From the NCBI GenBank assembly GCA_003553485.1, contig PWEJ01000163.1, forward strand, positions 1 to 56,785: DNA of 56,785 nucleotides. The letters are read 5' to 3'. The DNA is from Halanaerobiaceae bacterium (GTDB lineage: Bacteria; Bacillota; Halanaerobiia; Halanaerobiales; Halarsenatibacteraceae). Below the pieces are notes generated by a model. It made no database searches. It was not told where the DNA came from and was given only the letters and a program-made list of their open reading frames with translations. Every line of letters begins with the position of its first letter. The first letter of the stretch is position 1. This document shows, one piece after another, positions 1-56,785 of this stretch. A program made the position numbers and the translations under genes.

Positions 1-56
1 AAAATAAGTGGGCCTAAAATTTTTAGATTAAATCTGCCTAAATCAACCATTAATAC

Positions 57-84
57 ACCCCCATTTTATAGAAGTAATGGGGTA
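57..84 (-). terminator. Possible terminator after uridine kinase gene
   Basis: An inverted repeat (ACCCCATT with AATGGGGGT on the minus strand, one bulged G) lies just past the uridine kinase stop. The following T-tract is poor (GTATTAATGG), so it may be only a partial terminator. Confidence 0.3.
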
Positions 85-101
85 TATTTCTTCATATGTT
101 A

Positions 102-725
102 CTAAACTCCTTTATTTTTTAGCAAATGGCCTTTTATTTTCTCTATTAAAAGATCATTAGCAATTTCATTGAGTCCTCCATGAGGAATAATTATATCTGC
201 TTTAGATTTGCTGGGCTCAACAAACTGTTCATGCATGGGTTTTACAGTAGCTAAATATTGTTCTTTAACTGATTTTAATGTTCTGCCTCTTTCCTTGATA
301 TCCCTGGTTATTCTCCTTAAGAGACGTATGTCGTTGTCAGTATCGACATAAATCTTTAAATCAAAAAAATCTCGCAATTTTTGATAATAGAGAGTAAGGA
401 TCCCCTCTACAATGATAATGCGAGAAGGTTTAACTTCTTTATATTCATCTAATCTGCTATTAGTTTTAAAACTATAAACCGGTCTGTTGACTCCTTTACC
501 CTGACGCAGCTTCTGTAAATGCTCACATAAAAGCCCTATTTCAAAAGCATCGGGGTGGTCAAAATTAATCTTTTCCTCGGGAACAGAAAAATATTTCTTG
601 TCATGATAATAATAATCCAAACGCAAAATAGAAACTTCATCACGAAAAGAAGATTTCAGAATTTGGGCCAGGGTTGATTTTCCCGAAGCAGAACCCCCAC
701 CGATGCCGATTATCAGTACTTCCAT
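102..725 (-). CDS. udk: Uridine kinase family protein
   Basis: Predicted cytosolic P-loop kinase of 207 residues that phosphorylates uridine or cytidine in pyrimidine salvage. A Walker A motif (GGGSASGKST) is at residues 9-18, followed by the DYYYHDKK stretch and a Walker-B-like IIIVEGIL, all in uridine-kinase order. Length matches the Udk family. The ATG is preceded by AGGAGG at good spacing. It lies downstream of selD on the same strand with its own candidate promoter in the 118-nt gap. A phosphoribulokinase-like relative with another substrate cannot be excluded. Confidence 0.85.
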   Translation of the reverse strand: MEVLIIGIGGGSASGKSTLAQILKSSFRDEVSILRLDYYYHDKKYFSVPEEKINFDHPDAFEIGLLCEHLQKLRQGKGVNRPVYSFKTNSRLDEYKEVKPSRIIIVEGILTLYYQKLRDFFDLKIYVDTDNDIRLLRRITRDIKERGRTLKSVKEQYLATVKPMHEQFVEPSKSKADIIIPHGGLNEIANDLLIEKIKGHLLKNKGV

Positions 726-781
726 TGCATTTCCTCCTGTTTCAAATCTGCCTAGGTTGTAATTAAAATCTATCCTCTATA

Positions 782-811
782 ATTATATGACAAAAGGCAG
801 CTGTTTGTACA
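782..811 (-). promoter_or_regulatory. Candidate sigma-A promoter of uridine kinase gene
   Basis: The minus strand reads TGTACA, an 18-nt spacer, then TATAAT. The -10 is perfect and the -35 is 4/6. It lies between the selD stop and the kinase start. Confidence 0.35.
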
Positions 812-843
812 GGGTTTAGGAAGAAATATATTAACCAACCAAA

Positions 844-1917
844 TTAATTGTTACTTTCTCTTTTCTTTAGAGTAATACCAGAATTGGCTGTAACTTCACC
901 AATTATAGCAGCTTTCGGTTGCTGGTCTTGCCTTTTTTGATTATTGTAATCTGCAACAAATTTCTTTGCTTCAGAATCAGACATAGCTATTAAGAGGCCT
1001 CCAGAAGTTTGGGGGTCATAAAGCAAGTCCTCCTGGAAGGGGATAACATCTGAGAAACTGGTTACGTTACTGGAAAAAGTATCTTTATTGCGATATAATC
1101 CTCCTGGAACCAGCCCGGCCTTTGACAATTCAGGAACCTCAGCAAAATAGGGCAACTTATCCAGCCAGAGCTTACAACCTTTATTGCTAGCCGATAGCAT
1201 CTCTTCTAGATGACCTATCAGGCCAAAACCTGTAATGTCAGTACAGGCTGAAACAGAGAGGTTTTGCAGGAGAAGAGCAGCCTTCTTATTTAATTCTAAC
1301 ATGCTCTTAATCGCCGGATGCTGGGGAGATTGTTCAGCCATATCAGCTTTAAAGGCAGTGGTGATTATGCCCGTACCCAGTGGTTTAGTGAGAATTAATT
1401 TATCTCCCTCCTTTGCCTTTGAGTTTGTTAGAATATCATCAGGATGAGCCAAACCACTAACAACCAGGCCATATTTGGGCTCCTCATCCTCAATGGTATG
1501 CCCACCAGAAATGGTGATTCCTGCTTCTTTAGCTTTATCAAGTCCTCCCTGCATTATTTCATGTAATATATTTTTATCCAAATCACCAGGAAAACAGACA
1601 ATATTCATGGCCAAAAAGGGTTTTCCTCCCATAGCGTAAACATCACTTAAGGAGTTTGCTGCTGAAATTTGGCCAAATAGATAAGGATCGTCAACAATGG
1701 GGGTGAAAAAATCAACTGTCTGGATTAGAGCTTGCTCTGAGTTCAACTGATAAACAATGGCATCATCAGCATTCTCCAGCCCAATTATTAAGTTTTCATC
1801 TTCAGTACTAAAATCAAGTCCTGCCAATATTTCGGCCAGCTCAGCTGGCCCCATTTTAGCAGCTCAACCAGAGCTTTTACTGAATGAAGTTAGTTTTATT
1901 TTTTCTTCAGCTGACAT
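844..1917 (-). CDS. selD: Selenide, water dikinase (selenophosphate synthetase), selenocysteine-containing
   Basis: SelD makes selenophosphate from selenide and ATP, the selenium donor for Sec-tRNA synthesis. The gene must be read through an in-frame TGA at 1864-1866. From the ATG at 1917 (AGGAGAG site 8 nt upstream) the product is 357 residues and the N-terminus reads SSG-U18-AAKMGPAE, with Sec at the catalytic Cys/Sec position of the family. The rest carries SelD landmarks such as SGGHTIEDEEPKYG and DPQTSGGLL. A conventional caller would start at the internal ATG (1854) and lose the active site. A 17-nt hairpin 13 nt after the TGA is the likely SECIS. selA, selB and tRNA-Sec are also in this window. 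Confidence 0.95.
1834..1850 (-). promoter_or_regulatory. Putative SECIS hairpin of selD
   Basis: On the minus strand GGCCAGC-TGA-GCTGGCC forms a perfect 7-bp stem with a 3-nt loop, 13 nt after the in-frame UGA. Size and distance resemble the minimal upper stem-loop needed by bacterial SelB. The grdB hairpin has the same 17-nt design. Confidence 0.6.
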
Positions 1918-2020
1918 AATGATCTCTCCTTAAAAAAATTATATTCTAAATAATCGAGATTTATTGTGACTTTCAATTTACATTTTACTTGATGGCAAAA
2001 AACTTAACTGCTCTCAATAA

Positions 2021-2049
2021 ATTATAACAAAAGTATTTCTTATAAGCAA
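2021..2049 (-). promoter_or_regulatory. Sigma-A promoter of selD
   Basis: Minus strand TTGCTT, 17-nt spacer, TATAAT. It sits between the spoVS terminator and the selD start, so selD is probably transcribed on its own. Confidence 0.6.
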
Positions 2050-2077
2050 GATAAGTTAACCTTATGGTCAATAAAAT

Positions 2078-2110
2078 AAAAAAAAAAGACCCTTCCCGCT
2101 TAAGAAGGGT
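2078..2110 (-). terminator. Intrinsic terminator of spoVS
   Basis: The hairpin ACCCTTC / GAAGGGT is followed, in minus-strand direction, by a run of about ten T residues. It lies 48 nt past the spoVS stop. Confidence 0.85.
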
Positions 2111-2157
2111 GGATTATTGTTTATCAACCCTAATAGTAAAGTTAAACATGAACCGTC

Positions 2158-2418
2158 CTATCGGGGTTCAACAATAAATTTAATCGCTGTTCTTTCCTCT
2201 CCGTCAATTTCAATATCTGTAAAAGCTGGTATACAGACTAAATCCATACCTGAAGGGGCTACAAAGCCCCGGGCTATGGCTACAGCTTTTACTGCCTGAT
2301 TAATTGCCCCAGCACCTATGGCCTGTAATTCCGCTCCACCTTCCTCACGCAAAACTCCGGCTAAAGCTCCTGCTACTGAGTTAGGACTGGAATTTGCTGC
2401 TACTTTTAATACCTCCAT
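2158..2418 (-). CDS. spoVS: Stage V sporulation protein S
   Basis: A protein of 86 residues, the full usual SpoVS length, starting MEVLKVAANSSPNSVAGA and containing the GAGAINQAVKA and APSGMDLVCIPAF stretches typical of the family. SpoVS is a small Alba-like protein involved in sporulation or septation control in Firmicutes and is also kept by relatives that do not sporulate, so it does not prove sporulation. An AAGGAGG site lies 12 nt before the ATG, slightly far. The gene is monocistronic, with a strong terminator behind it. Confidence 0.92.
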   Translation of the reverse strand: MEVLKVAANSSPNSVAGALAGVLREEGGAELQAIGAGAINQAVKAVAIARGFVAPSGMDLVCIPAFTDIEIDGEERTAIKFIVEPR

Positions 2419-2614
2419 GAACTGATAAAACCTCCTTATAATAATTAATTTCTATATTTAATAGTAGAAATTTAAATTAAATATTAATAGGGTTGATATT
2501 AATATAATTAGTTATTTTCTAGATAATTCCTGCCTGTCAAAGAGAAAAATATGATAATTTTCTAATTATTTATGCTAAACCAGCCTAAAATTTAACTGAA
2601 AACCCATTATTTTT

Positions 2615-2672
2615 TGCTAACTATCATTTTGCTTGCAGTAAGTAAGAAAATAAGTTAAAATGATTGTTAGCA
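2615..2672. repeat. Long inverted repeat enclosing the htpX promoter
   Basis: The arms GCTAACTATCATTTT (2616-2630) and AAAATGATTGTTAGC (2657-2671) are reverse complements with one mismatch, extended by a T/A pair at 2615/2672. The 26-nt interval holds the -35 and the right arm covers the -10. This is the layout of a repressor operator. It is the main content of the gene-free stretch 2419-2730. Confidence 0.65.
2633..2661 (+). promoter_or_regulatory. Candidate sigma-A promoter of htpX
   Basis: TTGCAG, a 17-nt spacer and TAAAAT, with transcription predicted to start near 2668, about 60 nt before the htpX start. It is embedded in the inverted repeat at 2615-2672. Confidence 0.5.
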
Positions 2673-2730
2673 GGACTAATTTATAACTATATATTTGCTG
2701 AGTTTTATTATGAAGGGAGTGTTTAATAAT

Positions 2731-3570
2731 ATGCATAGCTTAAAAACAGTATTTTTAATGGCGTTACTCACTGTTATATTTATTGTTCTTGGAGGAGCCA
2801 TCGCCGGTGAATCTGGACTTTTAATGGCCTTTATCTTTGCTATGGCAATTAACTTTATTGCCTACTGGAAAAGCGATACCATTGCTATAAAAATGACCAA
2901 ATCACGCCCCCTACCTGAGGATGAAGCTCCCAATCTTCATAGAATAATCTCCAGGTTGAGTCAGGATGCCGGCCTGCCCAAGCCAAAGGTTTATGTAACT
3001 CCGGGAGAGCAACCCAATGCCTTTGCCACTGGTCGCAATCCCAAAAATTCTGCTATTGCTCTAACTGAGGGTATAATTAAACTGCTGGACAAAGATGAAT
3101 TAGAAGGGGTTATAGCCCATGAGTTATCTCATATAAAAAACAGGGATACTTTAATAAGTACTCTTGCAGCCGTAATGGCTGGAGCCCTGGCTTTTCTTTC
3201 CCGAATGGGTAGATACAGAATGATTTTTGGGGGTCGTAGAAGTCGCGGAGGAGGAGCAGCCGCAATTATGCAAATTCTGGCTATAATTTTTGCTCCACTG
3301 GCTGCCGTAATAATAAAAATGGCTATCTCAAGATCTAGAGAATATAAAGCCGATGCTACAGCTGCTGGTATAACAGGTAACCCGGCTGGTCTGGCCAGTG
3401 CTCTCCGTAAAATGGAACAGCATGCTAAAAGTTCACCTATGGAAGTCAATGAAGCCACTTCTCATATGTTTATCGTCAACCCCCTTTCCCGCGAAGGTAT
3501 GGCCAAACTATTTAGTACTCACCCGCCCATTGAAGAAAGGGTTGAAGCTTTAAATAAGTTAAAAAGATAA
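2731..3570 (+). CDS. htpX: Membrane zinc metalloprotease HtpX (M48 family)
   Basis: HtpX is an inner-membrane zinc protease that degrades misfolded membrane proteins. The product is 279 residues, starting at the ATG that follows AAGGGAG by 11 nt rather than at earlier in-frame codons. Two hydrophobic segments occupy about residues 6-45. The zinc site HELSH is at residues 130-134 and a downstream SREYKADA supplies the third ligand. A hydrophobic stretch near residue 190 may be a further membrane segment. The inverted repeat around its promoter suggests stress-responsive repression. A bidirectional terminator separates it from the convergent trkA. Confidence 0.93.
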   Translation: MHSLKTVFLMALLTVIFIVLGGAIAGESGLLMAFIFAMAINFIAYWKSDTIAIKMTKSRPLPEDEAPNLHRIISRLSQDAGLPKPKVYVTPGEQPNAFATGRNPKNSAIALTEGIIKLLDKDELEGVIAHELSHIKNRDTLISTLAAVMAGALAFLSRMGRYRMIFGGRRSRGGGAAAIMQILAIIFAPLAAVIIKMAISRSREYKADATAAGITGNPAGLASALRKMEQHAKSSPMEVNEATSHMFIVNPLSREGMAKLFSTHPPIEERVEALNKLKR

Positions 3571-3610
3571 ATCTGCATTTATTAAAATAATATATTTGCA
3601 AGAAAAAAAT

Positions 3611-3653
3611 ATTACCAAGGGAGTCTGAGCCAAAGCAGGCTCCCTTGGTTATT
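3611..3653. terminator. Bidirectional terminator between htpX and trkA
   Basis: The stem ACCAAGGGAG (3614-3623) pairs with CTCCCTTGGT (3640-3649), with A-rich sequence on the left and T-rich on the right. The right arm runs into the trkA stop codon, so the two convergent genes share it. Confidence 0.75.
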
Positions 3654-4326
3654 TTATATTTCTCATCAAGTAATCTGCTGCCCGATGCATATTCTCTTCA
3701 GTGGCCACCAAAAAGACCTGGTCACCGGCATGAATCTTTTGGCCTCCCCGAGGAATATGCAGTTTATCTTCTTTTTTATCGTAAATGCCAGCGATTACTA
3801 TATCTTCTGGAAAACCGGTACTATTTACAATTTCTTGCACTTTTTTGCCGGTGCAGGGAGAATCTTCTGGCAGGGTAATGATTGATATCTCAGCTCTACC
3901 GTTACCCAAAGAAGCCACTTTCCTTACTCTTGGCTCTTCAATATCGATAACAAATTTTTCTACCATCAGTTCCATTATGCTACCCACTGTAGTAGCTCCG
4001 GCTTTACGATAGGCGCTTTCATACTCCGGGTCCCTCATTCTAACTAAAATTTTATCTACTCCAAAATCTTTAGCAAGTACCGTAAAGGCTAAATTATCAG
4101 CATCATTTTGCATAACCGCCACAGCCACATCACATTTTTCAATACCTGCATCCTTTAGAACATTAACTTTGGTAGCATTTCCATGGACTGAAACTGCCCC
4201 AAATCTACTATAAATATCCTCACAGACCTGTCTATCGATATCTATAACCACCACATCATGATTTTTAACCAGGTTCTTGGTCATATTACTGCCAACTATT
4301 CCTCCACCTGCTATTAAAATATACAT
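3649..4326 (-). CDS. trkA: Trk potassium uptake regulatory protein TrkA (KtrA-like)
   Basis: Cytosolic NAD(H)-binding gating subunit of the Trk/Ktr potassium channel. The 225-residue product has one Rossmann RCK_N domain with the nucleotide-binding GGGIVG near residue 7 and VVIDIDRQ, then an RCK_C domain. This is the single-module length of KtrA rather than the double module of enterobacterial TrkA. The start is the ATG at 4326 behind AAGGAGG; longer in-frame versions have no ribosome site and would overlap trkH. Only 13 nt separate it from trkH, so the two are one operon. Potassium uptake is central to salt tolerance. Confidence 0.92.
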   Translation of the reverse strand: MYILIAGGGIVGSNMTKNLVKNHDVVVIDIDRQVCEDIYSRFGAVSVHGNATKVNVLKDAGIEKCDVAVAVMQNDADNLAFTVLAKDFGVDKILVRMRDPEYESAYRKAGATTVGSIMELMVEKFVIDIEEPRVRKVASLGNGRAEISIITLPEDSPCTGKKVQEIVNSTGFPEDIVIAGIYDKKEDKLHIPRGGQKIHAGDQVFLVATEENMHRAADYLMRNIK

Positions 4327-4339
4327 TTGCTTCCTCCTT

Positions 4340-5845
4340 TTAGCGCTGCCAGACATCAGGGCGAAAAAGTGCAATTACTGGAATTATTTCCAGTCGGCCT
4401 GCCAGCATGCCTAAAGTATAAGTAACCTTAACTACTGGATGAATTTCAATCATCTCAGCTACAGTTATATAGGAAGGACCTATATTGTTAACGGCTGAAA
4501 ACATTCCTGAAATTGAAGTTGCTATTCCAAAGGGAGTGAATATTGCCGTTATCAAGCCTCCTAATAATATTAACATTAGCCAGGCAAAAAATAATCCTGA
4601 TATACGATATGCATCTTCCCAATCCACCTTTGTTTGATTAATAGTCAGAGGTTTTACTGCCCGTCGAGGCAAAGCCAGAGACTTTATCTCCCTCCCAAAA
4701 AGCCTTTTCAAAATAACAAATCTGATAACTTTAATTCCTCCACCAGTAGAACCAACTGAACCACCAATAACCATCATAACTAAAAATAATTGTCTGGCAA
4801 AAATAACAAAATAAGCCGAGCCAATATACTGAGTCTCATAACCTGTAGTAGTCATAATTGCCAGCACCTGAAAAAGACTGGTCCTAAAAGCATCCTCTAT
4901 ATTTTTGAAATCCAGAGGAAAATTTTGAGATATAACAACAGAAAGAAATATTAAAGCAGTAAAACAAAACACTAACTTTAAATAATAGCGAAACTCTACG
5001 TCAGCAATTATGTCCTGCCAATTTCTTTTAACCGCCTTATAATGAAGTAAGAAATTAACCCCACCTAAAAACATAAAAAGAATAAATATGTATTCTATAA
5101 TCTGAAAATTACTGTAACCACTCTCAGCAAAGTAGGCAATACTGGCATCGTAACGTGAAAAACCACCTGTAGATAGAGTGGTCATAGTATGGATAATCGC
5201 ATCAAATACACTTAGACCTGCAATAGTCAATAGCAAGATTTGAAGAAACGAAAGCCCAGTATATATAAGCCAGAGAATTTTTATAGTCCGATAAAGATTA
5301 GGAACTGGACGAGAGGAAGATATTTTATGGGCTTCAGCTCCAAATAACTGCCACACTTCACCTTCACTTCTAAAGGTTATCATCAGGAAAAAAGATAAAA
5401 TTCCCAAACCACCCAACCATTGAATCATACTTCTCAAAAAAATTAACGATAATGGCATCTCTTCTAGCCCAGCCAAAAGAGTTATACCAGTCGTTGTAAA
5501 GCCACTCATAGCTTCGAAATAAGCGTCTATAAAATTGATTTGAAATCCGAGCATAAAGGGGATTGCAATTATAAATGATGCCAGAAGCCAACCTAAACTA
5601 CAAATTATCATCCCGGCACTTAAGTCAATATAAATTTCACTATGAAATAACCTATGTAAAAAAAATCCGCCTCCCCCTGCTATAATAATTGTAATGATAT
5701 ATGAAACTATAACTCTAGTAGATTCCTGTTGTTGCAAAGAAATAAATAGAGGGATGAAAATAAATATACTTAAAACAATAGATAAAGTTCCCAGTATATC
5801 TAAAATCCCATTAATTTTGCTGTTTGTTTGAATATCTAGATTCAT
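4340..5845 (-). CDS. trkH: Trk potassium uptake channel subunit TrkH
   Basis: Membrane pore subunit for K+ (or K+/Na+) uptake, 501 residues. All four P-loop filter segments with their glycines are visible: FTTTGITLL, TTLSTGGFS, TTTGYETQ and AVNNIGPS. About ten hydrophobic helices surround them, as expected for TrkH/KtrB. The ATG follows a moderate AAAGGG site. It is the first gene of a trkH-trkA operon with a candidate promoter 96-124 nt upstream. In a halophile it probably supplies the potassium for osmotic balance. Confidence 0.93.
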   Translation of the reverse strand: MNLDIQTNSKINGILDILGTLSIVLSIFIFIPLFISLQQQESTRVIVSYIITIIIAGGGGFFLHRLFHSEIYIDLSAGMIICSLGWLLASFIIAIPFMLGFQINFIDAYFEAMSGFTTTGITLLAGLEEMPLSLIFLRSMIQWLGGLGILSFFLMITFRSEGEVWQLFGAEAHKISSSRPVPNLYRTIKILWLIYTGLSFLQILLLTIAGLSVFDAIIHTMTTLSTGGFSRYDASIAYFAESGYSNFQIIEYIFILFMFLGGVNFLLHYKAVKRNWQDIIADVEFRYYLKLVFCFTALIFLSVVISQNFPLDFKNIEDAFRTSLFQVLAIMTTTGYETQYIGSAYFVIFARQLFLVMMVIGGSVGSTGGGIKVIRFVILKRLFGREIKSLALPRRAVKPLTINQTKVDWEDAYRISGLFFAWLMLILLGGLITAIFTPFGIATSISGMFSAVNNIGPSYITVAEMIEIHPVVKVTYTLGMLAGRLEIIPVIALFRPDVWQR

Positions 5846-5940
5846 TTTCTTGACCCTTTCAAAGAAATGTCTCCCATAAATGAATATTTTCTGAATCTCC
5901 TGTTGGATAGTTGACTATATGGTTTATTAATTTGTCTATT

Positions 5941-5969
5941 ATTTTATCACTATCAGGACTAAACTGCAA
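5941..5969 (-). promoter_or_regulatory. Candidate sigma-A promoter of trkHA
   Basis: Minus strand TTGCAG, 17-nt spacer, TAAAAT, giving a leader of about 90 nt before trkH. Confidence 0.45.
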
Positions 5970-6015
5970 TACCAACCAAGCTAAGTAAATTAATATAACC
6001 ACTTTTAAACCTAAA

Positions 6016-6050
6016 TTAAAAAACTTCTCCCTGCAGGGAGAAGTTTTTTT
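6016..6050. terminator. Bidirectional intrinsic terminator
   Basis: A perfect 22-bp palindrome at 6023-6044 (ACTTCTCCCTG and its complement) has A-rich sequence on the left and seven T on the right. For minus-strand transcription it ends the rnfD operon before trkH. Confidence 0.85.
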
Positions 6051-6061
6051 AATATTATTTT

Positions 6062-6241
6062 TTACCCGGTCAAGCCCAGGATAACTACCATGTAAAGGAC
6101 AGCAAAAATAACGGAATATTTGATAGCTTCTTTTTTTGCTCTTTTATTTTCTTGTCCATTATTTATTTTATACCAGCCAAACCCTATTACTAACATACCA
6201 ATTATTAGAGAAATCACCCGAAAAATTGGTTCTGCAACCAA
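6062..6241 (-). CDS. Small two-helix membrane protein, unknown function
   Basis: A 59-residue protein with two predicted transmembrane helices (about residues 6-24 and 39-57) joined by a charged loop ending in AKKEA. The best start is TTG at 6241, which lies 8 nt after GGAGG; a GTG at 6250 overlaps that site. It follows rnfD by 44 nt, probably in one operon, and precedes a strong terminator. Its plan and loop (GQEN..KKEA) resemble the 62-residue protein at 8570-8758, so the two may be paralogues. I do not recognise the family. Confidence 0.6.
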   Translation of the reverse strand: MVAEPIFRVISLIIGMLVIGFGWYKINNGQENKRAKKEAIKYSVIFAVLYMVVILGLTG

Positions 6242-6285
6242 GGCTGTCACCTCCAGATTTCAGTATTAAATTAAATTTAGACAAC

Positions 6286-7131
6286 TTAATTTCTTTGAGG
6301 CTTAAACTTATTATCTAAAACAGGCACAAAGATATTCATAATCAAAATACCAAAGGCCACTCCTTCAGGCAGCCAGCCCCAAAATCTCATGGACATTATT
6401 ATCAGGCCAACCCCAATTCCAAAAATAATCTGACCCTTGGGATAGCGAGGTGAAGTCATGGGATCGGTAGCAAAAAAGAACGAACCAATCATTAAACTAC
6501 CAGTAAATATATGAAATAAAGGATTATGACCCATAATTAAAGCAAAGACAAAAGCCGTTGCTATAATGCTGGCCGGTATTCTCCAGCGGACATATTTCTT
6601 ATATATCAAATAGGCTCCTCCAAGTAAAATTAACAGAGCAGATAACTCACCCAAGCTGCCAGAAATCTGTCCTAAAAAAGCCTCGCTAACGGCCACCATC
6701 TCACCAGTATCCCAGAAGTTAGTCAGAGGGGTAGCAGTGGAAGTCAAATCCAGCCTGGACTGCCAGGGAGAGAGGGCTGCTGGAAAGGCAAATATCAAAA
6801 ATAATCTGCCAAAAAGAGCCGGGTTAAAAAGGTTTTTAGCATAACCTCCAAAAAGTTCTTTTGCCACAATCACTCCAACTGCTACCGATATTACAGCAGC
6901 ATAGATTGGCGTCGAAGGAGAAAGGGTAAAAGCAAACAAAAGGCCAGTAACAACAGCAGATAAATTATTAATCTTTAAAGGTTTATCTGTTAGCTTTTGA
7001 TAGAGCCCCTCTGCTGCTACAGCTGCAGCTATTGAGGCTATAATTAAGATAAAAGCTGAAAGTCTAAAGGCATATAAAGAATATGCTGTTACCGGTATCA
7101 GGGCAAGCAAAACCCCCTTCATCATTTTCAT
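6286..7131 (-). CDS. rnfD: RnfD/NqrB-family membrane flavoprotein subunit, stand-alone
   Basis: A 281-residue integral membrane protein resembling RnfD/NqrB, the subunit of ion-pumping ferredoxin:NAD or NADH:quinone complexes that carries covalent FMN. The flavinylation motif is visible as STATPL, with T134 as the expected attachment Thr. Other RnfD stretches include AKELFGGYAKNLFNPALFGR and FFATDPMTSP. Family members are usually somewhat longer (over 300 residues). No rnfA, B, C, E or G lies nearby; the only companion is the small membrane protein downstream. The ATG follows AAGGAGG by 11 nt. It may serve a distant rnf locus or a separate electron-transfer module. Confidence 0.8.
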   Translation of the reverse strand: MKMMKGVLLALIPVTAYSLYAFRLSAFILIIASIAAAVAAEGLYQKLTDKPLKINNLSAVVTGLLFAFTLSPSTPIYAAVISVAVGVIVAKELFGGYAKNLFNPALFGRLFLIFAFPAALSPWQSRLDLTSTATPLTNFWDTGEMVAVSEAFLGQISGSLGELSALLILLGGAYLIYKKYVRWRIPASIIATAFVFALIMGHNPLFHIFTGSLMIGSFFFATDPMTSPRYPKGQIIFGIGVGLIIMSMRFWGWLPEGVAFGILIMNIFVPVLDNKFKPQRN

Positions 7132-7254
7132 GTAATATTACCTCCTTAATTTTTGTAAATTATGTCTATTATATTTATCAAGTTTATGTTATCAAAAATA
7201 ATTATTAATTGCAAGTAGTCAATTTTCTTAGAGTTAAAAAAAATTCTTAACAGA

Positions 7255-7281
7255 AAAATAAAAAAGCAGCCTCAACGCTGC
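7255..7281 (-). terminator. Terminator after tRNA-Sec
   Basis: Minus-strand hairpin GCAGC-GTTGAG-GCTGC followed by TTTTTTATTTTT, 16 nt past the tRNA 3' end. Confidence 0.75.
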
Positions 7282-7296
7282 TAAATTATAATTATA

Positions 7297-7395
7297 TGGC
7301 GGGAATGTGTGGGAATCGAACCCACCGCAGACTGGCTATCCAGCCTGCCAACGGATTTGAAGTCCGTGGAGCCCACCATGGGCCCAGCCATTCCC
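7297..7395 (-). tRNA. selC: tRNA-Sec, anticodon UCA
   Basis: A 99-nt tRNA with the unusual features of bacterial selenocysteine tRNA: a long acceptor stem (GGGAATGG facing ACATTCCC, with a G-A opposition at pair 8), anticodon stem-loop ACGGA-CTTCAAA-TCCGT giving UCA, a long variable arm, T-arm GTGGG-TTCGATT-CCCAC, discriminator G and encoded CCA. It decodes UGA in selD and grdB of this window. It is followed by its own terminator and lies between rnfD and a 5'-nucleotidase-domain gene. Confidence 0.97.
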
Positions 7396-7462
7396 GCTGC
7401 CTCTTATTATATTACAGCACCTGGATATTGTAAAGGATTATTAATAATTGATTAAGTTTATT

Positions 7463-8113
7463 TTATAATATAGTAATTCTTCCTTCAACTTCAGGTGCAA
7501 CCGGACTGTTATCCTGAATATACTCCAAGATAACCTGATCTAAAGCATCAAATTCTTCAACATGCTCTTTTTCCAGCATGAAAAAATCATCCCCACCAGC
7601 ACTGAGAAAATCATTGGTAGCTACCAAAAACTCATCACTATAGGAGATAGTCTCACCCTGATAAAGCACTTCCTGGATTCTAAATCCAGCTGGTTTTTCA
7701 GGATCAAAAGTATACTCTAAGCCACTAACATGGAGAAATCCACCCCATTCATCAGGATACTGGCTTACCCCGTGTTCTAAAGCAGAAATAATCTCTCCCC
7801 CTTTTAATTCTATTGTAACAACTTTATTTTCAAAGGGGTGTATATCGAGTACATCCTCTAAAGTAATTGGTCCTACATCAACTGAATCTCTAATTCCACC
7901 TCCATTGGTTAGAGCTATATCTGCTCCTGAAATGTCTTTCATGATATCAGTAATCATATTACCCAGGTTTGTTTCCTGAGTCCTGACATTTTCTCGAGCT
8001 CCATCTAAATATACCTCTGTTTCGCCTACTTCAGTATCTAAAGCCTGTACCGAAATTGCCAGAGCAAAGACTAAAAAAGAAGCTAACATAACAGTAAAAA
8101 TTTTCTTTTTCAT
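7463..8113 (-). CDS. Secreted 5'-nucleotidase C-terminal domain protein lacking the phosphoesterase domain
   Basis: A 216-residue exported protein with a Sec signal peptide (MKKKIF..LVFALAISVQA, about residues 1-22), then a 5'-nucleotidase C-terminal domain. The domain is recognised by the ALTNGGGIRDSV, DVLDIHPFENKVV and ATNDFLSAGGDDF stretches, which in full enzymes bind the nucleotide base. Full UshA/YfkN-type enzymes have an N-terminal metallophosphatase domain; it is absent, and nothing upstream encodes it. The start is the ATG 6 nt after AAGGAGGG. It may bind nucleosides or nucleotides, or work with a separate catalytic protein. No catalytic activity can be claimed. Confidence 0.8.
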   Translation of the reverse strand: MKKKIFTVMLASFLVFALAISVQALDTEVGETEVYLDGARENVRTQETNLGNMITDIMKDISGADIALTNGGGIRDSVDVGPITLEDVLDIHPFENKVVTIELKGGEIISALEHGVSQYPDEWGGFLHVSGLEYTFDPEKPAGFRIQEVLYQGETISYSDEFLVATNDFLSAGGDDFFMLEKEHVEEFDALDQVILEYIQDNSPVAPEVEGRITIL

Positions 8114-8207
8114 TTGATTCCCTCCTTGATTTATATATGCTAAGTTATTTATACCAGAAAAATATAGAAATTTCAACTGCTTTAATATAATATTAGTAAA
8201 TTTACCT

Positions 8208-8522
8208 CTAGTTAATTATAAATTTAACTGCAGTACCATAAGCAACTATCTCTGCTGTGCCACTACTAATAGTAGAAGTGGCAAAGCGAAAACCAATAAC
8301 TGCATCCGCTCCCTGTTCTTCGGCCTCAGCAATCATTTCTTCCACCGCTTCATCTCGAGCTTCTTTAAGGAGGTCAGCATATTCCTTAACTTCTCCTCCT
8401 ATGAGATGTCGAATGCCGGCCACAATATCTTTCCCCAGGTGGACAGCCTTCATCTCACTACCTCTAACCAGCCCAATAATCTCATATTCTTTATTTATTA
8501 ATTCTGAAGTGGTGATTAACAT
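8208..8522 (-). CDS. YbjQ/UPF0145 family protein
   Basis: A small cytosolic protein of 104 residues. The N-terminal LITTSE and GLVRGSEM segments, the ADAVIGFRFATS stretch and the final AYGTAVKF match the YbjQ/UPF0145 family, predicted to form a pentameric, possibly metal-binding barrel of unknown function. The start is placed at the second of two ATGs (8522), because the first lies only 1 nt from the GGGGGAG site. It is followed on the same strand by the 5'-nucleotidase-domain gene. Confidence 0.85.
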   Translation of the reverse strand: MLITTSELINKEYEIIGLVRGSEMKAVHLGKDIVAGIRHLIGGEVKEYADLLKEARDEAVEEMIAEAEEQGADAVIGFRFATSTISSGTAEIVAYGTAVKFIIN

Positions 8523-8569
8523 AACCATTCTCCCCCATGTTATTATAGATTATAAATCAAACTCTGATT

Positions 8570-8758
8570 CTAGCCAAAGTAATAGAGTAATCCCACATAA
8601 ATTAATGAAGCAACTAAAGAAGTTAATATAGCCGATTGCAGGGCTTCCTTTTTGGTATCATAATTTTCTCCTGATCCAAGTATATTTTTAGTTTTAAACA
8701 AATATTGAATTAAGGCAAAAACTAAAAAGAAGAAGATTCCTTGGAATAGTAAAGCCAT
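8570..8758 (-). CDS. Small two-helix membrane protein, unknown function
   Basis: A 62-residue protein with two hydrophobic helices (about residues 3-20 and 40-60) and a charged linker GENYDTKKEA. An AAAGGAG site lies 9 nt before the ATG. It is immediately upstream of ybjQ. Its length, topology and linker resemble the small membrane gene after rnfD (6062-6241). No function can be assigned. Confidence 0.6.
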   Translation of the reverse strand: MALLFQGIFFFLVFALIQYLFKTKNILGSGENYDTKKEALQSAILTSLVASLIYVGLLYYFG

Positions 8759-8874
8759 AAATTCTAACTCCTTTCAATTATTAAACCTAATTATATGATA
8801 AAAAATCCACTATAAATATAATTATGGAAAAGACTATTATCTCCTTTATTTTTGCTAAAATAGCAGAAATTATA

Positions 8875-8903
8875 TTGCTGAAATTTATGGTTCATGGTAT
8901 AAT
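8875..8903 (+). promoter_or_regulatory. Sigma-A promoter of the phn-type transporter operon
   Basis: TTGCTG, 17-nt spacer, perfect TATAAT, about 60 nt upstream of phnD. An AT-rich inverted repeat containing GCTAA and TTAGC (8911-8937) follows the predicted start site and could be an operator. Confidence 0.6.
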
Positions 8904-8961
8904 GATTTTAGCTAATTTTAATTTTATTAATTTTAGCAAAATTTATAAGGGGGTTAAATTT

Positions 8962-9882
8962 ATGAAAAAATTTGCAACTATTTTATTGGCCTTGGTGCTA
9001 GCTTTTGTTTTAACAGGAGGAGCAGTTTTAGCAATTGAAGTTGGCCAGCATGCTGAAGTTTGGGACAGAACTGATTGGCCAGATACTTTAAGAATTGGTG
9101 TATTGCCCGAAGAAGATGTCGCTGTTATGCAGGAAAGATATGAACCCTTTAAAGCTCACTTTGAAGAAATATTAGATATTGAAGTTGAGCTTTATTTTGG
9201 TACCAGCTTTACTGCCATGGTAGAAGCCATGCGAGGAAAAGATATTGAAGTTTCAAAATTTGGTCCCTTTGCCTATATATTAGCTGTAGATCGAGCTGGA
9301 GCAGAAGCTATTGTCCAGGGTGCAATGGAGAGGTTTTTACCCACTTATAGTAGTTATATTATAGTTCATGCTGACAGTGGAATAGAATCTATCGATGATT
9401 TAGAAGGAAAGAGTTTTGGTTGGGTAGATCCCGCCTCAGCCTCAGGTTATCTATTTCCAAGAGCACACCTAGTTAGAGAAACTGGTATAGATACTGACGA
9501 TCTTGATGACTGGTTAGGAGAAATTGTCTATACAGGTGGTCATGATGCTGGAGTAAGAGCTATTATATCCCAGGATGTTGATGCAGCAGCTGTCTCAGAT
9601 AGTCAAATTTTCAGAATGGAAGCAGCTGAAGTAGAAGGAATGGATCAAGTAAAAGTTCTAACTCAAACAGATCCTATACCTCGCTCACCGGAAGCTGTTA
9701 GAGGCGATCTTCCTCAATCATTAAAAACTGCCATTACTTTTGCCTATTTATCTTTTAATGATGAATCTTTCTTAACTGATCACAACTATCATGAAGGTTT
9801 TATTCTTGTAGATGACAGTGCTTATGATATTCTCAGAGAAACAAGTTCTCTCTTAGGTTTATCGCCTGAGGATCTTCTCTAA
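8962..9882 (+). CDS. phnD: Phosphonate/phosphite-type ABC transporter substrate-binding protein (PhnD family)
   Basis: Periplasmic solute-binding protein of 306 residues. The start is the ATG at 8962 behind AAGGGGG, giving a clean Sec signal peptide (MKKFATILLALVLAFVLTGG.. cut near VLA-IE). There is no lipobox Cys, so it would be free in the periplasm, consistent with a diderm cell. PhnD-family landmarks include LRIGVLPEED, GTSFTAMVEAM, SKFGPFAYILA and FGWVDPASASGY. It heads an operon with an ATPase and two permeases, but no C-P lyase or phosphite dehydrogenase genes follow, so the ligand (phosphonate, phosphite or phosphate) is open. Confidence 0.88.
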   Translation: MKKFATILLALVLAFVLTGGAVLAIEVGQHAEVWDRTDWPDTLRIGVLPEEDVAVMQERYEPFKAHFEEILDIEVELYFGTSFTAMVEAMRGKDIEVSKFGPFAYILAVDRAGAEAIVQGAMERFLPTYSSYIIVHADSGIESIDDLEGKSFGWVDPASASGYLFPRAHLVRETGIDTDDLDDWLGEIVYTGGHDAGVRAIISQDVDAAAVSDSQIFRMEAAEVEGMDQVKVLTQTDPIPRSPEAVRGDLPQSLKTAITFAYLSFNDESFLTDHNYHEGFILVDDSAYDILRETSSLLGLSPEDLL

Positions 9883-9937
9883 TCATTAATTTAAACAAAT
9901 GATATAATTTAAAAATATTTAATGGATTTTATCAACG

Positions 9938-9969
9938 GGCTCCTCTTCTGAAGTCTCAGGATAGGAGCC
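9938..9969 (+). other. Intercistronic hairpin between phnD and phnC
   Basis: GGCTCCT (9938-9944) pairs with AGGAGCC (9963-9969). No real T-tract follows, so it is more likely an mRNA-stabilising or weak attenuating hairpin that keeps binding-protein mRNA more abundant than permease mRNA. Confidence 0.45.
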
Positions 9970-10072
9970 TTATAAACTTCTTTATACGTTATAACAATAA
10001 TTTTTAAAAGCTATTTTATAAATAATTACTATTCTGTTGCCATTTTAAGATATTCTTGAAAGGATGATTTAA

Positions 10073-10837
10073 ATGAAGCAAAAAGATGTTTTGATAAAGA
10101 TCTCTGATTTAAAAAAATCTTTTCCTGGAGGCACAGAAGCTTTAAAAGGTGTTAGTTTTGATGTCTATCGTGGTGAATTGCTTGTTATTGTTGGGGCCTC
10201 AGGAGCTGGTAAATCTACCCTTTTACGCTGCATTAATGGTCTGTCTGCTATAAGTTCTGGTTCTATAGTAGTTGACGGCATAGAAGTCAACGGTCTTAAA
10301 GGAAAAAAACTTCGGCAATTACGTACTGATGTAGGTATGATTTTCCAAAGTTTTAACATTGTCAATAGAAAAAGAGTTATAGATAATGCTCTCCATGGCC
10401 GTTTGGCTTATTATGGCTTGCGAGGAGTTTTGGGTTTATATTCCTTTGAAGACAAAAAGAAAGCTTTTGAAATTTTAGCTCGATTAGATTTAGAAAAACA
10501 AGTCGCAAAAAGAGCAGATCAACTGTCAGGAGGACAAAAACAAAGAGTAGCTATAGCTAGAGCTATTATGCAAGAACCAAAAGTATTATTGGCTGACGAA
10601 CCTGTTGCCAGTTTAGATCCTGGGGCTTCAAGTAAGGTTTTAGGCTACTTGCATAAAATTTGTCAAGAAGAAGATATAACGGCTATCGTTAGCTTGCATC
10701 AAATTGATTATGCTCGCAATTATGCCGATAGAATTATAGGTTTAACTGAAGGAGTAGTAACTTTTGAAGGAGGTCCAGAAGATCTTGATGATGAAGCTAT
10801 ACAAGAACTTTACTTCAATGAAGAGGAGGAAGAATAA
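10073..10837 (+). CDS. phnC: Phosphonate-type ABC transporter ATP-binding protein
   Basis: Cytosolic ATPase of the importer, 254 residues. Walker A GASGAGKST, signature LSGGQKQR, Walker B VLLADEP and the switch His (VSLHQ) are all intact. The family-typical insert NIVNRKRVIDNALHGRL points to PhnC rather than other ABC ATPases. The ATG follows AAAGGATG. The stop overlaps the start of the first permease, so translation is coupled. Confidence 0.92.
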   Translation: MKQKDVLIKISDLKKSFPGGTEALKGVSFDVYRGELLVIVGASGAGKSTLLRCINGLSAISSGSIVVDGIEVNGLKGKKLRQLRTDVGMIFQSFNIVNRKRVIDNALHGRLAYYGLRGVLGLYSFEDKKKAFEILARLDLEKQVAKRADQLSGGQKQRVAIARAIMQEPKVLLADEPVASLDPGASSKVLGYLHKICQEEDITAIVSLHQIDYARNYADRIIGLTEGVVTFEGGPEDLDDEAIQELYFNEEEEE

Positions 10838-11655
10838 TGGATCGTAATATGGAAAATAATTTAGCACAGCTAAAAAAATCTCGACGTCCAGGACAACTCA
10901 GATTATTATTTGCAATTATTCTTGTTATTGTTGCTGTAATATGGAGCTGGGCCGGTACCGGGTTTTCAATTCCTGCTATTATGAGAGGAGTGCCAAGGAT
11001 ATATAATTTTATTATAGATGATTTGATTCCTCCTCGGTTTGATAGCTGGCAAAAATTTCTAAACCCAACCTTACAAACCTTATATATGGCTTATGTTGGA
11101 GCAATTTTTGCAATAATTTTAAGTTTAGGTTTGGGGATTATAAGTGCTAATAACTTAATTTCTAATAGATTAATTGTTTATCTGGGACGAGGAATTAGTT
11201 CTTTTTTGCGAGCCGTACCGGCCGTAGCTTGGGCAGTAATTTTGGTAGCTGCCGTGGGACTCGGTCCCTTTGCTGGTACCATAGCAATTGCTTTAGGTGG
11301 TGCTGGGATGTTGGGAAAAACTTATGCTGATTCTTTAGAAGAAATAGACATGGGGCAAGTTGAAGCCTTAAAAGCTGTAGGGGCTTCCTGGTTTCAAGTC
11401 TTAACCCAGGCAGTCTTACCTCAATTTTTACCAGATTTCTTCACCTGGTCCTTCTATCGTTTTGATTTAAATATTAGGTCTGCGGCAGTTGTCGGACTTG
11501 TAGGAGCCGGGGGACTTGGTTTTTCTCTTGACACTGCTATAAGATTATTTCAGTTCCGAGAAGCCACCATGGGAATTCTTTGGATCTTTGGTCTTATTTT
11601 GATCGTCGAGTTTATTACTGCCAAAAGCCGGGATAAAATTTTGGAGGGATTATAA
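10837..11655 (+). CDS. phnE: Phosphonate-type ABC transporter permease 1
   Basis: Inner-membrane permease of 272 residues with about six helices. The ATPase-contact (EAA) loop is seen as EALKAVGASWFQVLTQAVLPQ. FLRAVPAVAWAVILV and GAGGLGFSLD are PhnE-like. The start overlaps the phnC stop. It pairs with the next gene as a heterodimeric channel. Confidence 0.9.
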   Translation: MDRNMENNLAQLKKSRRPGQLRLLFAIILVIVAVIWSWAGTGFSIPAIMRGVPRIYNFIIDDLIPPRFDSWQKFLNPTLQTLYMAYVGAIFAIILSLGLGIISANNLISNRLIVYLGRGISSFLRAVPAVAWAVILVAAVGLGPFAGTIAIALGGAGMLGKTYADSLEEIDMGQVEALKAVGASWFQVLTQAVLPQFLPDFFTWSFYRFDLNIRSAAVVGLVGAGGLGFSLDTAIRLFQFREATMGILWIFGLILIVEFITAKSRDKILEGL

Positions 11656-12470
11656 TGAAGAAAGTAAATAATCCATTAAATGAAAAGGAATTCAAGGCTC
11701 TAATTTCCAAAAGAAAAGATAACTTATTTTATTTAATTATTCTAATTTTCATGACCTTTTTTCTTTTTTTCTCTTTAAGTCAAATGAATATTAATCCAGC
11801 CAGAGTTATTAGAGGATTTAGCACTTTAAGCGATTTAATCAAAAACATGTTTCCCCCTGACTTTGGTCAATTGAGTAGACTTTGGCCCTTGGCTATTGAA
11901 TCAATACAAATTGCTATTCTTGGTACTGTTTTAGGAATTATTTTCTCTATCACTTTATCCATGTTCGCTGCTAAAAACTTGACCCCGATACCGGGCTTAG
12001 GAGTTATTTTAAAGGGGTTTTTTGCCTTCACCAGAGCCGTACCGGCACTTGTCTGGGCTCTTCTTTTTATTACAGCTGTGGGGTTAGGTACACTTCCTGG
12101 AATTTTAGCTTTAGGAGTTAATAGTATTGGAATGTTAGGTAAAGTTTTTAGTGAATCCTTTGAAAATATTAATAAAGCTACTATAGAAGGCTTAAATTCT
12201 ACAGGAGCAAGTAGAATGCAGGTATTTTTTCAAGGAGTTGTCCCTGAAACCATCCCTATAATATTGTCCTGGTCTCTTTTTCGCTTTGATATAAATATCA
12301 GATATTCTTCCATTCTTGGAGTTGTAGGAGCAGGTGGAATTGGTTGGGAGTTAGTCCGGGCTTCTCGTATGAGAGATTACCCAGCACTGTTAATGGTAAT
12401 TTTAGTAATACTCGTGATGGTTTATGCTGTTGAACAATTCACTGGATATGCCCGCAGGGTAGTTCGCTAG
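11655..12470 (+). CDS. phnE: Phosphonate-type ABC transporter permease 2
   Basis: A second PhnE-like permease of 271 residues, paralogous to the preceding one. Parallel segments are FTRAVPALVWALLF, GLNSTGASRMQVFFQGVVPE and GAGGIGWELV. The start overlaps the preceding stop and has GGAGGG upstream. Two PhnE genes in tandem are common in Firmicutes. The downstream 249 nt (12471-12719) hold no clear terminator or further gene. Confidence 0.9.
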   Translation: MKKVNNPLNEKEFKALISKRKDNLFYLIILIFMTFFLFFSLSQMNINPARVIRGFSTLSDLIKNMFPPDFGQLSRLWPLAIESIQIAILGTVLGIIFSITLSMFAAKNLTPIPGLGVILKGFFAFTRAVPALVWALLFITAVGLGTLPGILALGVNSIGMLGKVFSESFENINKATIEGLNSTGASRMQVFFQGVVPETIPIILSWSLFRFDINIRYSSILGVVGAGGIGWELVRASRMRDYPALLMVILVILVMVYAVEQFTGYARRVVR

Positions 12471-12719
12471 TAATTATGTTATTATAATTTATAATACCAG
12501 TTCTCCCTTAAACTGTTAAAATTTCTAGTTGATTTGATAGAAATATTTTTATAGCCAAGTCTTTAAAGCTAGTTTCATAAATTTCCCACAATTTTATCTG
12601 ATATTTTTTAGAAATAAACCATTAATAGTTTACATTACCTCCATAGTCTTAACAAATTTATCAGTTATACTTTAATTGCACAATAAAGAAAATATAAAAA
12701 TTCATGGAGGTGCTCGATA

Positions 12720-12926
12720 ATGAGAAAATATTATAAGTTTATTGCCCTGGCGCTTATTCTTAGTCTGGTAGTATTTGCTGCTGCAGCCTGTGGTGTGCCC
12801 GATGAAGAGGAATTTGAGGAAATAGAAGAAGATCCTATTGAAGATGACTTTGGTTTTGAAGAAGATGTAGGAGAAAACTTCAATATAGCAGATATTCAAA
12901 TAGAAGGACTAACTCTTTTAAGTTAG
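12720..12926 (+). CDS. Small acidic lipoprotein, unknown function
   Basis: A 68-residue predicted lipoprotein: a basic N-terminus, a hydrophobic core, then AAAC with the lipid-bearing Cys at residue 24. The mature part is about 45 residues and extremely acidic (EEEFEEIEEDPIEDDFG), typical of halophile surface proteins. A GGAGGTG site lies upstream of the ATG. It stands alone and ends at a strong terminator. No family recognised. Confidence 0.65.
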   Translation: MRKYYKFIALALILSLVVFAAAACGVPDEEEFEEIEEDPIEDDFGFEEDVGENFNIADIQIEGLTLLS

Positions 12927-12979
12927 CTCTATCTAACTTTTAAATTCCCCTAAAATAAAACAATAATTAAATTAATAAC

Positions 12980-13016
12980 CCAAAAAAAGAGCAGCTAAAT
13001 AGCTGCTCTTTTTTAT
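12980..13016. terminator. Bidirectional terminator
   Basis: AGAGCAGCT-AAAT-AGCTGCTCT forms a perfect 9-bp stem flanked by A7 on the left and T6 on the right. It is shared by the lipoprotein gene and the convergent small DNA-binding gene. Confidence 0.9.
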
Positions 13017-13046
13017 GCCAAATTCTTTAACTGATTTAATATATAT

Positions 13047-13235
13047 TCACCAGAAAACCCCCGATTTTTCTTCCCTGTTTTCACTGTTTAAATATTCTCT
13101 GACCTGTCTTTCCGATACAAACCATTCGCCTGCAAGTTTATTGCCAGCCAGTTTTCCTTCTCTCAGTAAATCTAATACTTCCTCCTCCTCGCTGTTTAGT
13201 ACTTCAACTAACATTCTCAAATTATAAACCTTCAC
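13047..13235 (-). CDS. Small helix-turn-helix (excisionase/MerR-like) DNA-binding protein
   Basis: A 62-residue protein that fits the single excisionase-type winged-helix module: VEVLNSEEEEVLDLLREGK, then LAGNKLAGEWFVSERQVREYL, matching the usual pattern of a recognition helix followed by a wing around W and a final helix. The GTG start at 13235 is preferred because it lies 8 nt after GGGGGGAGG; a TTG further up lacks a site. It has no phage or integrase neighbours, so a chromosomal regulator is more likely than a mobile-element excisionase. Target unknown. Confidence 0.65.
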   Translation of the reverse strand: MKVYNLRMLVEVLNSEEEEVLDLLREGKLAGNKLAGEWFVSERQVREYLNSENREEKSGVFW

Positions 13236-13482
13236 AAGATCAACCTCCCCCCGCAATATTTGTTGTAATTATCAAAATATTTATATAATTAAAGTAGAAC
13301 TAAATATAAGGCCCTATTTAAGTGAGGCTTATCGTGGTAGATTACTATTATAGCAAATATTTTTAATTTTGTAAACTGAATTACTGGCTAAAATCCACCA
13401 TCTATTGAATTTATCAGAAAAATATATTAATATAATACCAACGACATAATGGTCACCTTAAAAATTTAGGAGGTGTTTTGTA

Positions 13483-14151
13483 GTGGAAAAAATAATTGAT
13501 GTATCATTAAGTTTCTATGACGGACAAAAAACATATCCTTCTCCGACCCATGTAGAAACAGAATTAGAGTTTACAGGCAGCCATGATAAGGAAGGAATGG
13601 CGGTCTCTACCCTCAAAACTTCCACTCATACTGGTACCCATATTGACTCTCCTTTTCACTTTGTCGCCGAGGGAAAAAAGTTAGATGAATTAGACCCTGC
13701 TAGATTTATTCGTACAGCAGTGGTAATGAATTTCTCAGATAAAGGTGTTAAGGGTGCTATTACTGAGGAGGATTTAGCCAGTAAGGGAGAAATAGTAGAG
13801 CCAGGTGATATAGTAATCACCAGAACAGACTGGACTGACAAAAAAGAAGGAGCTGAAGATTTTTTCTCTCATAGTCCCTATCTAACTCCAGAGGCAGCAC
13901 AATGGTTAGTCGATAAAGAGGTATCTGGTTATGGTATTGATGCTGGCAATATTGAAAATCCCGATTTGATGAATACAGAAAAAGCAGCTCAAATCCATCA
14001 GATTTTATTGGGTGGAGGTTTGATTATCATCGAAGGACTTACCAATTTAAAAGAGGTTCCCGAAGGACGTCACGAAATTTTTGCCTTACCTTTAAAGTTA
14101 AAAGAGAGAGATGGCGCCCCTGCTAGAGTAATGATTAGAGTAACTGAATAA
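13483..14151 (+). CDS. Cyclase family protein (kynurenine formamidase-like metal hydrolase)
   Basis: A 222-residue cytosolic hydrolase of the cyclase/KynB family. The metal-binding signature THTGTHIDSPFHF is at residues 47-59, and the later GIDAGNIE and LIIIEGLTNL segments are also typical. Known members hydrolyse N-formylkynurenine or isatin, or act in antibiotic cyclisation; the substrate cannot be read from sequence. The GTG start follows AGGAGGTG by 7 nt. No tryptophan-degradation genes are adjacent, so a kynurenine role is unsupported. Confidence 0.85.
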   Translation: MEKIIDVSLSFYDGQKTYPSPTHVETELEFTGSHDKEGMAVSTLKTSTHTGTHIDSPFHFVAEGKKLDELDPARFIRTAVVMNFSDKGVKGAITEEDLASKGEIVEPGDIVITRTDWTDKKEGAEDFFSHSPYLTPEAAQWLVDKEVSGYGIDAGNIENPDLMNTEKAAQIHQILLGGGLIIIEGLTNLKEVPEGRHEIFALPLKLKERDGAPARVMIRVTE

Positions 14152-14183
14152 TTTTGCCAGCTTATATGCAATTATAAATGCTT

Positions 14184-14216
14184 AAAAGTCCAGGCCTTGA
14201 ACCTGGACTTTTTTGC
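14184..14216. terminator. Bidirectional terminator between cyclase gene and ferredoxin-type membrane protein gene
   Basis: AAAAGTCCAGG and CCTGGACTTTT pair around a short loop, with T6 after the right arm. It serves both convergent units. Confidence 0.9.
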
Positions 14217-14252
14217 TTAATTATATTGATATTGTTTTGCCTGATAATTGTA

Positions 14253-15038
14253 CTAATCTTTTAAGCGGTCTAAACTCAATATTCCTATGGGGCAATTTTC
14301 AATACAAACCCGACAGCGCATACAATTAGGTTCTGCTAGATAATTATTTTCTTTTTTATAGGCCAATATAGGGTAGGGTTTTAATTCAATGGGACATACT
14401 TTACTGCAAAGAGCACATTCTCTGCATTTATCAGCATCGTTTATTACTACAGTTTTATCGATATTCTGAGTCAGCCCAAGTTTTTTGCTTAAGCCATAAA
14501 AACCTTTTTGCATTGTCCTCATGGGACAAATCCAACACCAGGCCCTGGAATTAACAGCTATGGCTAAAATTGTGGCTGCTACTATTACTACCAGATAAAC
14601 ATTTGCAAATACTGAACCAACCTGACTCAATCTAGTTCCAGGATCAGATTGCCAGGCTGTCAACATATTAGTGGAAATATTAATAATGAAAAAGGCAAAG
14701 ACCAGGGCTGCTGCCAGAGACCTTTTTAATAATTTGGGTATTTTTTCATTGGGGCTTATTTTAAGCAGGGGAACATCATAATAACTACCATGGGGACAAA
14801 AATTTCCACACCAATAAAGCCCTTTAAATAGACTCATGAAGATCATGGCAATAATTATCGGCACTACTAATAGCCCCAGGTAAGGATAAAATTGGCCTCC
14901 CACTCCAATTATCAATGATAATATCCAGGCATACTGCCGGATCCAGGTATAAGCTCTATCAGTTTTGATATTTTCATAATCCTTTTCAATATCAATATCT
15001 AAGTTTTGTTTCTTTAAGTTAGCAATCTCATCTAGCAA
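14253..15038 (-). CDS. Membrane 4Fe-4S ferredoxin-type protein (NapH/YccM-like)
   Basis: A 261-residue electron-transfer protein with about four membrane helices, two membrane-associated Cys motifs (WCGNFCPHG and WCWICPMR) and, at the C-terminus, two classical 4Fe-4S clusters (CRECALCSKVCP, CMRCRVCIENCP). This order is that of NapH/NosR-type quinol- or ferredoxin-linked proteins. A TTG start at 15038 lies 5 nt after AAAGGAGGGG, better than the upstream TTG. It is last in the larA-like/symporter operon, 99 nt after the symporter. Partner oxidoreductase not identified. Confidence 0.8.
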   Translation of the reverse strand: MLDEIANLKKQNLDIDIEKDYENIKTDRAYTWIRQYAWILSLIIGVGGQFYPYLGLLVVPIIIAMIFMSLFKGLYWCGNFCPHGSYYDVPLLKISPNEKIPKLLKRSLAAALVFAFFIINISTNMLTAWQSDPGTRLSQVGSVFANVYLVVIVAATILAIAVNSRAWCWICPMRTMQKGFYGLSKKLGLTQNIDKTVVINDADKCRECALCSKVCPIELKPYPILAYKKENNYLAEPNCMRCRVCIENCPIGILSLDRLKD

Positions 15039-15137
15039 ATAATCCCCTCCTTTTTTAATCAAATTTCTCTGGAGAAAGACTGAACAGGGTCAAAGAAGAT
15101 TTGCTAATTATTATCTTGCCACAAAAAACCTCTTTTT

Positions 15138-16550
15138 TCAAGTTAATTTATCTGGAATGTTGGCTGGTCTTTTATCAACAAAACTAATTATCAAGAAGGT
15201 CACCAGAGCCAAAGGCCAGGCTAAGAAAATGGGATGAGAGACTATCCTAATAGCAGGAACAATAAACCAAATTAGCAAAAAAACAATACCGGTAAATATG
15301 GTCCAAAAAGCAGAACTTTTACGACATAATTTGGGAATAAACAAGGTAAATAATAATACTACTGTATAAGCGGTAGTTAAGGTAAGACCTAAGAGTAAAG
15401 CATCTAATATGCCTTCAATAGTTAAGGCCAATAACAAAGTTAAAGCAGTGATAAGGACCACTACAAAACGGGAAATTATCTGCTCCTTATCTGGAGAAAT
15501 ATCCTCTTGAATATAGTTTTTCCAGATGTCACTAACTACTAAAGTAGAGGTGCCGAGCAGAAGTCCCACAGTAGTTGAAATACTGGAAGCCCAGAGGCCT
15601 GCCAGGGTTAAACCAGCCACTACCGGAGAAAGCCCCATAACTACCTGGGGCAAAGCCATGGCAGGATCTTCTAAACCAGGAAATTGAACAGCAGCAACAA
15701 TACCAAAGAGGGCACAGATAAAACCCACCGGTAAAATAATTAAACCAGCCAAGAGAAAACCCTTTTTTGCTGTTTTTTCATCTTCAGCTGCAAAGGCTAT
15801 CTGCCCCACTGCCTGGACAGAATGAGCCTGCGTTATCATCACCACAAACCAGGCAATGACCATAGCCATTCCCACTCCTGCTACTGGATCGAACCAGGGA
15901 ATATCGGCAGGCAATTCAGTTACTATAGTCTCTATACCACCAACCTGTCTGATACTCATAATACCTCCAATTATAACCCCGATATAAATTACAATAACAT
16001 TTATCAAATTAGTAAGACCTGCTCCCCAATATCCTCCTACTAAGGCTACAAAACCGAGCACAACAGCAGTAAATATAGAGCCAGTGGTAACAGTAAAAAT
16101 ATTGGGTAATAAAGCAGAAAGTATTGCTCCTCCAGCTACATATTGTAAAGAGGTTATCACTATTTGAATGATAACCTGTCCTATAACAGCAATAATTCTG
16201 CCAGCATCATCATAATAGTTGCCAAAAATTTCAGGGATTGTTGTTACCGTTAATTGTCTTAATTTAGCAGCAATGGTAAAACCAACTACAATAGCCCCGG
16301 CTCCCCAGGCAGCATTGTACATGCCTGCTGATATGCCTTGAGTATAAGCACTCTCGGCTACACCTATGGTTGAAGCTCCCCCTACAGCAATTCCCGTCAG
16401 CATAACTGCCACAATATAAGCAGGAAAACCTCTCGAAGCTAAAAAATAATCTTCTATAACTCCCTCTCCTTCACTGATTTTAGTTGAATACCAGGCCACA
16501 CCAAATAAGACAAATATGTACAGCAAAATAATAAATATAGTTATATTCAA
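15138..16550 (-). CDS. Sodium:solute symporter (SSF family)
   Basis: About 470 residues with some 12-13 membrane helices, matching the sodium/solute symporter family (GGASTIGVAESAYTQG, NAAWGAGAIVVGF, AGLWASSISTTVGLLLG, the last containing the sodium-binding Ser/Thr region). Substrate unknown. The start is probably TTG at 16550, 8 nt after GAGGAG; a GTG at 16559 abuts that site. It lies 77 nt after a LarA-like gene and before an iron-sulfur membrane protein, so it may import a 2-hydroxy acid. Confidence 0.85.
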   Translation of the reverse strand: MNITIFIILLYIFVLFGVAWYSTKISEGEGVIEDYFLASRGFPAYIVAVMLTGIAVGGASTIGVAESAYTQGISAGMYNAAWGAGAIVVGFTIAAKLRQLTVTTIPEIFGNYYDDAGRIIAVIGQVIIQIVITSLQYVAGGAILSALLPNIFTVTTGSIFTAVVLGFVALVGGYWGAGLTNLINVIVIYIGVIIGGIMSIRQVGGIETIVTELPADIPWFDPVAGVGMAMVIAWFVVMITQAHSVQAVGQIAFAAEDEKTAKKGFLLAGLIILPVGFICALFGIVAAVQFPGLEDPAMALPQVVMGLSPVVAGLTLAGLWASSISTTVGLLLGTSTLVVSDIWKNYIQEDISPDKEQIISRFVVVLITALTLLLALTIEGILDALLLGLTLTTAYTVVLLFTLFIPKLCRKSSAFWTIFTGIVFLLIWFIVPAIRIVSHPIFLAWPLALVTFLIISFVDKRPANIPDKLT

Positions 16551-16627
16551 TTTTATCACTCCTCGGATAACTTAACTAATAAAATTATTAGTGAATTGAT
16601 TTTAAGTGTTTGATTGTTAAAATAACC

Positions 16628-17932
16628 TTATTTTACTATGGGAAAAGTCAGAGCACCCTGTGGCATTATAGCAGCCTTTTTAATCTCACCTAATTTTTTT
16701 GCCTTTATAAGAGCTTTCTGGGCCGAAGCTGCTGGTATCATCCCTACCCTTGCTACTACTTCATCAGCTAATTCACTCACTAAAATCACATTATTTCTGG
16801 TGGAGATTTCAGCTGCCATTAAAGCCACATAACCTAACATGGAAAATTCATTATGTAAAGCCTCTCTAATTTTCTCAGGACTACCATAGTCAAACCAGTC
16901 TAAAAATTTATCGTTACCTACCCCCTGACTGCAGTTACTAAAAAGTACAATAGTACCTCCCTCTTTAATAGCATAACCAGCATTGATTAAGGGTTTAATC
17001 GATTGATATAGTTGTATGTCTTTAGGATAACCACCACAACTTGTCAATATCAGATCAAATTTATCGGCAACTGGAATACCAAAAGCCTCCTCAGCCACTT
17101 TAGTGCCTGCTATAAAGGCTTCCTTTAAATCACCAGCAGCAAAGGTCAGATATTCTTTATTGCCATTTACCACCACATTGATGATAAAGTCAGGCTCCAG
17201 TTTTTGCGCCGCTTCCAGCATATCCTCTGCCACTATGTTGCCCTTTAAGACTCCTGGCCTTATTTTTGTTGCCTCCACGGCAAAATTGCTATCGGCTGTT
17301 GCCTCAAGAGCTAAAGAATGATTCTCCTGAATGGAGTTATATCCAGCCACTCCTGGCAAAATACTTTTTCTGCCTCCGCCAAATCCAGCAATCATATGAT
17401 AATTTATACCGCCAGTTAAAATTAAGCGGTCCGCTTCATAAACTGTCCGATTAATTTTAACTTCTGTGCCCCGAGAGGTGTTACCTAAATTTTTAAGATC
17501 TTCTGCCTGACAATCATGCTGTTCAATATCTACTCTTTGATAGACTTCTTCTCCCACCACTGCTATATCCTCTTCTTCATTCTGGGAACGATGAGTTCCC
17601 GAAGCGATTACCACAGTGATATTTTCATCTTTGATACCCGCCTGATTCAATTCATCTAATAACAGATTTAGATAACCGCTAGTGCGATATGCCAGGCGGG
17701 TAAAATCGCTAGCTACAATAACAACCTCTTCTCCCTCATGGACAAGCTCTGTTAGAGGGGCAGAAGCAACGGGATTTCCAAGGGCCTTTTTAAATTCAGC
17801 TTGAAAATTTTCTAAAGCCAGGTCTGATTTTGGTTCAATAACCTCAGTCTCAATCTCCTCTTCTAACGTTACCGTAAAACTTTCTTTACCATAAGCAAGT
17901 TGATAATCTTTGCCAGCCAATTTCCTCAACAC
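16628..17932 (-). CDS. larA: LarA family nickel-pincer-dependent racemase/epimerase
   Basis: A 434-residue protein of the lactate racemase family, which interconverts or isomerises 2-hydroxy acids using a covalently bound nickel-pincer nucleotide. Key residues are present: DFTR (76-79), GTHR with H114, H179, K189 in GGGRKSILPG (the pincer-anchoring Lys) and H205, with the spacing H-10-K-16-H seen in Lactobacillus LarA. The family has many other substrates, so lactate is not proven. The cofactor genes larB, larC and larE are not in the window. The start is GTG 17932 or one of two nearby TTG codons. It heads an operon with a symporter. Confidence 0.82.
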   Translation of the reverse strand: MLRKLAGKDYQLAYGKESFTVTLEEEIETEVIEPKSDLALENFQAEFKKALGNPVASAPLTELVHEGEEVVIVASDFTRLAYRTSGYLNLLLDELNQAGIKDENITVVIASGTHRSQNEEEDIAVVGEEVYQRVDIEQHDCQAEDLKNLGNTSRGTEVKINRTVYEADRLILTGGINYHMIAGFGGGRKSILPGVAGYNSIQENHSLALEATADSNFAVEATKIRPGVLKGNIVAEDMLEAAQKLEPDFIINVVVNGNKEYLTFAAGDLKEAFIAGTKVAEEAFGIPVADKFDLILTSCGGYPKDIQLYQSIKPLINAGYAIKEGGTIVLFSNCSQGVGNDKFLDWFDYGSPEKIREALHNEFSMLGYVALMAAEISTRNNVILVSELADEVVARVGMIPAASAQKALIKAKKLGEIKKAAIMPQGALTFPIVK

Positions 17933-17989
17933 CTTTCTTTGTTCAGTTAATTTATTAAAGCTTTAAGGCAAAAAAATTAGTTAGTTATC

Positions 17990-18018
17990 ATCATAACTTA
18001 TTTTAATAAATTTGTCAA
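17990..18018 (-). promoter_or_regulatory. Sigma-A promoter of the larA-like operon
   Basis: Minus strand TTGACA, 17-nt spacer, TATGAT, about 60 nt upstream of the gene. It lies in the otherwise sparse stretch 17933-18194. Confidence 0.65.
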
Positions 18019-18194
18019 AGCATGTTGCTGTCTCCTGCCCCTGCTATAAAAAAGAAAAACTTTTAGTTCTTTTAAAAATAAGTTAAGCAGATTACAGAAA
18101 ACAACCCTCATATTTGTAATGATATTAAGTATAGAAATTAAAGTGAAATTTTTTTTGCTGATGTTGACAAAACAAACCCTCAGGAGGGTTAAAA

Positions 18195-18299
18195 ATGGGT
18201 AATGGAGCCTGCAAATTTAAAAAAAGCTGTGATAATTACCAAAAAAAATGTGGTGTCTGTATTAATAATAACCAGTACCAGCCTTCTTTTGCTGAATAA
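18195..18299 (+). CDS. Cys-rich 34-residue micro-protein
   Basis: A short ORF with an excellent AGGAGGGT site 5 nt before its ATG. The product is MGNGACKFKKSCDNYQKKC followed by GVCINNN and a short tail. The spacing is C-x5-C-x6-C-x2-C, suggesting a zinc or iron site. A GC-rich hairpin follows the stop. The reading frame is short enough to be chance, but start signal, Cys pattern and hairpin together favour a real gene. No family assigned. Confidence 0.5.
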   Translation: MGNGACKFKKSCDNYQKKCGVCINNNQYQPSFAE

Positions 18300-18304
18300 A
18301 GCAG

Positions 18305-18327
18305 AAAGGGGGCCTCACGCCCCCTTT
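18305..18327. terminator. GC-rich hairpin, possible terminator
   Basis: AAAGGGGGC-CTCAC-GCCCCCTTT is a perfect 9-bp stem between the micro-protein and the convergent H-NOX chemoreceptor gene. T-tracts are weak on both sides. Confidence 0.5.
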
Positions 18328-18357
18328 ACTTCATCTATAATTAAAAATAAATTTAAT

Positions 18358-20169
18358 TTAAATCTTATACTCAGCAAAGTTATCCTGGAAATTCTCAATT
18401 AGTTCTTTCATCTGCTCAATATAATCGGTCATTTCTTTTATCTTGGTGGAATACTCACCGACGCTGGCACTCATTTCTTCAGAGGAAGCAGAATTTTCTT
18501 CTGCAATAGCCGCTAATGAATTTAATTTTTCAATGACCTGGTTAATTTTTTGAGTTTCTTGATTGAGATTATCAACAATTTTTACTACTTGTTCTGAGGC
18601 CTGTTCGATACTTTCACTGGATACCTTATTAGTCTCAGTAACTTGCTCTAAGGCCTGGTTGCTCTCGGCAAGATTTTGAAATTGCGAACTAATGCCATCT
18701 ACTAGCTGCTGAACTTCATTGGTGAATTCCTGCAGATTATCCTGAATTCTTTCACCAGCTTTACGAGAATCTTCAGCTAACTCTCTAATTTCATCAGCCA
18801 CCACTGTAAAGCCCCGGCTATTATCCTGGGATCTGGCAGCTTCAATTGAAGCATTTAGAGACAATAGATTAGTCTGATTAGCTATATCTGACACTGTCTC
18901 TACAATTTCCATGATGTTTTTTATCTGTTCTGCTAACCTTTTGCCCTGCTCATTTACACCGGCAAAGGAATTTTGCACCTCTTCTATCATTTTATTAACT
19001 TTTTCAACTTCCCGGGCAGAATCCTGAATATTATCAACTGCCTCTTCAAGGCGCTCCTTGCTTTCACTGCCGGCATTTACCAGCTCTTCAATCTCTCTGA
19101 CATTTTCATTTACTATATAGGCCGAATTCTCAGTCTCCTCTGCCTGCTCCTGGGCACCATTAGCTACATCGTCTACCACCAGAGAGATATTATCTGAGAC
19201 TGAACTCATATCTCCAGCCAGATTTACAAAATCTTCAGAGAAACTCCTTAGATCATCAGTTCCTCCCTTTAAAAAGAGGATATCATTGCGTATATTTTCT
19301 TTAACCTCGTCGATTTCATTGGCTATAACCTCAAATTCATCATCAGTCTTTAACGTACTTGTTTGGGTCAGGTTTAAGTTTTTCAGGCTGGTAAAATCTT
19401 TTTGCAAGTATTTCATGGGAGCCAGTAGAACCCTCTGCAGAGCATAAACAACCCCGGCATTAATAAAACTGAAGAGAGGAATTTGCCAGAAGGGAGTATC
19501 TCCTCCTACTATAGCTAAAGAAATTAAAGAAATCAAGAAAGTTACCAAAGCTATCTTGCTGCTAATACTCTTGAAGATGCCCAGCGATAATAGTCTATTT
19601 AACTTAAAAGACTGCTGCTGAAAAAAACTTTCAGCGAAAATAACATCTACTGTTAACTCGCCCTTATCTCCCCTGTTCTCCCTATTGATTTCCTTTACTT
19701 CAATATCCTCGGCAAAAAAGCTGCCACTACCCTTTAATAACCCTAAAAAGTAATCAAACATACCTCGTTTAGAGCGATAAATCAACCGCAGTGTATGTTC
19801 ATCTCTTACTTCTGGAATGATTCTCGGGGGATTAGCACCCTGGATCATTTTGGTCAATTGTTTATGCACCGTATCCATGGTTTCTAAAAATTCTTTTAAA
19901 TGGCGGCCAGTGAAATAGCTGGGAAACCAGTCGGCAAAGGAATTAATATTTTCTCGGCCAATTATCTGCCATAGTTCCCCGGGCTCCTTATTAACTTCTG
20001 CTGCAATTACATTGACTAAATCAAAGGCCTTCTGGTCTTCAATATTCATTAAGGGGGAAATTATTAAATCTTCATCCCAACTGGAAGTTCTCTTGGCTTT
20101 ATCAACAATTTCTTCTCCATATTTATCTGCTAAAGTTTTCAGCCAGGTTGAAACAACTGTTCCCTTCAT
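18358..20169 (-). CDS. H-NOX (heme-based gas sensor) methyl-accepting chemotaxis protein
   Basis: A 603-residue chemoreceptor. Residues 1-185 are an H-NOX domain aligning without gaps to the Caldanaerobacter (Thermoanaerobacter) tengcongensis protein in the diagnostic places: proximal heme ligand H102 in VHKQLTK, P115, heme-propionate motif Y131-S133-R135, and the distal W9, N74 and Y140 that stabilise bound O2 in that protein. Two membrane helices (about 205-250) follow with almost no extracellular loop, then a HAMP-like linker and a full MCP signalling coiled coil with the hairpin around [17 protein letters not shown]. The ATG at 20169 follows GGAGG. It is last in an operon with RsbW-like, HD-GYP and two STAS genes. 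Predicted output: CheA control by O2 or NO. Confidence 0.93.
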
Positions 20170-20186
20170 AAAGTTGCCTCCTTTAT

Positions 20187-20489
20187 TCACATGTCAATAA
20201 TATTGTTCAAATGAATTATATCAAACATCTTCTTCACATAATCAGAGGTGACATTGATTATCTTAAGTTCCCCGCCTCTATCATTTAACTCTTTATTCAG
20301 CAATAATATCTTGCCGAGACCAAAACTATCAATCATTTCTACTTTTGAAAAATCCAACACTATTTGCTGATAACCTTCACAGATATAGCTTAAAACTTCC
20401 TCTTTAAAGCTATCTGAAGTAGAGATATCAATTTTCTCACCGACCTCAATAATTATTTTGTCTTTATCGTTATTATTCTGTGATGTCAT
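20187..20489 (-). CDS. STAS-domain anti-sigma-factor antagonist-like protein (copy 1)
   Basis: A 100-residue SpoIIAA/RsbV-like STAS domain with the phosphorylation loop [10 protein letters not shown], where the Ser of DSFG is the expected target of an RsbW-type kinase. The ATG at 20489 follows AAAGGGGG. It lies 20 nt downstream of another STAS gene and 17 nt upstream of the H-NOX receptor. The two STAS proteins share the ending pattern YVKKMF, so they are tandem duplicates. Confidence 0.85.
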
Positions 20490-20509
20490 GCTACTTCCCC
20501 CTTTAAGAT

Positions 20510-20812
20510 TCACTCTTCTATATTAACCAGCTTTGATAAATGGACCATCCTAAACATTTTTTTAACATACTCTGATTCTATATTAATTATTTTTAATGAA
20601 CCTTCTTTTTCCTGTAATATCTTTTGCATGAGCAATATTTTACCCAATCCGGAGCTGTCAATCATTCTTACTTTTCCAAAGTCCAGCGCAAAATCTAAAT
20701 AGCCCTGGTCTAACAAATCCATAAACATTTCCTTTAAATCCTCGGCATTAACCAGATCAATTTTTTCCTCTAAAATCAAATAAACAGTATCATCCTTTAC
20801 TTCGCTTTTCAT
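20510..20812 (-). CDS. STAS-domain anti-sigma-factor antagonist-like protein (copy 2)
   Basis: A 100-residue STAS protein with the phospho-loop MIDSSGLGKI. It parallels the next gene along its length (LDFGKVRMIDSSGLGKILL versus [19 protein letters not shown]). It starts 5 nt after the HD-GYP gene, with GGGGG upstream of the ATG. Likely role: substrate of the RsbW-like kinase encoded first in the operon. Confidence 0.85.
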   Translation of the reverse strand: MKSEVKDDTVYLILEEKIDLVNAEDLKEMFMDLLDQGYLDFALDFGKVRMIDSSGLGKILLMQKILQEKEGSLKIINIESEYVKKMFRMVHLSKLVNIEE

Positions 20813-20817
20813 ATATA

Positions 20818-22125
20818 TTATACCCCCTGTTCTAACCGCTTTTGTTCTTCCACTTTATTCTGGAAGGCTTTAAACTTCTGTCTCGTCTTTTTTTGGGCCG
20901 TTTTTCTCAGTCCATTAAATTCAGCTAGATTATCTGTAATTATGGCAGTAACTTTAGGTTCAAGTTCACCCTGAGATACTTGCTCAGCTAAAATGCCTCT
21001 CACCTTCTCAATTTTCATCCCCTTACGATAAGGCCTATCCTCTGTTAAGGCCGTAAAAATATCGGCTACAGCAATAAGTTTCGCTTCATAGGGTATTAGA
21101 TTGCTTTCCAATCCAAAGGGATAACCCTGACCATTTAATTTTTCATGATGATAGGAAGCCCATTCCCTTATATTTGCCATACTCTCTGCTGCCTGCAGAC
21201 AGTAATTTGAGTAATAAGAATGACTTCTCATTATGGCCCATTCCTGTTTCTCTAATTTATCTGCTTTCTCTAAAATATCCAGAGGAATAATTAATTTGCC
21301 CAGGTCATGCAAAAGAGCTGCCACTTTTATTTGCAGACAGTTTTGTTCAGATATGTTACTTTTTCTGGCTAAATTTATTGCCACTTCAGCTATTCCCTGA
21401 GAATGAGTAGCTGTAAAGGGACTTCTAAAGTCAATGATCTGACTCATCATTTTGCTGATATTTAGAAGTTCTTCAGTTGACAAAGGTTTGTGATAATCAG
21501 AGAAGAATTTCTCAATAATGAAGTCACTTCTTTGCTGGTTAACTACATCAAGCCAAAAAGCTTCTCGTTCGGTTAAATAATAAAATTCTTCCACAGCCTC
21601 CGGCCAGAACCACTGGCCTGAATGATTGGCAATAACCGTTTTAACCTTATTTTTTTTCTGGAGTACATCTAATTCACTATCGGACTCAGGCAGCAGTACA
21701 GCAATCCTGTCAGCAAGATGGATTAATTGCCCCAACAGGATTTCCTCTGGCATCGTCTTGCTTATATCATCACTAATATCTCTATACTCCAAATGATGGT
21801 TTTTAATTATTGCTGCTGTTCCTGGCAGAGGAAAATATTCTTCTAATAATAAATAACCCACCAGGGCATGGCGATTATCCTTTCTATCAAAGGATAAATC
21901 GGAAAATCTTTGGTTTAAGTAAAAGACTCCTATATCATGTATCAAAGCCGAAATCACCAGTTTGTAAAGCAGGTCTCGATTTAGGTTTAATCTTTTTCCT
22001 AATCTATAGGCAATATAGGCTACTTTTTTATGATGACCAACTACGGTAGAGGAGATTAAATCTAAGGCTCGAGATATAGTTTTGATCATATCAATAAAAG
22101 TTATTGTTTGTTCGCTTTTATCCAT
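20818..22125 (-). CDS. Tandem HD domain / HD-GYP protein, likely c-di-GMP phosphodiesterase
   Basis: About 435 residues with two HD domains. The first (VGHHKKVAYIAYRL ... ALIHDIG) is HD-like; the second is a full HD-GYP with HDLGK and the diagnostic HHEKLNGQGYP. HD-GYP proteins hydrolyse c-di-GMP. The C-terminal 45 residues are rich in Lys, Arg and Glu. No receiver or PAS domain precedes the HD domains. The ATG at 22125 is preferred after AGGTG, though two other starts lie within 9 nt. It sits between the RsbW-like kinase and the STAS pair, linking c-di-GMP to partner switching. Confidence 0.88.
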   Translation of the reverse strand: MDKSEQTITFIDMIKTISRALDLISSTVVGHHKKVAYIAYRLGKRLNLNRDLLYKLVISALIHDIGVFYLNQRFSDLSFDRKDNRHALVGYLLLEEYFPLPGTAAIIKNHHLEYRDISDDISKTMPEEILLGQLIHLADRIAVLLPESDSELDVLQKKNKVKTVIANHSGQWFWPEAVEEFYYLTEREAFWLDVVNQQRSDFIIEKFFSDYHKPLSTEELLNISKMMSQIIDFRSPFTATHSQGIAEVAINLARKSNISEQNCLQIKVAALLHDLGKLIIPLDILEKADKLEKQEWAIMRSHSYYSNYCLQAAESMANIREWASYHHEKLNGQGYPFGLESNLIPYEAKLIAVADIFTALTEDRPYRKGMKIEKVRGILAEQVSQGELEPKVTAIITDNLAEFNGLRKTAQKKTRQKFKAFQNKVEEQKRLEQGV

Positions 22126-22143
22126 TATCATCACCTAATAATA

Positions 22144-22554
22144 TTATTGGGATTTAAAATATATTGTTATTTCATTGCCAGGGTCGTTAAATTCTACTCT
22201 GTCAACTGCTTTTTTTATCATGCATAAACCCCGTCCTTTTTCTGATAGAACTGGCATATTGTCCCATTCAATATCTTCCCAATTAAAACCTGGACCGGGG
22301 TCTCTTACCTGTAAGATAACTTCAGATTTAGAGGCATAAATTATTATATCAACAAATTTATCAGGTTCATTACAACCATGCTCTACAGCATTAGCTAGCA
22401 TCTCTCTAGCCGTCATCTCCAGTCTAAAATCAAGGTCATCTATTGCAGAATCCACCTGGAAAATAAACTCTTTAATTGAAGCAATAGTTGGAGAAATTGC
22501 ATCTGATTTACAGGCCATTTTAAGTTCTTTTTTTAGCTGCTCATCCTCGGCCAT
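22144..22554 (-). CDS. RsbW/SpoIIAB-like serine-protein kinase (anti-sigma type ATPase)
   Basis: A 136-residue GHKL-fold ATPase with N-box EMLANAVEHG, G1 box VRDPGPGF and G2 box KGRGLCMI, the length and layout of RsbW. Such proteins phosphorylate STAS antagonists and sequester a sigma factor or another partner. The ATG follows GAGAGGAG. It is first in a five-gene operon (kinase, HD-GYP, two STAS, H-NOX receptor). No sigma factor gene is nearby, so the regulated partner is unknown. Confidence 0.87.
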   Translation of the reverse strand: MAEDEQLKKELKMACKSDAISPTIASIKEFIFQVDSAIDDLDFRLEMTAREMLANAVEHGCNEPDKFVDIIIYASKSEVILQVRDPGPGFNWEDIEWDNMPVLSEKGRGLCMIKKAVDRVEFNDPGNEITIYFKSQ

Positions 22555-22644
22555 ATTTAATACTCCTCTCCGACAGGTATAAACTTTTCGCGCAATTACT
22601 AAGGGTCTGAGATTATAAAGATTATCCTGTTGAAAATTGCAGAA

Positions 22645-22686
22645 TAAATAATTTGATGGCCGGTATAAACCCCGACCATCAAAAAA
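22645..22686 (-). terminator. Terminator after the CZB-receptor/STAS unit
   Basis: A 12-bp stem (TTTGATGGTCGG with CCGGCCATCAAA on the minus strand) is followed by TTATTTATT. It separates the upstream receptor-STAS pair from the kinase-HD-GYP-STAS-H-NOX operon. Confidence 0.75.
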
Positions 22687-22707
22687 TTTATATCATAACT
22701 TGATCTG

Positions 22708-23046
22708 TTAATTAATAAGTTCCTCTATAGCTTCATCGTTAGAATCATATATATCAATAATCTCTCCCAGTTTAGTCAATTCACAAACTCTTTTTACCTT
22801 TTCATTCATGTTGGTCAATACTAACTCTCCATTTTTCTCTCTAATAAACTTAAATAAGGTTATGACAAAACCAATTCCTGAACTGTCTAGATAAGATACA
22901 TCGGACATATCTAAAACTAGCTTATCTACTTCAGCCTGGCGCAATTTATCTTTGGCTTCTTCTTTTGCAGGGTTGGAGTTTTCAAAGACAATATCCCCTT
23001 CTATATGCAAAATACCTACGTCACGATTTAATTTTAAATCCATCAT
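22708..23046 (-). CDS. STAS-domain protein coupled to chemoreceptor
   Basis: A 112-residue STAS protein with phospho-loop YLDSSGIGFV and final ELINL-like helix. It starts 2 nt after the stop of the CZB-type chemoreceptor, with GGGAGG inside the receptor's 3' end, so it is translationally coupled. It may be a target of the RsbW-like kinase in the next operon. Confidence 0.85.
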   Translation of the reverse strand: MMDLKLNRDVGILHIEGDIVFENSNPAKEEAKDKLRQAEVDKLVLDMSDVSYLDSSGIGFVITLFKFIREKNGELVLTNMNEKVKRVCELTKLGEIIDIYDSNDEAIEELIN

Positions 23047-23048
23047 AA

Positions 23049-24743
23049 TTAGTTTTCCTCCCTTACCTTAAATTCTTTGATTAAAGCTTTAAGGTGCTCA
23101 GCCATATTTTCTAGCTCATCGGCAGAGGCAGCTACTTCTTCTACATTAGCACTCTGTTCTTCAGCCAGAGCAGAAACCTCTTCAGAGCTGGCGGCATTAT
23201 CTTCTACCGTTCCCCCAATTGAATCCAGTGCTTTATCAATATCAACGATTCTACTTTCTAATTCCCCGACAAATTCTTTTATTTCTCTCACTCTCCTAGA
23301 AGTATCCTGAGAAGATGACACCATTTTATCCAGCGATTCACCGGCATCATTAATAATTGAAATTTGTTTCTCTACCTCTTCTATATTTGTATCCATAGAG
23401 TTGATAGTAGCCTCTGTTTCTGATTGAATATCCTCTATTAGACTGGTTATCTGGCCAGCGGCTTCAGAGGATTCTTCTGCTAACTGGCGGACTTCCTCTG
23501 CTACCACAGCAAAGCCTGTTCCATGTTCTCCTGCTCTAGCAGCTTCAATAGCTGCATTGAGTGCCAGCAGATTAGTCTGAGAGGAAATACCTTCTATCAT
23601 ATCAACCATTTCGCCGATCTGTTCTGACCGTTGTCCTAATTTTTCAATGGCATCGGTGGCAAAATGAACAGTTTCACTTACGGTATCGAGCTGACTAATT
23701 GCTTGCTTGATTGAGTTCTGTCCCTCTTCAGCTACATTTAAAGACTTATCGGCAATCTCTAAACTCTCTTCTACATCTTCCCGCAGGTGCTCTCCATCAT
23801 CTTCTAATTCATCGGAAATTTCCTGAATAGTGGCTATTTCCCTGCTGATAGTCTCGCTACCTTCAGCGACTTCGGTGATACTGCGAGCTATCTCCTCGGC
23901 ACTGTGACCGCTTTCTTCTGAGGCAGTGCTTAAATTAGTGGAGGCCTCTACCACTGAATCAGAGCTATCCTGGATACTGCTTACCAGGTTTCTGAGCTTA
24001 ACTATCATGGCATTGAAGGAATCTGCCAGAGAGCCAATTTCATCAGTTTTATCAATAGCTATTTTTTCAGTTAAATTTCCGGCTGCAATTTTTTCTGCTA
24101 CCTCGCCTAGTTCTGTTATAGGAGTAACGGTATTTTTAGTCAGTAAAAGAGCTATTAATATAGCCAGAATCACAGAGATAATTATAGAACCCACTGAAAC
24201 CATGTTGGCCATGGCTATAATATCATCTGCTTCACTTTGCAGGCTAGCTATTTCACCATCAGTTAAGTCAACAATCTCTGCCAAAAGCCCTCTGGTTTCT
24301 TCCAGGGCCGGTGCTACTTCCTGGCGAAAATGTTCCTCAGCAGCCTCTTCTTCCCCATCAGCATAGAGCTCTACTACCTCTTCCCCTTCAACATGGATGG
24401 TTCTATGGGGCTCTTCTAGGGCTTCATATTGCTCAGCATAATAATCCTCCGGAGTTATATCATAATACCATTGCCCTAAATTGCATTCTTCATAATGATC
24501 TGCATCTGCCATTTCACCACCAGTGAGCATATCATAGCGCTCAATAGCCCAGTTTAAGTGGTCACCTTCTAAATCCAGGAGAAAAGACTGAAATTCCATC
24601 ATCTCATTTACTTCTCCCTCTATCTCTACAACCTGGTCATTAAAATGATTGGTCACCAGACTACCAGCAACGAAGACTAAAACAATTAATAAAAAAGCAA
24701 GTGAAAATTTGGCGAATAAAGAACTTTTGATTTTTTTAAACAT
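23049..24743 (-). CDS. Methyl-accepting chemotaxis protein with extracytoplasmic CZB-like zinc domain
   Basis: A 564-residue receptor: membrane helix 1 (about 10-30), an extracytoplasmic four-helix region (31-185), membrane helix 2, a HAMP domain, then a complete MCP coiled coil with [15 protein letters not shown] at the tip. The sensor region has the CZB pattern H62 (DHLNW), C87 in CNLGQWYY, and H113/H117 (HRTIH), matching the zinc-binding His and Cys residues of CZB domains, here outside rather than in the cytoplasm. Zinc or hypochlorous-acid sensing is known for some CZB proteins; the ligand here is inferred. A sigma-A promoter lies about 160 nt upstream. Confidence 0.88.
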
Positions 24744-24902
24744 AAACCCAACCCCTTAATATTTTTGGAATTCTCTTGTCCTAAAAATTATTCCTGGTCA
24801 AAGATATTCAATAAAAACCAAAAATTAATTTAAAGCTATAAACTAATAATTTTAAGTACTTATATTTATTTATAATAATTATTAGTAAAATAGTTAGTTT
24901 TA

Positions 24903-24931
24903 ATTATACTTTTTTTGCTCTCTTATTGCAA
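24903..24931 (-). promoter_or_regulatory. Sigma-A promoter of the CZB chemoreceptor gene
   Basis: Minus strand TTGCAA, 17-nt spacer, TATAAT. The predicted leader of about 150 nt is AT-rich with no obvious structure. It is the only signal seen in the 293-nt gap 24744-25036. Confidence 0.6.
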
Positions 24932-25036
24932 GGCATATAAGAAATTTTTTCATTAATTTCTTTCAGTTTATTCAAAACAATTAGTTTAACCAACCGGTCT
25001 TAATATGAAATTATAAACTATATAGATAATATAAAA

Positions 25037-27031
25037 CTATAATTTATCAGCCAGGACTTTACCTGGATATCTTTGATCTCCTTCCCGTCGGGTTAAATTC
25101 TGCTCATCAAAATATTCTAATAGCGGCAGGGCATACTTTCTACTACTATCTAAAAGATCACGAAAATCACTTAACTCGATGCTATCCTGGCCAGAAAAAT
25201 AATTAAGTAATAATTCTTCTGCTTTTTTTAAGGCTTCAGTGGCAAAATAAAGTTCTTCTGTTATTCTTACCAGTTGGCCCTGTCTTTCTAAGGCTAAAAC
25301 AATCTCTTCCAGTATATTCTCCTCTTTTAATTCCTTAGAAAAATTCTGCTCTTTGAATATAATCTCAGGAAGTTCAGCTAAGTTAGGAGGAGAAAAAAGA
25401 TCCCTCTTATAAAGTGTTAGAAGTTCTCGTTTAAGTTCCGCCATTTTACCAGTAAATTCTACCTCAAAATCAGGTAAAGCCACATAATTTTCCTGCTCCT
25501 TAATCACTGCTGCCGCAGCCAAATCCTCCAATAATTGATTTAACTCAGTATTGACCAGTTTCACCTCCAGACGGGAACGCAACTCCTCCTTACCAATCCC
25601 TGGTCTTAGAGGATAACTTTTATGATAATCAGATATAATCTCCTTGATCTCATCTACTAATTGGCAATGAGTTTTTTTCGCCAGCCAGCTAGGTTTCTGA
25701 TAACGAGCAAGCTCTATTACTTTATCCTCATTTTCTAATTGAGTTAAAATTTCCCTTAATTCCTTTTCAGAAAGATTTGTTCTGGCAATCAGGGCTGGCA
25801 ACTTCAGGGGACGAGCTGCTAATTCTAAGGTTAAAAGAATCCTTTCATCCGGAGTGCCATTCTCCTTGATCTCTAGCTCTCTAATGACTTCTTTATCTTT
25901 CATCTTTCTCCGGGGAGGAGAATTTTCAATTATCTTACCTCCCCCTATCGTAATCATGGGTGAATAGCGTCTAATCACATAATTTTCCAGATAACGCGAG
26001 ACCACCTCCTCTTCCAAGCGATATTGAACTAAGGCCTTTTCTCCTGGAAGCACCTCTTCTTTATCAATCATATAGACTCTACCTAAAACTTCTCGAGCGC
26101 CGATATGAAAACGGATTCTGGTACCCTGTTCTAAAACAAGCGGTGCGGAGGAAAGAAGCTTAACTCTAGCATCCAAACGAGAGGTGGTTAGCAAGCTCTC
26201 AGGTTCAGCTAAAACGTCCCCTCTTTCAATCTGCTCTAAGTCAATGCCAGCTAAATTAATACCTACTCTTTCTCCTGGAAAGACCTCTTCCCGCTGGTCA
26301 TTATGGACCTGCAGACTGCGGATGCGAGCTTCTTCTTTACCGGGGTAGATCATTATAGTCTGACCTTTGTTTAAAGAACCTCTTACCAGAGTTCCCGTAA
26401 CTACAGTACCAAAACCTGACAGGGTAAAGACTCTATCAACGGGCAGATACGGATTAGCGTCTTTGTCTTTACCAGGAATCTGCATGGCTACCCGGGCTAA
26501 AGTTTCTTTTAACTCAGGAAGGTTCTCTCCTGTAGTTCCTGAAACAGTTACTATAGGTGCCTCGGCTAAAAAAGTATCCTCAAGTTGTTCCCGACAGTCT
26601 TCAATCACCAGTTCCAACCAGTCTTCTTCCACCAGATCTATTTTCGTTATCACCACAACACCGTACTCCACCTGGAGCAATTCCAGGATAGCTAAATGCT
26701 CCCTGGTCTGAGCCATAATACCTTCATCTGCTGCTATTACCAGCAGAGCAAGATCAACTCCGCCAGCACCGGCCAACATGTTCTTAACAAATTTTTCATG
26801 GCCTGGAACATCGACTATACCAGCTTTAATGGACTCAGTTAGCTCAAGGCCTGTAAACCCTAAATCTATAGAAATCCCCCTCTCCTGTTCCTCTTTAAGG
26901 CGGTCAGTATCGGTTCCTGTGAGGGCGGAAATTAAAGTTGTTTTACCATGATCAATATGTCCTGCCGTACCAATAATTATGTTTTTTTCTCTAAAGGTAT
27001 CTTCAGCTGCCTTATTCTCTGCTATCATCAT
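25037..27031 (-). CDS. selB: Selenocysteine-specific elongation factor SelB
   Basis: A 664-residue translation factor that delivers Sec-tRNA to UGA codons marked by a SECIS hairpin. The N-terminal GTPase has GHIDHGKTT, a [17 protein letters not shown] switch, DVPGHEKF and TKID; EF-Tu-like domains follow, then C-terminal winged-helix repeats (from about residue 400) that bind the SECIS RNA. The ATG follows GAGGTGA and overlaps the end of selA by 20 nt, so the pair is coupled. Its RNA targets here should be selD and grdB. Confidence 0.96.
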
Positions 27032-28463
27032 AAATCACCTCTAAGGCTTCTTGTAAAGAACTAGAGATAATATCAATATCTCCTGGTTGCAGGGTTCTAA
27101 CATCAAAGATCAATCTATCATTAATCAAGCGGGTAAATATGGGAGGATAATTGGTTCTAATTTCCTTGGCTAATCGATGGATTTTACCAGTCTCCTCCTG
27201 CAAGGTAACGATCCTGGTCTTTAACTGTGCTAAAGGATACGCTCCTCCTCCTACCCGAGAAGAATCATCGGCAATAGCTGCCGTTATCCCGGCAGGCAGA
27301 AATTCTTCGATGGCCTCTAAAAGTCTCTCGGCCCTCTCCTGTAGTTTTGTAGTCGGAGAACTTAACATTCTCAAGGTTGGTATCTCTTCCATCACACCCT
27401 CGGGGTCTTGATAGGCTTTTAAAGTGCCCTCTAAAGCCGCCAGAGTATATTTATCCACTCTTATAGCTCTCGTTAGGGGGTGATTTTTTAGCTTAGCAAT
27501 ATAATCTTTACTCCCCACTATGATTCCTGCCTGAGGCCCTCCCAGTATTTTATCCCCACTAAAGGTGACTAAATCAGCACCTGCAGCTACTCTTTCCTCT
27601 ACTGTCGGCTCAGGTGTTAAGCCAACTTGTTCCATATTGGTAAAGACACCGCTGCCTAAATCATCTAATACTGGAAGATTATATTCCTCACCTAAACGAA
27701 CTAATTCCTCTAAACTGATCTCGCGAGTAAAACCAACCACTCGATAATTACTGGTATGTACTTTCAGCAAGAGGGCTGTTTCTTCGTTTATAGCCTCAAC
27801 AAAATCTTCTGGATAAACCTTATTGGTGGTACCCACCTCTCTTAATTTAGCCCCACTTTGTTTCATAACTTCAGGTATCCGAAAAGAACCACCAATCTCT
27901 ATTAATTCACCCCGGGATATTATAACCTCTTGATCAGCCGCCAATGCTGACAGGGCCAATAAAACAGCAGCTGCATTGTTATTCACTACTAAAGCATCTT
28001 CCGCTCCTGTTAGTTGACAGAGCAGCTCAGCTACATTGTCATAACGGGAACCCCTTTCCCCGCTTTCTCTATCAATTTCCAGGGTGGTATAGTGGCTGCT
28101 CACCATCTGCAACATTTCTTTAGCCCGCTCACTTAGTAAGGACCTGCCTAAGTTAGTATGGACAACAACTCCAGTGGCATTTACTGCTGGAGCCAGATTA
28201 GGCCGTAATGTTTTTTCAATTGCTGCCTGCAAACTCTCTCTTAAATTTTCCACCTTAAAACTTTCACTCTTGCTCTTTGCTGCATCGACTTCATCTTGTT
28301 CTATTAAATTTATAAGTTCAGACCGAGAATTGGAGATCAGTTGGCGAATTTCTGCCAATACCAATTTACGACCATATTTCTCAATCAATTTTTGTACCTC
28401 TTCGTCAGCCAAAAAATCATTAACTGCCGGGAGGCGACTTAATAATTTATTTTTAATATCCAA
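27012..28463 (-). CDS. selA: L-seryl-tRNA(Sec) selenium transferase
   Basis: PLP enzyme converting seryl-tRNA-Sec to selenocysteyl-tRNA-Sec with selenophosphate from SelD. The 483-residue product has NATGVVVHTNLGRSLLS, NNNAAAVLLAL and the PLP-lysine motif FSGDKILGGPQAG. The TTG start follows GAGGAGG by 7 nt. It lies between the grd operon terminator and selB, which it overlaps. No clear sigma-A promoter was found in the short gap upstream. Confidence 0.96.
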   Translation of the reverse strand: MDIKNKLLSRLPAVNDFLADEEVQKLIEKYGRKLVLAEIRQLISNSRSELINLIEQDEVDAAKSKSESFKVENLRESLQAAIEKTLRPNLAPAVNATGVVVHTNLGRSLLSERAKEMLQMVSSHYTTLEIDRESGERGSRYDNVAELLCQLTGAEDALVVNNNAAAVLLALSALAADQEVIISRGELIEIGGSFRIPEVMKQSGAKLREVGTTNKVYPEDFVEAINEETALLLKVHTSNYRVVGFTREISLEELVRLGEEYNLPVLDDLGSGVFTNMEQVGLTPEPTVEERVAAGADLVTFSGDKILGGPQAGIIVGSKDYIAKLKNHPLTRAIRVDKYTLAALEGTLKAYQDPEGVMEEIPTLRMLSSPTTKLQERAERLLEAIEEFLPAGITAAIADDSSRVGGGAYPLAQLKTRIVTLQEETGKIHRLAKEIRTNYPPIFTRLINDRLIFDVRTLQPGDIDIISSSLQEALEVIYDDSRE

Positions 28464-28562
28464 TTTTAAACCTCCTCAAATTTTCATCCTCATGTACAAT
28501 ATTCTTTAAAGCCAGAATAATTCCTGCCTTCTAGAGGCTTTGAAATTGATTAAATTTATCAC

Positions 28563-28598
28563 CAAAAAAATAAACCAGGTCTGAAGGAAAGACCTGGT
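28563..28598 (-). terminator. Terminator of the grdX-grdE-grdB operon
   Basis: ACCAGGTCT pairs with AGACCTGGT (9 bp); on the minus strand the hairpin is followed by TTTATTTTTTT. It is 26 nt past the grdB stop and upstream of selA. Confidence 0.85.
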
Positions 28599-28623
28599 AA
28601 TTAAAGGGGCTTATTTTATTTAT

Positions 28624-29943
28624 TTAGACTTCTAATTTTTCGAAGACCCGTTGGTCTTCAACCTCTGTGGTCAGAGCTTGTAGAGCCCGTTCAATTATTT
28701 CTCTTCGTTCATTTTTCTCATCATCTTCATCTAATTTAGGATTGCCCAGGGGGTGAGGGATTGCTATTGCCGGCACTATTCTGTTAGCACCTACAGTTAA
28801 AGAAATCGGGACAACTGTAGCCACATGTACTACCGGTAAACCTTCTCTTTCAATCTCTTTTACCATCGTTGCTCCGCAACGAGTACAGGTACCTCAGGTA
28901 GAGGTCAATATTACAGCCTGCACTCCTTCAGACAACAATTTTTGGGCAATTTCTCGGGCAAAGACTTTGGCATTGGCCACTGATGTGCCGTTACCAACAG
29001 TAGAATAATAATATTCATGCAGCTTACCTATCCGGCCTTCCTCTTCTAAGTCTCTTAATACATCCACAGGCAAGACGCAATCAGCATCCTCATTGGCAAA
29101 GACAGGATCATATCCTCCATGAGCTGTTTCGTGGCTATCTTCAGTTAAATCGGCAAAATCAGCTATTTTATATTTTCCATACTTAGAGGCACTAGAAGAT
29201 TCAATCCTATCTGGATTGCCATTGGGTACAATCCCCCCAGAGGTGACTAAAGCTATTTTAGCCTGACTAAGATCCTCTATAGCTGGAGCCGGCTCAACTC
29301 TATCAAAAGTAGGCATGGGGTATTCAGAATCATAATCAGCGCCCTTTATTTTAGCCATAAGCATCTTGACTGCTCTTTTAGCTCCCCGCTCATCAGCAAA
29401 AGTATTCTTTCTTATCCCCCGGGGAAGATAATTAGCCTCTTCAGGAGAACCTGGTTTCCCCTCCCTCTTAAGATACAACTTAATAAAATCAGCTATATCT
29501 GGCAAAGCCTCTCTCATGCTGGCAGCAGAATCACCAGTTTCAATAAAGTAACCATATTGACTAAACATCTCATAACCTGGATTCTCTGGATATATACCAA
29601 CAACTGCCGGCATATCTAAATCAGCAGCAATTTCAGCCACCATCCCGCAGGCCATGCCGTACCGACCAGCGTTAAAGGCTGGACCTGCCAGTATAAGGTC
29701 AGGCTCTAATTCAATTAGATATTCCCTTATCTGACTGGCAGCCTGTTCTTTCTTTTCATTAGCAAAACCATCACCACAAATTATAGTGGCCTTAATATCA
29801 ACATAGTCCTTTAATTCCCCGGCCAGAGCGGTGCCAGGACCAACTGCCCCCTTTTTCTTTTGAGGCGGTAGATTGGCTTTATCCTCTCCTCCCTGCTGGC
29901 CAAAAAATTGATTTAAATAATGGACAATTTTAATTTTAGCCAT
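28624..29943 (-). CDS. grdB: Glycine reductase complex component B gamma subunit, selenoprotein
   Basis: Selenoprotein of 439 residues that binds substrate in the glycine reductase complex, which reductively deaminates glycine to acetyl phosphate with energy gain. The TGA at 28894-28896 is in frame and reads STST-U350-GTCTRCGATM, the UxxCxxC active site of GrdB-type proteins. Standard calling would split it into a 349- and an 80-residue protein. A 17-nt hairpin 11 nt after the UGA is the predicted SECIS. The start is ATG after GGAGGAG, 21 nt after grdE. Paralogues GrdF (sarcosine) and GrdH (betaine) are similar; the glycine riboswitch upstream favours glycine. Confidence 0.93.
28866..28882 (-). 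promoter_or_regulatory. Putative SECIS hairpin of grdB
   Basis: On the minus strand TCGTTGC-GGA-GCAACGA is a perfect 7-bp stem with 3-nt loop, starting 11 nt after the UGA, with outer TACC/GGTA pairing extending it. It has the same 17-nt build as the selD hairpin. Confidence 0.65.
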
Positions 29944-29964
29944 GTAAAATCTCCTCCTGTCTCT

Positions 29965-31248
29965 TTAATATCCTCGAGCCGTTAATTTATTAAATCCAAG
30001 TTCATTTGTCGCGCCAATAATCGCCTGAATTTCAACTTCAATACTGCCATCTTCTTTAAGACTGCCAGCAAAACCACCGGCAATATTATCGGCATGTTCA
30101 TCATTACCAATAACCTTTTCCAGTGGTGGTAAGATAATGGTCTCATTGGCATTACCTGTGGAGACTACAGCATCTGCTTCTGGAGTTGAATCGGCTAAAG
30201 ACTGAGAAGCTCCGTCTCTTCCAGCAAATTCATCGGTTATTAGGACTGTCTTAATCCCTCTATTTTCGAGCTTTTTGCAGTTCATAATTAAATCGGCATC
30301 GGGATTACCGAAGCCTTCTTCAGAGATTATTGCTGCTTCTAAACCAATTTTCTCCGCTAATCTAGCTGTAAAACTAGAAGACCTCTCTTTATCAGCCAGG
30401 GTAACATTTTCATTGGTAATTATGGTGCCGACAAAGTTAATTTCCTTACCATGCTTCTCATAAAGCTCTTCAATGATAGGATTATTTTGGTGAAAATAGG
30501 TGGTATTTTTATCGCAGGCAGAAACACAATTCCCACTGACTATTGCTCCATCCATAACTTCTGTAGGAGAAATCAAAGTTGGTAATATCTCTTTAGCATC
30601 AACACCATATACATAAGTGTCATGTAAGAGCCCCTGACTCTGTAACATATAAATATATCCCACTATTGGCAACCCACCATTTAAAGAGCAGGCTTCTAAT
30701 AATGGTTTATGCTCATAAATTCTAGTTTCATGAGCTTTAGCATCTTTAGCTGCTTCCCCTATATAGTTAGCTGCTGTCAAACCAATTAGACGCAGGACCT
30801 CTTCGTGGATATGCTGTTTAATTCCCTGGCTTACTTCACAGTTAATAACTATATTTATAGTTTTAGAAAAGGGAGTATATTCTGCCCCGGGTCCACTCAT
30901 GTCAATTATACCCTCTTGAAAACCAACTACCTCCCCTGTGGTAACCACGGCCGTGCCAGCCAGCACTTTAGTGATACCCGAGCCGACCATATCATCATCG
31001 CCAGTAAAACCTGGGAACATATCGCCACCGCTATTTTTAAAACGAGGCTCTATAACATCCTTGACAGGCATAATTCTAACATCATCACCAGGCCTCACTA
31101 TTTCTAAATCAATATCAGCAATGCGATGATCATCCTTAATCTTAGCAAGTAACTTATCTTTGTTAATAAATAAAGTTCTATCTTCCACTCTATTTTCTGA
31201 GCCGAATTTTACATCTTCAATGAAAATTTTTTCTAGTTGTAATTTAAT
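29965..31248 (-). CDS. grdE: Glycine reductase component B alpha/beta proprotein
   Basis: Proprotein of 427 residues that is self-cleaved into the alpha and beta subunits of component B. The cleavage Cys is C241 in GAIVSGNCVSACDKN, which becomes the pyruvoyl residue that binds glycine as a Schiff base. The family-typical N-terminus (KLQLEKIFIEDVKFG) is encoded upstream of the first conventional start (GTG 31188); reading back reaches an ATT at 31248, 6 nt after GGAGGTGA, with an in-frame stop just before. The only in-frame start near the ribosome site is therefore ATT. GrdG and GrdI are close paralogues. Confidence 0.9.
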   Translation of the reverse strand: MKLQLEKIFIEDVKFGSENRVEDRTLFINKDKLLAKIKDDHRIADIDLEIVRPGDDVRIMPVKDVIEPRFKNSGGDMFPGFTGDDDMVGSGITKVLAGTAVVTTGEVVGFQEGIIDMSGPGAEYTPFSKTINIVINCEVSQGIKQHIHEEVLRLIGLTAANYIGEAAKDAKAHETRIYEHKPLLEACSLNGGLPIVGYIYMLQSQGLLHDTYVYGVDAKEILPTLISPTEVMDGAIVSGNCVSACDKNTTYFHQNNPIIEELYEKHGKEINFVGTIITNENVTLADKERSSSFTARLAEKIGLEAAIISEEGFGNPDADLIMNCKKLENRGIKTVLITDEFAGRDGASQSLADSTPEADAVVSTGNANETIILPPLEKVIGNDEHADNIAGGFAGSLKEDGSIEVEIQAIIGATNELGFNKLTARGY

Positions 31249-31294
31249 TTTACTTCACCTCCAGTTAGTCATCTCAATCATTAGATCCTTATTT

Positions 31295-31759
31295 TTACAA
31301 ATCAGAGCCATAACAATTTTTAAAACCAGCATAGATTAGAGAAAAATCAATTAAGCTAAAATCCCGCCGGGTCTCTGGAGTTAGATTTTGTGAACTATTT
31401 AACTTTTGTTGAGAAAAAAATTGTTCATATTTTTTTATAGCACTTTCTATAATTTCTAAAGAAGCAAAATCTAAGTCTGAGCCTGACCTTATCCCTATCG
31501 TTCTATAGGGATTTTCCCAGGGCTTTAAACTTCCTGCCAGAGGGTGGGTGATTAGCCGCCCCCCCTGATGCACCTGATCTCTAGTTAATAACAGGACATC
31601 TTCTAATTCTTGACAGTGCTTTAGAACAAAGGTAGCTCTGATCTTTTCTAAGACACTGGTTTTTTCTTTAGATAAACCGATTACCTTATTTTGTTTCTCC
31701 TGGGTTGAAAAGAGGGGATTATTGCTAAGCAAAATATTTTTACAGGAATAAGAGTTTAT
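31295..31759 (-). CDS. grdX: GrdX family protein
   Basis: Small protein of unknown function found at the head of glycine, sarcosine and betaine reductase operons. The ILLSNNPLF start region and the signature LITHPLAGSLKPWENPYRTI identify it. A longer reading would begin at a TTG inside the riboswitch terminator and is not credible. The AAGGAGG site is followed after 7 nt by an in-frame ATA (31759), giving 154 residues; no ATG, GTG or TTG lies at a proper distance, and the next TTG is about 34 nt from the site. The start is thus probably non-canonical. Confidence 0.85.
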   Translation of the reverse strand: MNSYSCKNILLSNNPLFSTQEKQNKVIGLSKEKTSVLEKIRATFVLKHCQELEDVLLLTRDQVHQGGRLITHPLAGSLKPWENPYRTIGIRSGSDLDFASLEIIESAIKKYEQFFSQQKLNSSQNLTPETRRDFSLIDFSLIYAGFKNCYGSDL

Positions 31760-31797
31760 TTTTCTTCCTCCTTTCTTTCTAAAAAAAATAAAAAAAC

Positions 31798-31824
31798 AGA
31801 GCAACAGCGTCTGACCACTGCTCT
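31798..31824 (-). terminator. Riboswitch-controlled terminator before grdX
   Basis: On the minus strand AGAGCAGTGG..GCTGTTGCTCT forms an 11-bp hairpin including wobble pairs, followed by a long T-tract broken by one A. Its 5' arm lies directly after the last helix of the second glycine aptamer, so ligand binding can compete with it. Confidence 0.8.
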
Positions 31825-32003
31825 CTGTCCTTTAACCTGAGAGATTAACTGCTTTTAAACAGTCTGCTCCTTCGGTAGATATCTTCTCCAGAGAATTGTC
31901 CTGAAATGGTCCTGGATACCTGAGAGTTTCATCAACCTTCGGTCAAAGAGTTGATTTACCCCTTCGGTGGTCTTTAAGAAAAAAGACTCTCTCCCATCTC
32001 AGT
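31822..32003 (-). ncRNA. Tandem glycine riboswitch
   Basis: Two glycine aptamers in series. Aptamer I holds GGGAGAGAG, ACCGAAGGGG, CTCTCAGGT and GGACA; aptamer II holds TTCTCTGGAGA, ACCGAAGGAGCA, ATCTCTCAGGTT and AAAGGACAGAGAG. These are the conserved core pieces in order. With the terminator that follows, the layout is that of an ON switch that lets grdX-grdE-grdB be transcribed when glycine is abundant. It fills most of the 350-nt gene-free stretch 31760-32109. Confidence 0.93.
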
Positions 32004-32045
32004 CATCCAAAGTTTTATAATAAATTTTTCACAAAGTTTGAATTA

Positions 32046-32074
32046 ATTATAAATCACCGGATGAATATTGTCAA
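32046..32074 (-). promoter_or_regulatory. Sigma-A promoter of the glycine reductase operon
   Basis: Minus strand TTGACA, 17-nt spacer, TATAAT: a perfect consensus, about 40 nt upstream of the riboswitch. Control is thus likely at termination, not initiation. Confidence 0.85.
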
Positions 32075-32109
32075 GGTTTCTGGAGAGTTTTCTATTAGTT
32101 TTTAATAAA

Positions 32110-32604
32110 TTAATCCCTGGAGGTATTTTGATCAGCTGCTGACTCTTTAGCCTGAGAGCTATAATAATCCCGGGCAATAACTTTGGTTATTTCAGGCTGA
32201 AAGGAGGATTTTTGAGCAAAATATTTATCCAGTTTTCGCAGAGCAAAAAAGGAGGTCAATAAGAATATCAAAGCTCCCATCATGCCCACAGTCTCACCTT
32301 CATAACCAAACCAACTGGCTGCAAAGTTATTGGTAATAAAATAACCAAGAAACATAAATAGCAAAGGGAAGAGATAGACTAAAAAAGAGGCAAAGAAAAT
32401 ATTTCTATCTCTCATCTCTAAAGCCACTCTCTCCCCGGCCTTTGCTTCAACTGGATTGGCAACCTGTACTTCTAATTCATCTTTACTGTTGCCAGGTCCA
32501 GCTAGACTACAGCTGTGCTGACACCTATCACAGGCAGAACTTCGCACTAATTTTACTGTCGCTCTTTTCTTGTCAGTTGAAATTACCACCGCTTCTTCTT
32601 GCAA
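32110..32604 (-). CDS. RseC/MucC family (SoxR-reducing system) membrane protein
   Basis: A 164-residue protein with an N-terminal soluble region carrying the Cys cluster CDRCQHSC (about residues 25-32) and two membrane helices (about 70-115), the plan of RseC/MucC. Relatives are associated with Rnf-type electron transport and SoxR reduction or sigma-E control. The TTG start lies 8 nt after GGAGGTG. It has its own promoter overlapping the leuS terminator. No rnf genes adjoin, though an orphan rnfD lies 25 kb away. Confidence 0.85.
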   Translation of the reverse strand: MQEEAVVISTDKKRATVKLVRSSACDRCQHSCSLAGPGNSKDELEVQVANPVEAKAGERVALEMRDRNIFFASFLVYLFPLLFMFLGYFITNNFAASWFGYEGETVGMMGALIFLLTSFFALRKLDKYFAQKSSFQPEITKVIARDYYSSQAKESAADQNTSRD

Positions 32605-32624
32605 GCTCGTCCACCTCCAACTCT

Positions 32625-32652
32625 ATTATATCTAATAGTTAAAAAAATGCAA
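32625..32652 (-). promoter_or_regulatory. Promoter of the rseC-like gene, overlapping the leuS terminator
   Basis: Minus strand TTGCAT, 16-nt spacer, TATAAT. The -35 and the T-rich spacer are the T-tract of the leuS terminator. Confidence 0.5.
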
Positions 32653-32680
32653 AACTCCTGCCGGTTAAAGCAGGAGTTTA
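32640..32680 (-). terminator. Terminator of leuS
   Basis: AAACTCCTGC pairs with GCAGGAGTTT (10 bp), followed on the minus strand by GCATTTTTTT. Confidence 0.88.
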
Positions 32681-32691
32681 AACTTTTCTTG

Positions 32692-35181
32692 TTAGAGCAC
32701 TACATTTACCAGCTTCTTGGGTACCACAATTACTTTTTTCACATCGTCAGAACCGATATATTTTTGCACCTTATCCTGTTTAAGTGCCTCTTCCTTAACC
32801 TCTTCCTGGGAACTATCGGCAGAGACCATCATTCTATCGCGTACTTTTCCATTGATCTGAATGACTATCTCTATCTCATCCCTGGCCAGTGCTTCCTCTT
32901 CATATTCCGGCCAACTGTTTTGGTGGATGCTAAATTCCTGACCCAGCTGTTGCCAGAGCTCTTCTGTTACATGGGGAGCAAAGGGGGCTAGCAACAATAA
33001 TTTATTGGTAAATACCTCAGCTAAAAGCTGATAATTTAATTCTTCTTCAGTTTCTATATATTGATAAACTTCATTGGTAAGCTCCATTAAGGCTGAAATA
33101 GCAGTATTGAAGTTCTGTCTTTCTGCTAAATCCACTGTAACTTTTTTAATTGTCTCATGGAGCTTGCGGTAGAGACCTCGCCCCGCATCAGAGAGACCAG
33201 TTAGCTCCACTTTGCCGGTAGCTTCTTTAACTTCCGTCAGATTCTCCTGTATAACCCGCCAGACTCTGTTAACAAAGCGCTGGAGACCCTCGATTCCTTT
33301 ATTGCTCCACTCCAAATCCTTCTCTGGGGGAGCAGCAAATAGAATGAAAAGTCTGGTGGCATCGGCACCATATTTTTCTAAAATATTGAGGGGGTCCACC
33401 ACATTGCCTTTAGATTTGGACATTTTAGCTCCATCCTTTAAAACCATTCCCTGAGCTAGATAATGGTCAAAGGGCTCATCGGCAGAGGTTAAACCCAAAT
33501 CCCGAGCTACTTTGGTAAAGAAACGGGCATAAAGCAGATGAAGTATGGCATGTTCCACTCCACCTACATAAATATCTACTGGCATCCAGGCATCAACCTT
33601 TTCCTTTAAGAAAGGATCTTCATCGTTATTGGCATCTGTATAACGAAGAAAATACCAGGAGGAATCAACAAAAGTATCCATGGTATCAGTCTCTCTTTTG
33701 GCTGCCCTGTCGCATCGAGGGCAGGAAGTGTTAACAAAATCCTCCACTTTTTTCAAGGGCGATTCCCCTCCTGGAGTCAGCTCCACCTCCTCCGGTAATT
33801 CTACCGGTAATTCCTCTTCTGGAACAGGTACTATGCCACAATCATCGCAATAAACAACAGGTATCGGGGCTCCCCAATAACGCTGGCGTGAGATCAACCA
33901 ATCTTTCAATCTAAAGTTTACTTCTTGCTGGCCTAAGCCTCCCTCTTCTAAGTCTCTAACTATTTTGTCAAAGGCTGAAGCTGAATTCAGGCCATTATAC
34001 TTATCGGAGTTAATTAATATTCCATATTCTTCGAAAGCTTCGTCCTTTTCGGCCACATCCCATTCCTCTTCTCCCTCGGGAATAATTACCTGGCGTACTG
34101 GAATATCATATTTTACAGCAAAATCATAGTCCCGCTGATCATGGGCTGGCACCGCCATGATTGCTCCAGTACCATATCCCATTAAGACATAGTTGGCAAT
34201 AAAAATAGGAATTTCTTCTCCATTCATGGGATTAATGGCTTTAATTCCGGTATCCATGCCTATTTTTTCTGAATCCGGTGAAGTCCTCTCTTCTTCTTCC
34301 TGCTCTTTAACCCGGGCGATAAAATCTTGCAACTCTTCCTTACGGCCAGAGAGCTCCATAAATTTTTCTACCAGAGGATGTTCCGGAGCTAAGACCATAT
34401 AGGTGGCTCCAAAAACGGTATCTGGCCTGGTGGTAAAAACTTCTAGTTCATCCCCGGTGGCAGGAACAGGAAATTTTATCATCGCTCCTTCACTGCGGCC
34501 AATCCAGTTTTTTTGCATCATTTTTACTCTTTCTGGCCATTTTTCTAGCAACTCATGGTCATCCAGCAATTGGTCAGCATAATCCGTTATTTTTAAAAAC
34601 CATTGTTCCAATTGTTTAATTTCTACTTCTGTTTCACAGCGTTCACAGGCCTCATCAACCACCTGTTCATTGGCCAGCACCGTCTCACAACTGGGACACC
34701 AATTTACCGCTGCTTCTTCTCGATAAGCCAGATCATTTTTTAACATCTGCAGGAAAAACCACTGCGTCCAGCGGTAATAATCAGGACTGGCGGTAGTTAC
34801 CTCTCTATCCCAATCATAGCTTAAGCCCAAACTTTTCATCTGTTCTTTCATGGCTGAGATATTATCCCAGGTCCATTTTTTGGGATGAATATTACCGTGT
34901 TCTTTGGCCGCATTTTCAGCCGGCAGACCAAAGGCATCCCAGCCCATGGGGTGAAGCACATTATGGCCAGTCATTCTTTTAAAGCGAGCCATAACATCGC
35001 CTATTGAGTAAACTCTTACATGCCCCATATGTAGACGTCCCGAAGGATAGGGGAACATTTCCAGGGCATAGTAATTTTCGGCTGCAGTATCTTCAGCGGC
35101 CTTGTCCAGTCCTTCTTCCTGCCAGAGATTCTGCCAGTATTTTTCTCGTTCTGCAAAATCAAAGTCATTAACCACTACCAT
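32692..35181 (-). CDS. leuS: Leucyl-tRNA synthetase
   Basis: Class I synthetase of 829 residues charging tRNA-Leu. HIGH box HMGH in SGRLHMGHVRVYS, editing domain with TTRPDT and the LeuRS-specific zinc-like CPSC..CERC knuckle, and KMSKS in DGAKMSKSKGN are all present. The start is ATG 35181 after AGGAGGAG. It is monocistronic, preceded by a leucine T-box leader and followed by a terminator. Confidence 0.97.
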   Translation of the reverse strand: MVVVNDFDFAEREKYWQNLWQEEGLDKAAEDTAAENYYALEMFPYPSGRLHMGHVRVYSIGDVMARFKRMTGHNVLHPMGWDAFGLPAENAAKEHGNIHPKKWTWDNISAMKEQMKSLGLSYDWDREVTTASPDYYRWTQWFFLQMLKNDLAYREEAAVNWCPSCETVLANEQVVDEACERCETEVEIKQLEQWFLKITDYADQLLDDHELLEKWPERVKMMQKNWIGRSEGAMIKFPVPATGDELEVFTTRPDTVFGATYMVLAPEHPLVEKFMELSGRKEELQDFIARVKEQEEEERTSPDSEKIGMDTGIKAINPMNGEEIPIFIANYVLMGYGTGAIMAVPAHDQRDYDFAVKYDIPVRQVIIPEGEEEWDVAEKDEAFEEYGILINSDKYNGLNSASAFDKIVRDLEEGGLGQQEVNFRLKDWLISRQRYWGAPIPVVYCDDCGIVPVPEEELPVELPEEVELTPGGESPLKKVEDFVNTSCPRCDRAAKRETDTMDTFVDSSWYFLRYTDANNDEDPFLKEKVDAWMPVDIYVGGVEHAILHLLYARFFTKVARDLGLTSADEPFDHYLAQGMVLKDGAKMSKSKGNVVDPLNILEKYGADATRLFILFAAPPEKDLEWSNKGIEGLQRFVNRVWRVIQENLTEVKEATGKVELTGLSDAGRGLYRKLHETIKKVTVDLAERQNFNTAISALMELTNEVYQYIETEEELNYQLLAEVFTNKLLLLAPFAPHVTEELWQQLGQEFSIHQNSWPEYEEEALARDEIEIVIQINGKVRDRMMVSADSSQEEVKEEALKQDKVQKYIGSDDVKKVIVVPKKLVNVVL

Positions 35182-35251
35182 CAACTCCTCCTAAATTTTA
35201 GTTTAATCATTAAAATCATATTACTATCTAGCTATAAAACTTTTTCAAAAA

Positions 35252-35470
35252 AACAAAAAACCTCCTCCCAGAACAAGGGACGAGGTATACCCGCGGTACC
35301 ACCCAGCTTGGTTTCAATAAAACCCACTCTCCTTTAACGCAGTCGATACGCCGATAGGTACTTAATTTCCCCACCGGAATTCGAGAACGAGTTCAACTCC
35401 TGCCAGATATCGGTTTTCAGCCTCCCCCGACTCTCTTTGATCCTTTCAGAGCCTACTACTTTCTCTCCTA
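35252..35470 (-). ncRNA. T-box riboswitch of leuS, specifier CUC (Leu)
   Basis: T-box leader in the 388-nt gap 35182-35569. On the minus strand it shows AGAGAGTCGG in stem I, GAA followed by specifier CTC (35389-35391), the T-box TGGTACCGCGG (35291-35301) and a terminator (ACCTCGTCCC with GGGAGGAGGT, one mismatch, then T6GT7; 35260-35286). Uncharged tRNA-Leu should favour antitermination and leuS expression. Confidence 0.93.
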
Positions 35471-35525
35471 ATTTTTTTACTTTATTTTTTTTAGTTCAAA
35501 AATATCATCAAGTATTATCAATTAA

Positions 35526-35555
35526 ATTATAATTAGCTCTACGGTCTATTGTCAA
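35526..35555 (-). promoter_or_regulatory. Sigma-A promoter of leuS leader
   Basis: Minus strand TTGACA, 18-nt spacer, TATAAT, directly behind the rsfS stop codon. Confidence 0.8.
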
Positions 35556-35569
35556 GTATTTTCTCCTTA

Positions 35570-35929
35570 TTAATCCGCTTCTTTTGTTAAAATTTCTTCA
35601 GCATCGGCCCACAACCTCTCAAGATCATAGAAGGACCTTTCCTGTTTGTGAAAAACATGGACGACTACATCTTTATAGTCCAATAAGATCCAGCGTCCGT
35701 GGTTTTTCCCGGCCTGACGATAGGGCTCCAGACCTTGATCAGCAAGTTCATCCTCTATTTCTCTGGCTATGGCCTTCACCTGATTTTCATTATTACCACT
35801 CATAATCACAAAATAATCAGTTACAGTGGTAAGCTCTTCTACTTCTAATACTACCACATTTTGAGCCTTTTTATCTGCTGCCAGTTCGGCGATTTTTTTT
35901 GCTAGATCAACTGACTCAAATTCTGCCAT
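35570..35929 (-). CDS. rsfS: Ribosome silencing factor RsfS
   Basis: A 119-residue RsfS/Iojap-family protein that binds large-subunit protein L14 and blocks subunit joining under nutrient limitation. Typical segments are LTTVTDYFVIMSGN, GRWILLDYKDVVVHVF and ERSFYDLERLW. It overlaps the LCP gene stop by 1 nt and ends the nadD-yqeK-LCP-rsfS operon, a standard Firmicute arrangement. Confidence 0.95.
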   Translation of the reverse strand: MAEFESVDLAKKIAELAADKKAQNVVVLEVEELTTVTDYFVIMSGNNENQVKAIAREIEDELADQGLEPYRQAGKNHGRWILLDYKDVVVHVFHKQERSFYDLERLWADAEEILTKEAD

Positions 35930-37137
35930 TAATCAACTTCACCTACCTCCCCTGTTTCATTATTTAGCATATCCTGACCGACAATTATTTCTAGCCGGTT
36001 ATTATATTCTTCCTCAGAAGAACTTGAGGCCACTATCTGGCCACCTATATATTGCTGAATATTTTTGGCAACTTCTTCAGTCTCCTCGTGAAAATAATGT
36101 ATTTTGGTAGTCTGATAATTATAATGATCTGCATTGGCCAGGCGCTCTACCTGAAAACCATAACGTTCCAGCCTCTCTGCCATTTTCCCTGCCTGACCAG
36201 GGACACCATTGCCATTATAAATAGTCATCTCCACTTCTGTGTTAGTAAAATACTCTTTACTTCTAATTAATTGATCCACCAATAACTCTTTTTCTCTTTC
36301 ATCAGCTATCCAGTAACTGGCATTGTTAATATATTCCGGACTACCTGGCAACATAGCTGTCTCCAATCTTGCCAGATCAAGATCCCGGGCTACATTCAAA
36401 AAGGCCGTGATATCCTGGATTGGTATATCTGTATTAACAGCCCTGATGACTTCCTGGGTAACGGCTGGTATTCTAGTTATAATCTGGGGGCTTAAAACCT
36501 GATCAACTAAGGATTCAATAAACTTTTGTTGTCTGGCCACTCTGCCTATATCACCCTGAGTCTGATCGCGATATCTTACATATTTCAAAGCCTCTTCCCC
36601 GTCTAAGGTCTGCTTTCCCGGAGGGATATCTATAGTTAAGTCCCCTGCTTCATCCTGATAATCTAAATGCTCTTCGACCTCTAACTCCACTCCTCCAAGG
36701 GCGTCAATTATCTTTATGAAGGCATCAAAATCTAAATCTACATGATAATCTATTTCAATATCCAGGAAATCCTCCAGAGTCCGCGATACCAACCTTGGCC
36801 CTCCAAAGGCATAGGAAGCATTTATTCTATTTATACCACGATCTGGAATCTGAACCCGGGTATCACGGGGTACAAAGAGAAGTCCTGCCTCTTTTTCCTC
36901 TATGTCTATGCTGGCAATTATTATAGTATCGGCTCTGCTGATACCATAGTGATCTTCATCATGACCGGTAACGAGAATATTTACTTTAGAACTGGGAAAG
37001 TTATTATTGCTCTGGACTGTAAACTCTGTCCGAAAAATAAAGTCGGTGGTAAAGCCCAGGAAAAAAATTACTAAAAGACCGATGATAAATAACTTACCTT
37101 TTAAAGGAAACTTTTCCCGAGCATATCTTTTCGACAT
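35929..37137 (-). CDS. LytR-CpsA-Psr (LCP) family protein with LytR_C domain
   Basis: A 402-residue membrane-anchored protein: short basic tail, one helix (about residues 14-32), an extracytoplasmic LCP domain (VNILVTGHDED, SRADTIIIASID, VPRDTRVQIP, RYRDQTQGDIGRVARQQ) and a C-terminal LytR_C domain (VEMTIYNGNGVPGQAGKMAERL). LCP proteins transfer undecaprenyl-linked glycopolymers onto peptidoglycan or other acceptors. It lies 1 nt after yqeK in the nad operon. Confidence 0.92.
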   Translation of the reverse strand: MSKRYAREKFPLKGKLFIIGLLVIFFLGFTTDFIFRTEFTVQSNNNFPSSKVNILVTGHDEDHYGISRADTIIIASIDIEEKEAGLLFVPRDTRVQIPDRGINRINASYAFGGPRLVSRTLEDFLDIEIDYHVDLDFDAFIKIIDALGGVELEVEEHLDYQDEAGDLTIDIPPGKQTLDGEEALKYVRYRDQTQGDIGRVARQQKFIESLVDQVLSPQIITRIPAVTQEVIRAVNTDIPIQDITAFLNVARDLDLARLETAMLPGSPEYINNASYWIADEREKELLVDQLIRSKEYFTNTEVEMTIYNGNGVPGQAGKMAERLERYGFQVERLANADHYNYQTTKIHYFHEETEEVAKNIQQYIGGQIVASSSSEEEYNNRLEIIVGQDMLNNETGEVGEVD

Positions 37138-37138
37138 T

Positions 37139-37735
37139 TTATTGCCAACCCCCTAATAATTTATTACGAACAATTATGGTATTAGGGTGAATCACTGCTC
37201 TAGATGCCAGTAGATAATCTATGGTATTATCCAACTGATGTAACAGTGCTTTTTTTAAGTCATCACGGGCTTCTCTTCTTATCTTTTCTATACCTGGATA
37301 ATCGCGGCCAGGTTCAATTTTATCAGCAAGATAAATAATATCCCCTAATTTTTTTCTCTCCAAAGCTGCTATGGTATGAAATCTAATAGCTTTAAGTATA
37401 TCTTCATCGCTAATAGAAAATTTATTTTCTGCTACAGTAGCAGCCGCCGGAGCATGCCATAAGGACAATAGCTTTTTTTCCCAGCAATCCAGCTGCCAGC
37501 GAGAATTTTCCAGCACTGCTTTCAGGCTGGACCGGGACCAGTTTCGACAATAATCATGTAATAATCCTGCTAAATAAGCTTTAGTCTGTAAAGTTTCATC
37601 CCCTTTAGCAAGTTGATGAGCCTCCTTGGCCACCCTTAAACTATGTTGAAAAATTGCTGGCGATAATTTGGAGGCCAATCGCTCCTTAAGCCTATCTTTT
37701 AATTTATTATAGTCCCCTAAGCCGGTATCGGTCAT
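37139..37735 (-). CDS. yqeK: HD-domain nucleotide hydrolase YqeK
   Basis: A 198-residue HD phosphohydrolase like YqeK, which symmetrically hydrolyses diadenosine tetraphosphate (Ap4A). Metal-binding motifs are seen as HSLRVAKEA, AGLLHDYCRN and RFHTIAAL. The start overlaps nadD by 4 nt (ATGA). Confidence 0.92.
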   Translation of the reverse strand: MTDTGLGDYNKLKDRLKERLASKLSPAIFQHSLRVAKEAHQLAKGDETLQTKAYLAGLLHDYCRNWSRSSLKAVLENSRWQLDCWEKKLLSLWHAPAAATVAENKFSISDEDILKAIRFHTIAALERKKLGDIIYLADKIEPGRDYPGIEKIRREARDDLKKALLHQLDNTIDYLLASRAVIHPNTIIVRNKLLGGWQ

Positions 37736-38349
37736 TTTTTCTCCTCTTTACCATATAGATTATTATCAATAATATACTCTCTCACTGCTGGAGGGACAAA
37801 ATAGCGAATACTTTGACCTTTAGCAGCTCTGATTCGAACATCACTTGATGAGATATTTACTAGTACTGAATCTAAAGTTATAATCTGCTGGCGGTAATCT
37901 TTGAAGCGAGATTCCTGGAGCAGTTCCTCAATATCATATCCCGGTCTAGGAGCTACCAGTAGCTTGCTATTAGCCAGAATATATTCGGGATCTTTCCAGG
38001 TGAATATTTCTGCCAGGGAGTCGGCCCCGATAACCAGACCGACTTCTGTGAAGAGCTGCAAAAAATGCTGCAGAGTTTTGGCGGTATAGGAAATACCCTG
38101 GCTTTTAATTTCAAATTGTGATAGAATCAAATTGGGATTATTTGCTATCGCTCTGCGCAACATCTCCAGTCTAGCTTTTATTGGAGTAACCTTAGTGGTG
38201 TTTTTATGAGGTGGTATTTTAGCTGGCATCATCATTAGATATTCACTAGCAAATCTTTCCCGGGCCTGCTCGGCAATCAAAAGATGCCCAATATGGGGAG
38301 GATCGAAGGTTCCTCCAAAAATTATTATTTCCCTATTATTATGCGCCAC
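37732..38349 (-). CDS. nadD: Nicotinate-nucleotide adenylyltransferase
   Basis: A 205-residue NAD biosynthesis enzyme. The nucleotidyltransferase motif GGTFDPPHIGHL is at residues 12-23 and ISSSDVR(I)R near the C-terminus. The start is GTG (VAHNNRE). First gene of the nadD-yqeK-LCP-rsfS operon with a strong promoter just upstream. Confidence 0.95.
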   Translation of the reverse strand: MAHNNREIIIFGGTFDPPHIGHLLIAEQARERFASEYLMMMPAKIPPHKNTTKVTPIKARLEMLRRAIANNPNLILSQFEIKSQGISYTAKTLQHFLQLFTEVGLVIGADSLAEIFTWKDPEYILANSKLLVAPRPGYDIEELLQESRFKDYRQQIITLDSVLVNISSSDVRIRAAKGQSIRYFVPPAVREYIIDNNLYGKEEKK

Positions 38350-38377
38350 CTTATCACCAGCCTAGATACATGATATC

Positions 38378-38406
38378 ATTATATTAAATCCAAAATTATT
38401 TATCAA
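38378..38406 (-). promoter_or_regulatory. Sigma-A promoter of the nadD operon
   Basis: Minus strand TTGATA, 17-nt spacer, TATAAT, about 20-30 nt upstream of the nadD start, in the divergent gap with the carbonic-anhydrase-like gene. Confidence 0.7.
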
Positions 38407-38437
38407 GCATACTAAAATTTTACAGGGAGTGATTACT

Positions 38438-38941
38438 TTGCAAAATAAATTTCTGCAAAAAGAGCCTCAATATCCAAAAAGTGTTTATATTGCCCCTGGA
38501 GTAAGGTTAATTGGCAGCGTGGAAATCGGTGAAAACTCCAGTCTTTGGCCCAATGTGGTAGCCAGAGCTGACATGGATATTATTAAAATTGGAGCTAAAA
38601 CTAATATCCAGGATAACTCCACCCTGCATAATGATTTTTCTACCCCGTTAATCATCGGCAATAATGTAACTGTTGGTCATTCTGCTGTGCTCCATGGCTG
38701 TAATATTTCTGATAATTGTTTAATCGGCATGGGAGCAACGATTTTAAATAATGCTAAGATTGGGGAGTATTCTATAATTGGTGCTGGTGCTTTAGTCCCC
38801 GAAGATACTGAAATCCCACCAGGCAGTCTAGTCATCGGTCTCCCTGGTAAAGTTGTCAGAGAAACAAGTTCTGCTGAGAAAGAAAAAATAAAAAAATCAG
38901 CTGACCACTATTATCAGCTTGCCTGTCAACATCAAAAATAA
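38438..38941 (+). CDS. Gamma-carbonic anhydrase family protein
   Basis: A 167-residue left-handed beta-helix protein with hexapeptide repeats. The metal-ligand histidines are visible in NSTLHND and VGHSAVLHGC, as in gamma-carbonic anhydrases such as YrdA/PaaY. A TTG start at 38438 is preferred, 8 nt after AGGGAG; GTG 38429 overlaps that site. Many members lack proven anhydrase activity. Confidence 0.88.
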   Translation: MQNKFLQKEPQYPKSVYIAPGVRLIGSVEIGENSSLWPNVVARADMDIIKIGAKTNIQDNSTLHNDFSTPLIIGNNVTVGHSAVLHGCNISDNCLIGMGATILNNAKIGEYSIIGAGALVPEDTEIPPGSLVIGLPGKVVRETSSAEKEKIKKSADHYYQLACQHQK

Positions 38942-38949
38942 CAGGTGCT

Positions 38950-39768
38950 TTAGTTATATTGCTCCATAATTACTTCATAGGCATTTTGAATCTCAGAAAA
39001 TTTTTCCTGAGCAGTTTTTACAAATTCATCTGGCAGATCTTTAGCTATTATTCTATCGGGATGGTATTTTTTTACCAATTCCCGATATTTTTTCTTTATT
39101 TCTTTTTTGGTGGCATCCTTTGATAAACCTAAAGTCTTATAAGCCTTTTCCAGCTTTTTTATAGAAGAAGTCCTTGAAGTCCGCTGCCCTGAAGAACGGT
39201 TCTGCCAGGAACCGGCTTGCTGGTTTTGCTCCAATCTGAAGATAATCTCAACCTCTTCTAACAGGTCCTCCTGTTCACTACTCAAGCCTTCATTGGCATC
39301 TCCCAGGCGAATAAGCATTTGATAGACGGACTCTAATATTTCAGGATTATATCCCACTAAAGAAGCTAATTTTTCAGCTACCTGGGATAATACCTGGGGG
39401 TTTTGCCCGGCCTGTTCAAAATAATTTCTGGCCTGTTGAGCAGCCCTCCCCCCCATTCTCAACTGTTGACGGACAAAAAGATTAACAATTTCTTTCTCCT
39501 CTGCTGTTATTGGACCATCAGCTCGGGCAAAGGCTGCTAACAAAGAAAAAAGCTGAGAGAAAAACTCCTGCTGTCTGGCCGCAGTATTATAACCAGGAGA
39601 ACCTCCCTGGTAGCTATAGCCTCCTTGATTATTTCTCCTGCTTCCATAGTATTTTCTAGCTTGATTACCAGATAACCAGTAGCCTATAAGTCCCCCTATA
39701 ATAGCCCCTGGTATATTAAAAAATATCAAACCAACAAAAGCTCCTAAAAACGGCAAACTACAACCCAA
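38950..39768 (-). CDS. djlA: TerB-DnaJ domain membrane protein (DjlA-like)
   Basis: A 272-residue co-chaperone. An N-terminal hydrophobic, Gly-rich helix (about 1-32) is followed by a Gln/Gly/Tyr-rich linker, a TerB-like helical domain (about 65-170: [21 protein letters not shown]) and a C-terminal J domain with [15 protein letters not shown] containing HPD. This is the DjlA arrangement and should stimulate DnaK. The TTG start lies 8 nt after AGGGAGG. Confidence 0.87.
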
Positions 39769-40018
39769 AATTAGTACCTCCCTAGTTCTTTTAAACTCTT
39801 TATATATTGATAGCTTATATTGTTCTCAATTTCAGGATAAAAAAAACTCTCTTATCCCTCTTAATATTATAACATATTTGTTTAAATTTCAAAAAAAACT
39901 AATTTGCACTATTTATTTTTTCTTGATATTATTAAAGTGTGGATTTTTTTACTTTTCTGATACTATTATAATCATAATAATATTTATTAGTTCTAACTGC
40001 TATTGGGAGTTGTTAATA

Positions 40019-40282
40019 TTGGTGAAACTTTTCATTAAGCTTATGTTAGCCCTATGGGGCTTCGCTCTTTTTGCCGGTTCTTTTATAGCCATTATTTTTC
40101 TATTAAGCACTGACTTCATTCCCGAGCACTCTCTCATCTATATTTTTGATATTCCTGAAATTATGGCTGAATTTTTGCTGATTATGATTATCATAATCTT
40201 TCTTTTGCTACCAGCCTTAATTCTCCTTGCTGCTCTGCAGATAATTAATTTATTAGAAAAGATAAACCACAGGACAAATTAA
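40019..40282 (+). CDS. Small membrane protein upstream of aminomutase, unknown function
   Basis: An 87-residue protein with two long hydrophobic helices (about residues 5-29 and 47-75). A longer reading from 39878 has no ribosome site and poor composition; TTG 40019, 9 nt after GGGAG, is the likely start (GTG 40022 is the alternative). It precedes the glutamate aminomutase gene by 39 nt and may be co-transcribed. No family recognised. Confidence 0.55.
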   Translation: MVKLFIKLMLALWGFALFAGSFIAIIFLLSTDFIPEHSLIYIFDIPEIMAEFLLIMIIIIFLLLPALILLAALQIINLLEKINHRTN

Positions 40283-40321
40283 GCCTGCTCGTCGCTATAA
40301 ATAAAGGGGGTGAAAGATTAA

Positions 40322-41596
40322 ATGGAAAATAGCTCAAATTCTTTTGAGAAAGAAGCTATTTGCCCAAAAGAAAAAAAGAACCGTGCTTTAGCCCGGGCCC
40401 GGGAATTATCCCGGAAGATTGCTGATTATCAGCAACAATATAAAAAAATACCCAAAGGTAGAGAAAGAGAAGGGGTTTTCTCAGAGCGCAAAAGGAAAAT
40501 TCTATCCTATTTTGCTGCCTCCCAGGAAGACTGGAATAATTGGAAATGGCAGATGCAAAATAGGGTCTCCTCTGTTAAGGTCTTGCAAAATTTTATAGAC
40601 CTCACCCCGGCAGAAGTTGCTGAGATAAAGAATGTAGGGCAGAAATTTCGCTGGTCAATCTCTCCTTATTTTTTAAGTCTTATTGACCCTGATGACAGAA
40701 ATTGTCCCATCGGCAAACAGGCTATACCACAAGCTTTAGAATTAATTGACAATGGGGGAGTTAGAGATCCCATGGCGGAAGAGTTTACCAATCCTGCTGG
40801 TACAGTCATCAGACGTTACCCTGACCGATTGATTGTCAAGCTCACCAATATCTGTGGCATGTTTTGTCGTCACTGTCAACGTCGGCGAGAAATAGGTGAA
40901 GTTGATCAGCATATTGAGCAAGAATTAATAACGGAGTCTATAAATTACATCAAAAATAATAAAGAAATCCGGGATGTTTTATTAACTGGTGGAGATCCCC
41001 TCACTCTCCCAACAACCCAGCTGGAAGAGATAATTAAAAGAGTTCGAGCTATTCCCCAGGTTGAGATTATCAGGATTGGCACCAGAATGCCAATAACCAT
41101 CCCCCAGAGGGTCACTAAAAATTTAGCTAAGATGCTGGCCAAATATCACCCTTTATATATTAATGTCCAGGTCAACCATCCTAAAGAATTGACCAGGGAG
41201 GTTTTTCAAGCCTGTGATCTCTTAACTAAAGAGGGAATTCCCCTGGGAAATCAAGCTGTGTTGTTAAAGGGGATAAACAATGATTATCAAGTAATGCGCT
41301 GCCTCAATCAAGAGTTACTCCAGGCAAGAATAAAACCCTATTATCTTTTTCATGCCAAGCAGGTTATCGGTACTTCTCATTTTCAAACCACTGTCGATGA
41401 AGGCATAGAAATAATGGAGAAATTAAGGGGTTTCACCTCAGGAATGGCTATACCACAATTTATTATAAATGCACCAGGAGGATTGGGAAAAACTCCAGTC
41501 TCGCCTGATTATATAATTTCCCGCGGCCTTAACTACGTTACAATTAGAACCTGGGAAAAAAAAGTAGTTGATTATCCCAATCGACAGTATGATTGA
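40322..41596 (+). CDS. eam: Glutamate 2,3-aminomutase (KamA-family radical SAM enzyme)
   Basis: A 424-residue PLP- and SAM-dependent aminomutase. The radical-SAM cluster is C178, C182, C185 in CGMFCRHC, and the PLP Lys is K390 in APGGLGK. In lysine 2,3-aminomutase two Asp residues (293 and 330) hold the lysine side chain; here the equivalents, with the same 37-residue spacing, are K346 (FHAKQ) and N383 (INAPGG). Lys and Asn at these places mark glutamate 2,3-aminomutase, which makes beta-glutamate. No yodP/ablB acetyltransferase follows. Beta-glutamate is a known compatible solute, fitting a halophile. ATG start behind GGGGG. Confidence 0.87.
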   Translation: MENSSNSFEKEAICPKEKKNRALARARELSRKIADYQQQYKKIPKGREREGVFSERKRKILSYFAASQEDWNNWKWQMQNRVSSVKVLQNFIDLTPAEVAEIKNVGQKFRWSISPYFLSLIDPDDRNCPIGKQAIPQALELIDNGGVRDPMAEEFTNPAGTVIRRYPDRLIVKLTNICGMFCRHCQRRREIGEVDQHIEQELITESINYIKNNKEIRDVLLTGGDPLTLPTTQLEEIIKRVRAIPQVEIIRIGTRMPITIPQRVTKNLAKMLAKYHPLYINVQVNHPKELTREVFQACDLLTKEGIPLGNQAVLLKGINNDYQVMRCLNQELLQARIKPYYLFHAKQVIGTSHFQTTVDEGIEIMEKLRGFTSGMAIPQFIINAPGGLGKTPVSPDYIISRGLNYVTIRTWEKKVVDYPNRQYD

Positions 41597-41627
41597 AGAC
41601 CCACTACTTTAAGCAGAGCTATTTTAT

Positions 41628-41656
41628 TTGACTTTCCTTAACCAGCCTGCTATAAT
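41628..41656 (+). promoter_or_regulatory. Strong sigma-A promoter upstream of aroA
   Basis: TTGACT, 17-nt spacer, TATAAT. A terminator-like hairpin follows only about 20 nt after the predicted start site. Confidence 0.65.
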
Positions 41657-41678
41657 TTTTGGTAACTAATTTTTATTT

Positions 41679-41716
41679 GCTGTCGTCCTAAATAAAAATA
41701 GGACGGCTTTTTTAAT
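41679..41716 (+). terminator. Terminator or attenuator between eam and aroA
   Basis: TCGTCCTA pairs with TAGGACGG around an A-rich loop, followed by CTTTTTTT. It can end eam transcripts and also those from the promoter at 41628. Confidence 0.75.
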
Positions 41717-41799
41717 TTTTCTTTGCTTTAATTTGCGAATTTCATTTTAATGATTATCTTTTTAACATAAAATTAATAAGACCTAGGAGGTTTCAACAA

Positions 41800-43122
41800 A
41801 TGAATAAGGCAGACTCTCCAAAAACCAGCTCTGAACAAGAAGCTGTTATCAAACCTCGCCAGAGACTTGAGGGGAAAACCTCTGTCCCCGGGGATAAATC
41901 TATCTCCCATCGAGCTTTAATTTTAAGTTCACTGGCTAAGGGGACCAGTACCATCGAAGGTTTATTAGAAGGTGAAGACTGTTTGAAGACTTTAAAAATT
42001 ATGCAGGATTTAGGTATTAAAATCCAGAAAAAGGGTGAAGGCTGTTATCAGGTGCAGGGAAAGGGATTAAAGGGACTAAAGGAGCCTGAAGATGTTTTAG
42101 ATTGCGGGAACTCTGGAACTACCATGCGGCTTTTAACTGGGTTATTAGCTGCCCAGAGCTTCTATTCCGTATTGACAGGCGATGGTTCACTGCGCTCTCG
42201 TCCCATGGCCAGAATCACCAGACCTCTGGCTAAAATGGGAGCAAAAATCTGGACCCGTGAAGATGGTCTTGCTCCTTTAAGCATCCAGGGCAGGGAATTA
42301 ACTGCTATCCGTTATGAACAGCCAGTGGCAAGTGCTCAGGTAAAATCCTGTTTATTACTTGCCGGACTTTTCAGCGAAGGCAAGACCATCATCGTTGAAC
42401 CCGCTGCTTCCCGGGATCATACCGAGAGGATGCTCAAATCAGCTGGAGTTCAGCTCAATATAAATAACGGAGTTATCACCCTTGAGAACCCAGAAAAAAT
42501 AGAGCTTGCTCCCCAGGAGATTAAGGTTCCTGGCGACATATCTTCGGCTGCTTTTTTAATAGCTGCAGCTCTAATGGTGGAAAAAGGAAATCTTACAATT
42601 GAGAATGTGGGCATCAATCCCACCCGCAGTGGTTTTCTTACAGCCTTAGATAAAATGCAGGCTAATATTGCCATAAAAAATACCAGAGAAGTTAGCGGTG
42701 AACCAGTAGCCGATATTGAAGTTAGTTCAAGCCCTCTGAAGGCTATTAATTTATCAGGTGAAATCATCCCCAGTCTCATCGATGAAATACCTATTCTGGC
42801 TGTTCTTGCCACCCAGGCTAAGGGAAAAACTGTAATCTCTGATGCTGAAGAACTCAGGGTAAAAGAAACCGATAGGCTGGCAGCTATAGCCAAAGAATTA
42901 AAGAGGCTCGGCGCTGATATTAGTGAAAAAGAGGATGGATTGATCATCAAGGGACCGACTAAACTTAAGGGAGGCATCAGCTGTAAGAGCTATCATGATC
43001 ATCGAATTGCCATGGCTTTAGCAGTAGCGGGACTGGCCTGTCAAAGAGAGGTTATAATTGAAAATAGCAAGATTATTTCTGTCTCTTTCCCTAATTTTTT
43101 ACACCTATTAGAAGAGCTATAA
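41800..43122 (+). CDS. aroA: 3-phosphoshikimate 1-carboxyvinyltransferase (EPSP synthase)
   Basis: Shikimate pathway enzyme of 440 residues joining shikimate-3-phosphate and PEP. Signatures: PGDKSISHRALILSSLAKG, LDCGNSGTTMRLLTGL, RVKETDRLAAIAKEL and SYHDHRIAMALAVAG. The ATG follows AGGAGG. First gene of an aro cluster (aroA, aroF, tyrA, aroC, aroB on the same strand). Confidence 0.96.
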   Translation: MNKADSPKTSSEQEAVIKPRQRLEGKTSVPGDKSISHRALILSSLAKGTSTIEGLLEGEDCLKTLKIMQDLGIKIQKKGEGCYQVQGKGLKGLKEPEDVLDCGNSGTTMRLLTGLLAAQSFYSVLTGDGSLRSRPMARITRPLAKMGAKIWTREDGLAPLSIQGRELTAIRYEQPVASAQVKSCLLLAGLFSEGKTIIVEPAASRDHTERMLKSAGVQLNINNGVITLENPEKIELAPQEIKVPGDISSAAFLIAAALMVEKGNLTIENVGINPTRSGFLTALDKMQANIAIKNTREVSGEPVADIEVSSSPLKAINLSGEIIPSLIDEIPILAVLATQAKGKTVISDAEELRVKETDRLAAIAKELKRLGADISEKEDGLIIKGPTKLKGGISCKSYHDHRIAMALAVAGLACQREVIIENSKIISVSFPNFLHLLEEL

Positions 43123-43156
43123 GAAGCAACAGTTTAGCAGATCCAGAAAAAAGTAT

Positions 43157-43185
43157 TTGACAAACTTAAAAATTGTTGCTATAAT
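43157..43185 (+). promoter_or_regulatory. Consensus sigma-A promoter of the aroF T-box leader
   Basis: TTGACA, 17-nt spacer, TATAAT: exact consensus, 35 nt after the aroA stop. Confidence 0.88.
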
Positions 43186-43194
43186 TCTTTTTAA

Positions 43195-43500
43195 CAATCT
43201 AACATGATTAACAACTGAGAAGGGGCCCAGTAAACCAGCGAAATATTTTAGAGAGCCGGTGGTCGCTGCAAATCGGTTATTTCCTGGTCGAAATACACCC
43301 TGGAGTTGCCAGCTGAATTAGAGTAGGCTCTGGCCGTAATCCGTCGTTATCCGGTGAGAAAGTGTCTGCTTAACAGTGGTTGCTTTCAATAAAGATGATC
43401 TCTAATTTTGTTTATCAGGTTTTAAACCTGTGAACAGTCTAAAGGAGATTAAATCAGGTGGTACCGCGATTATGTCGCCCTGAAGGGGCGACTTTTTTTA
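43195..43500 (+). ncRNA. T-box riboswitch of aroF-tyrA, probable specifier UAC (Tyr)
   Basis: T-box leader filling most of the gene-free stretch 43123-43582. It shows AGAGAGCCGGTGG with GCAAATCGG in stem I, then GAAATACACCC where TAC (43294-43296) sits at the specifier position, the T-box TGGTACCGCG (43459-43468) and terminator GTCGCCC/GGGCGAC followed by T7. Tyrosine fits the genes downstream; an ATA reading shifted by one base is the alternative. Confidence 0.9.
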
Positions 43501-43582
43501 TTTTACTCAGAATCCAAATTAGTTTTATTTAAATTTTTTACAAAATTTTTATTATCAAAATTAAAAAAAGAGGTGATTACAA

Positions 43583-44626
43583 ATGATTGTAGTTATGAAG
43601 AGTAAAAGCAACGAAGAAGATCTTAACGAGGTTTTAGACCTTATCGAAGAGGAAGGTTTTGAAGCTCATCTTTCCCAGGGCGTGGAGACAACAATAATTG
43701 GACTTATAGGTGATACTGCTGGTAAAGAGCAGGTGAAGAGCCGATTGCAGGCCTTCTCTTCAGTGGAAAAAGTTATCGCTGTGCTCGACCCCTTTAAGTT
43801 AACTGGCTGGAAATTCAAGCCCGAAAAAACTGTTATTAAGCTGGATGAAGTTGAAATTGGCAATGGAAAACCGGTGGTAATGGCAGGTCCCTGTGCTGTA
43901 GAAAATGAAGAGCAGCTAATGACTACTGCTAAAGCAGTAAAGGAAGCTGGAGCGGAAATATTACGGGGAGGAGCCTTTAAGCCCAGGACTTCTCCTTACT
44001 CCTTCCAGGGTTTAGGGGAAGAAGGTTTGAAGTTATTAGCCCAGGCTCGGGAAGAAACCGGTTTGAAAATCATAACGGAACTGATGGATTTAGAGCATCT
44101 GGAATTAGTAGCCGAATATACTGATATTATTCAGATTGGTGCCCGCAATATGCAAAACTACCCCCTGCTTTCAGCTATTGGTAAACTTGATAAACCGGCA
44201 ATGTTAAAAAGAGGTATGTCAGCGACCATAAGAGAATGGTTATTAGCCGCTGAGTATATTATGTGCGAGGGAAATCAACAGGTGCTTCTCTGCGAGAGAG
44301 GTATCAGGACCTTTGGTGAGGAGACACGCAATACTTTGGATTTAAGCTCAGTCCCTATGGTTAATGAGCTTAGCCATCTTCCTGTTATTGTAGATCCCAG
44401 TCATGGCACCGGGCGCTGGGAGCTGGTTAATCCCATGGCTCGAGCTGCAGTGGCCGTTGGAGCAGATGGTTTAATTGTAGAGGTCCATCCCAATCCTAAA
44501 GAAGCTCTTTCAGACGGTCCTCAATCACTTAAACCAAAAAAGTTTGCTCAATTAATGGCTGATATTAACACCATCACTGATTCTTTAGGCAATAGCAAAG
44601 GTTCCCGCTGGCCTTCAGCAATTTAA
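43583..44626 (+). CDS. aroF: 3-deoxy-7-phosphoheptulonate (DAHP) synthase with N-terminal regulatory domain
   Basis: First shikimate-pathway enzyme, condensing PEP and erythrose-4-phosphate. The 347-residue product has an N-terminal ferredoxin-like regulatory domain (about 1-70) and a class I-beta catalytic barrel: [56 protein letters not shown] and [11 protein letters not shown]. The T. maritima enzyme of this type is inhibited by Tyr and Phe through this domain. The ATG follows an AGAGGTG site. It is controlled by the T-box leader. Confidence 0.96.
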
Positions 44627-44671
44627 GATTAAGGGCCAGCTTAAAGAAGAAATCAGAAGGGAGAGTGTTCT

Positions 44672-45553
44672 ATGGAGAAGTTCCAACAGACAGCTATAAT
44701 CGGGGTAGGACTGATGGGGGGCTCACTGGCTAAAGCTTTGCAAAAACATGGACTATCTAAGTCTATTATAGGCTGGGACCTTAATAAAAGCTCCCTGCAG
44801 ATTGCAAGGGATAAAGGAATAATAGATAGGGCAGCCACAAATATTAAGGATGCTATTACCAGCAGCGATCTTATTATAATAGCTATTCCTACTGCTGCCA
44901 TCACTGACATGTTAAATAAGATTAATCCTCATGTTTCTCCTCGAGCAATTATAATGGATCTTGGCAGCACTAAAGGTAAGATAGTCAAAGCCGCTAAAAA
45001 TATTTTTACTGACCACCCTCAGCCCTGCTTCATTGGCGGTCACCCTATTGCCGGTTCTGAAAAATCCGGGGTCAAATACAGCAAAGCTGATCTTTTTACT
45101 GATGCCCCTTTTGTATTGACCCCTCTGCCAGCCACCCCTGAGACCCAGCTTAATAGAATTAAATCCTTGGTCACAGCTCTAGGGGCTCAGTGCTGGGTGC
45201 TTAAACCTCAGGAACACGATCGTTTTTTAGCCTGGATCAGCCATTTACCGCAGTTGGCAGCCACTACCCTGATGAAAACAATAGCTGAACAAAAAAATGC
45301 CGATGAAGCCTTAAAACTGGCCGGTAGTGGTTTAAAGGATACTACCAGAATAGCAGCCAGCAGTAGCGCCATTTGGCAGGATATCATCTTTACTAACCAG
45401 GAAAATATCACCGCTATTTTGCAGGATTATATTGCTGAACTGAAAAATTTACAGGATATAATCAAAAATTCCCAGGTAGAAGAATTTTCACAGCTGATGG
45501 AAGAAGCCGCCCGGAGTCGAAGGAATTTGAAAAATTTTGAGTCAGACCGATAA
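44672..45553 (+). CDS. tyrA: Prephenate dehydrogenase
   Basis: A 293-residue NAD(P)-dependent enzyme of tyrosine synthesis. N-terminal nucleotide site GVGLMGGSLAKAL, MDLGSTKGKIV, catalytic His in GGHPIAGSEKSGV and the helical C-terminal dimer domain are present. No ACT domain follows, so it is the short form. It starts 45 nt after aroF and shares the T-box leader. Confidence 0.95.
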   Translation: MEKFQQTAIIGVGLMGGSLAKALQKHGLSKSIIGWDLNKSSLQIARDKGIIDRAATNIKDAITSSDLIIIAIPTAAITDMLNKINPHVSPRAIIMDLGSTKGKIVKAAKNIFTDHPQPCFIGGHPIAGSEKSGVKYSKADLFTDAPFVLTPLPATPETQLNRIKSLVTALGAQCWVLKPQEHDRFLAWISHLPQLAATTLMKTIAEQKNADEALKLAGSGLKDTTRIAASSSAIWQDIIFTNQENITAILQDYIAELKNLQDIIKNSQVEEFSQLMEEAARSRRNLKNFESDR

Positions 45554-45601
45554 GAAAAACAATAAAACAAAGAAATTAAATCAAACAAAAAATAAAATGA
45601 T

Positions 45602-45630
45602 TTGGTTAATATCCTTTTTTCTGCTATAAT
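45602..45630 (+). promoter_or_regulatory. Candidate sigma-A promoter of aroC-aroB
   Basis: TTGGTT, 17-nt spacer, TATAAT, 38 nt upstream of aroC. Confidence 0.6.
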
Positions 45631-45668
45631 TATTATGATATTTTACTATTTTAAAGGAGAAGATATTT

Positions 45669-46889
45669 ATGTTTGAATATATAACTGCCGGAGAATCTCA
45701 TGGTCCAGAGTTAACAACTATCATTAAGAAAGTTCCAGCGGGACTTAAACTTGATTTTTCAGAATTAAACAGACAGCTGCTGCGACGCCAGGGAGGGTAT
45801 GGTAGAGGAGGAAGAATGAAGATTGAAAGTGACCAGGCCCAGATTACCTCTGGAGTCCGTCAGGGAAAAACCCTGGGGACCCCCCTTACCATTCGAATTA
45901 ATAATAAAGATTGGCAGAACTGGCGAAAAATAATGGCTATTGAGCCCCGGAAGGCTGAGGATAAGGAAAGCAAAGAAGAAGGCAGGGTTAGCAAACCTCG
46001 TCCCGGTCATGCTGACCTGGCTGGAGCTCAAAAATTCAATTTTAGAGACCTGCGCAATGTTCTAGAGAGGGCCAGTGCCAGGGAGACTGCTGCTCGCAGT
46101 GCTGTTGGGGCAGTCTGCCGGCAATTTTTAGCTCATTTTAACATCAACATCTTCTCTCATGTCATCCAAATAGGAGAAGTGGCCTCAGATGATTGGTCTG
46201 CTAGGTCAGAGCAGTTTAAGACTGACTCTCAGCAGGACTTAAAGGCCAAAATAAAAGATTATTTTTCTCAGGTAGATAACTCTCCTCTACGCTGTGGCTC
46301 AAAGGAGAAAACCAGGGAAATGAAAAAATTAATTGATGCCTGGAAAGAACAGGGTGATTCTGTTGGAGGGGTCTTTGAGGTTATAATTACAGGCCTTCCT
46401 CCGGGGCTTGGAAGCCATACCCACTGGGACTTTAAACTCGATGGTCAACTAGCAGGAGCTTTCATGAGCATCCAGGCTATTAAAGGGGTCGAGATAGGAG
46501 CAGGCTTTGCCGGTGCTGCCCTGGCTGGCTCTCAATTTCATGATGAAATTTACCACCAGCAAAATAGAGGTTTTTATCGCTCTAGTAATAGAGCAGGTGG
46601 ATTAGAAGGTGGAATTACCAATGGAGAGTTTTTAACTATCAAAGCTGCTATGAAACCTATTCCCACTTTGTCCACTCCGCTGCACTCAGTGGAGATTGAT
46701 ACCAAAAATGAAACAACAGCGGCTAAAGAGAGAAGCGATAACTGTGCCGTACCCTCTGCAAGTATTGTAGGGGAAGCAGTAGCTGCCATTACTATTGCTA
46801 AAGCTTTAACACTTAAAACCGGTGGAGATAGCATGGCAGAAATTAAAAGAAATTACAACTCTTATTTAGAGCAGATCAAAAACTTTTAA
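45669..46889 (+). CDS. aroC: Chorismate synthase
   Basis: FMN-dependent last step to chorismate, 406 residues. Signatures: TAGESHGPELTTII, RRQGGYGRGGRMKIE, RPGHADLAGAQKF, ARETAARSAVGAV and RSDNCAVPSASIVGEA. ATG after AAAGGAG. Followed 45 nt later by aroB, probably the same transcript. Confidence 0.96.
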   Translation: MFEYITAGESHGPELTTIIKKVPAGLKLDFSELNRQLLRRQGGYGRGGRMKIESDQAQITSGVRQGKTLGTPLTIRINNKDWQNWRKIMAIEPRKAEDKESKEEGRVSKPRPGHADLAGAQKFNFRDLRNVLERASARETAARSAVGAVCRQFLAHFNINIFSHVIQIGEVASDDWSARSEQFKTDSQQDLKAKIKDYFSQVDNSPLRCGSKEKTREMKKLIDAWKEQGDSVGGVFEVIITGLPPGLGSHTHWDFKLDGQLAGAFMSIQAIKGVEIGAGFAGAALAGSQFHDEIYHQQNRGFYRSSNRAGGLEGGITNGEFLTIKAAMKPIPTLSTPLHSVEIDTKNETTAAKERSDNCAVPSASIVGEAVAAITIAKALTLKTGGDSMAEIKRNYNSYLEQIKNF

Positions 46890-46934
46890 TAACAGCTGTT
46901 ATATTATAATTATTAGGAAAGCAGGGAGGATACC

Positions 46935-48050
46935 ATGACCGAAAAACAGGGGGCAACTAATTCACAGATTTTTTCTAAATTAAAAGTTAGAGTGCCATCT
47001 AATACTTATCCCATCTATTTTAGCTCTAATTATTTACATAAAACCGGTTCAATTATAAGAGACCATCTCGCTGATACCCAAAAAGCCTTTGTCATCTCTG
47101 ATGATAATGTCTTTCCTCTCTATGGAGAAAAATTAATGAAGAGCTTAACAGAGGCTGGTTTTTCCGTATCTTCGGCTACTATACCTGCTGGTGAGGCCAG
47201 TAAAACTTTAGATAACGCTGCTCTCCTCTTAGATAAATTGGTAGAGCAGGAACTGGAGAGAAGCTCTGTGGTGGTAAGTCTGGGAGGAGGCGTAGTAGGA
47301 GATTTAGCCGGTTTTGTTGCCGCTACTTACATGAGAGGGATTAACTTTGTCCAGGTTCCTACCAGTTTATTAGCTCAGGTGGATAGCAGTATTGGCGGGA
47401 AAGTGGCAGTGAATCATCCCCGGGGCAAGAACTTAATTGGGGCCTTTTACCAGCCCAGACTGGTATTGATAGATGTCGCCACTCTCTCCACCTTAAAAGA
47501 GGAAGATTTTCTCTCCGGGCTGGGAGAAGTGATCAAGCATGGAGTTGGTTTTGATTATGATTACTGGCAGTTTCTCCAGCAAAACCGGGACAATATTTTG
47601 GCCCTGGAAGAAAGTTCCCTGGCCCGCATGATTGCTGGTTCCTGTCAAATAAAGAAAAATATTGTGGAGCAGGATGAAAAAGAGAAAGGGGTCAGGGCTA
47701 AACTCAATCTAGGACATACCATAGCCCATGCTTTAGAAAGTCTAACTAATTATAATAAATACAGTCACGGTCAGGCTGTGGCCCTTGGTCTGTTAGCAGA
47801 AAGTCATTTAGCTGCCAGAATGGGACTTTTAAGCTCTGACCTGGTCCGGGAAATCAAAAGCACCATAGAAGATTTTAACCTGCCCAGCAAAATTCCAGAG
47901 CAGTTAACTGGTCCAAAAATATTAGCGGCCCTGCGCCAGGATAAAAAGTCATACCAGGGCAAAGTGACCCTGGCCCTTCCAACTGATAAAGGAGAATGTC
48001 AGCTGATTAGAGATTGGCAGGAAGAAGACTTACTGGAAATATTGCCTTAA
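46935..48050 (+). CDS. aroB: 3-dehydroquinate synthase
   Basis: NAD-dependent enzyme of 371 residues converting DAHP to 3-dehydroquinate. Motifs: VVSLGGGVVGDLAGFVAATY, QVPTSLLAQVDSSIGGKVAVN, and metal ligands in GEVIKHG, NLGHTIAHALE and SHGQAVALG. The ATG follows AGGGAGG. Genes for the remaining steps (aroD/aroQ, aroE, aroK) are not in the window. Confidence 0.96.
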   Translation: MTEKQGATNSQIFSKLKVRVPSNTYPIYFSSNYLHKTGSIIRDHLADTQKAFVISDDNVFPLYGEKLMKSLTEAGFSVSSATIPAGEASKTLDNAALLLDKLVEQELERSSVVVSLGGGVVGDLAGFVAATYMRGINFVQVPTSLLAQVDSSIGGKVAVNHPRGKNLIGAFYQPRLVLIDVATLSTLKEEDFLSGLGEVIKHGVGFDYDYWQFLQQNRDNILALEESSLARMIAGSCQIKKNIVEQDEKEKGVRAKLNLGHTIAHALESLTNYNKYSHGQAVALGLLAESHLAARMGLLSSDLVREIKSTIEDFNLPSKIPEQLTGPKILAALRQDKKSYQGKVTLALPTDKGECQLIRDWQEEDLLEILP

Positions 48051-48069
48051 GATATAAGGAGAGTTGTAT

Positions 48070-48756
48070 ATGATAGGGACTATGGTAAATGTCATTGCTA
48101 TAATAGTTGGTAGTATTATAGGAGTTATCTTTCACAGTAATTTTTCTAATAAAATGAAAAACACCGTGATGCAGGGTATCTCTTTAGCAGTGATCTTAAT
48201 CGGCCTGGAGATGGCCCTGGAGGTTGATGGTTCTGAAGGTATTCTAATTGTTATTTTCAGTTTAGTCCTGGGGGGTATTACAGGGGAGCTATTAGGGATT
48301 GAGAATAAACTCAGCGCAGCGGGAGAAAAAATAAAGGCTCGGTTTGCAAATCGTAACGATCTTTTCGTCCAGGGCTTTGTGCAGGCCAGCCTGGTCTACT
48401 GTGTAGGAGCTATGGCTATAATGGGAGCTTTACAGGAAGGGATTCAGGGAGATCCCTCACTACTTTTAACTAAAGCACTCTTAGATGGCACCACTGCTAT
48501 TGCTTTTAGCTCAACTGCCGGAATCGGGGTTATCTTTTCGGCTATTCCTGTTTTTCTTTATCAGGGATCAATTACTCTCTTTGCTTCTCAGATTGAGCAA
48601 TTCCTTACTCCCGAGGTTATCACTCAATTAACAGCTACCGGGGGTCTTCTTATTGTCGGTATCGGGCTTAATATCCTTAAAATAGCCAAAATAAAGGCCG
48701 GCAATCTCTTACCGGCCTTAGTTTTTGCAGCTTTGTTAGCCTTTGTCATTTTTTAA
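48070..48756 (+). CDS. DUF554 family membrane protein
   Basis: A 228-residue integral membrane protein with about seven helices, matching DUF554 (IGTMVNVIAIIVGSIIG, GLEMALE, ALLDGTTAIAFSSTAGIGVIFSA). Function unknown, possibly transport. The start is ATG 48070, 6 nt after AAGGAGAG. It directly follows aroB (19 nt), perhaps on the same transcript. A terminator-like hairpin lies inside its 3' end. Confidence 0.88.
   Translation: MIGTMVNVIAIIVGSIIGVIFHSNFSNKMKNTVMQGISLAVILIGLEMALEVDGSEGILIVIFSLVLGGITGELLGIENKLSAAGEKIKARFANRNDLFVQGFVQASLVYCVGAMAIMGALQEGIQGDPSLLLTKALLDGTTAIAFSSTAGIGVIFSAIPVFLYQGSITLFASQIEQFLTPEVITQLTATGGLLIVGIGLNILKIAKIKAGNLLPALVFAALLAFVIF
48694..48727 (+). terminator. Terminator-like hairpin inside the DUF554 3' end
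   Basis: AAGGCCGG (48694-48701) pairs perfectly with CCGGCCTT (48712-48719), then AGTTTTTG. It lies about 40 nt before the stop, so it may be chance or a stop-proximal terminator. Confidence 0.35.
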
Positions 48757-48776
48757 TTTTATTCAAGAAAAATATC

Positions 48777-49589
48777 TCACTCTAAAGTCTCCAGGGTCAG
48801 AAGGTCGTCTGGAATATCATAATCTATCTCAATTTCAGTTATCCTATAGATAGTCTCAGTATCTTCTCGCAGCTTGTCTTCCATAACCATCTCTACCGGC
48901 ATCCACCGGCCTTCGGTGACCTCTTCAACATCAAGAGTCTCCAGCTCTTTTAAAACCCTTCCCTCTCGAGCATACATCTCTTCTTGTAAAATTACAAAGC
49001 GTTCGGTATCAACCCAAAACTGCCGCTGATGGTAAGCTACTTCTTCTCCCTCCTTGGCTGTTGCTAAAACCACATAAACAGATCTATCCTCTAACTCTTC
49101 CTGATCCTTTAACTCAAAATCGTAAAGCTCTGTTAGCTGTTCTGATTCTAAGGCATCCTGATAAGAAAAGTCACCTCCCATCATTCCTTCCTCCAACATA
49201 TGGCCAGAGAGCCTTACCAATTCTTCTGCATCAGGATAATGCATCCAGAGTTCATCATCCAATAAAAGATATTTTGTCCCTCTATCCCGGGGGTTGACAA
49301 ATTCCGCCAGAGCATTGGTGACTTCGCCATCACTTTCTACATAACTAACGATCTCTTTGGTGGTTTCTCTATCTCTATCCCTGATTATCATCTCCGATTC
49401 AGTCCTGGCAGAGGCTAAAAATTGATTTTCATCAACTTTTTCCATGATTTCTTCTCCAGTAATCTCAGCAGCAAATAATGACTGATTAGTCAAGAGCAGT
49501 CCACTAACAATTAATAATAAAAAGAGCACGGTCTTTAAAGAAATCAGACCTGAGTGGATTTTGAGAATTCCAGTTATTTTAAACACCAA
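48777..49589 (-). CDS. LolA-like outer membrane lipoprotein-sorting protein
   Basis: A 270-residue exported protein with a signal peptide (hydrophobic about 18-36, cut near FAA) followed by a LolA-like barrel: EEIMEKVDENQFLASARTE, KYLLLDDELWMHYPDAEE and RQFWVDTERFVILQEEMY. Proteins of this type are annotated as outer membrane lipoprotein-sorting proteins and sit beside FtsX-type permeases. The GTG start follows AAGGAGG. It is third in an operon with two such permeases. Direct evidence for lipoprotein carriage is lacking. Confidence 0.82.
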   Translation of the reverse strand: MVFKITGILKIHSGLISLKTVLFLLLIVSGLLLTNQSLFAAEITGEEIMEKVDENQFLASARTESEMIIRDRDRETTKEIVSYVESDGEVTNALAEFVNPRDRGTKYLLLDDELWMHYPDAEELVRLSGHMLEEGMMGGDFSYQDALESEQLTELYDFELKDQEELEDRSVYVVLATAKEGEEVAYHQRQFWVDTERFVILQEEMYAREGRVLKELETLDVEEVTEGRWMPVEMVMEDKLREDTETIYRITEIEIDYDIPDDLLTLETLE

Positions 49590-49652
49590 TAATCCTCCTT
49601 TATTTTTCCCTTAAGACCAGCCTTAAGGTGTAATTGCCTGACTTCTCCTAAA

Positions 49653-50915
49653 TCAGGCATCTTTCTGCAATGCTTTTACGGGGTTAAGACGAGAGGCGCT
49701 CAAAGCCGGGTACAGACAGGCCAGCGAAGTAATTATAACTCCCAGCAGGAAGCTTATAAGCAGGTTTTCCAGATCATAAACGGTATAAAAGACAGGCTCT
49801 ACCATAAAATCAATTCCCTCTACCAATCCTGTAAAGGCCTCTGCAGCAATACCCCTTTGAGCAATGTAATAATTTAAGAAACCCCCAAATAAAACCCCTA
49901 AAAAACTACCTAATAGGCCGATTAAAGCGCCCTCCAGGGTGAAAATTGCCATTATTTCCTTGCCCTTTAAGCCCAAAGCTGTCATCATACCAATCTCAGT
50001 CTTTCTTTCCCTGATAATCATAAAGAGAGTGGTAACCACAACCACTGCTCCCAGTAGAATAAAGAATACATAAATAATATTCATAGCTGTATCAACCTCT
50101 AGAAAAAGTTCCATAAAGGGGTCAGCCTGTTGCCAGCGAGTGAGAGTATAGGCCTCTCCCACCTCCCAGTCCTCCAATAAAGTCAGCACTCTTTCTTCAA
50201 GCTGATGAGATTTTTCTGCTTGCTCACCAAAAAGCATTATCTCTGTGACCTCATTTTCTAAAGCTAACATCTCTTGCGAGGTTTCTAAAGGCAAATAGAA
50301 AAAATTATCGTCAATTTCCGGAGAATTGGTCTCTCTTACTCCTGCTATCTCAAAGGTCCTGCCCTGAATTGATTGGAAAGAATCGCTAAATACTAAAGTA
50401 ATATTATCCCCTGGTTTGGCTTCTAAGTTTTCAAGCAGACCACTGCCTAACAGAATTTCATTGCCAGCTTTAGGTAATTCTCCTTCAATAATTTCAGCCG
50501 TTAAAATTCCCGCCTCTTCTTCCTTATGAGGGTCATAGCCTACTCCCAGCATCCTTATTAATTCATCATCTCTAGAGGCCATAGCACCAAATCGAAGGCG
50601 AGGAAGTACTTTCTTTACCTCGGGTTCTTGTCCTAATTTATCAATCATTTCGTCTAAAGCAATCCGGTCAGTGTCCTGCACAGTATAATCCAGAGATAAA
50701 AGGGGTTCTCTCTGAGGATATTCAGCCTCAGTCAAACGGAGATGCCCCATCTGATTATCAATATATAGATTAAAGGTGGATTCATTAAAACCCTGCATCA
50801 GTCCCCGGCCAAAAACCACTATCATTACCACCGCAGCAATTGCCGCTATTGCAATTATAGTGCGCAGTAAATTACGAGTTAGATTTCTGGCTGCCAATTT
50901 TAAATAAAATAACAT
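49653..50915 (-). CDS. FtsX/LolE-like ABC transporter permease 2
   Basis: A 420-residue permease with the MacB/LolC plan: one N-terminal helix (about 15-37), a large periplasmic domain (40-265) and three C-terminal helices, ending LYPALSASRLNPVKALQ. The coupling stretch RERKTEIGMMTALGLKGKEI is typical. A hairpin (GCCTGA/TCAGGC) overlaps its stop codon, perhaps setting the level of the downstream LolA-like gene. No ATPase gene is in the operon. Confidence 0.88.
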   Translation of the reverse strand: MLFYLKLAARNLTRNLLRTIIAIAAIAAVVMIVVFGRGLMQGFNESTFNLYIDNQMGHLRLTEAEYPQREPLLSLDYTVQDTDRIALDEMIDKLGQEPEVKKVLPRLRFGAMASRDDELIRMLGVGYDPHKEEEAGILTAEIIEGELPKAGNEILLGSGLLENLEAKPGDNITLVFSDSFQSIQGRTFEIAGVRETNSPEIDDNFFYLPLETSQEMLALENEVTEIMLFGEQAEKSHQLEERVLTLLEDWEVGEAYTLTRWQQADPFMELFLEVDTAMNIIYVFFILLGAVVVVTTLFMIIRERKTEIGMMTALGLKGKEIMAIFTLEGALIGLLGSFLGVLFGGFLNYYIAQRGIAAEAFTGLVEGIDFMVEPVFYTVYDLENLLISFLLGVIITSLACLYPALSASRLNPVKALQKDA

Positions 50916-50931
50916 ATTATATCACAGCTCC

Positions 50932-52191
50932 TTACCGCTCGTAGATGGCATCGATAGGGTCTTTTCTTGCAGCCCAGAAGGAAGGCAATAGGCTGGCAAC
51001 TACAGTCAAAAGAAAGACAAAGAGAAAGATTAAAATAAAGGAAGAAAGATTCCAGACCCCATAAAGTCTTCCAGTCATGGGTATACCCAGTCCATCGATA
51101 GCCTCGCCGTAGATAACACTGAGATCAAGGCCAAAGTGAGCTAAAAGAGCTACTATTGTCGCTCCCAATAAACAGCCCAGGGCTCCGCCAATAATACCAA
51201 TTCCTCCAGCCTCTAAAGAAAAAATCCTGACAATTTCGCTCTCTTTTAGTCCCAGAGCTTTCATGATTCCAATTTCTCTAGTTCTTTCTAGAGCCGACAG
51301 GACCACTATATTGATTATTCCAATAGCACCTATCAATAATATCAAAAAAAGAATAACGTAATTTTCTAAAGTAACCCAGGCCTCCAAATGCTCTAACATC
51401 TCCTCTGCCTCTCGGTAACTGCGAGCAGTTAAAGCATGGGGGGCAAAATCTTCCCCCAGCTCTGTTTTTAATTCAGCAGTCAAACTTTCTGCTTCATCTC
51501 GACTGCTCAGGGAAACTAAGATCTTGCTTATCTGAGAGTCCTCCAGGGCAGCTGAGTCTCTTGCTCGAGTAAGGTCAGTAAAAACCTGGTTCTGATTTAC
51601 ATCAGGATGGGGAGTAGAGACAATTCCCCTGATTTCTCCCTGCATTACATTAAAACTACCATGGTCATCCTGGAAATGAAGGGTATAATAATCTCCCACT
51701 TCTAAGTCCAGCATTTCAGCCAGTTCTTCTCCTAAAACTATACCATCATCGCCAGGGGAAATAAATTCTCCCTGAACTATATAATCATCTACTTTGAATA
51801 TTTGCGAAAAACTGTCAATATCAATCCCGCGAACCTGCACTGGAAAGTCTTCTCTCCCGGCAATTAGCTCTGCGGAAAAATCTAACACCGGTGTAAAGCC
51901 TCTAACTTCTTCTTTTCCTGTTAAAAGTTGTTCTATTTCTTCTTCATGGGTAATGGTTTCAGCTAATGGTAATTCACCCTCCTCCTCTTCAGCGAAAAAA
52001 TCCTGGGAGGCAACTTGAAGATGACCAGTTTCGAAATCAATCATGTTGCTAAAGGAAACCTCCATCATCCCCAATAGAAAAGAATCCAGGGTGAGGAAAA
52101 ATATTATTGCTATGGCCAAAACCCCTGCTGCTACAAAAGTTCTCCGGCGACGACGAAACAAATTTCGCAAAGCTATCCGAAAAAAATACAT
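50932..52191 (-). CDS. FtsX/LolC-like ABC transporter permease 1
   Basis: A 419-residue permease paralogous to the next gene: N-terminal helix, periplasmic MacB-like domain, three C-terminal helices, coupling segment LERTREIGIMKALGLKESEI, ending ARKDPIDAIYER. The start is ATG 52191 with AGGAAGG upstream. It is first in the permease-permease-LolA-like operon, only 26 nt from the aldolase terminator, so expression may depend on read-through from the aldolase gene. Confidence 0.88.
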   Translation of the reverse strand: MYFFRIALRNLFRRRRRTFVAAGVLAIAIIFFLTLDSFLLGMMEVSFSNMIDFETGHLQVASQDFFAEEEEGELPLAETITHEEEIEQLLTGKEEVRGFTPVLDFSAELIAGREDFPVQVRGIDIDSFSQIFKVDDYIVQGEFISPGDDGIVLGEELAEMLDLEVGDYYTLHFQDDHGSFNVMQGEIRGIVSTPHPDVNQNQVFTDLTRARDSAALEDSQISKILVSLSSRDEAESLTAELKTELGEDFAPHALTARSYREAEEMLEHLEAWVTLENYVILFLILLIGAIGIINIVVLSALERTREIGIMKALGLKESEIVRIFSLEAGGIGIIGGALGCLLGATIVALLAHFGLDLSVIYGEAIDGLGIPMTGRLYGVWNLSSFILIFLFVFLLTVVASLLPSFWAARKDPIDAIYER

Positions 52192-52211
52192 CAACTACCT
52201 TCCTGCTTTTT

Positions 52212-52248
52212 TGTATAAAACTGGCAGCTAAAAATTAGCTGCCAGTTT
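52212..52248 (-). terminator. Terminator of the aldolase gene
   Basis: A 14-bp perfect stem (AAACTGGCAGCTAA, loop of three, and its complement) with TTTTATA after it on the minus strand. Strong hairpin, modest T-tract. Confidence 0.75.
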
Positions 52249-52261
52249 AAAGGTTTTAAGC

Positions 52262-53314
52262 TTACGCTAAATCAATCTCCTCATCTAGATAAACATCCTG
52301 CAGAGCATGGAGAACTTCAATGCCTTCCTCCATGGGTTTTTGGAAAGCCTTACGACCGGTAATGAGCCCCATGCCACCTGCTCTTTTGTTGATTACCGCA
52401 GTCCTAACTACCTGCTGTAAATCATTATCACCTGAAGCTCCTCCAGAATTAATCAGGCCAATTCGCCCCATGTAACAGTTCGCTACCTGATATCTAGTAA
52501 GATCTATGGGGTGATCAGAGCTCAAATCAGAATAAACTCGGGCATCAGTGCGGCCAAAATTTACCTTTCTATAACCATCATTATTCTCCGGCTGTTTTTG
52601 TTTAACAATATCTGCTTCAATAGTGGCAGCCAGATGATTGGCCTGGCCAGTCAGATCTGCTGCTTTATGAAAGTCTCCTTCTTCAGTCTTAAAAGCCGGG
52701 TTGCGTAAATAAGCCCACAGAATTGTCACCAGCCCAAGAGAATGGGCGTATTCAAAAGCCTGAGCCACTTCCTGGATTTGTCTATTACTCTCTTCAGAGC
52801 CATAGTAGATGGTTGCTCCCACCCCTACTGCGCCTAAATTAAAGGCCTGCTCTACACTGGAAAAGAAAATCTGATCATAATTTTTAGGGTAACTTAGAAG
52901 CTCATTATGATTTAATTTGACGATGAAAGGTATTTTATGGGCATATTTACGGGAAACACTGCCCAGCACACCTAATGTAGAAGCTACTGCATTACAGCCT
53001 CCTTCCAAGCCCAATTTAACAATATTTTCCGGATCAAAATAAGCTGGATTGGGAGCAAAGGAAGCTCCGGCAGAATGCTCGATACCCTGATCCACTGGTA
53101 AAATATTAATATAACCTGTTCCCCCCAACCGGCCTGAATCTAAAATCAACTGTAAATTGCGTAAAACTGAGGCTGATCTATCCATCTGTGAATAGATCCT
53201 ATCCACTATATCTGGACCTGGGTGATGTAAATCCCCGGCAGGAATAGTTTTGCTCTTATGGTCTAATAAATAATCAGCTTCCTCTCCTAACAATTTGGCA
53301 ATGTCTTTACTCAT
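52262..53314 (-). CDS. fbaB: Class I fructose-bisphosphate aldolase (DhnA/FbaB type)
   Basis: A 350-residue glycolytic/gluconeogenic aldolase of the archaeal-like DhnA family. Signatures are [36 protein letters not shown] and [12 protein letters not shown]. Length matches long FbaB proteins. Upstream gap 53315-53592 holds the divergent OpuAC-like gene's promoter. ATG behind AAAGGGGG. Confidence 0.93.
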
Positions 53315-53478
53315 AAATAATAGCCCCCTTTAATTCATGGTATTTATCTTAACTGTTGTTTTTTATTATATTACAAAGAGCTGATAAAACCAAGTTTTAA
53401 ACTCAATAATCTGTCGTTAATTTCCACAGCAAATTATCATTAAAGCTCTATCTTTATTGCAAACAACAAGTTATTTTC

Positions 53479-53501
53479 CTTGAAATCACACTAATTTCAA
53501 G
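53479..53501. repeat. Inverted repeat overlapping the opuAC-like promoter
   Basis: CTTGAAAT (53479-53486) and ATTTCAAG (53494-53501) are perfect reverse complements with a 7-nt gap, covering the -35 and most of the spacer: a likely operator. Confidence 0.55.
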
Positions 53502-53508
53502 ATATAAT
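53480..53508 (+). promoter_or_regulatory. Sigma-A promoter of the OpuAC-like gene
   Basis: TTGAAA, 17-nt spacer, TATAAT, with predicted start near 53515 and a leader of about 78 nt. Confidence 0.75.
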
Positions 53509-53592
53509 TAATTTAAACACTATTTAGAATATAGGCTAATTAGGTAGTTTAGATTTCTGAAATATTACTAATTTTAACTGCGGGGTAATTAT

Positions 53593-54510
53593 ATGACTAT
53601 CAATAAATTTTTTGCCAGCCAGAGAAGTTATGAGAGGCTGCTTCTACTATTCCTGCTCTCTCTTTTGCTGGTAGCAATTTTAACTGCCTGTGCATCTGAA
53701 GAGGAAAGTTCCCCGGGAGAAGAGGAGATAACAGAAACTGTCAGTTTAACCTATGTGGAATGGGACTCGGAAATTGCCACTACCTATGTGGCCAGTGCTA
53801 TCTTAGAAGATAAAATGGGTTATGAGACAGAGCTTATTGACGTCACCTTAACTGCCCTTTATGAGTCCGTGGCCTCTGGTGATCAGGATGGTATGTTAGC
53901 TGCCTGGCTTCCCAAAACTCAGGGAGAACGCTATGAACCTTATCGCGATGATGTAGTTGATTTAGGGCCTAACCTGGCCGGAACCACTTCTGGATTAGTT
54001 GTTCCTGATTATGTGCCCCTGGAGACTATTGAAGAACTGCTAGAATATCAGGAGGAATTTGAAAATAAAATAATCGGTATTGAGCCTGATGCAGGCATTA
54101 TGGACAGAACTGCCGAGGCCATGGAAGCATATGACCTGGAAGGTGATTATGATTTAGTTACAGGTAGTGATCAAACGATGACTACCACTTTAAAAAATGC
54201 CCTGGAAGAGGAACGCTGGATTGTTGTTACTGGCTGGAATCCTCACTGGAAATTTAGCAAATGGGACCTTAATTATCTTCAGGATCCGCAAAATATTTAT
54301 GGTGAGGACGAATACATTCACACCATCGTGCGAGAAGGGCTGGAGGAGGATTTGCCTGAGGTTTATCAATTTCTCGATAATTTCAAATGGGAAATGGAAG
54401 ATATAGAGAAAGTAATGAGTTTAATCCAGATTGAGGAGATGCCTCCTGAAGAAGCTGCCAGAGAATGGATAGAAAACAATAAAAGTTTAGTGGAGAGCTG
54501 GCTGCCCTGA
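53593..54510 (+). CDS. Glycine betaine/proline-type ABC substrate-binding lipoprotein (OpuAC family)
   Basis: A 305-residue lipoprotein with lipobox LTAC (Cys33). The mature domain matches OpuAC/ProX-type binding proteins: VSLTYVEWDSEIATTYV, MLAAWLPKTQGERY, IGIEPDAGIMDRT, VTGWNPHWKF. Several Trp residues could form the aromatic cage for a quaternary amine. No permease or ATPase gene adjoins; instead a diguanylate cyclase gene follows after 52 nt. It may deliver betaine to a distant transporter or act as a sensor partner. Confidence 0.88.
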   Translation: MTINKFFASQRSYERLLLLFLLSLLLVAILTACASEEESSPGEEEITETVSLTYVEWDSEIATTYVASAILEDKMGYETELIDVTLTALYESVASGDQDGMLAAWLPKTQGERYEPYRDDVVDLGPNLAGTTSGLVVPDYVPLETIEELLEYQEEFENKIIGIEPDAGIMDRTAEAMEAYDLEGDYDLVTGSDQTMTTTLKNALEEERWIVVTGWNPHWKFSKWDLNYLQDPQNIYGEDEYIHTIVREGLEEDLPEVYQFLDNFKWEMEDIEKVMSLIQIEEMPPEEAAREWIENNKSLVESWLP

Positions 54511-54562
54511 CTTTATTATTTAGTTTATTAAAGCAAATATTTTTTGAGGAGAAAATTTCATT

Positions 54563-55774
54563 ATGGAAAATGAGAATTTAAATCTCCATTATAACGATAA
54601 ATCTTCTTCCCAGCATAATTATGGGAAATATATAGACTCCTGGTTTATTATTTCTGTCATTGTTACTGTAATCTTAATAATAATTTTAGCCTGGAGTCTT
54701 ATCAGCAGTTATAATACCGTGCGAAGTTTTGAAGAACGAGAATTGGTATTAGAAAGATATTCCAGCGATTTAATGTTAGCTATAACCCACCTTGAAACCT
54801 CTGCCCGTTTAGCTGCCTCTACGGGAAATCTCACCTGGCAGGATAACTACCAGCAGCATAAAGATAACCTAATGAAAACTCTTGATAATATCAAAAATTT
54901 ATTGGCCACCCCGGACTTTACAGAAGAGGCAAACATAATTACTGACAATCTGAATACTGTTCAAGAAATTGAGGCAGAGGCCTTTGCTCTGATTAGCGAA
55001 GGGCGAAGAGAAGAAGCAGCTGAACTGCTGCGAGGCTGGAACTATGTCAATAATCAAAGGGAATTAGAGACCACCTTAGAAAGCTTAACTGCCAATATTC
55101 AGGAACAGATCCAGGGAGAGGTTATTGCAGCAAGAAACCAAACAGGTATATTGCTGGCGATCGTTTTTGCTGCTTTTATAATTTTAATAATATCCTGGAC
55201 AGTTTCCCTGCAGAATATCAAAGATAATTATAATAAACGCCGGGAAAAGGAAAAAGAAATCACTTATTTGAGTTACCATGACTCTTTGACTGAACTTTAT
55301 AATCGACGCTATTTTATGAAGGTGGGCGAAAAAATAATCAAAGAATTGACCCCTCAAAGGGAAAATCTGACTTTGATGATGATTGATATTGACCACTTTA
55401 AGAAAGTCAATGATACCTATGGCCACGCCGGTGGTGACGTGGTTTTGCAAAAACTGGCAGTTTTACTAAAAAATAATATTCGTAATTCTGATATCCCTGC
55501 CAGGCTGGGCGGAGAAGAATTTGGTGTTTTATTACCAGGGGCCTCTTTAGAAAGTGCCAGAGAAATCTCGGAAAGATTAAGAAAAAGTATCGAAGATAAT
55601 CCCACGGAGTTTGAGGGGCAGAAAATTTCCATAACCATCAGTATTGGTTTAGCTGAATATCAAAAAGATATACCAGGTATCGATGAGTTGTTGCAAAATG
55701 CTGATGAAGCCCTGTATCAGGCTAAAGAAAGCGGTCGCAACTGTATTATTTGCTGCCAGAATTTAGCGACCTGA
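54563..55774 (+). CDS. Membrane-bound diguanylate cyclase (GGDEF)
   Basis: A 403-residue protein: helix 1 (about 27-49), a helical periplasmic sensor region (50-192, four-helix-bundle type), helix 2 (about 195-216) and a GGDEF domain. The active site is GGEEF (316-320), with the inhibitory I-site RNSD (307-310) at the correct five-residue spacing, and NRRYF, DIDHFKKVNDTYGHAGGD intact. It should make c-di-GMP with product inhibition. GAGGAG precedes the ATG. Probably co-transcribed with the OpuAC-like gene. Confidence 0.93.
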   Translation: MENENLNLHYNDKSSSQHNYGKYIDSWFIISVIVTVILIIILAWSLISSYNTVRSFEERELVLERYSSDLMLAITHLETSARLAASTGNLTWQDNYQQHKDNLMKTLDNIKNLLATPDFTEEANIITDNLNTVQEIEAEAFALISEGRREEAAELLRGWNYVNNQRELETTLESLTANIQEQIQGEVIAARNQTGILLAIVFAAFIILIISWTVSLQNIKDNYNKRREKEKEITYLSYHDSLTELYNRRYFMKVGEKIIKELTPQRENLTLMMIDIDHFKKVNDTYGHAGGDVVLQKLAVLLKNNIRNSDIPARLGGEEFGVLLPGASLESAREISERLRKSIEDNPTEFEGQKISITISIGLAEYQKDIPGIDELLQNADEALYQAKESGRNCIICCQNLAT

Positions 55775-55793
55775 GAAGTAATTTAAGAAGCAG

Positions 55794-56426
55794 TTATTGG
55801 ATATCCATCAGCTGCCAAAGTTGTTGTTCCTGCAAAATATCCTCTAGCTCCTGCTGAGTTAGGTCATATTCTTCCCTGGTCCTTTCACTGGCCTCTAGTT
55901 CTGATTTATTTTCTATCTCTTTTAGGTCATGCCAGTAGGCCCAGATCTCAAGTTCTTTCTCTTCTGGTTGTTGCTCCCAATCTTTATTTAAAATATCCCA
56001 AGCAAATTCAAATTGATGGTGCTGCCCTGGTTCCACCTCAGCAGCCAGGCTGAGATCTCCCTCCGGGGCATGGATAGCCCTTCCCAGAGTATAGCTAGTC
56101 CGACCAATAAACTCCTCATTGGCAAAGAGATCAATAACCAGGGCTGAATAATCTTTCTCATAATCTGCCTCCTGGGCCAGCAGCTTGACTGTTTCCTTTA
56201 TCTCCTTCTCAGAGGACTCTTCCAGCAGCAAGACCGTATATTGATATTTCACCATATTATCTTCAACAGTCTCTTCTACTTCTACAACCTCATGTTCAAT
56301 TACTTTATCGAAGTCAATGTCAAGGGTCAGTTCAATTTCATCCTGACCTCCGTTTAAAAAAGCATTGATCACCAATAGAATCGCTACCAGCCAAAAACCA
56401 TATTTAATTATTTTTTTATAATCCAC
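55794..56426 (-). CDS. Membrane-anchored acidic protein, unknown function
   Basis: A 210-residue protein with an N-terminal helix (about 8-24), then an acidic extracytoplasmic region that seems partly beta-rich (residues 30-150) with a Glu/Gln-rich C-terminal tail. I do not recognise the family. It follows the outer-membrane barrel gene by 14 nt on the same strand, so the two are probably one operon, which suggests an envelope role. It is convergent with the diguanylate cyclase with no clear terminator between. Confidence 0.6.
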   Translation of the reverse strand: MDYKKIIKYGFWLVAILLVINAFLNGGQDEIELTLDIDFDKVIEHEVVEVEETVEDNMVKYQYTVLLLEESSEKEIKETVKLLAQEADYEKDYSALVIDLFANEEFIGRTSYTLGRAIHAPEGDLSLAAEVEPGQHHQFEFAWDILNKDWEQQPEEKELEIWAYWHDLKEIENKSELEASERTREEYDLTQQELEDILQEQQLWQLMDIQ

Positions 56427-56440
56427 TAAAATCCCCTGCC

Positions 56441-56785
56441 TTAAAATTCATAACCTGGAGTAAGATATATCTGCCACCCTGCTTCATCATATCTCCTGGC
56501 CGCCCCCAGGTTTATTTCCAGAGGAAATAAACCATAGGACAATTCTAAATCCAGAGATAATTCACCGCCGAATCCAGCTAAAAACTCTTCTTTATTTGTT
56601 GCCTCAAGCCTGCCCCCTTCTACAAAAATAGAGCCAGAAATATTATCAAAAAAGAGTGGAGATAAGCCCGAACCTCTCTTAATATTAAGGAGTTTTCTGC
56701 TCAGTTGACTGCGGAAATAGAGTAATTCATTACCCCTGACTCTCTCTCCAGCTTGATAACCTCTCACCGGGTATCTGCCGGTTAA
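56441..56785 (-). CDS. Omp85/BamA-family outer membrane barrel protein, C-terminal part (partial)
   Basis: The reading frame is open to the window edge, so only the last 114 or so residues are seen. They begin with GRYPVRGYQAGERVRGN, matching the conserved VRGY loop motif of the Omp85 superfamily, followed by alternating beta strands and ending in aromatic F (TPGYEF), the usual C-terminal barrel signature. It could be BamA, TamA or another Omp85-type protein. It shows that the host has an outer membrane. Confidence 0.65.
   Translation of the reverse strand, partial: LTGRYPVRGYQAGERVRGNELLYFRSQLSRKLLNIKRGSGLSPLFFDNISGSIFVEGGRLEATNKEEFLAGFGGELSLDLELSYGLFPLEINLGAARRYDEAGWQIYLTPGYEF

Follow-up and report, generated by a model that had tools for sequence, protein, structure and literature searches.

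RsbW-type kinases usually hold sigma factors of the SigB, SigF or SigG type. Partner switches that are wired to cyclic dinucleotides are already known as well, while those with built-in chemoreceptors are unusual. In the HsbR/HsbA/HsbD module of Pseudomonas aeruginosa, which has a flagellar and chemotactic link, the phosphorylation-controlled STAS protein HsbA binds and controls the cyclic-di-GMP enzyme HsbD (PMC5085249). STAS proteins likewise control cyclic-di-GMP enzymes in the SiaC/SiaD and BgrV/BgrR pairs, which belong to the partner switches SiaABCD of P. aeruginosa and BgrSTUWV of Sinorhizobium meliloti (PMC8457831). In the stressosome of V. brasiliensis, O2 sensing by heme is tied to a STAS/kinase system, with aerotaxis as the suggested output (PMC4976288). 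Described relatives of the other components are the H-NOX chemoreceptor of Caldanaerobacter tengcongensis (PDB 1u4h and others), which is also an H-NOX-MCP fusion; the tandem HD and HD-GYP protein V-cGAP3 of Vibrio cholerae (PDB 5z7c); and the chemoreceptors Salmonella McpA and H. pylori TlpD, which bear a CZB zinc-binding domain on an MCP. A preprint (PMC13370339) reports a Zn2+-mediated response of McpA to O2 and redox.

The locus described here lies within a 56.8-kb contig, analyzed as a whole and referred to as the window. The host is a salt-loving anaerobe. The genes of the earlier note, five in number and all on the minus strand, are confirmed at the coordinates below (kinase of RsbW type, HD/HD-GYP, a pair of STAS proteins, H-NOX-MCP), together with two genes directly upstream (22708-24743) that the earlier note did not include and that belong to the same cassette:

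23049..24743, minus strand: CZB-MCP (Pfam CZB E 1.4e-12, with HAMP and MCPsignal)
22708..23046, minus strand: STAS-A, anti-sigma-antagonist-type, YLDSSGIG phosphosite (STAS E 7.6e-25; TIGR00377 above cut-off)
22652..22683, minus strand: terminator-like hairpin of 12 pairs between CZB-MCP/STAS-A and the RsbW operon
22144..22554, minus strand: RsbW/SpoIIAB-like serine kinase (HATPase_c_2 E 5.9e-15)
20818..22125, minus strand: tandem HD + HD-GYP protein (HD_5 E 9.1e-36)
20510..20812, minus strand: STAS-B1, MIDSSGLG phosphosite (STAS E 6.8e-11)
20187..20489, minus strand: STAS-B2, MIDSFGLG (STAS E 4.5e-15; TIGR00377 above cut-off)
18358..20169, minus strand: H-NOX-MCP with H-NOX (1-160), two-TM hairpin and MCP signalling domain (HNOB E 1.3e-44, MCPsignal E 2.5e-27)
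18305..18327, minus strand: strong intrinsic terminator, operon end after H-NOX-MCP

In Pfam terms the five open reading frames are HATPase_c_2, HD/HD_5, STAS, STAS and HNOB plus MCPsignal, all above the curated cut-offs, and sequence matches to solved structures settle the folds of the encoded proteins. The starts called previously (GTG 20190, GTG 20513 and GTG 22134) are mechanical calls; according to the sequence, ATG 20169, ATG 20489 and ATG 22125 are likely the true ones. Counted from such ATGs with an upstream ribosome-binding site, the intergenic spacing is about 5-20 nt across the set, with 17 nt between STAS-B2 and H-NOX-MCP, and a hairpin scan of the locus found no terminator before the H-NOX-MCP gene. 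The hairpins at 18327-18305 and 22683-22652 support a five-gene transcription unit. Hence the gene order and gaps reported in the earlier note are confirmed, and co-transcription, as it had proposed, is predicted from spacing and terminators. An artefactual contig join was considered and rejected: the locus is internal to the contig, the H-NOX gene has a GC content of 38.8% against 38.9% for the window, and its closest kin are receptors of the same family.

The putative gas sensor is conventional in its heme domain. The H-NOX domain aligns without gaps to the crystallised C. tengcongensis domain (47% identity, E 1.5e-49), and in the numbering of that protein the heme-pocket residues W9, N74, F78, H102, P115, Y131/S133/R135 and Y140 are all present. 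This includes the proximal His102, the YxSxR heme motif and P115 of O2-type H-NOX proteins as well as the distal Tyr140, Trp9 and Asn74, so that the O2-type pocket claimed earlier stands residue for residue. The distal Tyr/Trp/Asn set is also found in nearly all related sequences and is typical rather than special. MCPsignal is matched, but the hairpin tip departs from EAARAGExGRGF and has an order-specific form. The receptor is expected to bind O2 (and NO/CO) and to feed CheA; a CheA-CheW-CheW-CheC-CheD cluster is located at G000:C105.

The kinase and STAS components of the switch are intact. The family profile of the kinase matches the B. subtilis RsbW (6m36) and SpoIIAB structures; its HATPase_c_2 domain has the N, G1 and G2 boxes, and the invariants E46, R50, N55, D85-P-G-x-G and G107-R-G-L are kept. 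With 31.8 bits on the curated SpoIIAB equivalog (cut-off 135), it is a relative of SpoIIAB, not SpoIIAB itself. The STAS domains retain the phosphorylatable Ser after a conserved Asp. STAS-B1 finds its best match (54%) in a STAS protein of the cassette of genome G004; in STAS-B2 the phosphosite Ser is retained and the next Ser replaced, and the G004 cassette holds a similar copy with DSIGMG. Invariants and alignment thus show kinase and phosphosites to be intact. A PP2C (SpoIIE-type) phosphatase is absent from the locus and present in eight of the 11 clusters compared below; elsewhere in the window genome, nine hits exceed the cut-off, and a PP2C at G000:C159 has its own STAS and kinase.

For the HD/HD-GYP protein, the alignment reveals H...HD...H...HH...D in both HD domains and the GYP motif in the second, with metal ligands and catalytic site intact. 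The hydrolytic site assumed previously is therefore present; whether it acts on c-di-GMP is less certain, since V-cGAP3, the closest match of known structure, is named a 3'3'-cGAMP phosphodiesterase.

Comparison with other genomes clarifies which parts belong together. RsbW orthologues occur in 11 of the 38 genomes of the order, and in all 11 a CZB-MCP lies in the same cluster; HD/HD-GYP is found in eight. Single-seed profiles missed RsbW and STAS relatives, and these counts come from a repeat search with more loci. The CZB-MCP orthologues of the ten other RsbW-bearing genomes are 49-63% identical to that of the window, and STAS-A orthologues in other cassettes 42-53%. In the window protein, a CZB domain (62-124; 48.2 bits, Pfam cut-off 29.4) lies between two membrane segments, followed by HAMP and the MCP signalling domain; the zinc ligands, i.e. 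the conserved Cys and His residues, are visible as H, CxLGxW and H...H, and STAS-A begins 2 nt downstream. We therefore read the locus as a Halanaerobiales cassette in which a partner switch is linked to a chemoreceptor; it is composed of CZB-MCP, STAS-A, RsbW-like kinase, HD/HD-GYP and one or two STAS-B proteins. Its HD/HD-GYP members do not form one clade: a tree constrained to unite them is worse by 82 log-likelihood units (p-AU 4e-5), and at least three lineages have supplied the slot. Such repeated filling argues for a functional tie. A literature search on Halanaerobiales H-NOX proteins, on CZB together with STAS/RsbW and on partner switches that involve HD-GYP, with subscription journals mostly outside its range, found no description of the association; the conserved cassette seems to be undescribed so far.

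The H-NOX gene has a different history. None of the 63 other H-NOX receptor loci, a few of them on contigs short on one side, contains the five-gene set, and no STAS gene and no stand-alone RsbW adjoins any of them; linkage to the switch is hence restricted to one locus in 64. Some H-NOX genes do have RSBW-tagged neighbours, but the tagged proteins are at least 291 aa long, resemble ordinary histidine kinases and were rejected as RsbW. In G004 and G008, H-NOX-MCP occupies a slot between TatD and NifS that is intact but empty in the window genome, which suggests that the gene was apparently relocated; in G005 it lies upstream of flagellar genes. Because the window receptor groups with those of G004 and G005 from the same family, a recent horizontal gain is disfavoured, and descent with relocation fits better. 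Since relatives keep the switch beside a CZB-MCP of zinc/redox type, H-NOX-MCP is a local add-on to the cassette, and the conserved receptor of the switch is CZB-MCP. Of the link between chemoreceptor, partner switch and HD-GYP drawn in the earlier note, the association itself holds, but not H-NOX as the conserved receptor; among the loci compared, the gene order including H-NOX is peculiar to this strain, an outcome which that note had counted against its own proposal.

The target of the switch is probably the HD-GYP phosphodiesterase and/or FliA-FlgM, because family searches, by which sigma, PP2C and Che genes were inventoried, reveal no SigB, SigF or SigG in the 97.7% complete window genome. 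Six sigma factors with region 2 turned up: two are RpoD-like and two SigH-type, and FliA/WhiG and ECF are represented by one each. The sigma target considered earlier is thus unlikely. A classical anti-sigma switch, in which the RsbW-like protein holds a sigma factor until the STAS proteins release it upon oxygen or redox change, would suit the resemblance of kinase and STAS proteins to the SpoIIAB/RsbW and SpoIIAA/RsbV families, and the FliA/WhiG-type factor does resemble the SigB/F/G group; yet no sigma gene was recognised in the cassettes examined, most of which contain HD/HD-GYP, and we consider this reading quite improbable.

The explanation we prefer, with a confidence that is about even, is the cassette switch with an O2-type H-NOX-MCP as last gene of the kinase operon, coupling swimming and cyclic-dinucleotide breakdown. 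The proposal of the earlier note that one gas signal steers chemotaxis, a sigma or other partner and c-di-GMP together was read from gene order and is not supported. In the explanation preferred here, the conserved Ser of the STAS proteins would be phosphorylated by RsbW and dephosphorylated by a PP2C from another locus (e.g. G000:C159). Depending on phosphorylation state, the STAS proteins would control the HD-GYP phosphodiesterase, and possibly FlgM/FliA, by binding to it, in the manner of HsbA and HsbD in Pseudomonas. As H-NOX-MCP presumably feeds CheA, its operon position is read as co-expression with the switch, with no private wire to the kinase. By analogy to the O2/redox response of McpA, H-NOX-MCP and CZB-MCP may report the same condition, and the net effect would be oxygen/redox avoidance by swimming coupled to cyclic-dinucleotide breakdown.

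It is possible, though we hold it more doubtful, that these genes are neighbours only: a chance, perhaps neutral, rearrangement could have put H-NOX-MCP behind the switch operon, where it shares a promoter and signals through CheA only, while switch and HD-GYP work with CZB-MCP or alone. The absence of the linkage from the 63 other H-NOX loci, the labile gene position and the occurrence of H-NOX-MCPs elsewhere without the switch favour this; the 17-nt spacing without a terminator speaks against it, as does the presence of H-NOX in 10 of the 11 RsbW genomes, mostly unlinked, a count that is uncorrected for phylogeny. The co-occurrence may reflect only motility. Both genes are absent from the three other genomes of the genus, two of them only about 76% complete. 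A variant of the preferred explanation, in which HD/HD-GYP degrades 3'3'-cGAMP instead of c-di-GMP and the switch controls a cGAMP pathway, appears unlikely. The profile match to V-cGAP3 (E 8.6e-69) is well ahead of that to 4mcw (1.4e-41), but the single-sequence match is strong for the second domain only, the selectivity of V-cGAP3 is called metal-tunable in the title of a study cited by PMC12607878, and substrate is not readable from sequence here. Similarly low is the probability we assign to a direct route, in which the RsbW/STAS pair would receive its signal from chemoreceptors (from CZB-MCP in every case, with H-NOX-MCP or a PDC-type MCP as an interchangeable addition) and would directly gate HD-GYP. 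This CheA-independent output would tie the breakdown of cyclic dinucleotides to oxygen/redox taxis.

Should the proteins interact, CheA would not be the only output of chemoreceptors, and the link between oxygen avoidance and cyclic-dinucleotide state in an anaerobe could be probed in a compact operon of five genes. Control of cyclic-di-GMP synthases by partner switches is known; in this cassette, the conserved neighbours of the kinase/STAS pair are a chemoreceptor and mostly a phosphodiesterase. HsbD is a synthase and not an HD-GYP phosphodiesterase, and the Hsb module is without a heme receptor; the enzymes of SiaABCD and BgrSTUWV are also synthases, in modules described without an MCP chemoreceptor. 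The V. brasiliensis stressosome has its heme inside RsbR, whereas the window heme domain is part of a separate chemoreceptor in an operon without an RsbR-type gene. V-cGAP3 has a different gene context. The window CZB protein differs from McpA and TlpD in the position of its domain, between membrane segments and ahead of HAMP, and in having STAS/RsbW genes as neighbours. Finally, compared with the C. tengcongensis receptor, the MCP tip of Halanaerobiales diverges (mostly EAARS[SNAQ][DE]N in place of EAARAGE), and the window H-NOX-MCP gene shares its operon with a partner switch.

The first part of the claim in an earlier note, that an H-NOX chemoreceptor (H-NOX-MCP) shares an operon with an RsbW/STAS switch and an HD-GYP protein, is sound: according to the window sequence and domain matches, the five genes, their spacing and the H-NOX residues are as described there. 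That account left out a CZB chemoreceptor and a third STAS gene upstream, which are conserved partners of the switch. The locus comprises:

24743-23049, minus strand: CZB-domain chemoreceptor (CZB-MCP)
23046-22708, minus strand: STAS protein (STAS-A)
22683-22652, minus strand: terminator-like hairpin of 12 pairs, between STAS-A and the RsbW-like kinase
22554-22144, minus strand: RsbW-like kinase
about 22125-20818, minus strand: tandem HD/HD-GYP protein
20812-20510 and 20489-20187, minus strand: two STAS proteins
20169-18358, minus strand: H-NOX-MCP receptor
18327-18305, minus strand: strong terminator, after the H-NOX-MCP

Convergent with the operon end is a 34-codon ORF (18195-18299, plus strand) with a good ribosome-binding site, encoding a small four-cysteine protein, MGNGACKFKKSCDNYQKKCGVCINNNQYQPSFAE. 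The flanks (14253-17932 and 25037-31188) carry on one side genes for a LarAH10-like nickel racemase, a sodium/solute symporter and a polyferredoxin-like protein, and on the other selB, selA and glycine/betaine-reductase-like genes.

The linkage of H-NOX to the switch is peculiar to the window's genome. At 63 other H-NOX receptor loci (14 from the order Halanaerobiales and 50 from named genomes, one common to both), neither a STAS gene nor a stand-alone RsbW gene adjoins H-NOX, so that the five-gene order did not recur. The functional claim is partly supported. In G004, a genome of the same family, and in G008, a further relative, the H-NOX-MCP is flanked by TatD on one side and NifS-ThiI-MurB on the other; the window's genome lacks it at that place, where about 255 bp separate TatD from NifS-ThiI-MurB. 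Because this slot is empty here and the protein tree groups the window's receptor with those of its family, the simplest reading is that an inherited H-NOX gene was relocated into the switch operon.

The wider cassette of chemoreceptor, partner switch and phosphodiesterase is of greater interest than the H-NOX linkage, and it appears undescribed, no description being found in the literature searched. RsbW orthologues occur in 11 of 38 genomes of the order, in every case clustered with a CZB-MCP and with one to three STAS genes; HD/HD-GYP and PP2C phosphatase genes are each present in 8 of the 11 (a second contig carries the HD gene of G037). The STAS proteins of the cassettes fall into two separate groups, STAS-A and STAS-B, and PP2C is missing from the cassette in all three members of the window's family (the window, G004 and G005). 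The G004 cassette contains an additional MCP with a PDC sensor domain; together with the window's H-NOX-MCP, this indicates that a second chemoreceptor, different each time, joined the cassette at least twice.

The HD/HD-GYP proteins of the cassettes are not a single lineage (joint clade rejected, p-AU 4e-5). The window's protein groups with genes that otherwise stand alone (100/100 support), the proteins from Halanaerobium and G008 make up a second lineage, and that of G005 belongs to a third; in G052, from a different family, a fourth adjoins a STAS gene and a PP2C-kinase fusion. This filling of one slot from different lineages is sequence-based evidence that the predicted phosphodiesterase is important to the switch. 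The nearest solved protein to the HD-GYP profile is V-cGAP3, and the substrate is therefore not fixed as c-di-GMP.

Residues 1-160 of the H-NOX receptor are 47% identical to the C. tengcongensis domain of known crystal structure, in an alignment free of gaps (E 1.5e-49); the role of that reference protein as an O2 sensor is itself termed presumed (PMC9814294). W9, N74, F78, H102, P115, Y131/S133/R135 and Y140 are all present; since nearly all related H-NOX-MCPs have the same residues, the pocket is predicted to be of the standard O2 type. Halanaerobiales H-NOX-MCPs have a divergent MCP hairpin tip, in most EAARS[SNAQ][DE]N (window 18358-19358, loci L017-L030), whereas EAARAGE or nearly so is the tip of MCPs outside this group, among them clostridial H-NOX-MCPs and the adjoining CZB-MCP. 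The genome also contains a CheA-CheW-CheW-CheC-CheD cluster (CheC and CheD named by sequence inspection). Besides its O2-type H-NOX-MCP, G004 encodes a stand-alone H-NOX protein (197 aa; contig 7, L031, 8019-8612), directly preceding flagellin-like genes, with M/F/Y/L at the W9/N74/F78/Y140 positions and thus without the distal Tyr, like NO-selective types.

An H-NOX gene is present in 10 of the 11 RsbW genomes versus 15 of all 38 genomes (naive p 6e-5, relatedness ignored), and within the largest genus in 6/6 versus 8/12 (p 0.03, relatedness likewise ignored). As the two genes are mostly unlinked where they co-occur, this is suggestive of H-NOX and switch belonging together; the pattern could also arise if co-occurrence just tracks which species swim. 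According to a recent preprint (PMC13370339), zinc mediates the response of a CZB chemoreceptor to O2 and redox; should the CZB receptor here do likewise, both receptors of the locus would share a theme. The CZB domain of the window's receptor (23049-24743) may be outside the cell, because it sits between two membrane segments, ahead of HAMP.

The kinase has intact ATP-binding boxes and the STAS proteins an intact phosphosite Ser. PP2C phosphatases are encoded elsewhere in the genome, one of them on contig C159, where a STAS gene and a partial RsbW paralogue are its neighbours. This second partner-switch locus (L178, 1-7309), with the partial RsbW at the contig end and a receiver-like PP2C, also includes an HD-domain protein and a hybrid histidine kinase whose CZB-like domain scores below threshold. 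The six region-2 sigma matches of the genome comprise two RpoD-like (assigned by length and sequence), two SigH-type, one FliA/WhiG and one ECF factor, with no SigB/SigF/SigG among them, which points to the HD-GYP protein as the likely target of the predicted switch; FlgM/FliA would perhaps be a second one. We infer all of these interactions, i.e. those of kinase, STAS proteins, HD-GYP and FlgM/FliA, the first target by analogy with two known systems in which STAS proteins bind cyclic-di-GMP enzymes: HsbA binds HsbD (PMC5085249), and SiaC binds SiaD (PMC8457831).
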